This document shows, in pieces, positions 1 through 37,660 of a DNA stretch of 37,660 bases. Source of the DNA: a virus; IMG/VR virus record IMGVR_UViG_3300012984_000006, positions 1 to 37,660 of that record. One strand, 5' to 3'. The position numbers and the translations under genes are program-made. Numbering within the stretch: position 1 is the first letter of the stretch; each line of letters opens with the position of its first letter. The notes below the pieces were generated by a model, which worked only from the letters and a program-made list of their open reading frames with translations, was not told where the DNA came from and made no database searches.

Positions 1-123
1 AATTTATCCACATGAAAGCTACGCGTATTGATGACAAATCATATGTCTTTCATCCCACACGTGAGGATTTTTTGATTCTAGCGTTGACTGATGATTGGTC
101 AATGCAAGGTCAGCCGGTTCCAT
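1..123. repeat. Terminal redundancy, first copy
   Basis: These 123 bases are identical to 37538-37660. The gene that begins at 37426 continues in frame through the second copy into position 124 and onward, so the two ends join into one unit of 37,537 bp. This shows a circular assembly graph or a circularly permuted, headful-packaged genome. Whether 123 bp is a biological terminal repeat or an assembler overlap cannot be told from the sequence alone. Confidence 0.95.
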
Positions 124-374
124 GGAGCGCAAGTAATGTGATCAAAAGATTACAAGAAATCGATTCTTGGAACCGTGATGTTTTGAGCGAAGTGCGTGAT
201 CATAACGAGAAAGTTCAAGCGTCAAAAGAGAGAGATTTTAGTAATAACGCAGAAGCTTTTTTCAGTGATAACTACCGTCAGTTTCAGAGACAATTTTCTG
301 ATATCAATACGGCAAATATCGATATGAAAGCGGCAGACAAGCGTTATCAGTATGACAAAAGAACAAAAGCTTAA
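1..374 (+). CDS. 3' part of conserved virion-region protein (gene crosses the joint)
   Basis: This is the C-terminal portion of a gene whose start lies at 37426. The ATG at position 12 is internal. Joined across the repeat, the protein is 161 residues: 41 from the far end plus 120 here. It is charged and mostly helical, with no membrane segment or signal. It lies directly after the major capsid gene and 14 bp before the next structural gene, so it is probably a head or head-completion protein made in the late operon. I recall similar small proteins beside capsid genes of other podoviruses, but I cannot assign a function. Confidence 0.8.
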   Translation, partial: FIHMKATRIDDKSYVFHPTREDFLILALTDDWSMQGQPVPWSASNVIKRLQEIDSWNRDVLSEVRDHNEKVQASKERDFSNNAEAFFSDNYRQFQRQFSDINTANIDMKAADKRYQYDKRTKA

Positions 375-388
375 AAGGAGTTTTTAAC

Positions 389-817
389 ATGGCAATTTGT
401 AATAGAGATTTAGATTTATCTCAGCAAAATTATGTAGAAGAATTTAAGGAAAATGCAGTAGCAACGGGTGCGACAGTTGCAGTGGCGTATATTTATGCTC
501 CATCTGTATTGCAAAAAATCGCATTAACAGGCTTAGGCTTATCTGGAGCACCAGTTTATAACTTGGTAATCCAAAGATGGACATCTGCTGGTGTGACTTC
601 AATCACTCCGGGATCAGCTGTAACTTTAGCTGGAGCATATGGATTAAGTGGTTCTGGAGTAAGCGCTACGTTTAACTCTGGATCTTCACTTTCTCAATTG
701 CAAGCTAATGACTTGTTATTGTTAGTATCAACTGGAGCAAACACTGCGGCAGCGCAATTGATTGGTTCTGTTGTTTTAACAGCTACTCAAGACATCAAAA
801 CTACTTTTGGTGTTTAA
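389..817 (+). CDS. Small virion protein, possible capsid decoration protein
   Basis: The product has 142 residues and is rich in Ala, Gly, Ser, Thr and Val, with alternating hydrophobic stretches typical of a beta-structured virion protein. A clear AAAGGAG site precedes the ATG by a normal distance. The N-terminal 25 residues are polar and charged, and the rest is low-charge. It has no signal peptide, and the hydrophobic parts are too polar for membrane segments. It sits between the small head gene that spans the joint and two further low-complexity beta-rich genes, which fits a decoration or fibre-attachment role. I do not recognise the family. The many exposed Ser/Thr residues make it a possible substrate of the glycosyltransferase at 2327. 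Confidence 0.75.
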   Translation: MAICNRDLDLSQQNYVEEFKENAVATGATVAVAYIYAPSVLQKIALTGLGLSGAPVYNLVIQRWTSAGVTSITPGSAVTLAGAYGLSGSGVSATFNSGSSLSQLQANDLLLLVSTGANTAAAQLIGSVVLTATQDIKTTFGV

Positions 818-871
818 TTTAATCTAAGTGTGGGCGGCTCTGACTAAGGTTGGTCATTGCCATTTGAGTTA

Positions 872-960
872 GCACGGGGGCTTAGAGTTTTGTGGAAAAC
901 ACTCATTCAATGGATGAAGCGTTACTTCTCTCCATAAAACTTAAATGATGGCTCTCGTGC
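872..960 (+). ncRNA. Long imperfect RNA hairpin between virion genes
   Basis: The 169-bp gap between the genes at 389 and 987 folds into a long stem. Bases 872-882 pair with 950-960 (11 pairs, some G-U), and 886-896 pair with 931-941 (11 pairs, one G-U). The apical part (897-930) has a weak inner hairpin. There is no T-run after the stem, so it is not a simple intrinsic terminator. It could be an RNase III processing site, an mRNA stabiliser setting the output of the abundant gene upstream, or a separate RNA. The following gene has its own ribosome binding site after the stem. Confidence 0.55.
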
Positions 961-986
961 GCTCATCTTGAAAAAAGGAATTTAAA

Positions 987-1442
987 ATGGGCGTAAATGG
1001 TAATTTTACTTTGTTTCAGCCGGGTGGCGGTGGAAGTAGCAGTGGTGGCGCATCGGTTGCACCAGATCTTGTACAGTCAAAATCTTTTGCTGTTGATATT
1101 ACTGCAAATAATGCAAACATTACACTCATTGGTTTTGCACCCTTAACAGTTGGAAAGCTTTATAGCATTTCTGCTAACTTTTCACATCTAGCCACTAGTG
1201 GTAATGTCGTTAATTTCACATATGTAAATGGTGCGACGATCATATTGCGCGCTTATTCTGCTCCACTAAATGGAGACACTCCGTGTGTTTCAGCAGAATC
1301 CATATTTACAGCATTATCCACAACTCTTACTGCATCGCTTACGCTTAGCGGAACTGGAACTGTTTATGGAACCAACACTCTTTCTTTTATTAATAGATTT
1401 ATCCTGACCGAATATAACAATACAACACTGGGTGCATTCTAA
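987..1442 (+). CDS. Probable virion surface or fibre protein with glycine-rich linker
   Basis: The product has 151 residues. After a short N-terminal segment (residues 1-12) comes a flexible Gly/Ser linker (about 13-22), then a Thr/Ser/Asn-rich beta domain to the end. This head-linker-domain layout is common in phage head or tail decoration proteins. An AAAGGA site precedes the ATG. The stop codon overlaps the next start (TAATG), so the two are probably translationally coupled. I do not recognise the family. Its position after the capsid and before a fibre-like protein supports a virion role. Confidence 0.7.
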   Translation: MGVNGNFTLFQPGGGGSSSGGASVAPDLVQSKSFAVDITANNANITLIGFAPLTVGKLYSISANFSHLATSGNVVNFTYVNGATIILRAYSAPLNGDTPCVSAESIFTALSTTLTASLTLSGTGTVYGTNTLSFINRFILTEYNNTTLGAF

Positions 1443-2308
1443 TGTCTAAAGTATATGGACTTATTTTTACAAACGCAGATCCAAGAGTGACACCTTCTAT
1501 TTCACTAGCACCGACACTTGTCACATTCTTTCAAATTGGTGGAACGACTCTTGCGGCACCTGGAATCACAAAGCCCATTCCAACGGTTGGTCTTTATACA
1601 TTCGAATATAACCCAGGGTTGACGTTACCAGTTTATTTTCTAGCAGATGGCGGCGCGGCAGTTACAGACAGTACTTTAAGATATTTAAGTGGATTTTTAG
1701 ATCCAATTCAACAAGTCGATCAACAAGCTCAGACATTAACAGCCCTTGGCAATACAAACATAGCATTAGGCACTACGAATGTAGCGCTTGGAACCACAAA
1801 CTTTGCTCTAGGCACAACAAGTGTCGCTTTAGGCAATTCAAACATTGCTTTAAACTCATCACAAATTGCTCAAGGTAATACATTACTTGCCGGTGAAACA
1901 CTGATCTTTAACCAAAACTTATCTCTCTATGCTTTAAGTGGAATCATCAATAACCAAGCAACAAGTCTTACTGCAAATGGTGCGTCTGTTTATGCGGCAG
2001 CTCTCACAATTTTAGCTCAGACTGCAACGATTGCCGTCAACGTTTCAGGGATCATCGTGAATGTGTCATTAAACGCTGCAGCGATTGATGAAATCAACTT
2101 AAAACTAGGCACTACTATGTCTGTGATTGGAACGAACTTAGTCAATCCACCAGACGTTTTTGGATACTTGAAGCGTCTCCAAGAATTTAATGAGGGGAAC
2201 CAAACATTTAATAAAAATACCGGCATTTGGGATATTTCGTCTCGCGGGAATACTCTACTTGCTGAGAAAACTTTAACCAACACTTCGTCACAAGTTACGA
2301 AGTCATAA
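1442..2308 (+). CDS. Fibre-like virion protein with seven-residue repeats
   Basis: The product has 288 residues. The N-terminal ~90 residues look like a small beta domain. Residues 101-142 are six tandem seven-residue units of the pattern A-L-G-[TN]-[TS]-[NS]-[hydrophobic], encoded by 21-bp DNA units. A hydrophobic helical or coiled section follows (about 150-235), then a polar tail. Regular heptads of this kind build trimeric fibre shafts, so I infer a head or tail fibre. It is coupled to the gene upstream and followed after 18 bp by the glycosyltransferase. The Thr/Asn-rich repeats would be an attractive glycosylation target, which is inference. Confidence 0.65.
   Translation: MSKVYGLIFTNADPRVTPSISLAPTLVTFFQIGGTTLAAPGITKPIPTVGLYTFEYNPGLTLPVYFLADGGAAVTDSTLRYLSGFLDPIQQVDQQAQTLTALGNTNIALGTTNVALGTTNFALGTTSVALGNSNIALNSSQIAQGNTLLAGETLIFNQNLSLYALSGIINNQATSLTANGASVYAAALTILAQTATIAVNVSGIIVNVSLNAAAIDEINLKLGTTMSVIGTNLVNPPDVFGYLKRLQEFNEGNQTFNKNTGIWDISSRGNTLLAEKTLTNTSSQVTKS
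1742..1867 (+). repeat. Six tandem 21-bp coding repeats
   Basis: Six consecutive 21-bp units encode seven-residue repeats starting Ala-Leu-Gly in the first five units. The sixth is degenerate, with Asn for Gly. Synonymous positions differ between units, so protein sequence rather than DNA sequence is being conserved. The array forms the presumed shaft of the fibre-like protein at 1442-2308. Confidence 0.85.
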
Positions 2309-2326
2309 AAAGTAAAGGGGAAAACA

Positions 2327-4699
2327 GTGAGCCAACCTACAACCACAACACAATATAGCCGCCCAACGATTGCATTGTGTTGCATTCTGAAAGACGAAAT
2401 CAAAAACCTTCCACAATTGTTGAGATCAGTTGAAGGGTGCTTTGATGAAATACATTTAACAGATACTGGATCTACCGATGGGAGTATCGAGTACATCAGA
2501 GAACACCAAATCAAATGGATGGATACAGGTTCTAACATTGCCAATACTCCCATCATTTTAAAAACCTTTGAATGGTGTGATGATTTTGCAGCTGCAAGAA
2601 ACCATTCCATGAAAGGCGTCACAACTGATTACGTCATGTGGATGGATTTAGATGATGTATTGTCAGATAAGGAAGCATTTAAGAGATGGCGCGATCATGT
2701 CATGATGCTTGGCGATTTCTGGATGGTTCCGTATTACTATGGCTTTGATGAGCACGGGAATCCAAACTGTACGTTCTTAAGAGAGCGTGTGATTAAAACG
2801 ACTAAGAAGTTTGACTGGCAATATTTTATCCATGAAGGAATGATCCCAAGTCCTGATCAGCACATTGCGGCTCAAGCCATTTCAACATGGCAAGTCCATC
2901 ACAAACGTACAAAGGAAGATTATGAAAAAGATTTTAGTAGAAACGTATCAATGCTTGAAGCTTATGTTAAAAAAGGCAACGAATTACCGGTTCGACTGAA
3001 GTTTTACTACGGAAAAGAGCTCTTTGATAAACAACGCTTTCAAGAGGCTTACGTATGGCTTGATCAAATTGTGGATAACAAAGATCTGCAAGGTCATGAT
3101 CGAATTTTAACGTTTGAATATTTAATTAGAGCAAGCATCCAGAGATTTTTTGCAGAACAAGCGCATAAACCTTCTCATGAGCAAGATAAAAACCTTATTG
3201 CAAAATCTTTATCACTTGGACTTCAAGCTTTGGCTTTAGCTCCGCAACGTGCTGAATTTCATTGTTTGATTGCAGATTGTTTTGAGTTATTAGATCAGCC
3301 AATGAACGGTATTCCATTTCTTGAGGCTGCAAAGTCTTGCTCAATTGCACAAGCCAATGCTGCAACATTCTTATTTACCAACGTTCCAGCTTATACGTTT
3401 GTACCGGCTAATAAATTGTCCATTTTAAAGCACGCAAAAGGTGATTTAGATGGTGCGATTTTAGAAGTGAAGCGTGCGTTTGAGTTATACAAACATCCTG
3501 ACAGCGAAAAGATTTTAACTCAGCTTTTAACAGTAAAAGAGACTGTTACAAAAGGACAAAATCCGAACAAGGTTGAAACGAATGAAATTGTCATTTCTTG
3601 CATTCCTAATTCTCATCCTTATGAGTTTGATGATCATGTATATAGCGAACGTGGTATTGGTGGATCAGAGACGGCTTTGGTTGAGGTCGCAAAGTATCTT
3701 AGAACTAAGACTCAAAAACCTGTGATTGTTTTCAACACACGTGAAAAAGAATACGTATCACCAGAAGGTGTTGTGTATAAGCCAGCAAATCAAATGTGGG
3801 ATTACTTCTGTGGCAGAAAACCAGAGGTCCATATTGCTTGGAGACATAACGTGAAGCTCACAGATGCTCCAACTTACTTGTGGTGCCATGATTTAACAAC
3901 ACCAGGTGCAGAGAGATCCGACATCTATGAAAAAATCATTTGTTTATCCGATTTTCACCGAAATTACGTTCAAGTCCAGCAAGGTATTAGTGAAGATAAA
4001 ATTGTTGTCTCAAGAAACGGCGTTAATGCGTCCAGATTTCAGAATAAAAAGACGAAGATTCCAACCAAGATCGTATGGCCGTCGTCTCCAGATCGAGGAC
4101 TAGACCGTGTGATGGACATTGTTCAACTGGCTCGTGAGAAATCAGGTGTCGATTTTGAACTGCATGTTTATTACGGCATGGAAAACATGAAAAAGTATCC
4201 AGGTCCGTACCAACAAATGGCTCTAGATCTAGAGAAGAAAATGAGTGAAAGACCATGGGTAAAATACCATGGCAATGTGGAGCAAAAAAAGCTTGCAGAA
4301 GAAATGCTTGAGGCCAGCATGTGGTTATATCCAGCAAACTTCATTGAAACGTACTGTATTACAGTTTTAGAAGCGATCTCGGCTGGAGTGTATCCAATTG
4401 TACGTGAAATCGGGGCCTTGAAAAATACGGTCAGACCATTTAGCGATAAAGACATGGCAGATTTAGTGTTTTTAGATGCCGGAACTCCTGATGAAAAACA
4501 GGCCTGGGCAGATCTTGTGATCGATTGCTACAATTTGAAGAAATGGGAAAAAGTGGACATGGGAGAGCTAGATTATTCATGGGAAGGTGTTGCCGATCAT
4601 TTCATGGAGATCATGGATTTAAAACCAGAGCTTCTTTCATCTGACATGATGATCTTCTCGCACAAAGGACCAACCTCTGTGCAAGAGTTAGGGTTATAG
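2327..4699 (+). CDS. Two-domain glycosyltransferase: GT2 - helical repeat - GT4-like
   Basis: The product has 790 residues and starts at GTG 2327 after a purine-rich AAAGGGG site. Residues about 12-200 form a GT-A fold family 2 domain, with the DTGSTDGS segment (46-53) and the acidic metal-binding WMDLDD segment (105-110). Residues about 200-410 are helical, TPR-like repeats. From about 425 onward comes a GT-B, family 4-like domain with a GGSETA loop, a typical SRNGV segment and an ETY..TVLEA donor-binding segment near the end. The protein could therefore carry out two successive sugar transfers. It lies inside the virion-gene operon, between the fibre-like gene and the tail adaptor, so its likely target is a virion protein. 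That target is inference. Confidence 0.85.
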   Translation: MSQPTTTTQYSRPTIALCCILKDEIKNLPQLLRSVEGCFDEIHLTDTGSTDGSIEYIREHQIKWMDTGSNIANTPIILKTFEWCDDFAAARNHSMKGVTTDYVMWMDLDDVLSDKEAFKRWRDHVMMLGDFWMVPYYYGFDEHGNPNCTFLRERVIKTTKKFDWQYFIHEGMIPSPDQHIAAQAISTWQVHHKRTKEDYEKDFSRNVSMLEAYVKKGNELPVRLKFYYGKELFDKQRFQEAYVWLDQIVDNKDLQGHDRILTFEYLIRASIQRFFAEQAHKPSHEQDKNLIAKSLSLGLQALALAPQRAEFHCLIADCFELLDQPMNGIPFLEAAKSCSIAQANAATFLFTNVPAYTFVPANKLSILKHAKGDLDGAILEVKRAFELYKHPDSEKILTQLLTVKETVTKGQNPNKVETNEIVISCIPNSHPYEFDDHVYSERGIGGSETALVEVAKYLRTKTQKPVIVFNTREKEYVSPEGVVYKPANQMWDYFCGRKPEVHIAWRHNVKLTDAPTYLWCHDLTTPGAERSDIYEKIICLSDFHRNYVQVQQGISEDKIVVSRNGVNASRFQNKKTKIPTKIVWPSSPDRGLDRVMDIVQLAREKSGVDFELHVYYGMENMKKYPGPYQQMALDLEKKMSERPWVKYHGNVEQKKLAEEMLEASMWLYPANFIETYCITVLEAISAGVYPIVREIGALKNTVRPFSDKDMADLVFLDAGTPDEKQAWADLVIDCYNLKKWEKVDMGELDYSWEGVADHFMEIMDLKPELLSSDMMIFSHKGPTSVQELGL

Positions 4700-5002
4700 A
4701 TGGCAAAGCCACAGTTTGATGTCACCGTTAAAGGAATGGCCCTTGAAACGAAAGGGCTTACAGAATGGGACGCAATTGATGGCTTAGGGCTTTTAACATA
4801 TGGATTGATTTGGGGTTGTCAGAACATTTGGTATGAAGGGTGTCAATGCTCAGAGTACGCAACACTGACAACTTGGACTTTATCCACTTATCCTGGGGCA
4901 ACGACTACGATTTGGGCTTTAGTTGATAGTGGCGGTGGATCGGTAACGGTTTCGCCAACGGTTTGGATACCATATTCCACTGAAGGAATAGAGGAGTGTT
5001 AA
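4700..5002 (+). CDS. Small virion-region protein of unknown function
   Basis: The product has 100 residues and starts immediately after the glycosyltransferase stop codon; it ends one base before the tail adaptor start. It is rich in Trp, Thr, Gly and Tyr with four Cys residues, and is predicted mostly beta by eye. It has no signal or membrane segment. Close packing in the late operon suggests a structural or assembly role. I do not recognise the family. Confidence 0.65.
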   Translation: MAKPQFDVTVKGMALETKGLTEWDAIDGLGLLTYGLIWGCQNIWYEGCQCSEYATLTTWTLSTYPGATTTIWALVDSGGGSVTVSPTVWIPYSTEGIEEC

Positions 5003-5003
5003 C

Positions 5004-5672
5004 ATGACGTTTTTAGAATTAAGACAACTGGTTTCAGGCTACGTAGATGACGTAGATAACGGCTATTTTACGGTGTCAGATGTAAATCGCTACATCAATC
5101 TTGCCATGTATGAAGTACAAAAAATCATGCTGCAAGCGTTTGAAGATCAATGGATTAAATGTGTAGAAACTACCATCTTTCCAAACCAAATCGATTACCA
5201 ATTGCCGGCTGATTTTAAAAAGCTCAATCGTTTGGACATCGTGGTAGTTCCGGGAACTCCTCAAACTGAAGTTACAAACCAACTTTCAAAAATTACAAGA
5301 AACCAACAAAATGCTGTGAATAACGCTAATTACAATAACGGTTATCCGACAGTTTATTATTTTACCAACAACTCTTTAACGATCCGTCCTGTGCCGTCGG
5401 TTCAAAAAACCATGCGCATGAATTACACCTATCGAATTGCCGACATGGTTCAAGATACGGATGTGCCTGACATTCCAGATGAGTATCAAGATTACGGGGC
5501 AGTTTTAGCTGCGATCACATGTTTAACTCGTGATGGTCGAGTGTCACAGATGCTTGTTGATAAAAAAGATTACTATGAGAAGCAATTGAAGCGAGATGCA
5601 GAACAACGAAACATCGATATGCCGCGCACGGTAGTTCAAACCGTTGCCGACGATACCGACTTTATTTGGTGA
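5004..5672 (+). CDS. Head-to-tail adaptor / tail accessory factor (P22 gp4-like)
   Basis: The product has 222 residues. The N-terminal part has the pattern of P22 gp4-type adaptors: a first helix (FLELRQLVSGYV), a VNRYINLAMYEVQK helix, a beta section with YQLPADFKKL, and a C-terminal ADMVQDTDVPDIPDEY stretch followed by helices. Proteins of this kind bind under the portal ring and complete the head before tail attachment. Its position just before the tail nozzle protein matches the P22 order. An AGGAG site lies before the ATG. Confidence 0.8.
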   Translation: MTFLELRQLVSGYVDDVDNGYFTVSDVNRYINLAMYEVQKIMLQAFEDQWIKCVETTIFPNQIDYQLPADFKKLNRLDIVVVPGTPQTEVTNQLSKITRNQQNAVNNANYNNGYPTVYYFTNNSLTIRPVPSVQKTMRMNYTYRIADMVQDTDVPDIPDEYQDYGAVLAAITCLTRDGRVSQMLVDKKDYYEKQLKRDAEQRNIDMPRTVVQTVADDTDFIW

Positions 5673-5676
5673 TTAA

Positions 5677-7611
5677 ATGGCTGAAGAATATCCACTGCTA
5701 AAAGTCGAACAGTATATGAATATCGGGGGCATAAATCAAAAAGCCTCTGAGTACATGACCGGTGAAAACCAGGTCTTGAATCTTCGTAATTACTGTTTTG
5801 AAAAACCGGGAGCTTGGAGATCTCGTCCTGGTTATACAGGCTTTGCGACTTTGGGAAGTGGTTTGACCATTTATCCGGGGTCTTTATTTGAATACGCAAA
5901 GTCTACGGGTCAGAGTTATGTTATTTATGATTCAGGTCCGACGCTTTATTCATTGGATGGACATCAGGCAATTTTTTCACCACTTGGACCAAGTTTGCAG
6001 CTCGATTTTGAAGTGTATGAGGATAATCTTTACTTTGCTAACGGGACTCAGTTTGCAAGATTTTCAGGATCTTACAGCGTTGATTTAAATTTACCATACG
6101 TTACTGATGCCGGCGGGTTTATTCCAAACGCCACATTTAATACGTCCTTTTCACCACCACTTGGATTGATTCCTGAATATAACGTTACAACTGGAAAGTA
6201 CATTTTCACTCTAGCCTTAGTAAATGATCGAGGGATTGTGGGTCCAGCGCTTGATGTGGTTTATCAGGGTGGTCTTGGTTATTACACACCAGGTGTGACA
6301 ACGGTTGGTGCAAGTAGTGGTTTATGGCGAGTGTGGGGCTTTACGATTCCACCAGGCTATGGGGCATCGTATGTTTTACCTTATAAAAATAGTGGTGTGA
6401 ATTTTAGTGCAGGTATTTATCCAATTAGTACGGGATCACAGCTTTTATCGCAAGAGGGCGCATCACCAGTTCCATTTTTCTTAACAACTATTGGCGGTGT
6501 GACAACTTACATGGCTGAGTTTCCAAACTTCTTTGCCGTGAATCCTCCTGTGACTTCTGTTTTAAATAGATCAAACTTCTTAAGTTTCTCTTTAGGCTCA
6601 GGACTTTTTCCAAAGTATCTTGAGATTTATAACAACATGATGTTTATGTCGGGCTTTGAATATGTGCTCGATGAAGAGGACAAATTACAAAGTGGAAAAT
6701 CGACAGTCTTTCACTCAGCAATCGGAGAGCCAGAGATTGTAGAGCCGGAATATCAGTTCCCTGTTCGTACAAATAATGGTGACTACATCCGAGCGATGTA
6801 TGTGTTTCAAAATGCTCTTTTGATCTTTAAGAGAAAATCTATTCACCAAGTTACGGGCGCTAGTCCTGAAACTTTATCCTTACAAGATGTGAATTTAGAA
6901 TACGGTTGTATGAATAACCGCTGTATTGTGCAGTTTGAAGATAAGTTATGGTTTTTAGATGAAGAGGGGATTGCAGAATTCAACGGATCAAACACCTATA
7001 TTGTGTCCTACCCTGTGGAAAACTCTTTAAATAAATGTGACTTTGAAGATTCTTGGGCCTTCCATGCTAAAAAGTACCATCAGGTGTGGTTTATCTTAAG
7101 AGATCGAATTACAGCAACGTATAAGGCCTTTGTGTTTGATTATGTTTCAAACGAGTGGACCATTTACGATGACTTCTACAAAGTGTCGGCGATGGCTCTA
7201 AAGGGCACTCCAAACCAAGATGAAGTGATGTATTTTGGTCAAAACCAAAGCTTAATACCAAAGTTCTTTAGATTCGGTGAAAGCTTATCCACAGATGATG
7301 GCTTTGGAATGACATTAGTCTTCCAAACAAGATTCCATAAGCGTTTAGGTGACTCAACACAAGAGTTGTGGAGACGTTTATTCATTAACAACAATTTAGC
7401 GTCAGCAAGTTTAGGCTTAACTCTCAACTTTTATCCAGACTATGGAAGTAGCATTTTCTTAAGCCGCACGATGGGATTAACAATGTTCCAAAGCCGTATT
7501 GATTATGGAATCAGCGCAAAATCTATGAGTGTTGAGGGGATTATTAAATCTACGGAGCCAGTGCAAATTAACGGTTACACAATCGTATCTAGATACTTGA
7601 GGTCTGTATGA
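5677..7611 (+). CDS. Tail nozzle / DNA stabilisation protein (P22 gp10-like)
   Basis: The product has 644 residues. It is beta-rich throughout, with early GGINQKAS and LRNYCFEKPGAWRSRPGYT segments and later blade-like repeats such as LLIFKRKSIHQVTG and LWFLDEEGIAEFNG. These are typical of the propeller-like hub or nozzle proteins of short-tailed phages (P22 gp10, T7 gp12 class). It would bind the adaptor ring and close the portal channel after packaging. It follows the adaptor by 4 bp, and its stop overlaps the next start. Confidence 0.8.
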   Translation: MAEEYPLLKVEQYMNIGGINQKASEYMTGENQVLNLRNYCFEKPGAWRSRPGYTGFATLGSGLTIYPGSLFEYAKSTGQSYVIYDSGPTLYSLDGHQAIFSPLGPSLQLDFEVYEDNLYFANGTQFARFSGSYSVDLNLPYVTDAGGFIPNATFNTSFSPPLGLIPEYNVTTGKYIFTLALVNDRGIVGPALDVVYQGGLGYYTPGVTTVGASSGLWRVWGFTIPPGYGASYVLPYKNSGVNFSAGIYPISTGSQLLSQEGASPVPFFLTTIGGVTTYMAEFPNFFAVNPPVTSVLNRSNFLSFSLGSGLFPKYLEIYNNMMFMSGFEYVLDEEDKLQSGKSTVFHSAIGEPEIVEPEYQFPVRTNNGDYIRAMYVFQNALLIFKRKSIHQVTGASPETLSLQDVNLEYGCMNNRCIVQFEDKLWFLDEEGIAEFNGSNTYIVSYPVENSLNKCDFEDSWAFHAKKYHQVWFILRDRITATYKAFVFDYVSNEWTIYDDFYKVSAMALKGTPNQDEVMYFGQNQSLIPKFFRFGESLSTDDGFGMTLVFQTRFHKRLGDSTQELWRRLFINNNLASASLGLTLNFYPDYGSSIFLSRTMGLTMFQSRIDYGISAKSMSVEGIIKSTEPVQINGYTIVSRYLRSV

Positions 7612-7937
7612 ATCCGAATAACTTTTGGAATATGGATCGAGAAATGGATGAAAAGCAGTTTAAATCACAACTGTCTTTGATTCTTAAAAACTACTACGAC
7701 ATTCTAAACCGAGGGATCATTTTTGGCGATAATGTGAGATGTGCTTTAGTGACGCAGAGTCTTGTTGTTGGAGAAAACGCCATTCAACATGATCTAGGAT
7801 ATGTGGCAAGTAACTACATTTTAATAGGGTCTGGTGTAGCGAATCAGTCACTTTATGATAGCACGACAAAGAATACTAAGATTACAATTTATATAAACGC
7901 GACACAAAATGGGTCAGCACGTTTATTGATATTTTAA
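7608..7937 (+). CDS. Small tail-associated protein, unknown
   Basis: The product has 109 residues. Residues 1-40 look helical and the C-terminal half beta, with the segment GENAIQHDLGY typical of short virion proteins found beside the nozzle gene in podoviruses. The ATG overlaps the nozzle stop by 4 bp (ATGA), indicating translational coupling. A needle protein of P22 gp26 type would be expected near here, but this product lacks the long coiled coil and is too short. The role stays unknown. Confidence 0.65.
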   Translation: MNPNNFWNMDREMDEKQFKSQLSLILKNYYDILNRGIIFGDNVRCALVTQSLVVGENAIQHDLGYVASNYILIGSGVANQSLYDSTTKNTKITIYINATQNGSARLLIF

Positions 7938-7946
7938 GGAGAAAAT

Positions 7947-8633
7947 ATGGGTTTAAGCTTAGGCGGTGCCATTCGAAGTATAGGAAATACTATCACGCAT
8001 CCTTTTGACAATCCGATAAAATCAATTGCAACAATTGGTGGAGCTGCAGCTTTGGGGCCCGCTGGATATGTTGTGGGTGATAGAGTCGGAAACTCTATGA
8101 GTCAAATGCCAGCGCAACCTACCTTTGAAGGATTAAATGGAGCTCAGACTCTACAAGGGAATATCATTGGGGCAAGACTTGCGGCTGCAAAACGCTTCAG
8201 TGACAATCTTCCGGACTACATTGAAGGACAATATGGATCACAAAAAGCTGGGATTGATCGCTCTTATGATCAGCAAAAAAAGTCATTAGCTGGAGATTTA
8301 AATTCTCGTGGAATGTTTAAGTCCGGCGAAGCAAGACTTCAAAAAGGACAGTTAGCGGCAGATAGAGCTGCGGCTTTAACGAATGCTCGAGGCAATGTTG
8401 TAAAAGACGCTTATAACCAAGCTTCTGCCTATGAAACAGATCCATTATTTAGTTTAGCAAACGTACAAGAGGCAAACACTCGTCAACAATCTGCACTTGA
8501 TCAATTAACAGCACAACGACAAGCGGCTGCAAATGCGATTATGGGAAGTGCGGCTCAACAAATTGGATCAGGCGTTGGTAAGGGCACTGCAAATCTGAAC
8601 GCTGGCAAATCATTTACTTACGGGGGTACATAA
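7947..8633 (+). CDS. Internal virion / DNA ejection protein (first of four)
   Basis: The product has 228 residues. A Gly/Ala-rich, weakly hydrophobic N-terminal segment (about 25-50) is followed by a long helical, Gln/Ala/Arg-rich region with a typical DRSYDQQKKSLAGDLNSRGMFKSG motif. Such proteins occur as small ejected proteins after the tail genes in P22-like phages (gp7 position). It is expelled from the capsid with the DNA and is thought to help form a trans-envelope conduit; that is family knowledge applied by position. The stop overlaps the next start by one base. Confidence 0.65.
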   Translation: MGLSLGGAIRSIGNTITHPFDNPIKSIATIGGAAALGPAGYVVGDRVGNSMSQMPAQPTFEGLNGAQTLQGNIIGARLAAAKRFSDNLPDYIEGQYGSQKAGIDRSYDQQKKSLAGDLNSRGMFKSGEARLQKGQLAADRAAALTNARGNVVKDAYNQASAYETDPLFSLANVQEANTRQQSALDQLTAQRQAAANAIMGSAAQQIGSGVGKGTANLNAGKSFTYGGT

Positions 8634-9184
8634 TGTCTACTTTTTTAACTAATGTTATGCGAGATGTAACAAAAAGATCGCAACAAGCACAGGTTGATAA
8701 ACAAAACGCGCAAGTCGCAAGTCAACAAGCGGCTGAAGATCCAGTAAATCAGGCGTTGATTAGAGAGGCCGATACTTTTAACAACAATCCCGATGCTTTA
8801 AGAAATCGCTACTTAAGCACTCTTAATAGCGCGGGCATTCAACAAAAGATGACTCCAGGTGTATCTGGTCTAAATAGAAAAATTGCAGGCAATTACAATC
8901 AAACAGTTGGTAACGCTGTTGGTGATTTTGATCGATCACTTACAGATGAGACCGCAAAGCGTATGCAAACTTATGGAAACTTAGCAGATTCTAGAGTTCG
9001 TGATGAGATGGCAAAAGCTCAAGCTAAGCAAGAGGAATATAATGCTGAGGTTGCAAAAAAGAATGCTCGTAATGCTGCAATTTTTGGTTTAGGTGGCGCA
9101 GCACTAGGTGGTGTGGCGGGTGGCCCTGCAGGCGCAGCTGTTGGATCTGGAGCCGGTCAACTTTTAGGTAGTGGTTTATTATAA
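8633..9184 (+). CDS. Internal virion / DNA ejection protein (second of four)
   Basis: The product has 183 residues. It is mainly helical and Gln/Ala/Asn-rich, ending in a glycine-zipper-like hydrophobic tail (about 148-183, repeated GG/AA steps) that could insert in a membrane. This composition is common in podovirus ejection proteins, and the gene lies between two similar ones. It starts one base inside the stop of the previous gene. I cannot link it to one named P22 protein. Confidence 0.65.
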   Translation: MSTFLTNVMRDVTKRSQQAQVDKQNAQVASQQAAEDPVNQALIREADTFNNNPDALRNRYLSTLNSAGIQQKMTPGVSGLNRKIAGNYNQTVGNAVGDFDRSLTDETAKRMQTYGNLADSRVRDEMAKAQAKQEEYNAEVAKKNARNAAIFGLGGAALGGVAGGPAGAAVGSGAGQLLGSGLL

Positions 9185-9196
9185 AGAGAGGTTTTT

Positions 9197-10066
9197 ATGG
9201 CGGGTGTTGATCCCTATTTAGGATTGTTACAAGGTTTAAATTCAGCGGTTGGATCGTATCAAGATCGATCGGCACAACTTGAAGCTCTTGGAGCAAAAGA
9301 ACGAGAAAAACAAGATGAGTTGGCTGCGGCAAAAGAAAAACGAAAACAAGATCAAGCCTTTGATAGACAAAAATTAAAGCAAGAGGCTGCAAATCATGGT
9401 CGTGTGATTGATTTTGATGAAGCAGGCAATGTTATTGATAATGGGTACGACAAAACTTATTTACAAATGCAAAAAGATAAATTAAATGCAGATCCTTTTG
9501 GTACCAAGCAATTGGCCGCAGCAACAGCTCGCGCTAATCTTGACGAAAAAGCAAAAGGTACGCCTGATGAAAGAAAAGCTTTAAGTTATGCCTCACGCCT
9601 ACAACAAGCTGAAGATGTTTTTGGCGACCTTACAAAGCAAGGTTATGATCGTGCGACTTTAACAGAATCCGCAAGAGGACTTTTAGGCAGTATTGCTCCA
9701 GCAGTTAAAACAACAGAATATGGAAAACAAACTCAAGCTGAGAACAACTTTATCAACGCTCAATTGAGACGTGAATCTGGGGCTGCGATTGGAAAAGAAG
9801 AGCGTGCCGCTGCAGAAGTTCAATACTTTCCAAGACCAGGCGATACGCCGGAAGTTGTAGAGCAAAAAAGATTAAACAGAATTCAAGCTATCAAGAATTT
9901 AAATAATGAAGCTGGAAGAGGGTTATTGCCTGGAAGCCCTGACACAAATGTACAACCGGCTGCGGCTCCAAAAATGGTTACAGTAATTGCTCCAAACGGA
10001 AGAGAAAAAATGATTCCAGAATCCATGGTTCAACAGGCTTTACAAAATGGTGGAAGGCTTAAATAA
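9197..10066 (+). CDS. Internal virion / DNA ejection protein (third of four)
   Basis: The product has 289 residues, helical and very rich in Lys, Gln, Ala and Glu, with a coiled-coil-like charged stretch at about 30-70. The section FINAQLRRESGAAIGKEE followed by YFPRPGDTPEVV is typical of phage internal and injection proteins I have seen (P22 gp20 position). A GAGAGG site precedes the ATG. The stop overlaps the next start by one base. Confidence 0.7.
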   Translation: MAGVDPYLGLLQGLNSAVGSYQDRSAQLEALGAKEREKQDELAAAKEKRKQDQAFDRQKLKQEAANHGRVIDFDEAGNVIDNGYDKTYLQMQKDKLNADPFGTKQLAAATARANLDEKAKGTPDERKALSYASRLQQAEDVFGDLTKQGYDRATLTESARGLLGSIAPAVKTTEYGKQTQAENNFINAQLRRESGAAIGKEERAAAEVQYFPRPGDTPEVVEQKRLNRIQAIKNLNNEAGRGLLPGSPDTNVQPAAAPKMVTVIAPNGREKMIPESMVQQALQNGGRLK

Positions 10067-11739
10067 TGGCAAACACATTTAACTGGGACGATTTACCAGA
10101 CGCTCCCGTTGCAAATAAAAAAGTAGCAATGAATAGTCCAAAGGCTGAGCCTGTTGGATTTAATTGGGATGATCTTCCAGATGCACCAGCACCACAAGCT
10201 CCAGCAACAGTTGGTCAAAAAGCAGAAAGTGCGTTGCAAGGGTTTGGACAAGCCGGAACTTTAGGTTATTTGCCACACATTCAAGCGGCGGTTGAGCCAG
10301 TCACAGATAAGATTTTCTCTTTTTTTACAGGAAAAGATGTTGAGCCATCAAATAAAGATTATGTACAAAGACGTGATGAAAATATTAGAGCGGATGTTGC
10401 AAAACAAAAACAAGCGCCTGGGTATTATGGTGCAGGTCAGGTTGCAGGTACGGTTCTTACGCCGACGCCTGGAGCAGGGCTTATTAAAGGGGCAGGCGTT
10501 GGTGCAAAGCTGGGAAGAGCTGCTTTGGGTGGCGCTATTAGTGGGGCTGCTTATAATCCTGGTGACGTTGAAGGAAAAGTTTCTGGTCCACAAATAGAAG
10601 AACGCTTACAACAAGGTCTAATTGGTGGAACGACTGGTGCTGCAGCACAAGGTTTGGGTGAAGGTTTATCAAAAGTAGCCGGAAAATGGATCAATAAGGC
10701 TCCAGCATTAAAAAAGGCTGCAGATACAGCGGCAGTTGTACAAGCCGGTGTGAATACAGGACAGCTTGATAAGATTTTGAAGAAAAACGAAGTTCCAAAG
10801 ATTGCAAAGTTTTTAAAAGACGAGGGGCTAACTGGCGCTGGAAAAACCTTTGAAGATGTCTATCAGGGATCACAAAGTATTTTAAAACAAGAGGGTCCAA
10901 GAATTGGTAATATTTATTCTAATGTACAAAAAAAGCTTGATGATCCAAAGTTCATACAAAGTTTAAAACCAGATCAAGTGAAGACGCTTGCAGAGTCTCA
11001 TTTATCAGCACCTCAAATGGCATCGGAACTTGGCAACAAGTTTCAAGCAGAATTAAAAGGCATGGCCGGAGGAAAACGTGCTTTAAGTGCTGTAAATACA
11101 GAGTTAGAATCTTTAGCTGAGCTTGGAGACAATCCAAACATTACAGATTTATATCAACATCGAAAATCGGTAGATGATTTAATCAACTTTGATCAGTCCG
11201 TAAAAGACGCTCCACTTGTACAAAAGACTTTGAGAAAATATCGTGATTTTGTGCAAAAGAAAATTGAAGGACGAATTGAAGCTTTAGATAAAGTTGTCGG
11301 CGGAGATGAGTTGAAGGCTTTAAAAGAAGCCAATAAAAGATTCTCTGGTGCATCCCAAGTTCATGAGATTGCACAAAAGAAGTTTGCACGAGAAGAAACT
11401 AAGGCTGCAATGGGTCTGTTAGATCGTCAAGCGGCGCTTGGTGGTTTAGGTCTAGGTTTGGCTGGCAACGTGGTTCAAGGTGATGTTTCACCGGAAGGTC
11501 TTACAAAATCTGTGGGCTTAGGATTATTATCAGGCGTTGGATCAAAATATGGAAGAAAGTACGCACCAGGAATTGTTGCAGGCGGTTTAAATGCAGCGAC
11601 AAGACTTGCAGAAAAAGATCCAACTGTATTGCCAACCGGATTGTTAAAAAATGCTCTTGATTTTGGCTTACAAAAACCAGAATTAACAGGGAATGTGATA
11701 GACCGTATCAGACGTAGCGGGGGATTTAACAATGAATGA
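10066..11739 (+). CDS. Large internal virion / DNA ejection protein (fourth of four)
   Basis: The product has 557 residues. The first 45 residues contain two near-identical FNWDDLPDAP motifs about 25 residues apart, a motif type often seen at the start of podovirus internal proteins. A Gly/Ala-rich potential membrane-inserting part (about 125-205) follows, then a long helical section and a second Gly-rich region (about 455-510). Size and place match the largest ejected protein (P22 gp16 position). I see no muramidase motif here; that activity is encoded separately downstream. Confidence 0.7.
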   Translation: MANTFNWDDLPDAPVANKKVAMNSPKAEPVGFNWDDLPDAPAPQAPATVGQKAESALQGFGQAGTLGYLPHIQAAVEPVTDKIFSFFTGKDVEPSNKDYVQRRDENIRADVAKQKQAPGYYGAGQVAGTVLTPTPGAGLIKGAGVGAKLGRAALGGAISGAAYNPGDVEGKVSGPQIEERLQQGLIGGTTGAAAQGLGEGLSKVAGKWINKAPALKKAADTAAVVQAGVNTGQLDKILKKNEVPKIAKFLKDEGLTGAGKTFEDVYQGSQSILKQEGPRIGNIYSNVQKKLDDPKFIQSLKPDQVKTLAESHLSAPQMASELGNKFQAELKGMAGGKRALSAVNTELESLAELGDNPNITDLYQHRKSVDDLINFDQSVKDAPLVQKTLRKYRDFVQKKIEGRIEALDKVVGGDELKALKEANKRFSGASQVHEIAQKKFAREETKAAMGLLDRQAALGGLGLGLAGNVVQGDVSPEGLTKSVGLGLLSGVGSKYGRKYAPGIVAGGLNAATRLAEKDPTVLPTGLLKNALDFGLQKPELTGNVIDRIRRSGGFNNE

Positions 11740-11938
11740 TGTAAATAACCAAAATAAAGCAAACTTTGCGAGCACGGATAGCTCACAATATAATCTCAAA
11801 ATTAATTATGAACCTAAGAGTTTGAGTGATGTTTTAAGACAGAGACGTTTAAAACTCACTGACACAAAACTTGGGGATCAATTTAATGAAGAGACAGGCC
11901 TAGGAAGGGTCGGAAAAGATGAACAAAGAAATCTTTAG
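11732..11938 (+). CDS. Small hypothetical protein between ejection and lysis genes
   Basis: The product has 68 residues, polar, Asn/Lys/Asp-rich, with no membrane segment. Its ATG overlaps the stop of the large ejection protein by 8 bp, and its own end overlaps the muramidase start by 20 bp, so it is embedded in the operon. Without a recognised family I can only suggest a minor virion or lysis-linked role. The tight overlaps on both sides argue that it is a real gene. Confidence 0.55.
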   Translation: MNDVNNQNKANFASTDSSQYNLKINYEPKSLSDVLRQRRLKLTDTKLGDQFNEETGLGRVGKDEQRNL

Positions 11939-12437
11939 TATTTCAAATGAAGAGATAAAAGAGCTCGTATTTCAAAAAGCTAAAGAATTTTCCATAGATC
12001 CGTATCTAATCCTTGCGATTGTTAAAAAAGAATCCACGTTTAATGTTCTTGCGATGAAAGAAGAACATAATTGGCGTTACTTAACGCCTCAATCTCAAAT
12101 CGAGATGTTTGCAAAACTTAATAAAGTCACAATGAATACCGAAAAGTCTTTACAGTCACATAGTTGGGGTTTGATGCAGGTCATGGGATCAGTAGCTCGT
12201 GAAAATGGTCACCGGGGGAGTTTCATTGAGCTGCTGATCCCAGACGTTAACTTAACCATCGGTTGTAAGCATTTATCAAAGTTTCTAAAAGCGTTGGGAA
12301 CGGAAGATAATGCTATATCGGCTTATAATCAGGGAAGTCCAAGACGACGTGCTGACGGAAAATATGCAAACCAAGAATATGTAGATTTAGTAAAACAGTT
12401 TAAAAAAGAGTTTGAAGGACTCTCAAGGGGGTTTTAA
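11919..12437 (+). CDS. Lytic transglycosylase (SLT-type peptidoglycan muramidase)
   Basis: The product has 172 residues with the soluble lytic transglycosylase fold. The catalytic Glu is in IVKKESTFN (about residue 32), followed by the HSWGLMQVMG substrate-binding segment and the AISAYNQG motif. It would cleave the glycan strands of the cell wall. No signal peptide is visible, so it needs the holin for export, or acts from the virion at entry. The gene follows the ejection proteins and precedes a holin-like gene, so it may serve as endolysin. Start at ATG 11919; the stop shares a base with the next start. Confidence 0.85.
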   Translation: MNKEIFSISNEEIKELVFQKAKEFSIDPYLILAIVKKESTFNVLAMKEEHNWRYLTPQSQIEMFAKLNKVTMNTEKSLQSHSWGLMQVMGSVARENGHRGSFIELLIPDVNLTIGCKHLSKFLKALGTEDNAISAYNQGSPRRRADGKYANQEYVDLVKQFKKEFEGLSRGF

Positions 12438-12637
12438 TGACCACAAAATGGATGTCTAGAAAGTTTATCGTAACGATCTTACAAGTTTTACTAATGATTA
12501 TTTTGCCACTGATTTATAAGTACTCGCAAGTTGGGGATGAAGTGACCATTACGGTTCTTTTGGCTATTGCTGGGGCTGGATCTTTATATACGGGTTTAAA
12601 CGTTTTACAGAAGAAATACGATGCCACTCAATCTTGA
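12437..12637 (+). CDS. Putative holin
   Basis: The product has 66 residues with two hydrophobic segments (about 10-27 and 37-55), separated by a short polar loop, and a charged C-terminus. This is the layout of small class II holins. It directly follows the muramidase gene with a one-base overlap (TAATG) and an AAGGGGG site inside that gene. It would form membrane lesions that release the muramidase. Assignment rests on size, topology and position, not on a recognised family. Confidence 0.65.
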   Translation: MTTKWMSRKFIVTILQVLLMIILPLIYKYSQVGDEVTITVLLAIAGAGSLYTGLNVLQKKYDATQS

Positions 12638-12830
12638 TTTAAAAGATCTTTTGATTATTGTTGTAGGGATTTTCTTTTTATTTAGAGGATATATCGATAA
12701 GCTTAGAATTAAATCACTGCAAAAGAAGGCAAAAGATGAAGCTCTTAAAAATATCAATGACAATATTGAAACTAAGCCTCTTAATGATCTTGTCGATCAG
12801 CATAACCGTGAGCGCAAACGAAAAGACTAA
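12621..12830 (+). CDS. Small membrane protein of the lysis cassette (possible inner-membrane spanin)
   Basis: The product has 69 residues with one hydrophobic segment (about 10-25) followed by a strongly basic and acidic, helical, probably coiled region to the end. The gene overlaps the holin-like gene by 17 bp, and the next gene starts inside it in another frame. That nested arrangement is typical of Rz/Rz1 spanin pairs, and an N-terminal anchor plus coiled coil fits an i-spanin. The partner lacks an Rz1 lipobox, so the assignment is tentative. Confidence 0.55.
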   Translation: MPLNLDLKDLLIIVVGIFFLFRGYIDKLRIKSLQKKAKDEALKNINDNIETKPLNDLVDQHNRERKRKD

Positions 12831-13062
12831 GTTTTTACCGGAATATGTGATTGAACAGGGGCAGACATTTACTGCTAAAACTACAAGCGTGTTGGTTCCG
12901 GAATCTCAGTATCGATCCTATTTAGTTTGTGAAAAGACACTTGAATATCTTAAAAACACGGATTGTGAGTGTGAGATGCCGATGTTTGATTGGATGAGCT
13001 TTGCAACAGGTGTGATTCTATCAGGGATTGCTACGACTTTGATTATTTCAAACAGTCGCTAA
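12736..13062 (+). CDS. Exported membrane-anchored protein overlapping the spanin-like gene
   Basis: The product has 108 residues. It has an N-terminal signal-like hydrophobic segment (about 7-25, potential cleavage near VSA-NEK), a ~60-residue periplasmic part with three Cys residues near 73-87, and a C-terminal hydrophobic segment (about 89-105). It starts inside the previous gene in the +1 frame and overlaps it by 95 bp. There is no lipobox, so it is not a classical o-spanin. It may be an unusual spanin partner or an envelope-active lysis factor. Its stop overlaps the stop of a converging minus-strand gene. Confidence 0.6.
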   Translation: MKLLKISMTILKLSLLMILSISITVSANEKTKFLPEYVIEQGQTFTAKTTSVLVPESQYRSYLVCEKTLEYLKNTDCECEMPMFDWMSFATGVILSGIATTLIISNSR

Positions 13063-13271
13063 ATCTTATCTTCTATTTTGTCTATACGTTGATGAGCGCG
13101 ATTGCTGGTGTCTTGAGCATGTTCTACGCGAGAATCAAGCTTACTTAAGTACCAGGTAGCCTTAAACCCTACGAATATTAGAGAACAGATGGTTCCAAGG
13201 TTTGCAACAAGGATAAGCCCTGCATAGGTTTGAAACTGCTTTGTAAATTCTAGTAAGCCTGCCTGATCCAT
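13059..13271 (-). CDS. Small membrane protein with C-terminal coiled coil
   Basis: From the ATG at 13271 the product has 70 residues: a short polar N-terminus, one hydrophobic segment (about 17-37), then a heptad-like helix to the end (LDSRVEHAQDTSNRAHQRIDKI). An upstream in-frame start exists, but I prefer the internal ATG because the extra residues lie inside the neighbouring gene. It is the last gene of the minus-strand early block, and its stop overlaps the last late gene tail to tail. Function unknown; the shape resembles anchored lysis or exclusion proteins. Confidence 0.5.
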   Translation of the reverse strand: MDQAGLLEFTKQFQTYAGLILVANLGTICSLIFVGFKATWYLSKLDSRVEHAQDTSNRAHQRIDKIEDKI

Positions 13272-13462
13272 CGATACGATTTTATCTCTAAACCAAAACA
13301 GTTCAAGCAATTAGAACATTCCATGTTTAAGGTACTGATTTTGGCTGGTAGATCAGTTTTAAAGCCACAATGAGAGCAAATTAGGTATTTACTTGGGTTT
13401 GGATCTAAGTGCGCAGGGTGAGCCAATTGGGGCCTGTCTGAGACAAGCTTTAGAGTTCGCAT
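13250..13462 (-). CDS. Small zinc-ribbon protein
   Basis: From the ATG at 13462 the product has about 70 residues with two pairs of zinc-binding cysteines (CSHC and, some 20 residues later, CSNC), a classic small zinc ribbon. In-frame non-ATG starts lie further up to 13510, and I see no strong ribosome binding site for any of them, so the start is uncertain. It overlaps the membrane-protein gene downstream by 22 bp. A role as a small nucleic-acid or protein-binding regulator is possible. I do not recognise the family. Confidence 0.5.
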   Translation of the reverse strand: MRTLKLVSDRPQLAHPAHLDPNPSKYLICSHCGFKTDLPAKISTLNMECSNCLNCFGLEIKSYRWIRQAY

Positions 13463-13550
13463 TCTTTTGAAAGAAAGGAAATCTATAATCACATCGACAC
13501 AATAGTACAAATGAGAACAGTTATCAACAATAAAATTACTAAACAGGACC

Positions 13551-13622
13551 TTATTTACTGTGAGCTAGTAATCCGGCATAGAGAGCTCCGACAAGGGCTA
13601 TGAAAAATAACAATGTCATCAT
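13551..13622 (-). CDS. 23-residue single-membrane-segment peptide
   Basis: This short reading frame encodes 23 residues: two Met, then a continuous hydrophobic segment (LLFFIALVGALYAGLLA) and a polar His-Ser-Lys end. Its ATG overlaps the stop of the Gp157-like gene (ATGA), and an AAAGGA-type site lies 13 bases upstream inside that gene, so translational coupling is likely. Phage membrane micropeptides often modulate host envelope functions or lysis, but nothing here shows a function. It could also be a chance frame. Confidence 0.4.
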   Translation of the reverse strand: MMTLLFFIALVGALYAGLLAHSK

Positions 13623-14170
13623 GACGATGAGACATCCTTTAGAGTTCGTTGCGGTCCATATTTTACTTTTAAAAAAGTGTTTGCTTGAAGTGTTGCGCCG
13701 GCCACAGTCCCGCCGTTTTTAATGTGACAATAAATGGCATCTTTTAAGACTTTGGTTTGCGTAACAATTTCTTTAAACTCATCGGGAATTAAAGCTTCAT
13801 TTTCAATGATAACAGATTCTTTGGCGTTTTGCAGAACTAGCTCACAATATTGACCTGCCACAAGGGTTGTATCAAAAACCTCCATTGCGAGCTTAAAGTT
13901 GTTCGTTAAAAAGTCCAATGTAGCAAGGGCTGCCTTTTTTCTTTTAGCGAGCTCAGTTTCCATTTCATCAATACCAGATAAATAGTTTTTACATTCTTTA
14001 ATGCTATAACCATAACCATCGGCTTTGCTAGAAAAGTTTTTAATGGTGAGCTCCATTTCTTGTGCAAGCTCGGGTGTAAGCTGATTTAAGTTTTCCAAAA
14101 GCTTTTGGTTCAAGTAACGGGCTTGATCCATTACGTCCAAAAGTGTTGGTTTTTTAACTAAATCACTCAT
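13619..14170 (-). CDS. Siphovirus Gp157-like protein
   Basis: The product has 183 residues. A helical, coiled-coil-like region fills the first ~120 residues. It is followed by the motif IPDEF...VLKDAIYCHIKNGGTVAGATLQ, which matches the C-terminal signature of the Sipho_Gp157 family (IP..., K..I...LK.G..V.GA). That family is linked to phage recombination modules, and here the gene directly follows the annealing-protein gene with adjoining stop and start. The precise activity is not known. It is transcribed with the early minus-strand block. Confidence 0.75.
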   Translation of the reverse strand: MSDLVKKPTLLDVMDQARYLNQKLLENLNQLTPELAQEMELTIKNFSSKADGYGYSIKECKNYLSGIDEMETELAKRKKAALATLDFLTNNFKLAMEVFDTTLVAGQYCELVLQNAKESVIIENEALIPDEFKEIVTQTKVLKDAIYCHIKNGGTVAGATLQANTFLKVKYGPQRTLKDVSSS

Positions 14171-14974
14171 TTACTTTTCCATGTTGTTTGATACGGTCAC
14201 GAATTCTTCATAGTTTTTAATAAACGATTTAGCAAGCGGTTCTGTGCTTTTTTTCTTAGCATCCGTATACATCTTAGTTAAAATCTCTAGGGGAACGTCT
14301 TTGAACTTTTTATCAGCGAATTTTGTACCATAACGAATGGTGCGGTTTAGAGCTTCGTTGTTTGCTAGATATTCTGTGGCACGATTTGGGATGCTTTTAG
14401 CCACCTTCTCTAACTCTTGATCAATCGTTTCTTCATTGCTTAGATCAAATGGTTTGTCTGATATGTCTAGCGGCGCAGAGTCTTGATCTTCCGACTTATC
14501 TTTATGTAAGTCGCCTTTGTGCCATAAATCTAGGGCAGCTCCAAATCTCATGGCAGCATTTCTTAAAGCATCCCCGATGATCTCTTTTTCTCGAGATCCA
14601 TTGTCTTTGTTCCCTGATGTTTCTGCGTTACCATAACCAATTCGGCTCATGCCACAAACTGTAAGCTTAATCCATAGTCCACCACTTTTATCAAATCTTG
14701 GTAAACCAAATTCATCCAAAGCCAGAGGCTCCCAATACCAATGTATATCACACTCCAAGAGTCTGTCTGTAAGAGCGGCATGTCCTACGTAGTCTAAATG
14801 AACAACTTTCGGGTGATGCCAGCCACCACAGTCTTCGCACCGTATTCCTTTTTTGTAATCTGCTTTAATTTCTTCAGTTTGTTGCTTGGTTGGTTTTGGA
14901 AGCTTACTAATATGGTGTGGTTCAAATGGCCTTCTTAGTAACTGCAATAGTTCTTTTGGCGTTTTCTCAGACAT
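14171..14974 (-). CDS. Rad52/Sak-like single-strand annealing protein
   Basis: The product has 267 residues from the ATG at 14974, chosen because a GAAGGAG site lies 6-7 bases upstream. The N-terminal ~150 residues carry the Rad52-superfamily (Sak) pattern: YVGHAALTDRLLE, the Trp-rich HWYWEP, GLWIKLTV.GMSR.GYG, and the IIGDALRNAAMRFG helix. Such proteins bind single-stranded DNA and anneal complementary strands during phage recombination and replication. The acidic, Lys-rich C-terminus may recruit host SSB. With the Gp157-like and RusA-like genes it makes up the phage's own recombination set. Confidence 0.85.
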   Translation of the reverse strand: MSEKTPKELLQLLRRPFEPHHISKLPKPTKQQTEEIKADYKKGIRCEDCGGWHHPKVVHLDYVGHAALTDRLLECDIHWYWEPLALDEFGLPRFDKSGGLWIKLTVCGMSRIGYGNAETSGNKDNGSREKEIIGDALRNAAMRFGAALDLWHKGDLHKDKSEDQDSAPLDISDKPFDLSNEETIDQELEKVAKSIPNRATEYLANNEALNRTIRYGTKFADKKFKDVPLEILTKMYTDAKKKSTEPLAKSFIKNYEEFVTVSNNMEK

Positions 14975-14987
14975 TTTAGCTCCTTCG

Positions 14988-15194
14988 TTAGCAATTACAA
15001 ATTTGTTTATCAACCCAGTGCTTTAATTTTAAAAACTGAATCTCATAATCATCGGAATCAGCAATATCGATTGTTGCTTCTAATGTTTCATTCTCATAAT
15101 TACCGGTATTTTTTAAGCTTCTATAAGTGAGTGTTTTTAACTTAAACCCTTCTTTATTTTCTTTTGATAATTTTACTTTCTTAACTTTTGCCAT
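14988..15194 (-). CDS. Small early protein, first gene of the leftward recombination block
   Basis: The product has 68 residues with a basic N-terminus (KVKKVKLSKENKEGFK) and a central acidic stretch (ATIDIADSDDYEIQF), ending in two Cys. An AAGGAGA site precedes the ATG. It is the promoter-proximal gene of the minus-strand block leading to the annealing protein, 13 bp downstream. I do not recognise the family; an accessory role in recombination is inferred from position only. Confidence 0.65.
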   Translation of the reverse strand: MAKVKKVKLSKENKEGFKLKTLTYRSLKNTGNYENETLEATIDIADSDDYEIQFLKLKHWVDKQICNC

Positions 15195-15287
15195 TTAAGT
15201 CTCCTTGTTCATTCACAATTAAAACACAGTTTGGTTAATGTACAATGAAATAATATTTGTTAAAATAAATTTGTATGGACCGTGTAA

Positions 15288-15317
15288 ATGTATACATAGC
15301 ATGCTTAATTATTAAGC
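15288..15317. promoter_or_regulatory. Cluster of three palindromes in the divergent early control region
   Basis: Three perfect palindromes lie head to tail: ATGTATACAT (15288-15297), AGCATGCT (15298-15305) and GCTTAATTATTAAGC (15303-15317). They sit in the 289-bp non-coding gap (15195-15483) between the leftward recombination genes and the rightward gene at 15484. This is where a repressor would control both directions. The XRE protein at 19327 is the obvious candidate to bind, but no link is shown by the sequence. Confidence 0.5.
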
Positions 15318-15414
15318 GTACAGCATAAAAACCACTGAGCCGATCATTGGATGAACTCGTTACATATTTTACATATAAATAAAAATGGTTTTGAGTGATT
15401 TCAACAACTTAGGC

Positions 15415-15443
15415 TTGGCATATTGTGTGCATTATTTTTATAC
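15415..15443 (+). promoter_or_regulatory. Sigma-70-like promoter for the gene at 15484
   Basis: A TTGGCA box (15415-15420) and a TTATAC box (15438-15443) are separated by 17 bp, close to the bacterial consensus. The start codon of the first rightward gene lies about 40 bp downstream, preceded by AAGGAG. Confidence 0.6.
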
Positions 15444-15483
15444 AGAACATGTAATATGAACAGAACTAAAAAGGAGAGTGTTT

Positions 15484-15780
15484 ATGAGTTTTACTAAAGG
15501 TCCGTGGAAAATAATGCCAGGCGAATCAGCGCCAAGAATTTGTGTTGATGGTGATAAAGACTTCCCTGTTGTTGTCGTTGTCTCGGGTCATTCAGATGAA
15601 GGTATAATGGCCAACCAACATCTTATCGCTTCAGCACCAGAAATGTACGAAGCTTTAAAAGAAGCTAAAACGTTTATCTCAAGAGTCTTAGAAGAAAACG
15701 AATCTACAGAACTAGTATCTGAAAACAAAACTTATCAAAAGATTGAGGCAGTTCTTAAAAAAGCTACGGGGGAGCCATGA
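15484..15780 (+). CDS. Conserved small phage protein (GPW...ANQHLIASAPEMYEAL type)
   Basis: The product has 98 residues from the ATG at 15484, which has an AAGGAG site seven bases away; a GTG two codons upstream is too close to that site. The pattern FTKGPWK near the start and ANQHLIASAPEMYEALKEA in the middle is widespread in small hypothetical proteins of phages infecting Gram-negative bacteria. Function unknown. A sigma-70-like promoter lies upstream. The stop overlaps the next start by 4 bp, making a two-gene rightward unit. Confidence 0.8.
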   Translation: MSFTKGPWKIMPGESAPRICVDGDKDFPVVVVVSGHSDEGIMANQHLIASAPEMYEALKEAKTFISRVLEENESTELVSENKTYQKIEAVLKKATGEP

Positions 15781-15956
15781 TCATCCAAGTATCGATTCAA
15801 ACAGTGTTTGGAAAAGAGAAGATCTATCCCTTGTGCGAGAAAGCCAAGGGGTTTGCGCGGCTTGTAAAACAAAAGACTCTCACAAGAGAGGACATTCAAA
15901 AGATCAAGCTTTTAGGGTACTCAGTGGAAGTTATAAAAGACGATGTGGTGCTTTAG
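15777..15956 (+). CDS. Conserved 59-residue phage protein
   Basis: The frame begins with ATGATC overlapping the previous stop (ATGA) and encodes 59 residues: MIIQVSIQTVFGKEKIYP, then a KAKGFARLVKQKTLT segment, and ending LLGYSVEVIKDDVVL. I recognise this as a common small phage protein (V-x-V-x-T-V-F/Y-G, I-Y-P, A...FA.L...KTLT, LGY) of unknown function. A longer frame over the same bases (15743-15997) lacks a good start and family-like sequence and is a shadow. The 57 bases after it hold no visible gene. Confidence 0.8.
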   Translation: MIIQVSIQTVFGKEKIYPLCEKAKGFARLVKQKTLTREDIQKIKLLGYSVEVIKDDVVL

Positions 15957-16013
15957 CGAGTGCCACGGAAGAAAAACATAACAAAGGCTATAAATAGGCA
16001 GAAGATTGCGAAT

Positions 16014-16271
16014 TCAGTCATCTTTATTCTTTCTATAATCTTCAATTTTATTGGGCTGAACATTTGATAACAGTCTGTTCATTCGCTTCCATATTAAATA
16101 GCCTTCTTGAATTTCAAATTGACACCACAAAGATTTGGTTAATTTACGATACCATCTATATTGTCTAAAAAATAAATAATGCCATGGCCTATCTCTTCCT
16201 ATGTAGTAGAAACACTTCAAATTTGCTTCGAATTCTTCTTTTATTTTTAAATAAATTTCTTCTGCGTTCAT
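16014..16271 (-). CDS. Small early protein, last of the leftward small-gene run
   Basis: From the ATG at 16271 the product has 85 residues, rich in Tyr, Trp, Arg and Lys (for example RDRPWHYLFFRQYRWYRKL), and basic overall. The start overlaps the stop of the upstream gene by 4 bp (ATGA), which supports it over the longer upstream frame. It is the promoter-distal gene of a long run of small early genes. The Trp/Arg-rich part could bind nucleic acid or a host protein, but I do not recognise the family. Confidence 0.6.
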   Translation of the reverse strand: MNAEEIYLKIKEEFEANLKCFYYIGRDRPWHYLFFRQYRWYRKLTKSLWCQFEIQEGYLIWKRMNRLLSNVQPNKIEDYRKNKDD

Positions 16272-16540
16272 AAATTCACACCTCTCAATTTTGCTTCCAG
16301 GTCGGATAGTGCTTGTCGTGATTTGCAAGAAATACATCCGGGACATTTTAAAGTTTTAGGAGAAATCATTCTGCATGAGTATTGTGCGCTATATTCCAAA
16401 GCTTCGAGGCATGGCAAAAATAAATCGATATAATTAATAACCACACTATGTAGAAATTGTCTTTTTAATTCGTCAGGCTCGCGTTTGGCAATTCGTTCAA
16501 TTCTGTCTTCCAAAAGTTTTTTAAGTTCGGCGGTTGTCAT
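16268..16540 (-). CDS. Small early protein with cysteine motif
   Basis: From the ATG at 16540 the product has 90 residues. It begins MTTAELKKLLEDRIERI (helical) and ends with a CPGCISC cysteine cluster and a basic helix. The start overlaps the stop of the zinc-ribbon gene upstream by 4 bp. The first five residues (MTTAE) and the surrounding bases are shared with that gene, pointing to copying of a translation start region. The Cys cluster may bind metal. Function unknown. Confidence 0.6.
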   Translation of the reverse strand: MTTAELKKLLEDRIERIAKREPDELKRQFLHSVVINYIDLFLPCLEALEYSAQYSCRMISPKTLKCPGCISCKSRQALSDLEAKLRGVNL

Positions 16541-16725
16541 GTTGTTGGCTCCCAGATTTTTTGACAATTCGTACATTTCCAATGCCATTTTCCATCTCTG
16601 CCAACTGACAAAACCCATGTTTTACCATGATATTCGCACTCTGGTTTTAAAGGATCGTCATAGTCTCCCATAGGACCAACATCTTTATAATCTTCTTTTT
16701 CTGCAATAAATTCGGCGGTTGTCAT
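16537..16725 (-). CDS. Small zinc-ribbon-like protein
   Basis: The product has 62 residues. A Cys/His pair (PECEYHGKTW) and a later CTNC pair next to Trp-rich sequence (GKWHWKCTNC) form a probable zinc ribbon. It lies in the run of overlapping small early genes, coupled by ATGA to the gene downstream. Similar small Trp/Cys proteins are common in phage early regions. No function can be assigned. Confidence 0.65.
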   Translation of the reverse strand: MTTAEFIAEKEDYKDVGPMGDYDDPLKPECEYHGKTWVLSVGRDGKWHWKCTNCQKIWEPTT

Positions 16726-16727
16726 TA

Positions 16728-16889
16728 TTATTCCTTTGAATTAGTAGCTAGGTCTAGCAACAGCAACCAATTGAGACAAACTTCAATATTATGGCAATCC
16801 GTATACGAATTTCTTCCATTTAATTCGTAAGAAGCTAGGACATAATTTAAACATGACTCCCAATCATATCTGGAAAATTTTAATTTCAT
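16728..16889 (-). CDS. Small early protein, unknown
   Basis: From the ATG at 16889 the product has 53 residues, starting MKLKFSRYDWESC, with three Cys and a hydrophobic C-terminal helix (CLNWLLLLDLA). A GAAGGAATAATT sequence upstream provides the ribosome binding site and includes the stop of the gene before it. Size and composition resemble small phage-encoded host-interaction proteins, but I recognise no family. Confidence 0.55.
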   Translation of the reverse strand: MKLKFSRYDWESCLNYVLASYELNGRNSYTDCHNIEVCLNWLLLLDLATNSKE

Positions 16890-16891
16890 AA

Positions 16892-17035
16892 TTATTCCTT
16901 CCAAAGTGCGTATGCACATTCTTTGTACGTCAATTTTGGATAAACTTTTTTACAAATGTTCATTTTCATGGCCATCAATTCAAGTCTTTCGTGCTTTGCA
17001 TCGTTTATCGTAACTTTAAAATCTTCTGAATCCAT
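16892..17035 (-). CDS. 47-residue early protein
   Basis: This frame encodes 47 residues: MDSEDFKVTINDAKHERLEL, then a Met/Lys-rich helix and an ending with YKECAYALWKE. The ATG overlaps the stop of the upstream gene by one base (TAATG), and it ends just before the next start, so it fills the gap in the run exactly. That fit, more than the sequence itself, argues that it is real. Mostly helical; function unknown. Confidence 0.6.
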   Translation of the reverse strand: MDSEDFKVTINDAKHERLELMAMKMNICKKVYPKLTYKECAYALWKE

Positions 17036-17370
17036 TACTCATCCTCCTTAATCGCTTCATCGAATTCACGAACTGCATCCTTTGCATCTTCCATAAAAAG
17101 AATTGCCTGCTTGTCCCAACTTCTCAAGGTGTCATCGTGGTTAGTTAAGTCTATAATGCCAAGTCGAATAGCCTCTCTCAATTTCATCGCGGCCTTTTCG
17201 AGACGGTCGTATTTTTCTTTTTCCACAAACTCCAAAATGTCTCTTTCATTGTTTCTATGTCCCTCTAAATCTTCGTGAAAATACTTACTTGCTTCTTTAA
17301 AATCCTGAAAATAAGCGGGGGCATCTGTACGATTTGATTCAACCACAAATATTTTACGTTCTTTTCTCAT
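17035..17370 (-). CDS. Helical early protein, unknown
   Basis: The product has 111 residues, highly charged and predicted helical, with long Glu/Lys/Asp-rich stretches (EFVEKEKYDRLEKAAMKLREA) that could form a coiled coil. The start lies one base past the stop of the gene upstream. It belongs to the run of small early genes. The segment LEKAAMKLREAI resembles the shared helix of the family at 17623 and 18033 (AELIAALK). I do not recognise a function. Confidence 0.65.
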   Translation of the reverse strand: MRKERKIFVVESNRTDAPAYFQDFKEASKYFHEDLEGHRNNERDILEFVEKEKYDRLEKAAMKLREAIRLGIIDLTNHDDTLRSWDKQAILFMEDAKDAVREFDEAIKEDE

Positions 17371-17371
17371 C

Positions 17372-17626
17372 TTATGCCTCTTTATTTATTAAATCTACTT
17401 TAGCTTGGGCGAAAAGTTTTGCGTCTTCTAATTGCCAAAAATCCCCTAAACCATGAACAAACTCGTGCTCTTCAGTGCGCCATTGTAACACTGAATATTC
17501 TTTATCCGTTTCAACCGCTCTATTTGATTTTTTTACTATAAAAACAGCATTCTCTACGTTTGGCCAATCCTGCTCATCAATTTGGTTCCACTCTTTATCG
17601 TAAAATAAATAGGTGTCTAGTTTCAC
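17372..17626 (-). CDS. Small acidic early protein, unknown
   Basis: The product has 84 residues, acidic and Trp-rich (EWNQIDEQDWPNVENAVFIV; GLGDFWQLEDAKLFAQ), with no membrane segment. The gene starts inside the stop region of the upstream gene (ATGA-type overlap, 4 bp). Small acidic early proteins often bind host enzymes or mimic DNA, but nothing specific is seen here. Confidence 0.6.
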   Translation of the reverse strand: MKLDTYLFYDKEWNQIDEQDWPNVENAVFIVKKSNRAVETDKEYSVLQWRTEEHEFVHGLGDFWQLEDAKLFAQAKVDLINKEA

Positions 17627-17856
17627 AAATTCTCCTTTTTAATTTTGCTAAGCGCGGCTTCGGCTTTTTGGGCACCCAGACTTTTATATTTCTTTCCTTC
17701 AATAATATGTACTTCGCTAGATATTGATTTAAGCGCCGCAATAAGCTCAGCGTTCTGGGATTTAAGAATCTCATAGAGAGAGTGTGAAACATATTTAATT
17801 GTTTTTTCTTCATTTACTGGGAAGGATTCGTAGTCCACATCATTATCATCACTCAT
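17623..17856 (-). CDS. Small early protein of a locally duplicated family (copy A)
   Basis: From the ATG at 17856 the product has 77 residues. Its second half, LKSQNAELIAALKSI...GGxxKAEAALSKIKKE in outline, is shared with the gene at 18033-18317, and the DNA of this part is nearly identical in places. The N-terminal part differs. Proteins with this SQNAELIAAL helix are common in phages and are of unknown function. The start overlaps the stop of the upstream gene by 8 bp. Confidence 0.65.
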   Translation of the reverse strand: MSDDNDVDYESFPVNEEKTIKYVSHSLYEILKSQNAELIAALKSISSEVHIIEGKKYKSLGAQKAEAALSKIKKENL

Positions 17857-18040
17857 CCCCAACCTCCTCTTGGTTTTCTTTGTAACATTCTTTGTGCATT
17901 TTATTTTCTCCCTCACAATCTACACACAAATCTGCACCACAATATTCACAGCTTCCTATTATAAAATCTACAATCTTCCAAGAGCTGCTAGTCTCGTGAG
18001 TAGTTAGGCAATGGTCACATTGAACTGTGTATTCAGCCAT
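17849..18040 (-). CDS. Small double zinc-finger protein
   Basis: From the ATG at 18040 the product has 63 residues. It has paired metal ligands CDHC...H, then CEYC...CVDC...HKEC, arranged like a small RING/treble-clef or ribbon protein binding two zinc ions. It lies between the two copies of the duplicated SQNAELIAAL family and overlaps both by 8 bp. It could be a protein- or RNA-binding adaptor. The family is not recognised. Confidence 0.65.
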   Translation of the reverse strand: MAEYTVQCDHCLTTHETSSSWKIVDFIIGSCEYCGADLCVDCEGENKMHKECYKENQEEVGDE

Positions 18041-18317
18041 CTGCGCTATCCTTTTTAATTTTGCTAAGCACGGCTCTGGCTCTTTTGCCTCCAATGAAAT
18101 CCACGGTTTTTCCTGTTAAAACTTTCTCTCCATCAATATGACCGATGTTACAATCAAATCTATCTTGTCCACTATATCTCCAATTTTTACGGTCAGCATA
18201 AAACTCAAGCGCCGCAATCAGCTCAGCGTTCTGGGATTTAAGTTGGTCATTTTCTAAACAAAGCTCTTCTAGCTGAATGTCTTTTGCTTTTTCCCAATCC
18301 ACTTCTACCTTACTCAT
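18033..18317 (-). CDS. Small early protein of a locally duplicated family (copy B)
   Basis: From the ATG at 18317 the product has 94 residues: an acidic helix (VEVDWEKAKDIQLEELCLEN), the shared segment LKSQNAELIAALEFYA, a middle part around KNWRYSGQDRFDCN, and a C-terminal GGKRARAVLSKIKKD. Copy A at 17623 shares the first and last parts but has a different middle. The pair probably arose by duplication and diverged. Function unknown. Confidence 0.7.
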   Translation of the reverse strand: MSKVEVDWEKAKDIQLEELCLENDQLKSQNAELIAALEFYADRKNWRYSGQDRFDCNIGHIDGEKVLTGKTVDFIGGKRARAVLSKIKKDSADG

Positions 18318-18609
18318 CTTGAACCTCATTTCTTTTTTCAAATTTACAAAGCGCTATATCATAATCATCCACATAATGTTTAATATTAGAAATATCTATA
18401 TCCATAGTTTCTAGGCCAGCTAGGCATTTTCTTAGTTCTTTTGCCCCAGCAATCAGCTCAGCAATGTCAGGATGTTCATGAATGTTCTCGAGCGTGAATT
18501 GAACTCCGTGCATGAATGCCCCTTTTTCTTCAATAGATTGATTAGCCTTATTATTATAATAATATTCACTTGTGTATGAAATATAGTTATCCCATTCTTT
18601 TTTATTCAT
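18310..18609 (-). CDS. Small early protein related in part to the duplicated family
   Basis: From the ATG at 18609 the product has 99 residues, starting MNKKEWDNYISYTSEYYYNN. It carries PDIAELIAGAKELRKCLAG in the middle, which resembles the AELIAALK helix of the genes at 17623 and 18033, and the DNA there (CAATCAGCTCAGC on the plus strand) is shared. The ends overlap neighbouring genes by 8 bp each. This suggests three related helices in one gene run. Function unknown. Confidence 0.6.
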   Translation of the reverse strand: MNKKEWDNYISYTSEYYYNNKANQSIEEKGAFMHGVQFTLENIHEHPDIAELIAGAKELRKCLAGLETMDIDISNIKHYVDDYDIALCKFEKRNEVQDE

Positions 18610-18805
18610 GCACTTCATCCTTAAATAATACATTTGCCATATTCACCAAAAATCTATCGTAAGCGTTCAAATATAGGTGATATCTCAAATGTACGTCCAA
18701 AAGTTCAATAATCTTATCATCTGGTAAGTTTTCCCACATGAAGTCTTGTTGTTCTTCGGTGGCCATTATCTGACCATTAGGTCCAAAATGAAGTTCGTAT
18801 TTCAC
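18602..18805 (-). CDS. Small early protein with GTG start
   Basis: The product has 67 residues beginning at GTG 18805, which overlaps the stop of the gene upstream (GTGA). It is acidic and helical (EEQQDFMWENLPDDKIIELLDVHLRYHLYL) with a Tyr/Leu-rich middle. A GGGAGCG-type site lies just upstream. No family is recognised. Confidence 0.55.
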   Translation of the reverse strand: MKYELHFGPNGQIMATEEQQDFMWENLPDDKIIELLDVHLRYHLYLNAYDRFLVNMANVLFKDEVHE

Positions 18806-18960
18806 ACACGCTCCCTTAAATCGAAGTCATAAATTGCAATAGGGAATATAATTCCTCGGAAAAACCAATGAGCCTTATTAAATCCCAATCTGACTTTATT
18901 TGATTTGGTCAGCTGAAAATGCCACCATAAAAATCTAATGTTTATTTTGCAATCATTCAT
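18802..18960 (-). CDS. 52-residue basic early protein
   Basis: This frame encodes 52 residues starting MNDCKINIRFLWWHFQL, Trp/Phe/Arg-rich, with a basic middle and a hydrophobic stretch GIIFPIAIYDF near the end. The ATG overlaps the stop of the gene upstream (ATGA) and has a GGAGG site four bases away, the strongest in this run. The end overlaps the next gene (GTGA). These couplings make it very likely a real gene. Function unknown. Confidence 0.65.
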   Translation of the reverse strand: MNDCKINIRFLWWHFQLTKSNKVRLGFNKAHWFFRGIIFPIAIYDFDLRERV

Positions 18961-19337
18961 TTTTCCTCCGTAAAAGTAGCTTTGAGTTTAACGCCGCAAT
19001 CAGCGCACTTTATATTATCTAGACTTAAGGAAGACTGCATCTCCATAAAATTATGGGTTTTTTCAAATCTTTCCGTAATCAAAAGTCTAGGTACATGCTC
19101 ACATTTCTTCTTTTCAATAGGCTCAATATTGATTAACAGGGCTTGGTGAGTGTGGTCACGGTTTTTTGATGTATCAAAAACAGCAGCTATGCCGTAGGCG
19201 TTCAAGTTTCCAGTAACCTTAATAGCATTCTCTTCTAACCACTTGTTAAGCTTTTGGTTTGCTAGACTAGTAAGTGTCTGAGGGTGTTTGCTCCAAGAAT
19301 TAAAATCCTCTGATTTGAAAAAATCTTTAAGACTCAT
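18957..19337 (-). CDS. Early protein with a possible metal-binding C-terminus
   Basis: From the ATG at 19337 the product has 126 residues. It starts MSLKDFFKSEDFNSW, has a central beta-rich part (AYGIAAVFDTSKNRDHTHQ), and near the end a Cys/His set (KKCEHVP, then CADCGVKL) like a split zinc ribbon. The start overlaps the end of the repressor gene upstream by 11 bp, within the same run. Function unknown. The CADCGV ending is frequent in small phage proteins. Confidence 0.6.
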   Translation of the reverse strand: MSLKDFFKSEDFNSWSKHPQTLTSLANQKLNKWLEENAIKVTGNLNAYGIAAVFDTSKNRDHTHQALLINIEPIEKKKCEHVPRLLITERFEKTHNFMEMQSSLSLDNIKCADCGVKLKATFTEEK

Positions 19338-19575
19338 CACAAATCCTTTCAAGATCATCTCTATAATCACCAACCATGTGTGCAATAAGTGTAGATGAAT
19401 TAACCCTCAATATCTTCGACAGCTTCTTAATATCTTTAGCTGGTGGATGGCACTGAGCTCTCTCCATGTTTGAGATGTACTGAGAACAACTATACCCAAG
19501 CTTTTTAGCAATCTCTGCTTGTGTCAGTCCTAGTTGTGTTCGTCGTTCTTTTAGAAACTTTGCGGTGTTAGTCAT
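19327..19575 (-). CDS. XRE (Cro/CI)-type helix-turn-helix regulator
   Basis: The product has 82 residues with a textbook XRE DNA-binding domain: LKERRTQLGLTQAEIAKKLG (helices 1-2), then SQYISNMERAQCHPP (recognition helix and turn), then DIKKLSKILRV. It is short, with only a brief C-terminal tail, so it is Cro-like rather than a full CI with an autoprotease domain. It lies within the leftward early run and probably represses phage promoters such as the palindrome-rich region near 15300. No integrase was found, so a lysogeny role is doubtful. Confidence 0.85.
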   Translation of the reverse strand: MTNTAKFLKERRTQLGLTQAEIAKKLGYSCSQYISNMERAQCHPPAKDIKKLSKILRVNSSTLIAHMVGDYRDDLERICDES

Positions 19576-19751
19576 AATTCTCCTATGTAGAAAAGCTCTA
19601 CGTTTCTGATTCCGCGTGGCGCCGTGGTGTCATACATTGGTATAATTAACTTTAACTTTTTTCCTTTAAGTTCTTTTGGATCATAGTAAAATTCATAAAG
19701 ACTCACGATCTCATCAAGCTCCGGGGAATACCAGACGTATTCTTTGGTCAT
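19572..19751 (-). CDS. 59-residue early protein upstream of the repressor
   Basis: This frame encodes 59 residues, starting MTKEYVWYSPELDEIVSLYE and ending VELFYIGEL. It has the look of small beta-stranded phage proteins with the YVWYSPELDEI pattern that I have met in other phages. Its ATG overlaps the stop of the gene upstream, and its stop overlaps the repressor start (ATGA). Function unknown. Confidence 0.7.
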   Translation of the reverse strand: MTKEYVWYSPELDEIVSLYEFYYDPKELKGKKLKLIIPMYDTTAPRGIRNVELFYIGEL

Positions 19752-20122
19752 TTTAAACCTCGAAGGTAATCAAGTAAGAATAGCTTGGGAGCTAAATAGA
19801 TTTGAATGAGCCTATGAACACCCGTGTAAAGCTCACAAATAGAAATAATAGATGCAAAAAAAGATCCTACTGCCCCAGCAACCAATATAACCTCACTATC
19901 ATAAAAAATTCCTTCATTGTTTTTGTCGTTTATGTATATTCGATGAATAACAAACAAACACAACAGTATCTGAAGAATCGCCGTAATTGACAGCGTCCAA
20001 TAATAAACCGTGTAGTACCTGATGATCTCTTCAATAAAAGATGGCACTTGTTCTTTTAAAAACACTTCTGTTGAGTTTAAATAACCGATTAAACGGTCAA
20101 TAAGTTGGTCTGCTCTGTTCAT
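19748..20122 (-). CDS. Membrane protein with two transmembrane segments
   Basis: The product has 124 residues. Residues about 38-60 (TVYYWTLSITAILQILLCLFVI) and about 80-98 (ILVAGAVGSFFASIISICEL) are hydrophobic and suited to span the membrane. A polar loop lies between them, and there is an amphipathic N-terminal helix. An AGGAGAGGAA site precedes the ATG. An early two-pass inner-membrane protein could serve in superinfection exclusion or host takeover. The function is not known. Confidence 0.65.
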   Translation of the reverse strand: MNRADQLIDRLIGYLNSTEVFLKEQVPSFIEEIIRYYTVYYWTLSITAILQILLCLFVIHRIYINDKNNEGIFYDSEVILVAGAVGSFFASIISICELYTGVHRLIQIYLAPKLFLLDYLRGLK

Positions 20123-20123
20123 A

Positions 20124-20354
20124 TTATTCCTCTCCTGCTGGTTGATCTAAAAATGATTGTAATTCTTCTTTTAGTGCGTCTATCTGTGATTGAAGCGTTG
20201 ATATTTTGTCTTCCAGTTCTTCTTTCTCACGATAAAGAGTATTGCCCCACTCTCTTAATGAAGAATTGTTGTCTCTGATCTCTTCTAGAGTCGATATTGC
20301 TTTATCAAGATCTTTGCAAATCGGCTCTGTAGGCGAATAATCTCTATATCTCAT
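20124..20354 (-). CDS. Small coiled-coil protein
   Basis: The product has 76 residues. Residues about 15-68 form an uninterrupted charged helix with leucine/isoleucine heptads (KDLDKAISTLEEIRDNN; KEELEDKISTLQSQIDALKE), a clear coiled coil. An AAAGGAAG site precedes the ATG. It is followed after one base by the two-pass membrane protein gene, so the two could act together. No family is recognised. Confidence 0.65.
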   Translation of the reverse strand: MRYRDYSPTEPICKDLDKAISTLEEIRDNNSSLREWGNTLYREKEELEDKISTLQSQIDALKEELQSFLDQPAGEE

Positions 20355-20376
20355 AGTCTTCCTTTGGTTAAATAGT

Positions 20377-20817
20377 TTAATCAGAAAAGCCTTGTCCTAA
20401 CAATGGAGGCATGTCTCCGGTGTCGTATGCTCTTTGAATCTGCGGAATCATCACTTCTCCGATGACAGCGCCATTAGGTAGAACTATGTGCGCTAAGAAC
20501 TCTTGCTCAAGGGTTGTAATGCCCGAATTAACGCATTCAAGTTTAGCTTTTATTCCAAGGACTAATGCCCTCCATTTTGATCTGCAAAGTTGATCGTAAT
20601 TTTTTATTGAGACTTGGGTGGCGTTTGAAGACGGAGGGTTTGGTAATGGAAGTTTAAAAATAATTCTTCTCCCTTTTAATTCAAACATGATCATGGCGCG
20701 ACCATTACTTTCAGCAAAAGCAAATGAAGTTCCGCCGTATTTAGAAAGTATTTTCCTAATCTCGCCTTGGCTCCGATCTACGGGAACGCTTGTTTTTGCT
20801 GCGTAAATTGACTCCAT
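20377..20817 (-). CDS. Conserved phage protein (MxYAxxTxVPVxxSQxEI type)
   Basis: The product has about 146 residues from the second of two adjacent ATGs (20820 and 20817), just after an AAAGGA site. The pattern IYAAKTSVPVDRSQGEIRKI, then FELKGRRIIFKLPLP, KWRALVLGIKAKLE and TLEQEFLAHIVLPNG is one I recognise from many phages and prophages of Gram-negative bacteria. There it is usually an early gene of unknown function. A longer frame starting upstream runs through the hairpin at 20837-20896 and is not credible. Confidence 0.8.
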   Translation of the reverse strand: MESIYAAKTSVPVDRSQGEIRKILSKYGGTSFAFAESNGRAMIMFELKGRRIIFKLPLPNPPSSNATQVSIKNYDQLCRSKWRALVLGIKAKLECVNSGITTLEQEFLAHIVLPNGAVIGEVMIPQIQRAYDTGDMPPLLGQGFSD

Positions 20818-20836
20818 CATTAATCCTTTGGTTAAA

Positions 20837-20896
20837 TGTGTGTGGGTACAAAGCAACAAGGGTTCGATTCCCTAGCGAAGCAATAACCCACACACA
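20837..20896 (+). ncRNA. Candidate small RNA: 11-bp stem holding a tRNA T-arm
   Basis: Bases 20837-20847 pair perfectly with 20886-20896 (11 bp). Inside, AGGG-TTCGATT-CCCT forms a hairpin whose seven-base loop fits the tRNA T-loop consensus UUCRANY exactly when read on the plus strand. No acceptor, D or anticodon arm fits a normal tRNA around it. The shape resembles bacterial Y RNAs, which have a closing stem and a tRNA-like T-arm and in some bacteria lie beside rtcB. Alternatively the minus-strand form could be a leader hairpin for the gene at 20377. Confidence 0.45.
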
Positions 20897-20923
20897 AGCT
20901 TGTAATTAAAGTAAGTGAGATAG

Positions 20924-21171
20924 GCACCGCGCGACTGGTGCTTGTACTTGCCTGCTTCGAAATAGAGGTTTCATGTTTGTCGCCACCAAACAACCTGCAT
21001 CCTCAGCTACGGTCGGGCTTTTTATGGCTTTGCTTCCCTCTATTCGTTGTACGCATATGATTGCTGCGTGTTCCAGTGGGCATTGTGGGCTTTACAAGCC
21101 TTCTCGCCCTCATGTGCATAATTCGCACAGGCTATCCCTTTCGGGTGTTTCCACAGCTTCCACGCCTCTAT
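20924..21171 (-). ncRNA. Candidate structured non-coding RNA downstream of tRNA-Pro
   Basis: The 340 bases between tRNA-Pro and the T-arm hairpin hold no credible gene but many stems, read on the minus strand. A 7-bp closing stem joins 21165-21171 with 20962-20968. Hairpins lie at 21136-21145 (CCC-GAAA-GGG, a GNRA loop), 21113-21129 (TGTGC/GCACA), 21088-21100 (GGCTT/AAGCC) within an outer GGGC/GCCC, 20974-20992 (TGTTTG/CAAACA) and 20924-20941 (GCACC/GGTGC). The stretch looks more GC-rich than its surroundings. The minus strand is favoured by the GNRA loop and by lying behind rtcB and the tRNA. Family not recognised. Confidence 0.5.
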
Positions 21172-21238
21172 CTCAACCACGATATAAATCAAATAAAGAA
21201 TGTTTTGTAAAGTAATAATGTTGAGTGTAATATTTAAA

Positions 21239-21315
21239 TGGTCTGCATGACAGGATTTGAACCTGCTACCCCCTGTATCCAAAACAGGAACTCTACCAAG
21301 CTGAGCTACATGCAG
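21239..21315 (-). tRNA. tRNA-Pro (anticodon UGG), CCA encoded
   Basis: A full cloverleaf is present on the minus strand. The 7-bp acceptor stem is CTGCATG/CATGCAG, followed by discriminator A and an encoded CCA. The D-arm has GCTC/GAGT, the anticodon stem is CCTGT/ACAGG with loop TTTGGAT (anticodon TGG), and the T-arm is GCAGG-TTCAAAT-CCTGT. It begins eight bases after the rtcB stop codon, so it is probably cut from the same transcript. UGG can read all four proline codons in many bacteria. Confidence 0.95.
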
Positions 21316-21323
21316 TTAATGAT

Positions 21324-22520
21324 TTAACCTTTAATACACGCGATTTGTTTTAATTGTGCAACAACTTCAACTAAATCCTTTTGATTTTCCATAACTTCAT
21401 CAATGTTTTTGTAAGCGCCTGGAATTTCATCCAAAACGCCCGCATCTTTTCTGCACTCAACGCCTTCAGTTTGCGCCTTAAGGTCTTCAACGGTGAAATT
21501 TTCTTTGGCTTTGGTTCTAGACATAGTTCTACCAGCCCCGTGTGAGCATGAGTGAAAACTTTCTTGGTTTCCAAGTCCACGCACAATAAAAGATTTTGCT
21601 CCCATTGACCCTGGTATGATCCCAAAATCTCCACTGCGCGCACGGACCGCTCCTTTTCTAGTAACAAGTACGTTTTCGCCATAGTGATTCTCCTTTGAAG
21701 CATAGTTATGGTGACAATTTACTTCCATGAGTCTTTCTACTTTTCCATCTTCATTATAAATTGCATAAGATAAATCTTTTAAAATTCTAGACATCATTTC
21801 AATACGATTTTGAAAAGCATATTCCTGACACCAATTTAGATCGTTAATATATTCATCGTATTCTTTTGTTTGCTCAGCTAGATAAGCAAGGTCTGGATCT
21901 GGAAGTTCTATGAACATTTTCTTCATCAAACTGCGTGCGTTATCTATGTGATATTTAGCAACAGCATTCCCGATGTTTCTTGAACCAGAGTGAAGCATTA
22001 CCCAAACGTTATTTTCTGTATCTAAACAAATTTCAATAAAATGGTTGCCACCACCTAAAGAGCCTAGCTTTTCAAGTGTCGATTTCATTAAGTCTCTTTT
22101 AAAAGAAGAAACGGCACTCATGTTGTAATAAGTTTTCCAGCCTTCCCATTTTTCAACTGATTCCGTAATTCGATGATTCCCATCAAAACCAACAGGCACA
22201 GATCTCTCAATTGAATGTCTTATTTCTTTAATTTTGTCTTGAATAACTCTGTGATCTAAGTCGGTTTTAACCGCCATCATGCCACAACCAATGTCAACTC
22301 CAACAGCAGCTGGGATCACGGCACCTTTTGTGGCAATAACAGAACCAACGGTTGCCCCTAAGCCAAAATGAACATCTGGCATTGCAGCTACATGCTTAAA
22401 GACAAATGGAAGCTTTGCTGTGTTCTTAAGTTGTTTTAAAGCAGACTCTTCAAGCTTTGTTAAATCAGTCCATATTTTAATTGGAACTCTTTGTGCGATC
22501 TCGTCATAAATTACGTTCAT
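21324..22520 (-). CDS. rtcB: RtcB-type RNA ligase
   Basis: The product has 398 residues, close to the usual length. It carries the metal-site GVDIGCG with Cys79, GGGNHFIE (157-164), HSGSRNIG (177-184) and the guanylylated His in SHGAGR (His327). RtcB joins 2',3'-cyclic phosphate or 3'-phosphate ends to 5'-OH ends using GTP and Mn2+, so it can heal tRNAs cut by anticodon nucleases. Archease, its usual helper, is not seen. A tRNA-Pro follows eight bases downstream. The phage could use it to undo a host tRNA-cutting defence, as T4 does with Pnkp and Rnl1; that use is inference. Confidence 0.95.
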   Translation of the reverse strand: MNVIYDEIAQRVPIKIWTDLTKLEESALKQLKNTAKLPFVFKHVAAMPDVHFGLGATVGSVIATKGAVIPAAVGVDIGCGMMAVKTDLDHRVIQDKIKEIRHSIERSVPVGFDGNHRITESVEKWEGWKTYYNMSAVSSFKRDLMKSTLEKLGSLGGGNHFIEICLDTENNVWVMLHSGSRNIGNAVAKYHIDNARSLMKKMFIELPDPDLAYLAEQTKEYDEYINDLNWCQEYAFQNRIEMMSRILKDLSYAIYNEDGKVERLMEVNCHHNYASKENHYGENVLVTRKGAVRARSGDFGIIPGSMGAKSFIVRGLGNQESFHSCSHGAGRTMSRTKAKENFTVEDLKAQTEGVECRKDAGVLDEIPGAYKNIDEVMENQKDLVEVVAQLKQIACIKG

Positions 22521-22668
22521 ATTGTTTCCTTTAAGTGTGTTTAACGGTTAAAGCTTTAAGAGGATTATTTAAATAAAAAGAATCCAATCTCACCCACCCA
22601 CCTAGAACGATGTGTTAAGTACAGCGTAGTAATTATATCGGACCTTCGCATTAGTCTTCTGGTGTTTT

Positions 22669-23097
22669 CTCGGTTCCCACTTTTAAACCGAGCGTGTTAC
22701 TGTGCGTGTAACAAGCTGACTCATCTAAACACTTGCGGGCTATCTTTTGTTTGCCCACACCATAAGTTTTCCTAATGTTTCAATCGTTCATCGTTTTCAA
22801 TTATAACTTTTGCTGATAGAGGCTGCCGGATTATACAAGATGTTTAGTCAGCCCTCACCCATCGCTACTCACATAGGTTATAACTCAAAGACATTTTCAA
22901 TTTGTCAAAGATTGATGACCAATTTAGGACATCTGACACCAGGTTTTTCGCCTTATCGGTGACTACTGTCGGCTAGCTTAAAATTTAGATTGATTTTTGA
23001 AAACATTGAGGTAGTCTCGAACCAATCATTTAATTTCTTGCAGAATTAGATATAGATTAAAGGAACCCTGAGGTCAAAAGCCTTGGGGTTTTTTATT
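22669..23097 (+). ncRNA. Long non-coding region with RNA-like long-range pairing and a terminator
   Basis: From 22521 to 23386 I see no gene. The region contains hairpins CTCGGTT/AACCGAG (22669-22692), GTTAC/GTAAC (22696-22712) and GGGC/GCCC (22737-22756). A long-range stem has GCTGAC plus TAAACA (22715-22731, with a five-base bulge) pairing with TGTTTAGTCAGC (22841-22852). It ends in an intrinsic terminator pointing rightward, so a plus-strand RNA of several hundred bases is plausible. The same stretch may also be the rtcB leader on the other strand. No promoter stands out. Confidence 0.4.
23064..23097 (+). terminator. Intrinsic terminator (rightward)
   Basis: AACCC-TG-AGG (23064-23073) pairs with CCT-TG-GGGTT (23081-23090) around a seven-base loop and runs into TTTTTTATTT. 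The T-run is on the plus strand only. It would end a rightward transcript arising in the non-coding region upstream. Confidence 0.75.
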
Positions 23098-23207
23098 TGA
23101 CTAACCGTAACATTTAACACTAATGTCACATTCAAGGATTCCTACTCCAATAGAAATCCATAACAATTTAATCGTTGTTTAATAAGTAAGTTAAGTTAGT
23201 ACAGACT

Positions 23208-23240
23208 AAGGCTGAGGTGTAAAAAACCTTGGCCTTTTTT
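23208..23240 (+). terminator. Second intrinsic terminator (rightward)
   Basis: AAGGC-TG-AGG (23208-23217) pairs with CCT-TG-GCCTT (23227-23236) and is followed by a T-rich run. The design, including the TG/TG internal mismatch, repeats the terminator 140 bp upstream. A short RNA of about 140 bases could lie between the two; no reading frame with a good start is seen there. Confidence 0.75.
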
Positions 23241-23255
23241 ATTTGAAGCTTATAA

Positions 23256-23332
23256 CGCACCACCGTCCATGGTGATGACTTTAAGAGGTCATCCTTGACC
23301 AAGCTCTAAAATATCGAAACACTTCAGGTGCG
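23256..23332 (+). promoter_or_regulatory. Closed multi-stem leader element upstream of the RusA-like gene
   Basis: CGCACC (23256-23261) pairs with GGTGCG (23327-23332), enclosing the hairpin ATGAC/GTCAT (23275-23292) and further short stems. A closed junction like this just before a gene resembles a cis-acting leader or riboswitch-like fold, but I recognise no known class. A TATAAT box (23361-23366) follows, without a good -35 partner, so the element may instead belong to a separate RNA. Confidence 0.35.
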
Positions 23333-23386
23333 CCACGGAAGGCTCTTTCCCTTTGTTGATTATAATTAACTAAAGTGTGCACGTAT

Positions 23387-23887
23387 ATGTTAAAAAAGCC
23401 CAAAAACCTATTAGTCTTTCATTGTGCCTTTGAAGTAAGCAATCACACATCTCTTAAGAATCCCAAAGTCATTCGTCAAAGTGGTTCTCGCCGCTATATA
23501 GCCTCATCATCAAAAGTTTTATCACTCAAACGTGAAGTGACAGCTTTGATCATGCAAGCGGCAAGAAAGTCCGTTTATGGCTCAATTACGCCCTATTTAA
23601 CAAACATCAACTTTCCTGTTCGAGCTGAGATCAAATTGATCTTCCCTGAAAGTCGACTCATTACGTTGAAAAAGACTCTGAATAAAAAGTGTGGCGATTT
23701 ATCAAACTTGTATCAAATGAGTGAAGACTGTTTAACGCATGCAGGCGTTTTGGAAGATGATTGTTGGATCAAAGATCACTCTGGATCTCAAATCATGATA
23801 AGCCCCGATAACAAATACTATCTAGACATTAGTCTTTATAAAATAAAGGATTTTAAATATGAACGATACCAGCCCACAATTAAGTAA
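23387..23887 (+). CDS. RusA-like Holliday junction resolvase
   Basis: The product has 166 residues from the ATG at 23387; the frame is open from 23375, but only through a GTG. The C-terminal half has the RusA pattern CGDLSNLYQMSEDCLTHAGV followed by LEDDCWIKD, with the acidic residues (D of GDLSNL, DD of LEDD) expected to hold the metal. RusA is a dimeric nuclease that cuts Holliday junctions. Here it would resolve branched DNA made by the annealing protein and free concatemers for packaging. Start and ribosome binding site are weak. Confidence 0.8.
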   Translation: MLKKPKNLLVFHCAFEVSNHTSLKNPKVIRQSGSRRYIASSSKVLSLKREVTALIMQAARKSVYGSITPYLTNINFPVRAEIKLIFPESRLITLKKTLNKKCGDLSNLYQMSEDCLTHAGVLEDDCWIKDHSGSQIMISPDNKYYLDISLYKIKDFKYERYQPTIK

Positions 23888-24080
23888 AAAGTTTTATCTC
23901 AATATTTATTTTAACCGCCACGCTAAGGGTGATGGTCAATACTTCTGTAAAGCTTTCTCAGATCCTGATAAAGCAAAAAATGATGGGGATAGCTACTTTG
24001 GCTATATCTCAACACTAGAGCTCCCAGAAAAGATGATTGAGTTCTTTAAGTCTCGAGACGAGAGTCTTTTGAAGGGCTAG
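23859..24080 (+). CDS. Small protein coupled to the resolvase, unknown
   Basis: The product has 73 residues, starting MNDTSPQLSKKFYLNIYFNR, with a Tyr/Phe/Asp-rich middle and a helical end. Its ATG lies inside the resolvase gene (29-bp overlap) after an AAAGGA site. The 3' end overlaps, tail to tail, a minus-strand gene by 35 bp. No family recognised. Confidence 0.6.
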   Translation: MNDTSPQLSKKFYLNIYFNRHAKGDGQYFCKAFSDPDKAKNDGDSYFGYISTLELPEKMIEFFKSRDESLLKG

Positions 24081-24252
24081 AGAACATCTCTGCAATTTCT
24101 AAGTTATTATAATACCTCAATGCTTTTTCTACATACATTGAAAATGTTAACCCATGTTCTTTTGACATTTTTCTTGCATCTTCAATAATAGCCGTAGGTA
24201 TTCTTGCTGGAACATGAATCTTTTTATTTTTCTTAGAAACTTTCTTTTTCAT
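24046..24252 (-). CDS. Ribbon-helix-helix DNA-binding protein (candidate cassette repressor)
   Basis: The product has 68 residues with a basic N-terminal arm (KKKVSKKNKK), a short strand (IHVPARIP) and two helices (TAIIEDARKMSKEHGLTFSMYVEKALRYY), the ribbon-helix-helix arrangement. It is the last gene of a three-gene minus-strand cassette whose promoter contains a perfect 18-bp palindrome, so autorepression is a natural guess. Its start overlaps the stop of the lipoprotein gene by 4 bp. Its 3' end overlaps the rightward gene at 23859. Confidence 0.7.
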   Translation of the reverse strand: MKKKVSKKNKKIHVPARIPTAIIEDARKMSKEHGLTFSMYVEKALRYYNNLEIAEMFSSPSKDSRLET

Positions 24253-24653
24253 TGTCTTACTCCGATGTTTAAATCTATCTCACAACCCCATAAGTCTGCA
24301 TATGATATGGCCTGATCGTTTCTAACAAAGTAGAACGAAAACTTATTATTTTCAACCGAGTACATAACACCCGTAACTCCTCTTGCTACTAAACACCCAC
24401 CGATATCCGTGTAACCTAATTGGTCTATCACTAACCCGTTTGTTACAAAAACTGTTGTAAAAAGGGAGTTCATATCAAATTCGTGTGATTGATATATAGC
24501 GCCTGTAAAGATAGGGGATGTTCTGTCATAAACCACATGGATCATTTGTGATCCGCTTGGAACTGTGTTGGGTGGTGTAAATTGCATGCCACCATGCTTT
24601 TTAGAACACGCAGCACTCAGCATAATGATTAATAATAAAACTAAATTCTTCAT
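24249..24653 (-). CDS. Exported lipoprotein (moron candidate)
   Basis: The product has 134 residues. The N-terminus is a lipoprotein signal: Lys-Asn, a hydrophobic core (LVLLLIIML) and lipobox LSAAC with Cys16. The residue after Cys is Ser, which in Gram-negative bacteria favours the outer membrane. The mature part is beta-rich with two Cys. Phage lipoproteins such as T5 Llp block receptors and exclude other phages, so a superinfection or conversion role is a reasonable inference. The gene lies in a minus-strand cassette with its own promoter. Confidence 0.75.
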   Translation of the reverse strand: MKNLVLLLIIMLSAACSKKHGGMQFTPPNTVPSGSQMIHVVYDRTSPIFTGAIYQSHEFDMNSLFTTVFVTNGLVIDQLGYTDIGGCLVARGVTGVMYSVENNKFSFYFVRNDQAISYADLWGCEIDLNIGVRQ

Positions 24654-24665
24654 AAATACTCCTCT

Positions 24666-24956
24666 TTAGTATTTCTCAAAGCTATGAAACTGACTCTCTT
24701 CAAAGCTTTCCACTAATTCTAAAATGTTTGAATCGATATAATGATTGATCGCACGTTCTATGTTTTTAATATCACTACAGGCAACCGATTTGATGTCTAT
24801 TTTTTGATCATCTAAAAATAATTCATAATTATCTTGAAACGTAATGTGCCCATCGCTCTCTTGAAGAATGATCGCACGTATTGATATGTCCTTAACATCG
24901 CTCGTTTCAACAGCGAATAGGTCGGTGTCCAATTTTACATAACTTTCGATGGTCAT
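24666..24956 (-). CDS. First gene of the moron-like cassette, unknown
   Basis: From the ATG at 24956 the product has 96 residues; a longer frame would start inside the promoter and is rejected. It is acidic and Ile/Asp-rich, alternating strands and helices (VKLDTDLFAVETSDVKD; SDIKNIERAINHYID). A TAGGAGATAG site precedes the ATG. It is the promoter-proximal gene of the cassette with the lipoprotein and the ribbon-helix-helix gene. I do not recognise the family. Confidence 0.6.
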   Translation of the reverse strand: MTIESYVKLDTDLFAVETSDVKDISIRAIILQESDGHITFQDNYELFLDDQKIDIKSVACSDIKNIERAINHYIDSNILELVESFEESQFHSFEKY

Positions 24957-24978
24957 AAAGCTATCTCCTATGTCATAT

Positions 24979-25007
24979 AGTATAACAAGTGTTATACATT
25001 GTGTCAA
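24979..25007 (-). promoter_or_regulatory. Consensus sigma-70 promoter with built-in palindromic operator
   Basis: On the minus strand a perfect TTGACA (25007-25002) and a near-perfect TATACT (24984-24979) are 17 bp apart. Between and over the -10 box lies the perfect inverted repeat GTATAAC-N4-GTTATAC (24980-24997). This is the strongest promoter I see in the window, placed so that a bound repressor would shut it. It drives the three-gene cassette 24956-24046, whose last gene is a likely DNA-binding protein. Confidence 0.85.
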
Positions 25008-25053
25008 TAAGAAAAGATTCACAATTTACATTTAACTGTGGTAGGAATGTTGC

Positions 25054-25782
25054 ATGGATTATATTGAACTTAATAAGCAATTTAATGAAGCTAAACCCTT
25101 TAGGCATGTTGTGATTGATAACTGGTTTTCTAACTGCAAAGCACTTATCGAAGATTTTCCAGCTCCAAACTCAGACTGGTACACTTATGACAACATTTTT
25201 GAGAAAAAAAGGGCAATAGATCAACTTGGTAAAATGCCAGATCTCATCGCTTTATTTTTAATGGAATGCAATTGCCATAAGTTCATCAATCAGCTTGAGC
25301 TCATTACCGGTATCGACGGTTTAATTGGCGATCCATGGTATCGAGGTGGTGGCATGCACCAAATTCTCCCTGGTGGTAAGCTTGATATCCATGTTGATTT
25401 TAACTGGCACCAAAAGCTAAAGCTCGATCGTCGTTTAAATGTGATCCTATATCTTAACGAAGACTGGAAGGAAGAATATGGCGGTCATTTAGAATTATGG
25501 AACGCTAGCATGACCCAGTGTGAAAAAAAGATTTTACCTATTGCCAACCGTTTAGTGATATTTGAGACTACGGAAACTTCCTATCACGGGCATCCCGATC
25601 CCGTAAATTGCCCGGATGGGATGACTCGTAAATCTCTTGCTCTTTACTACTATACCAATGGTCGTCCAGAGCATGAAAAGGCCGCACCACACTCGACTAA
25701 ATTTCAGATGCGTCCGACCGATCAAACCAGTGCCGAGATTGAAGAATTAAGGCGCAAACGAAATGAAGGACGATTGAAATGA
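25054..25782 (+). CDS. 2-oxoglutarate/Fe(II)-dependent oxygenase
   Basis: The product has 242 residues with the double-stranded beta-helix pattern of prolyl-hydroxylase-like oxygenases. It has His113-x-Asp115 (DIHVDFN), the partner strand LNVILYLNEDW, a GGHLELW strand, a distal His in SYHGHPDP (about 178-180), and Arg192 (TRKSLALYYY) to bind 2-oxoglutarate. It would hydroxylate a protein side chain, a sugar or another small substrate. It heads a rightward block with sugar-nucleotide and transferase genes, so its substrate may belong to the same surface-modification pathway; that link is inference. Confidence 0.85.
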   Translation: MDYIELNKQFNEAKPFRHVVIDNWFSNCKALIEDFPAPNSDWYTYDNIFEKKRAIDQLGKMPDLIALFLMECNCHKFINQLELITGIDGLIGDPWYRGGGMHQILPGGKLDIHVDFNWHQKLKLDRRLNVILYLNEDWKEEYGGHLELWNASMTQCEKKILPIANRLVIFETTETSYHGHPDPVNCPDGMTRKSLALYYYTNGRPEHEKAAPHSTKFQMRPTDQTSAEIEELRRKRNEGRLK

Positions 25783-26042
25783 GTAGAACTAGTTGGAAAA
25801 AAGAGTTTTTAAAAGTCTTTGAGCGAACTGGCGATAGCTTTGAAAACATAAAAACAACCCTTAGCTCTGAAGAAATGCAAAAAGAATTTGATAATGATTA
25901 TGGTGGAGTTGAAGGCGCGCCATTTACCGCTTGGTCTGATAAATATGTTTATTTTCCTATTTGTTATGATGGATCAGAATGGATAGGCTGGGTAGAAAGA
26001 AATCCATGTGATACGCCATCACTACATCAAGGTGGTGGATAA
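25779..26042 (+). CDS. Small conserved phage protein, unknown
   Basis: The product has 87 residues. The central and C-terminal part PFTAWSDKYVYFPICYDGSEWIG followed by RNPC...HQGGG is a pattern I know from small proteins in many phages, function unknown. It overlaps the oxygenase stop by 4 bp (ATGA) and its stop shares a base with the next start, so it is translated within the sugar-related block. Confidence 0.65.
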   Translation: MSRTSWKKEFLKVFERTGDSFENIKTTLSSEEMQKEFDNDYGGVEGAPFTAWSDKYVYFPICYDGSEWIGWVERNPCDTPSLHQGGG

Positions 26043-27031
26043 TGAAAAGAATTCTGATAACTGGAAGCGCTGGGTTTGTTGCAAGTCACCTTGTTGAACA
26101 TGTTTTAGCAAACACAGACTGGCATGTAATAGGGATTGATTCTTTTAAACATCGTGGTGATTCTTTCCGGATTGTTGGAGATCCAAAGCGCTATGATGTT
26201 TATTGCCATGATTTAACATCACCCATTTCACATAGACTCATTGATAAAATTGGACATGTGGATTACGTGATGATGATTGCCAGTGAATCCCACGTAGATC
26301 GTTCTATCTCAGACCCAGTTCCATTTATTGAAAACAACATTAAACTTACACTTAATGTTTTGGAATACTGTAGACAAATAAAGCCTGAAAAAATCATTCA
26401 ATGCTCAACTGATGAAGTTTTTGGGCCGGCACCAGAAAACTACGCCCATCATGAGTGGGATGTAATTGCGCCATCTAATCCCTATGCTGCAAGTAAAGCC
26501 TCACAAGACGCTATCGCTTTTTCTTATTGGAGAACATACAACTGCCCCATCATGGTTACTCATTGCATGAACATGATCGGGGAACGTCAAGATACTGAGA
26601 AGTTTATTCCGATGTGTATTAAGAAAATAATTAAAGGCGACACGATTACAATCCATGCTAATTCTGATAGATCAAAAATAGGATCACGCATGTACATTCA
26701 TGCTAGAAACTTAGCAGACGCATGGCTTTATCTTTTAAACAATCACACTCCAACAAAGTATGGAGAGAGTGAAAGATTAGATAAGTTTAACATCGTGGGT
26801 GAATTAGAATTAAACAATCTAGAGGTCGCACAATTTATTGCTGAGACTCTCAATATGCCACTTAAATATGATCTTGTAGATTTTCATTCTTCCAGGCCGG
26901 GGCATGACCTCAGATATGCGCTTAATGGTAATAAGATCTATGAAATGGGATGGCGTCCACCAGTGCCTTTAAAAGATTCTTTAAAGAAAATGATCCAATG
27001 GACTATTGATCATCAGGAGTGGTTGAAATGA
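26042..27031 (+). CDS. NAD-dependent sugar-nucleotide 4,6-dehydratase/epimerase (RmlB-like SDR)
   Basis: The product has 329 residues, an extended short-chain dehydrogenase/reductase. It shows the NAD-binding GSAGFVASH (8-16), the dehydratase catalytic STDE (122-125, in CSTDEVFG) and the Y148-x3-K152 pair (YAASKAS). The TDE triad points to a dTDP- or CDP-hexose 4,6-dehydratase rather than a simple epimerase. It would make a deoxy-sugar donor for the transferase encoded downstream. The rest of a deoxysugar pathway is absent, so the host must supply the nucleotidyl sugar and further steps. Confidence 0.88.
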   Translation: MKRILITGSAGFVASHLVEHVLANTDWHVIGIDSFKHRGDSFRIVGDPKRYDVYCHDLTSPISHRLIDKIGHVDYVMMIASESHVDRSISDPVPFIENNIKLTLNVLEYCRQIKPEKIIQCSTDEVFGPAPENYAHHEWDVIAPSNPYAASKASQDAIAFSYWRTYNCPIMVTHCMNMIGERQDTEKFIPMCIKKIIKGDTITIHANSDRSKIGSRMYIHARNLADAWLYLLNNHTPTKYGESERLDKFNIVGELELNNLEVAQFIAETLNMPLKYDLVDFHSSRPGHDLRYALNGNKIYEMGWRPPVPLKDSLKKMIQWTIDHQEWLK

Positions 27032-27219
27032 AATACAAATACCGTGTAGTTAAGAATAAAAAAGATGTATATAAAATTCAGTTTATGCTCGATGAACCTG
27101 GAAGACAGTGGCATTTTTGGAGTATGTGTGATGAATTTTCTTCTAAAGAAGAGGCACTGAAACAAATTGAATTTTTAAAGCAAAAAGATCTTGAACAAGA
27201 ATGGGTTGTGGTCGAATGA
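27028..27219 (+). CDS. Small protein in the sugar block, unknown
   Basis: The product has 63 residues from the ATG at 27028, which overlaps the dehydratase stop (ATGA); an in-frame GTG at 27019 is less likely. It is basic at the start (KYKYRVVKNKKD) and has a WHFWSMCDEFSSKEEALKQIEFL stretch suggesting a small beta-alpha fold. No family recognised. Confidence 0.55.
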   Translation: MKYKYRVVKNKKDVYKIQFMLDEPGRQWHFWSMCDEFSSKEEALKQIEFLKQKDLEQEWVVVE

Positions 27220-27410
27220 AACTTACTGCAAATGAGATTAAGCATCTTCAAGAATCACGCAGATGCGAGGCGTGTAATCACTTGATGGCTCTTCATACTA
27301 CTCACTGTTGCTATTCATGTGATGTGGATGGATGTCCATGCGTATGGGATAAAGTTGATGATCATCTTAAGGATAAAATTGAACCACTTGTTTTGGTGGA
27401 GTTAAAATGA
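27216..27410 (+). CDS. Small cysteine-rich zinc-binding protein
   Basis: The product has 64 residues from the ATG at 27216, overlapping the previous stop (ATGA). After a helix (TANEIKHLQESRR) come eight Cys and two His: CEAC, HTTHCCYSC, GCPC, the pattern of a compact zinc-binding domain. It sits between the dehydratase and the glycosyltransferase. Whether it belongs to the pathway or regulates expression cannot be told. Confidence 0.6.
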   Translation: MKLTANEIKHLQESRRCEACNHLMALHTTHCCYSCDVDGCPCVWDKVDDHLKDKIEPLVLVELK

Positions 27411-28201
27411 ATCAACTCCCTTTTGTATCAATCTTGGTTGTTACCTATTTAGAGAGTAATCAGAAATATTTAGATCTTTGTTTGGATTCCATTGAAAACC
27501 TCAACTATCCAAAAGACAGAATGGAAGTCATACTACTTTCAAGTGGTGAGTATGAACCAATGTTTAAAGAATCTCTCATTACAGTTCATTCCCACATGAA
27601 AACTCAACAACACTATCCTGAAAGCATTAATCGTGGTGCAAGTCTAGCTGATGAAAAAACAGACCATTACTTTATCCTAAATGATGATGTCATTTTAACA
27701 AAAGATTCTTTAAAAGAACTTGTTGAAACGATTGGTCCTATGGAGTGTGTGGCACAACCCATTTCAAATTGTGACAACCATATGAGATATGAACTTCAAT
27801 TCTATGCAGGCGCTAATTCTTTAAGTGTTCCAGCAAGCGCTTTATTAAAACGCTTTTATCGATATGAAGAGGACACAAAAGACTTTTGGCAGGCGCTTAA
27901 ATATTCTAGATCTGTTTATCCACGTGGTATTTTACTTCAAGAATGGGTAGCTTTTTACGCAACACTTATCCCTAAGAAAGTATGGGATAAAGTTGGCCCC
28001 CTTGATCCCAAGTACAAGACAGGACAAGATGATATCGATTACTGTAGACGCGCTAAAGCCTTGAAGATTCCGGCTGTTGTATGCCTATCATCATTTGTGT
28101 TTCACTTTGGCGGCGTTACCGCTGATCAAGTTCTTGACTGGGATACAAGGAGTTATAACATCAATTACTACAAGGAAAAATGGGGAGAGATGCCGACATG
28201 A
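27407..28201 (+). CDS. Family 2 glycosyltransferase
   Basis: The product has 264 residues. It has a GT-A family 2 start (VSILVVTYLES), a second acidic region LNDDVILTKD (92-101) equivalent to the metal-binding site, and a late GQDDIDYCRRAKAL segment like the catalytic base region of rhamnosyl-type transferases. It has no membrane segment, so it acts on soluble or membrane-associated acceptors in the cytoplasm. The donor could come from the dehydratase two genes upstream. Its stop overlaps the next start by 4 bp. Confidence 0.85.
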   Translation: MNQLPFVSILVVTYLESNQKYLDLCLDSIENLNYPKDRMEVILLSSGEYEPMFKESLITVHSHMKTQQHYPESINRGASLADEKTDHYFILNDDVILTKDSLKELVETIGPMECVAQPISNCDNHMRYELQFYAGANSLSVPASALLKRFYRYEEDTKDFWQALKYSRSVYPRGILLQEWVAFYATLIPKKVWDKVGPLDPKYKTGQDDIDYCRRAKALKIPAVVCLSSFVFHFGGVTADQVLDWDTRSYNINYYKEKWGEMPT

Positions 28202-28737
28202 TTGATATTGACCAACTACTCAAAGAGTACAAACAAACCACGCCTGATATCTGTGAGCACATGGACACCCTAACTGAGCTTGCGAAAGAATGTGATCACA
28301 TTACTGAGATGGGATTCCGACATGGAGCCAGTGCTTGCGCAATGCTTAAGGCTCAACCCAAAAAACTCATTAGTTATGATCTTCAAATACCAGATGCTTG
28401 TCGAACCGTTTTTGATCTTGTTAAAGGCAATACGGAAGTCCAGCTGATTCAAGGTAATACTCTTGAAGTTCAGATTGAAGAAACAGACATGCTATTTATC
28501 GATACTCTTCATACCTATGATCAACTCAAAGAAGAATTAAGACTTCATGGCAACAAGGCAAAGAAGTATTTAGTATTTCATGACACTGAAACATTTGGAT
28601 TAAAAGGTGAAGATGGTTCCGAGCGAGGTCTCAAGAACGCCTTTAATGAATATAAAGTTCTTAACCCACATTGGTCTCTATATCGCCATTATGATAATAA
28701 CAATGGCCTCACTATTTTAAAAAGAGTGCCAGAATGA
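28198..28737 (+). CDS. Methyltransferase-like (Rossmann) protein
   Basis: The product has 179 residues from the ATG at 28198 (ATGA overlap with the glycosyltransferase). EMGFRHGASA resembles the glycine-rich SAM-binding loop, ISYDLQIPD the acidic end of strand 2, and DMLFIDTLHTYDQLKEEL the TylF/CmcI or class 24 methyltransferase motif, followed by LVFHDT. It could methylate a sugar or a protein, consistent with the neighbouring genes. The loop is not a perfect SAM motif, so activity is likely but not certain. Confidence 0.75.
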   Translation: MIDIDQLLKEYKQTTPDICEHMDTLTELAKECDHITEMGFRHGASACAMLKAQPKKLISYDLQIPDACRTVFDLVKGNTEVQLIQGNTLEVQIEETDMLFIDTLHTYDQLKEELRLHGNKAKKYLVFHDTETFGLKGEDGSERGLKNAFNEYKVLNPHWSLYRHYDNNNGLTILKRVPE

Positions 28738-28928
28738 ATATCCTCTTTTTATACTTACTTTGTGGGATGATTTATACGACAGCGCTTGATCTTGATACCA
28801 GACGAGCCATCTTTAAACAAACGCTTATCAAAAAACCTTTCCGCTTTGATATTGTACATGTCATTACAACACTCATTTGGCCTTATCTAATCGTCTCAGA
28901 CATCATCTTTTTATTGAGGAAAAAATGA
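28734..28928 (+). CDS. Small membrane protein
   Basis: The product has 64 residues with a hydrophobic N-terminal segment (about 2-16), a basic middle (RRAIFKQTLIKKPFRFD) and a second hydrophobic segment (about 41-60) ending in Arg-Lys-Lys, suggesting two membrane passes with a cytoplasmic basic loop. It overlaps the methyltransferase-like gene by 4 bp and the next gene by 4 bp. Function unknown. Confidence 0.6.
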   Translation: MNILFLYLLCGMIYTTALDLDTRRAIFKQTLIKKPFRFDIVHVITTLIWPYLIVSDIIFLLRKK

Positions 28929-29182
28929 AGACTCTAGCCCCACAACTAAGAACTGAAAGCTTAATACTAGACCCCATCTTTCAATTAGCTATAAAAGAGC
29001 AAGCTTACGGTAAAATCAAAGACATGATAGCTGATACTGTAAGACACGCCTACCTCGACTTTTCACATGATCTTTTAAACCAACTTGAAAAAGAAGTCAG
29101 ATCCGGTGAAGAGCTCACAATTGATCAGATCAGACGCATTCGTGATGGCCTTAACATTACTAGGAACTTTAAACCACTTTAG
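28925..29182 (+). CDS. Small helical protein, unknown
   Basis: The product has 85 residues from the ATG at 28925, which overlaps the stop of the membrane protein (ATGA) and follows TTGAGGAAAA. It is mostly helical (LNQLEKEVRSGEELTIDQIRRIRD). It comes shortly before the packaging genes. No family recognised. Confidence 0.6.
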   Translation: MKTLAPQLRTESLILDPIFQLAIKEQAYGKIKDMIADTVRHAYLDFSHDLLNQLEKEVRSGEELTIDQIRRIRDGLNITRNFKPL

Positions 29183-29190
29183 GAGAAATT

Positions 29191-29388
29191 ATGAGCAAAA
29201 CATTAGATTTAAAAACCGTTAAAGAAAAAGCCGAAAGCATTCATACTTTATTAGAAGACTTGTCTTTAAGACATCAACAGCTTGTTTTAGACTATGTTGG
29301 ACATTCTCTTCGTTTAGAAGAACAGTTATGGTGGTCAAACAATCCTCCGGTTGCCTTAGAAACAATTAAAGAACCACTTATCAAATAA
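29191..29388 (+). CDS. Small helical protein before the packaging genes
   Basis: The product has 65 residues, predicted helical (TVKEKAESIHTLLEDLSLRHQQLVLDY), with a Trp-Trp pair near residue 50. A TAGGAGAA site precedes the ATG. It is the last gene of the accessory block; a 168-bp untranslated leader follows it. No family recognised. Confidence 0.6.
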   Translation: MSKTLDLKTVKEKAESIHTLLEDLSLRHQQLVLDYVGHSLRLEEQLWWSNNPPVALETIKEPLIK

Positions 29389-29403
29389 CTAGACTTTATA
29401 TCC

Positions 29404-29433
29404 TTGACTAAAGAGGCGATGCTTTAGTTATAT
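29404..29433 (+). promoter_or_regulatory. Possible late promoter and structured leader before terS
   Basis: TTGACT (29404-29409) and TTATAT (29428-29433) are 18 bp apart, giving a plausible sigma-70 promoter just after the end of the accessory block. The 168-bp untranslated stretch from 29389 to 29556 also holds the hairpins GCCTAG/CTAGGC and TGAAC/GTTCA shortly before the terS ribosome binding site. It may start the late transcript and may also contain the packaging start region. Confidence 0.4.
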
Positions 29434-29556
29434 GAGCATGAGATAGGTGTTTAAGATTGCAAGTCGAGATGCCTATGTAATTTGTTAGGGTTCGCCTAGA
29501 CCTTAAAACTAGGCACTTCACTGAACATTGAAGTTCAACACGAAGGATTGATTCTT

Positions 29557-29982
29557 ATGGATAAGAAACGCCCAAAACCAAAACACGCCATTCCAGGCAA
29601 ACAAGACTTTCAAAAGATTCACGAAGCACCAAAGCACGAAGACCTTGAAAAGTATGGTATCGCTGGCCTTAATCATGAACAGATTGCCTCAATATTAGGC
29701 ATGTCTAAAGATACATTAGAGCGATTCTTTAAGTCTGACCCGACGCTGCATGCGGCTGTAGAAAAGGGTAAATCCAATTCTATTCTTAAGGTTGCAGGCA
29801 CTGCTTATCAAATGGCAGTCTCAGGTGATGTGCCAGCCATGACCATGTTCTATTTAAAGACCCGTGCTAAGTGGAAAGAAACTCACGTAGTTGAAGAGCG
29901 CCCTGATGATGACACTCAAGCCAAACTAGACCAGATGGCTGAAGAGATTAAGCGTATCGCTAAAAAACCAAGCTATGACTAA
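29557..29982 (+). CDS. terS: Terminase small subunit
   Basis: The product has 141 residues from the ATG at 29557, nine bases after a GAAGGA site; a TTG touching that site is rejected. A helix-turn-helix (about 37-57, HEQIASILGMSKDTLERFF) is followed by helices and the typical DVPAMTMFYLKTRAKWKE section of phage small terminases. It would recognise the phage packaging site and bring DNA to the large subunit. It overlaps the large-terminase start by 8 bp. Confidence 0.85.
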   Translation: MDKKRPKPKHAIPGKQDFQKIHEAPKHEDLEKYGIAGLNHEQIASILGMSKDTLERFFKSDPTLHAAVEKGKSNSILKVAGTAYQMAVSGDVPAMTMFYLKTRAKWKETHVVEERPDDDTQAKLDQMAEEIKRIAKKPSYD

Positions 29983-30694
29983 TAATCTTCGCGTAGAAGC
30001 CCACATCAAAGCTCTGCGCGATCTCTACAAAGAATCCCTATATCATGTAGCCCGTGAAATCTGTAAGTACCCAGACGTCAATGAACGCACTCATGCTCGT
30101 ATTGTTGAAGCCCTAGAATCACCAACTGATAGAAAGCTGATATGCGTTCCACGTGGAACTTTAAAGTCCTCAGTGGGAACTATCGCCTACCCCATATGGC
30201 TTATGATTAATAATCCCAACATACGTATCCTGATTGATACTGAGGTCTATTCAAACTCCATTACATACTTACGTGAAATTAAAAACATCCTAGCCTCTGA
30301 AAAGTTCATTAGTCTTTTTGGAGATCTAAGGTCCGCTAACTGGAATGAAGGTGAGATCACACTCTCTAACCGCACGAAGACCTTTAAAGAGGCCACCATC
30401 ACATGTGGTGCTATTGGAACTATCAAGGTCGGTCAGCATTACGACGTAATCATAGCCGATGACTATAGCTCAAATAGAAACTGTAACAGTCCAGAACAGC
30501 GACAAAAGGTTATCGATCATTTCAAATACAACTTATCTATCCTTGAGCCTGATGGAATCGTTGCGGTTATTGGAACCAGGTACCATGAAGACGATATTAT
30601 TGGCTTTATTATTAAAAAAATCCTAGGCTTTACAAACGAGACCGTTATGAGACAAAATCTCGTTAAACATAAAGGAGTATATTGGTATGAGTAG
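29975..30694 (+). CDS. terL: Terminase large subunit, ATPase half (split gene)
   Basis: The product has 239 residues. It has the full motor domain: a deviant Walker A (VPRGTLKSS, 58-66), Walker B HYDVIIADDY (155-164) and the coupling motif GTRYHEDD (200-207). It then stops after a short tail ending GVYWYE, just where a normal terminase passes into its nuclease domain. The tail bases double as the ribosome binding site of the next gene. The nuclease half lies at 30977 in the same frame, with several stops in between. Together the halves give 509 residues, the usual full length. Confidence 0.9.
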   Translation: MTNNLRVEAHIKALRDLYKESLYHVAREICKYPDVNERTHARIVEALESPTDRKLICVPRGTLKSSVGTIAYPIWLMINNPNIRILIDTEVYSNSITYLREIKNILASEKFISLFGDLRSANWNEGEITLSNRTKTFKEATITCGAIGTIKVGQHYDVIIADDYSSNRNCNSPEQRQKVIDHFKYNLSILEPDGIVAVIGTRYHEDDIIGFIIKKILGFTNETVMRQNLVKHKGVYWYE

Positions 30695-30977
30695 CTCAAG
30701 AGATCTATTAGCCTATGGAATAACCACAACAGCATTAGGTGGCGGCGCATCTGTCATCGTTCAAGCAACGGCACAACAATACGTTGTCGGACGTCTGCTT
30801 TATAGCAATTCAACACTAGCTGCAATTGCCGGTAATACAGCTGCATTCCCAAGTATTCCACTCCCTTATCCACAAGGTTTATTCATTGATGGTCCAGCTC
30901 CCGTTGCTATTGCCGGTGCTACTGTTTATTGCGTGACCTACTTAACTCAAGGTTTCAACATTACATTAGGGTACTGA
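30687..30977 (+). CDS. Small gene inserted between the two terminase halves
   Basis: The product has 96 residues, read in the +1 frame relative to terL. An AAAGGAG site nine bases upstream makes it well translated. It is rich in Ala, Gly, Thr, Ile and Val, with a Pro-rich centre (PSIPLPYPQGLFIDGPAPV), and looks like a compact beta-type virion protein rather than a homing endonuclease or intein. It has no catalytic motif that I can see. The ends overlap both neighbours (8 bp and one base), so all three are probably coupled. I do not recognise the family. Confidence 0.85.
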   Translation: MSSSRDLLAYGITTTALGGGASVIVQATAQQYVVGRLLYSNSTLAAIAGNTAAFPSIPLPYPQGLFIDGPAPVAIAGATVYCVTYLTQGFNITLGY

Positions 30978-31789
30978 TGTCTAAATATGCGATTGTTTAT
31001 GAGGGGGCTTTTCTAGAAGATGGTGAGCCCTACTTCCCTCAAAAGCTAGGTAGAGAAAAGCTTGCAGAGTTAAGGCGTGATCAAGGCCCTTACATGTTTG
31101 CCAACCAATACATGAACATCACGCTACCTGATGAAGACCAAGACTTTAAAAAAGCATGGCTTAAGTATTACACCCACATCCCTGAAAACACTTACACCTT
31201 TATTTTTGTTGATCCTGCCATATCGCTTAGAGATGGTGCCGATTACACAGCAACAACCATCGTACGTGTTGATTCTAATAAAACCTGGTATCTGACCCAC
31301 GCCATCAGACAACGGATCACAGCTACTCAAACTGTTGAGTGGTTATTTAAACTCAATGAAACCTTTAAGCCTCAGCGTATTGGTATTGAAGATGTGGCTT
31401 ATCAAAAGGCTTTAGAACACTTCACTGTTCAACGCATGATCGATACGAATAAGATGATTCCCTTAACTTCATTAAAGCGATCTGTGACGACACAAGACGG
31501 CAAAAAGTCCAGCAATTCAAAACCTATGCGCATAAGATCCTTGATTCCTCGCTTTGAATTTGGAACTATCCTCTTAGGGCAGGGACTTGATGATTTCTTA
31601 TTAGAATATTCGCAGTTCCCTCGTGGCAGTCATGATGACTTGCTTGATGCGCTCTCCTCCATTGAAGAGATTGTGTATTATCCCGACAAACCCAAGGAAG
31701 TAAACCATGTCAAAAACCCGCACCACAAAGACTTTGAAAGAAACTACATCCGGTCACTCGTCAAACGAGCCAACGATTCCAACGGCTGA
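30977..31789 (+). CDS. terL: Terminase large subunit, nuclease half (split gene)
   Basis: The product has 270 residues from the ATG at 30977, overlapping the stop of the inserted gene (TGATG); there is no strong ribosome binding site, so it depends on re-initiation. It begins with the linker segment found after the ATPase in intact terminases (ALEDGxPxFPxKL type, then FANQYMN). It contains the RNase H-like nuclease, with Asp79 (FVDPA), the acidic pair in IGIEDVAYQ, and SHDDLLDAL near the end. It would cut concatemeric DNA when reunited with the motor half. Confidence 0.9.
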   Translation: MSKYAIVYEGAFLEDGEPYFPQKLGREKLAELRRDQGPYMFANQYMNITLPDEDQDFKKAWLKYYTHIPENTYTFIFVDPAISLRDGADYTATTIVRVDSNKTWYLTHAIRQRITATQTVEWLFKLNETFKPQRIGIEDVAYQKALEHFTVQRMIDTNKMIPLTSLKRSVTTQDGKKSSNSKPMRIRSLIPRFEFGTILLGQGLDDFLLEYSQFPRGSHDDLLDALSSIEEIVYYPDKPKEVNHVKNPHHKDFERNYIRSLVKRANDSNG

Positions 31790-32276
31790 GGAGATTTTAG
31801 CAGGTCCGATTGGATCGTCTGCAGTTTCCAGTGGATCAATAGGTGTCTCAGCCAAGGACCCAACCGGCAATACAATTGCTATTACTAAAACAATCACACA
31901 TGAAAACTCTCTACTTGATGAAGAATCTGATTACCTAGATGCAGATGAACTTCATGCCCAACTCATGGCTCAAGGTAAAACAACTACCGGTGATATCATG
32001 CAGAAGATGTATCAACTAGACCAGGTCATCCAGGCCTTAACTGCTCAAAAAGGTATGTTAAACGCAGCTGATGACATCGTTCCGGTCAGTAACCCAGACG
32101 TGATCGTTCATATTAACGGTGGTAAGTTCCCAGAATCTCGTTTCGTTATTTATAAGAATGCTAAGGTTTGTTTAAAAAAGGATATTCCACACATTAAGGC
32201 TATGGAAGCTTTAACAACTGTGGATGTGAATCATCCGAACGATACAGGTAAATTAGCTGCAGCAAAGGCGCTTTAA
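31707..32276 (+). CDS. Protein between terminase and portal, unknown
   Basis: The product has 189 residues. Residues 1-60 are Ser/Thr-rich and probably disordered. A helix (TTGDIMQKMYQLDQVIQALTAQKG) and a beta section (VIVHINGGKFPESRFVIYKN) follow. It starts inside the nuclease half (83-bp overlap, different frame) after a GGAAG site. Position before the portal suggests a packaging or head-assembly role, but I recognise no family. Confidence 0.65.
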   Translation: MSKTRTTKTLKETTSGHSSNEPTIPTAEEILAGPIGSSAVSSGSIGVSAKDPTGNTIAITKTITHENSLLDEESDYLDADELHAQLMAQGKTTTGDIMQKMYQLDQVIQALTAQKGMLNAADDIVPVSNPDVIVHINGGKFPESRFVIYKNAKVCLKKDIPHIKAMEALTTVDVNHPNDTGKLAAAKAL

Positions 32277-32279
32277 AAT

Positions 32280-32513
32280 ATGGACTTTTATTTTATAACG
32301 CTTGCGATATTATTCACCTTGTCGAACGTATTCTGGGCAATTGTAGCTTTTAAGCTGATCAACCGATTGATGTCTCGTAACTTCTATGAGTACAAGGTTG
32401 CGGAATCTGTCGGGACTGAAGCTAAAAAGAAACAGCCAAAACAACAGCATGAGATTGATCCAAGAATTATGGAAGAGCTTGAAAGCTTAAACGCCATCAT
32501 TCCAGGATTATAG
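32280..32513 (+). CDS. Small membrane-anchored protein, unknown
   Basis: The product has 77 residues with one N-terminal hydrophobic segment (about 3-27) and a charged, Lys/Gln/Glu-rich C-terminus (EAKKKQPKQQHEIDPRIMEELESL). A short gap separates it from the genes on either side. A membrane protein between terminase and portal is unusual for the P22 plan; it might anchor assembly at the membrane or be an accessory gene. No family recognised. Confidence 0.55.
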   Translation: MDFYFITLAILFTLSNVFWAIVAFKLINRLMSRNFYEYKVAESVGTEAKKKQPKQQHEIDPRIMEELESLNAIIPGL

Positions 32514-32526
32514 AAGACATATTAAA

Positions 32527-32552
32527 AAGGAGCTCACGGTTTAGAGCTCTTT
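32527..32552 (+). terminator. Hairpin before the portal gene, possible partial terminator
   Basis: AAGGAGCTC (32527-32535) pairs with GAGCTCTTT (32544-32552), nine pairs with one G-U, closed by an eight-base loop and followed by TTTGAAAA. The U-run is short, so it may attenuate transcription or protect mRNA ends rather than stop it fully. It lies between the membrane protein and the portal gene. Confidence 0.45.
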
Positions 32553-32573
32553 GAAAAGTAAAGGATTACGGCT

Positions 32574-34742
32574 TTGGATTTTATTAAAAAAGCTGCAAGC
32601 TCTCTTGCACGAAGTTTTATGCCCGAAGGTGATCGACCGCCTATTTCTTCTGCATCCGATCAACCACAAGACGAACAAGACCTTGTAGCCTATATCAGAA
32701 ATCAAGTTGAACAATCGAGAAACTCTGCAGCCCGAGTGGCCTTTGAACAAATAGCCTTAACAAATACCGCTTATCTCATGGGCTATGACTCAGTCCAGTT
32801 TAACACAAATCTCAGACAGTTCTTACCAGTCGCCTGGCTTACGGGCAGTGGTTATTCTGGTGGAAAGTCTAAAGCCCATACCAACCTTATCCTTCCAAAC
32901 GTTCAAAACAGATTAGCAAGACTTCTTAAAAACCCTCCAAAATATGATGTGATGCCGGAAGTTGACTCCGTTGATGGTAAAGATGCAGCCGAGTTATCCC
33001 TAAAAGTTATCAACAATATCTGGGATAAAGAGCGCATTGATGAGAAGCGAATAGAATTAGGCATGTGGATGCAACAAGCAGGTCATGCTTGGATGAAAGT
33101 TTCTTGGAATGCTACAAAAGGCAAACCCCTTCCATTTCAGCAACAAGAGATGGATGATCTAGCCTCAGCTATTACAAGTCCTGAGCCTGTTAACGATGAG
33201 ATTCACTTTGAAGGCGATATCGATGTTGATGTTTGCTCTCCGTTTGAAATCTTTGTTGACCCTTTAGCTAAAAACCAAGACGAGATGACTTGGCTGATTC
33301 ATGCAAAAGTAAGAAAGATCTCCTACTTCCGTGATCACTATAAAGAGCGTGGCCATTTAGTTAAGTCAGAGGGTGCGTGGCTTTTATCCATTCAAAACTT
33401 ATTTAAAATCAACAACATGAATACCCGTGGATCAACTGGTTCAAATGACGATAAGTCCATGGAAAATGCAGCCATAGAGCTCGCGTACTTTGAAAAGCCA
33501 ACACGTAAATATCCTCGTGGTCGCATGATCATCACAGCTAACGGCATTCTCTTAAAGTACGATGAATTACCAATTGGTGAGATCCCTTACACTAAATTTG
33601 ATGACGTTAAGATCGGTGGAAAGTTCTATAGTGAGTCTTTAATCACACATTTACGCCCTATCCAAGACCAATATAATAGATCACAAGCCAGAAAAGCTGA
33701 GATGGTCAATAAGGGTCTAGCCTTAAAGATCATGGCAGGAAAAGGGCATGGCTTCACACAAGAATCCATGAACGATAACACTGAGATCTTAGAGTATAAC
33801 CATGTCGAAAGTACGTCTGAGCCAAAACAGTTAAAACCACCTGAAATCCCAAGCTTTGTTTTCACAGAAGATCAAAATTTAAAAGGAAACTTTGCTGAAA
33901 TTGCAGGGATTAGTGAGCCATCAAAAGGTCAAATCCCATCAGCCTCTATTCCTGGTGTTGGGTTACAACTTCTTATTGAATCAGACGACACACGAATTGG
34001 TATTGTTACAACTAGTAATGAAAACTCATGGGCACAAGTTGGCAGACACATCGCAAAGTATGCAGCAACTTACTACAAAACCACACGTTATCTCAAAGAA
34101 GCAGGCGAAGACGGGGAATATTCTTTCACTGAATTCACTGGTGATGACTTACGTGATTCCTTTGATGTCCGAGTTAAAAAAGGCTCAACACTTCCAAACT
34201 CTAAGGTGTTAAAGCGACAAGAAACAGTGAATCTCTTTGATAAGGGACTTTTGGGTGATCCAGCCGATCCAATGACTCGTTTCCATACACTAAAAGATCT
34301 AGATTATGGTGATGTGGGTGGAGCATGGGAAGATCTTCGAGTTAACATGCAACAGATCAACCGCACCATCAAAGCTATTGAGCAGGGGCAGATCCCAATT
34401 GTTAGTCCTGACGATAATCATGAGCTTCATTACGACTTTAAGAATCGCCTCAGAAAGACGATTAAATATGAAATGTATCAACCACAAATAAAAGCCGTCT
34501 TTGATCAAAACTTAGCTGAACATAAAATGTATATAGCATACCCACAATTAAAGGTCCCGCCTCCACCAATGCCACCACAACAACCAGGCGTTCCAGGTAA
34601 TGGTCAGGGCTTAATGCAAGAGCCACCGATGGATCAAAACTTTCAACCAACTTTAGAGCAATATCCAACGGATGAGCTTCCACCACAAGAGTCTCCTATG
34701 GACCCAGGACTTTTAGATATGAACGCTAACGGATTTAATTAA
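32574..34742 (+). CDS. Portal protein (P22-like)
   Basis: The product has 722 residues, the size of the P22 portal, and probably starts at TTG 32574 after AAAGGA. The sequence has the P22-like order: an N-terminal clip/stem part, a Trp-rich section (FLPVAWLTGSGYSGG), LILPNVQNRLARLLKNPP, DVDVCSPFEIFVDP, and the RPIQDQYNRSQARKAEMVNKG helix. A Pro/Gln/Met-rich tail ends it (about 660-722). It forms the dodecameric DNA gate at one capsid vertex. A TTG start may lower its output, which fits the twelve copies needed. Confidence 0.9.
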   Translation: MDFIKKAASSLARSFMPEGDRPPISSASDQPQDEQDLVAYIRNQVEQSRNSAARVAFEQIALTNTAYLMGYDSVQFNTNLRQFLPVAWLTGSGYSGGKSKAHTNLILPNVQNRLARLLKNPPKYDVMPEVDSVDGKDAAELSLKVINNIWDKERIDEKRIELGMWMQQAGHAWMKVSWNATKGKPLPFQQQEMDDLASAITSPEPVNDEIHFEGDIDVDVCSPFEIFVDPLAKNQDEMTWLIHAKVRKISYFRDHYKERGHLVKSEGAWLLSIQNLFKINNMNTRGSTGSNDDKSMENAAIELAYFEKPTRKYPRGRMIITANGILLKYDELPIGEIPYTKFDDVKIGGKFYSESLITHLRPIQDQYNRSQARKAEMVNKGLALKIMAGKGHGFTQESMNDNTEILEYNHVESTSEPKQLKPPEIPSFVFTEDQNLKGNFAEIAGISEPSKGQIPSASIPGVGLQLLIESDDTRIGIVTTSNENSWAQVGRHIAKYAATYYKTTRYLKEAGEDGEYSFTEFTGDDLRDSFDVRVKKGSTLPNSKVLKRQETVNLFDKGLLGDPADPMTRFHTLKDLDYGDVGGAWEDLRVNMQQINRTIKAIEQGQIPIVSPDDNHELHYDFKNRLRKTIKYEMYQPQIKAVFDQNLAEHKMYIAYPQLKVPPPPMPPQQPGVPGNGQGLMQEPPMDQNFQPTLEQYPTDELPPQESPMDPGLLDMNANGFN

Positions 34743-34755
34743 ACAAAGGACAAAA

Positions 34756-35097
34756 ATGGACGATTTATCAAGCTTACTTAAAAAGAAAAAACAAGACGCA
34801 ATCGTCTTAAAGATCTCAATTCAGCCAACAGTTGAAGGCGAAGATTTAGCCGATGAGAATTCAAAAGAAGGTTTAGCACCACCGTTAGAGGGTTCTGAGC
34901 AAGGTGGCGATGGCGATATGCAGGATCAAGACGCTGAAAGTGCTGTTGAAGATCTTCCGATGAAAGACATGATGATGGACGATGCTGAACAAAGAAGAGT
35001 CGGTGAAATGTCCATGCAAAAAGGTCAAGGATTGTTAGGTAAAACCTCTCTCCTTGATAAAGCAAAAATGGAAATGATGAAGGCAAAAAAAGCTTAA
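34756..35097 (+). CDS. Acidic protein between portal and scaffold
   Basis: The product has 113 residues: a Lys-rich N-terminus, a long acidic middle (about 30-85, Glu/Asp/Gly-rich) and a Met/Lys-rich helical end (KAKMEMMKAKKA). It is probably disordered. Small acidic proteins of this kind stand between portal and scaffold genes in several podoviruses and may assist assembly. It has a rather weak ribosome binding site (AAAGGAC). Confidence 0.6.
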   Translation: MDDLSSLLKKKKQDAIVLKISIQPTVEGEDLADENSKEGLAPPLEGSEQGGDGDMQDQDAESAVEDLPMKDMMMDDAEQRRVGEMSMQKGQGLLGKTSLLDKAKMEMMKAKKA

Positions 35098-35132
35098 CAA
35101 CCAAAGACCAACCTTAAGAAAGAGGGGATTAT

Positions 35133-36149
35133 ATGTTTGAAGGATTAGCAGAAAAAGCAGAGTCAGCGTGGCAAGATGCGCCACCCTCAGCCGTTCCACA
35201 AGATTCAAAATCAGATTTTAAAGTACCTGAGACTCAAGAAGCTCAAGCTCAATCGCACGATGGTGCGGCACCTGATCTAAAGCCAATTGAGGCTCAAAAT
35301 AATAACTTAGATAAACAACCTCAAGGCACATCTCAGCAACAGCTCGAAGCTGCACTTGCGGACTTATCTAAATTCGAAAAAGTAAAATTGCCTGATGGCA
35401 CTGAGATGACTCGGGACGAGCTAACCCGTGCGATCATGCGTCAGCAAGATTACACCAAGAAAACGCAAGAGCTTGCAAGAGAGCGCGAACAGTATGAACA
35501 ACTTAAAACTCAGACTGAACAACAGGCTGAACAATTTAAGTATGAATCAAATTACCGTGCAGATCTGAACAAAGTCCTTGCGAATCCAAGTCTTCTAAAT
35601 GAGTTCTATAAAACTTATCCACGTGAATACTGGTCCAAGCTCGATCAAGATTTACAACGATTAGGTCAACAAGAACAAACGCAGAGGATTGATCCTGCCT
35701 ATGCTAAATCTTTACAAAAACAACATGAGTTTGAACAAGAGCTGACTTCTTTAAAAGAAGAACGCCAACGTGAGAATCTTATGTTTGTCGATTCAAGACT
35801 ACAAAGCCTTGAGACCACCCTTTTAACAAAGTACCCAAAAGCTGACATGACCACTGTGTATGCAAATCTTGATATTGAGGCCAATAAAGCTGGAATAGAT
35901 ATTAATAAAATAAAGGCCAACCCACAGGTGCTTGATCAGATGATGGATAAACTTGCAAAAGACTCTCATGACCGCTTCTTAAAGTCTTATGAAGACTACG
36001 CTAAAGAGCAAAGCAAAAAGCAGATACAGGCAAACAACAAAGGCTCAGATATTGGTAGAGGCGGGGGCACGCCTGGCGCTCCAAAAGCTTCACCAAAACT
36101 TAAGGATGTGGACATGTACGCTGCAATGAAAGCGTCTGGCGCTCTTTAA
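35133..36149 (+). CDS. Head scaffolding protein
   Basis: The product has 338 residues. It has a disordered, Gln/Pro-rich N-terminus (1-75), the motif KLPDGTEMTRDELTRAIMRQQDYTKKTQELAREREQYE (start at about 90, a typical scaffold segment), a long Gln/Glu/Lys-rich helical body and a short basic, Gly-rich C-terminal end that could bind the capsid. It lies directly before the major capsid gene. It would guide procapsid assembly and then leave or be degraded. Confidence 0.85.
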   Translation: MFEGLAEKAESAWQDAPPSAVPQDSKSDFKVPETQEAQAQSHDGAAPDLKPIEAQNNNLDKQPQGTSQQQLEAALADLSKFEKVKLPDGTEMTRDELTRAIMRQQDYTKKTQELAREREQYEQLKTQTEQQAEQFKYESNYRADLNKVLANPSLLNEFYKTYPREYWSKLDQDLQRLGQQEQTQRIDPAYAKSLQKQHEFEQELTSLKEERQRENLMFVDSRLQSLETTLLTKYPKADMTTVYANLDIEANKAGIDINKIKANPQVLDQMMDKLAKDSHDRFLKSYEDYAKEQSKKQIQANNKGSDIGRGGGTPGAPKASPKLKDVDMYAAMKASGAL

Positions 36150-36188
36150 GAATGAAGAGCTGTAATTTTAATTAAACGGAGTTAATTT

Positions 36189-37412
36189 ATGTCAAATACA
36201 TTTCAGTCGATCGCGTCTGGTGTGTGGAACTTAAAGATTTTTTATCAAGGACCACTACAAGACCAATTCAACGAAGATTGCAAAATCTATAAAATGGCCG
36301 AGAAAAGCAAATTTGCTTGGAACGGTCTTCAAGTAAATAGACCACTTAGAACTCGTCGTAACCAAGGTATTGGTGCTACAAGTGATGGCGGACCACTTCC
36401 TTCTATCGGGAAGCAAGTTGGTGTTCAGGCCATTATTCCAGCTAAGTTTAACTACTTACGCTTTGGTATTACTGGTCCAATGATCAAAGCTTCTATGAGC
36501 GATAAAGGATCATTTGTTCGTCAAAGTGAATACGAATTAAGAATGGGTTATAAAGATTTACAATCTGATTGTAACCGTCAAAACTCATGGAATGGTGATG
36601 GTAACCTAGCAAAAGTTAACACTAGCGCTGCAGGTTCTACATCTATTTCAATCAAAGGTCGCGAGACTGGTGAAGCAGCATTGAAATTCTTAGATATCGG
36701 TGCCGCTGTGGATATCGTATCAGGTTCAACTGGTTTGTTGGTTGCGTCTAACGTAACAGTAACAGGTTACACTGTTGCAAGCCCTCTTGCTACGACTGCA
36801 ACAATCACATTGTCTTCTGCCGTGACAGTTACTGCCGATGATTATTTCATCCGTGCAAACTCTCAAGGTAACGAAGTTCAAGGTTTGTTGACTCAGTTAG
36901 ATGGTTTAACAACAACTGTATTTGGTATCGATAGATCTCAATACATTTCTACTCAAGGTAACTCATCAGATTTAGGTGGCGCTCAGTTAAAATTGATCGA
37001 CATTCAAACAGCTTACCAAACTGGTCACTTACGTGGCGGTGAGAAATATGGAGCAATCTATTCTGATTTCGATTCACAAACGTACTACACAAAGCTTCTG
37101 CAAGCAGACAAGCGTTATGTAAATACGAATAAAGGTGATGCAGGTTTCGGTACAGCTCAAGAAATGACATTGGAATACAATGGAACTCCTTGGATGGCCG
37201 ATAAAGATTGTCCAAAACGTATTTTCTTCTTAGCTGAAGGAATGATTGAAAAAGCCGTATTAGCCGAAATGGATTTTGCGGACGAAACGGGCTCCATGAT
37301 GATTGCCCAAACGGGAAGCGATAGTTTTGAAGTAAGAGTTAGACATTTTTACAACTTGTTCAACTCTATGGCTTCTAGCTGTGCAGTGATCAAGAACTAC
37401 GTATCACCGTAA
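36189..37412 (+). CDS. Major capsid protein (HK97 fold, P22-like)
   Basis: The product has 407 residues. The N-terminal arm (FQSIASGVWNLKIFYQGPLQDQFNED) and the RPLRTRRNQGIGATSDGGPLP section are typical of a podovirus capsid family. A Thr/Val/Ser-rich stretch (about 150-230) could be an inserted beta domain on the capsid surface. The C-terminal part, YNLFNSMASSCAVIKNYV, closes the fold. It follows the scaffold gene after a CGGAG-type site. The codon choice appears tuned for high expression, as expected for the most abundant virion protein. Confidence 0.88.
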   Translation: MSNTFQSIASGVWNLKIFYQGPLQDQFNEDCKIYKMAEKSKFAWNGLQVNRPLRTRRNQGIGATSDGGPLPSIGKQVGVQAIIPAKFNYLRFGITGPMIKASMSDKGSFVRQSEYELRMGYKDLQSDCNRQNSWNGDGNLAKVNTSAAGSTSISIKGRETGEAALKFLDIGAAVDIVSGSTGLLVASNVTVTGYTVASPLATTATITLSSAVTVTADDYFIRANSQGNEVQGLLTQLDGLTTTVFGIDRSQYISTQGNSSDLGGAQLKLIDIQTAYQTGHLRGGEKYGAIYSDFDSQTYYTKLLQADKRYVNTNKGDAGFGTAQEMTLEYNGTPWMADKDCPKRIFFLAEGMIEKAVLAEMDFADETGSMMIAQTGSDSFEVRVRHFYNLFNSMASSCAVIKNYVSP

Positions 37413-37425
37413 AGGAAAATATCTC

Positions 37426-37660
37426 ATGTGTTGGGGATCTGAGTATCGTTTGAAGAAAATGACAAAAGAGCTAAAGGCTTTTGATTCAAAGCTTTACGCA
37501 AAACAAGGCGATCGTGGGAAAGTACTCGTTATGCGAGAATTTATCCACATGAAAGCTACGCGTATTGATGACAAATCATATGTCTTTCATCCCACACGTG
37601 AGGATTTTTTGATTCTAGCGTTGACTGATGATTGGTCAATGCAAGGTCAGCCGGTTCCAT
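37426..37660 (+). CDS. 5' part of conserved virion-region protein (continues at 1-374)
   Basis: This is the first part of a 161-residue protein that crosses the joint. It starts at ATG 37426 after an AAAGGAAA site, 13 bp past the capsid stop, with MCWGSEYRLKKMTKELKAFD, then KVLVMREFIHMKA. From 37538 onward the bases repeat 1-123. The WGSEYRLKKMT... and EFIHM elements resemble small proteins next to capsid genes in other podoviruses. The function is unknown, possibly head completion. Confidence 0.8.
   Translation, partial: MCWGSEYRLKKMTKELKAFDSKLYAKQGDRGKVLVMREFIHMKATRIDDKSYVFHPTREDFLILALTDDWSMQGQPVP
37538..37660. repeat. Terminal redundancy, second copy
   Basis: This is identical to bases 1-123. 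Joining 37537 to position 1 leaves the gene that starts at 37426 intact, so the second copy is the overlap of a circular map and not a second gene copy. Confidence 0.95.

What the first reader, a model, noticed from the sequence alone, without database searches (positions are those of the whole stretch)
29975..31789. Large terminase split into two proteins by a small inserted gene
The terminase ATPase (239 aa) and nuclease (270 aa) are encoded by separate frames. The gap holds a 96-residue gene in another frame with a strong AAAGGAG site and overlaps at both ends. The two halves lie in the same frame, add up to a normal terminase length, and divide exactly at the ATPase-nuclease linker. Several stop codons lie in the terL frame across the insert, so readthrough cannot restore a fusion. 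The insert looks like a beta-rich virion protein, not a homing endonuclease, intein or intron. A packaging motor working as a two-piece enzyme, perhaps with the insert as a third subunit or bridge, would be new to my knowledge.
Basis: partly seen in the sequence, partly recalled or inferred. Interest (0 to 1): 0.88.

Follow-up and report, generated by a model that had tools for sequence, protein, structure and literature searches.

The report
Phage packaging motor split in two
A whole lineage of uncultured tailed phages encodes the enzyme that pumps DNA into the virus shell as two separate proteins, cut inside the ATPase domain rather than between its two domains, with a variable set of other genes sitting between the two halves.

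Summary
The window has an ATPase-core protein (29975-30694), a 96-aa gene (30687-30977) and a lid-plus-nuclease protein (30977-31789). The same break occurs in 41 distinct contigs (window included) that form one clade (SH support 1.0 and 0.99 in separate trees of the halves). No fused terminase falls inside it; nearly all sister terminases are intact. An independent nuclease-based scan gave the same clean dichotomy. The gap ranges from 224 to 6346 bp, so the window's small gene is only the minimal case. A ~100-aa all-beta family sits in 35 of 41 gaps, often with long fibre-like genes or glycosyltransferases. The reading frame across the gap is random and no intron or intein was found, so splicing, readthrough or bypassing cannot be the shared explanation. 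One correction: the break is not at the ATPase-nuclease linker but about 50 residues earlier, inside the ATPase domain, before its last strand and the lid helices. Best explanation: an obligate two-chain motor (ASCE core plus lid-nuclease), with the gap as a cargo site. A role of the insert as third subunit or bridge is not supported. Protein-level proof is missing. New variant of a known kind.

The parts
29548..29982 (+). small-terminase-like ORF (144 aa) directly upstream
   Evidence: phrog_309 terminase small subunit, E 4e-13
29975..30694 (+). ATPase-core (ASCE) half of the large terminase, 239 aa; the last ~20 residues are a lineage-specific tail
   Evidence: phrog_38 E 5e-34; 52% identical to L008 half; covers L102 residues 1-253
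30149..30172 (+). Walker A-type motif PRGTLKSS (residues 59-66)
   Evidence: P59 R60 G61 K64 S65 invariant in 12 split relatives
30443..30463 (+). Walker B-type motif DVIIADD (residues 157-163)
   Evidence: D162 and D163 invariant
30572..30580 (+). coupling motif GTR (residues 200-202), the last conserved motif before the break
   Evidence: invariant in the split clade; break maps to L102 253/254
30671..30677 (+). AAAGGAG ribosome-binding-like site of the insert gene
30687..30977 (+). insert gene, 96 aa, divergent member of the ~100-aa all-beta family that marks the terL gap
   Evidence: HMM built without it finds it at 20.6 bits, E 4e-6 among window ORFs; best of 2000 shuffles 14.4 bits; AF2 all-beta, pLDDT 63
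30977..31129 (+). first ~51 residues of the second half: last ATPase-domain strand and lid helices
   Evidence: align to L102 254-303; P74-26 ATPase-domain crystal structures reach model residue ~303
30977..31789 (+). lid plus RNase H-like nuclease half of the large terminase, 270 aa
   Evidence: phrog_38 E 1e-41; D79, E138, D221, D224 invariant in 23 relatives; G20c nuclease structures match model 304-480
32574..34742 (+). portal protein, conserved downstream neighbour
   Evidence: P22_portal E 7e-21; 58% identical in L008
27407..28201 (+). glycosyltransferase outside the gap here; its homologue lies inside the terL gap of L008 and the family recurs in other gaps
   Evidence: 47% identical to L008 857-1660; glycosyltransferase family in the gap of 9 loci

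Best explanation
The window's phage belongs to a clade in which the ancestral one-piece large terminase was broken once, inside the ATPase domain, between the helix after the GTR coupling motif and the last strand plus lid. Both pieces stay under strong purifying selection and keep every catalytic motif. The most likely mechanism is non-covalent reassembly: the second protein (lid plus nuclease) docks through its first ~50 residues onto the ATPase core made by the first protein, giving a two-chain motor subunit that drives packaging and cleaves DNA. The break site then became a permissive site inside the late operon, where virion-surface-type genes accumulate. Shown here: the break, its conservation, monophyly, completeness of the parts, position on a predicted intact structure, and gap contents. 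Inferred: complex formation, activity, and the roles of the cargo.
For: Same break in 41 distinct contigs from many metagenomes, monophyletic with SH-like support 1.0 (N half), 0.99 (C half) and 1.0 (joined), no intact member inside and intact outgroups. Independent nuclease-based scan: 38 of 38 hits at or above 317 bits are stand-alone 218-302 aa ORFs, while hits at or below 250 bits lie in longer terminase ORFs, mostly 459-521 aa where complete. No residue missing against intact L102; ATPase and nuclease residues invariant. pN 0.12-0.25 with saturated pS in close pairs for both halves. Distances of the two halves correlate, r 0.63. Break maps to L102 253/254; ATPase-domain structures extend to 303 and nuclease structures start at 304. 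Frame offset across the gap is random (11/17/13 loci), gap 224-6346 bp. No Rfam intron.
Against: No expression, proteomic or packaging data. All clade members are metagenomic contigs; none of 50,697 phage records shows a close match. The two-chain complex could not be modelled here, so docking is inferred from an intact sister's model. Some contigs lack the upstream half, apparently because they end before it.
Confidence: 0.82

Rival explanations
1. The insert is a third motor subunit or bridge: the small beta protein holds the two halves together, so packaging needs all three proteins.
For: A member of the beta family lies in 35 of 41 gaps and in no intact terL locus (33 counted in the clustering); in the window it overlaps both halves.
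Against: Not found by profile in 6 of the 41 clade gaps (3 hold a look-alike); in L070 the gap holds a single unrelated 75-aa ORF. Often not adjacent to either half, 1-2 tandem copies (3 in one locus), low conservation: 32% vs 50% for the halves.
Confidence: 0.1
2. The halves are rejoined after transcription by a group I or II intron, trans-splicing, or translational bypassing, giving one ~500-aa enzyme.
For: Herpesvirus UL15 is spliced and a staphylococcal phage terL is interrupted by a group I intron (PMC3079670; PMC11934314). In this window the halves share a frame.
Against: No Rfam intron at gathering score in 11 loci nor a credible one in the window gap at E 1. The gap is packed with coding ORFs; the frame offset is random; the nuclease half has its own start, usually overlapping or abutting the previous stop.
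Confidence: 0.05
3. Only one half is used: the nuclease or the ATPase works alone or with a partner encoded elsewhere, and the other is decaying.
For: phi29 packages with an ATPase whose C-terminal domain is not an active nuclease (own knowledge).
Against: Both halves keep all motifs and are under comparable purifying selection; the isolated core would lack the lid.
Confidence: 0.03

Closest known systems
One-piece large terminase of tailed phages (T7 gp19, T4 gp17, P74-26, D6E); PHROG phrog_38
   Same: Same motifs and domain order; both halves match phrog_38 consecutively; an intact sister's model matches solved terminases at Z 17-25
   Different: Encoded as two separate genes broken inside the ATPase domain, with other genes between
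Herpesvirus UL15 terminase gene
   Same: The terminase gene is in two parts with other genes, including UL17 which takes part in packaging, between them (PMC3079670)
   Different: UL15 is rejoined by RNA splicing and its inner genes mostly run the opposite way; here no intron was found and almost all gap genes run the same way
Intron- or intein-interrupted phage terL (staphylococcal phage AICAT, cyanophage Mic1)
   Same: terL reading frame is interrupted
   Different: Those carry a group I intron with an endonuclease, or inteins (PMC11934314, PMC7156551); none found here
PHROG families phrog_4758 and phrog_5573 (half-length terL)
   Same: They align to intact L102 at 16-256 and 256-475, i.e. 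they end and start at this same break site
   Different: Their source phages could not be identified here; annotated only as terminase large subunit
[quoted passage not shown]
   Same: Reported to carry two genes related to terL (genes 4 and 10; PMC5513430)
   Different: Break site and sequence not examined; no close relation seen here
Phage ctLwi270 (MW202554.1) and Saprospiraceae MAG contig JANQSS010000092.1
   Same: terL in two ORFs with small ORFs between
   Different: Fall outside the clade in the trees; ctLwi270 breaks later, near the nuclease start, and also has an intein-like insert; no beta family in either

Membership tests
Large terminase (TerL) | ASCE ATPase with Walker A, Walker B and coupling motif | tested here: met
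   P59 R60 G61 K64 S65, D162 D163, G200 T201 R202 invariant in the split clade; phrog_38 E 5e-34
Large terminase (TerL) | RNase H-like nuclease with catalytic acids | tested here: met
   D79, E138, D221, D224 invariant; intact sister's nuclease part matches G20c nuclease, Z 16.7
Large terminase (TerL) | both domains on one chain | tested here: not met
   separate ORFs in all 41 clade members and four in-frame stops here
Large terminase (TerL) | ATPase-driven packaging into procapsids | not testable with these tools
   needs protein or phage work
Group I or II intron-interrupted terL | self-splicing intron RNA between the parts | tested here: not met
   no Rfam match at gathering score in 11 loci; no intron in the window gap at E 1
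Intein-interrupted terL | in-frame intein joined to both halves | tested here: not met
   stop codons end the first half; only a ~20-residue tail follows the core, no intein-like extension on the second
Gap-associated ~100-aa beta family (defined here) | profile match and position between the terL halves | tested here: met
   leave-one-out HMM 20.6 bits, E 4e-6, shuffles up to 14.4
Known virion decoration or fibre protein (insert) | match to a known family or fold | tested here: inconclusive
   no Pfam or PHROG match for the insert; low-confidence model, no significant fold match

The most novel reading that the evidence does not exclude
In this lineage the lid-nuclease chain is a separable, possibly exchangeable subunit that joins the ATPase ring only at some stages of packaging, and the gap-linked beta protein is a conserved accessory of that assembly. 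This would be a genuinely modular packaging motor.
Probability: 0.12. Interest if true: 0.9.

Novelty: new variant of a known kind. Interest (0 to 1): 0.72.

Why it matters
Models of viral DNA packaging treat the lid (transmission or linker subdomain) and the nuclease as parts of one chain with the ATPase core (PMC5727402, PMC7617512). A lineage in which the chain is broken just before the lid, without splicing, would show that this covalent link is not needed. It offers a natural two-piece system in which core and lid-nuclease can be expressed, mutated and mixed separately. It is also a striking parallel to herpesvirus UL15, whose terminase gene likewise holds other genes between its parts, and it reveals an unrecognised cargo site in the late operon of an uncultured phage group. 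Annotation pipelines that expect a ~500-aa TerL may misread such genomes.

Tried and rejected
Single-sequence scans of viral contigs with the nuclease half and with the insert found nothing; the portal led to L008, and two-sequence profiles opened the clade. DNA and protein searches of the phage collection found no close isolate. Candidate or neighbouring terminases among phage records were checked and are annotated as one ORF: Jasmine, Shocker, ctEqG8, TripleJ, LE4, HTVC027P, Vibrio 1.015.O, vir526. Assembly error was rejected by conservation. Repeats around the insert gave only weak short matches, so no footprint of a recent insertion. Fold matches of the insert were below significance (best Z 6.5, PM2 spike) and are not used. 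IQ-TREE timed out, so FastTree was used. Full-text searches for split terminases found no paper on this arrangement, but subscription papers are not held.

Full report
Observation. The window carries an ATPase-type terminase ORF at 29975-30694, a 96-aa ORF at 30687-30977 and a nuclease ORF that aligns from ATG 30977 to 31789. Four stops lie in the shared frame from the end of the ATPase half to the nuclease start. Both halves match phrog_38 consecutively.

Is it an artefact? Searching with the portal led to a short IMG/VR contig, L008, with the same break. Its halves are 52% identical to the window's and its gap holds a glycosyltransferase and a 100-aa protein. The window's homologue of that glycosyltransferase lies outside the gap, at 27407-28201. 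Profiles from these two brought in many more loci.

A clean dichotomy. Of all loci with both domains, every one scoring in the clade range has the two domains in different ORFs, and every other one is a single ORF except two outliers discussed below. Forty-one distinct split loci, window included, form one clade in trees of the ATPase part, the nuclease part and both joined, with SH-like support 1.0, 0.99 and 1.0 and no intact member inside; the neighbouring branches are intact. A separate scan started from the nuclease half gave 38 stand-alone nuclease ORFs at 317 bits or more, against longer terminase ORFs at 250 bits or less. Several records overlap between scans, so these are not 79 independent genomes.

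Where is the break? An AlphaFold2 model of an intact sister, L102 (mean pLDDT 89), matches a T7-like phage terminase and those of T4, HK97, P74-26, Sf6 and D6E. P74-26 ATPase-domain structures cover model residues 28-303 and G20c nuclease structures cover 304-480. The window halves meet at L102 253/254, between the helix at 246-252 and the strand at 256-260. So the second protein carries the last strand and the two lid helices of the ATPase domain as well as the nuclease. In D6E the ATPase domain is described as ASCE plus lid, followed by a 12-residue linker to the nuclease (PMC5727402); that the two helices here are the lid is by analogy with those structures. Two half-length PHROG families end and begin at the same place, so a break at this site appears already in a public family set, without comment.

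What fills the gap? Gap length is 224-6346 bp, median 2424. Of 167 gap ORFs, 157 are on the same strand. A ~100-aa beta family occurs in 35 of 41 gaps by profile and in no intact terL locus (33 loci in the clustering); the two outliers also lack it. Leaving the window out of the profile, its insert is still found at E 4e-6, and 2000 shuffles reach at most 14.4 bits against 20.6. The family has no Pfam or PHROG match shared by its members and the model of the window's member is all-beta but of low confidence. Other recurring gap genes are glycosyltransferases (9 loci), a 105-204 aa family near the nuclease (9 loci), and long fibre-like ORFs without informative family matches. The small family is less conserved than the halves, 32% against 50% mean identity. 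This fits a virion-surface or adhesion cargo better than a motor part, but that is inference.

How it works. Rejoining by intron, intein, readthrough or bypassing is unsupported: no Rfam intron, random frame offset, separate starts, and stops. Both halves are under strong purifying selection and keep all motifs. The parsimonious mechanism is a two-chain enzyme in which the lid-nuclease protein docks on the ATPase core. This is inferred; no complex was modelled or measured.

Related cases. Herpesvirus UL15 has genes between its two exons but is spliced (PMC3079670). Staphylococcal and cyanophage terL genes are interrupted by an intron or inteins. Arthrobacter cluster AT phages are reported to have two terL-related genes (PMC5513430). 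ctLwi270 (MW202554.1) and a Saprospiraceae MAG contig have breaks but fall outside the clade. I found no paper describing the present arrangement in the open-access library.

Limits. All clade members are uncultured; completeness is unknown, and some contigs lack the upstream half. Hosts are unknown; the only genome contigs member of the clade is in a MAG labelled Nitrosotalea and may be misbinned.

Noticed in passing
L091 8708-10480: The ATPase half of this split terminase carries an intein-sized insertion near Walker A (590-aa ORF; profile 10-65 then 61-220 separated by ~370 residues), so the gene is split and possibly also intein-bearing.
   Followed up: no
L003 3929-6466 (MW202554.1): Phage ctLwi270 terL has an intein-like insert and a break near the nuclease start with a 62-aa ORF between.
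   Followed up: partly
L123 5643-7906: Saprospiraceae MAG contig with terL split at about the same site as the clade but outside it in the trees, with three unrelated small ORFs in the gap: possible independent break at the same place.
   Followed up: partly
L014 5618-6019 and 8 other loci: A recurring 105-204 aa family (VVFTKNNA...PPHFWK) in the terL gap, directly upstream of the nuclease half in several loci.
   Followed up: no
window 25054-28201 and 2327-4699: Cluster of sugar-related genes by sequence appearance (epimerase-like, glycosyltransferases) and a large glycosyltransferase-like ORF, suggesting surface or virion glycosylation.
   Followed up: no
window 21324-22520: RtcB-like RNA ligase by sequence appearance on the minus strand.
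   Followed up: no
L114 4740-7016: Intact sister terL of 758 aa with an intein-like insertion between the lid region and the nuclease.
   Followed up: no
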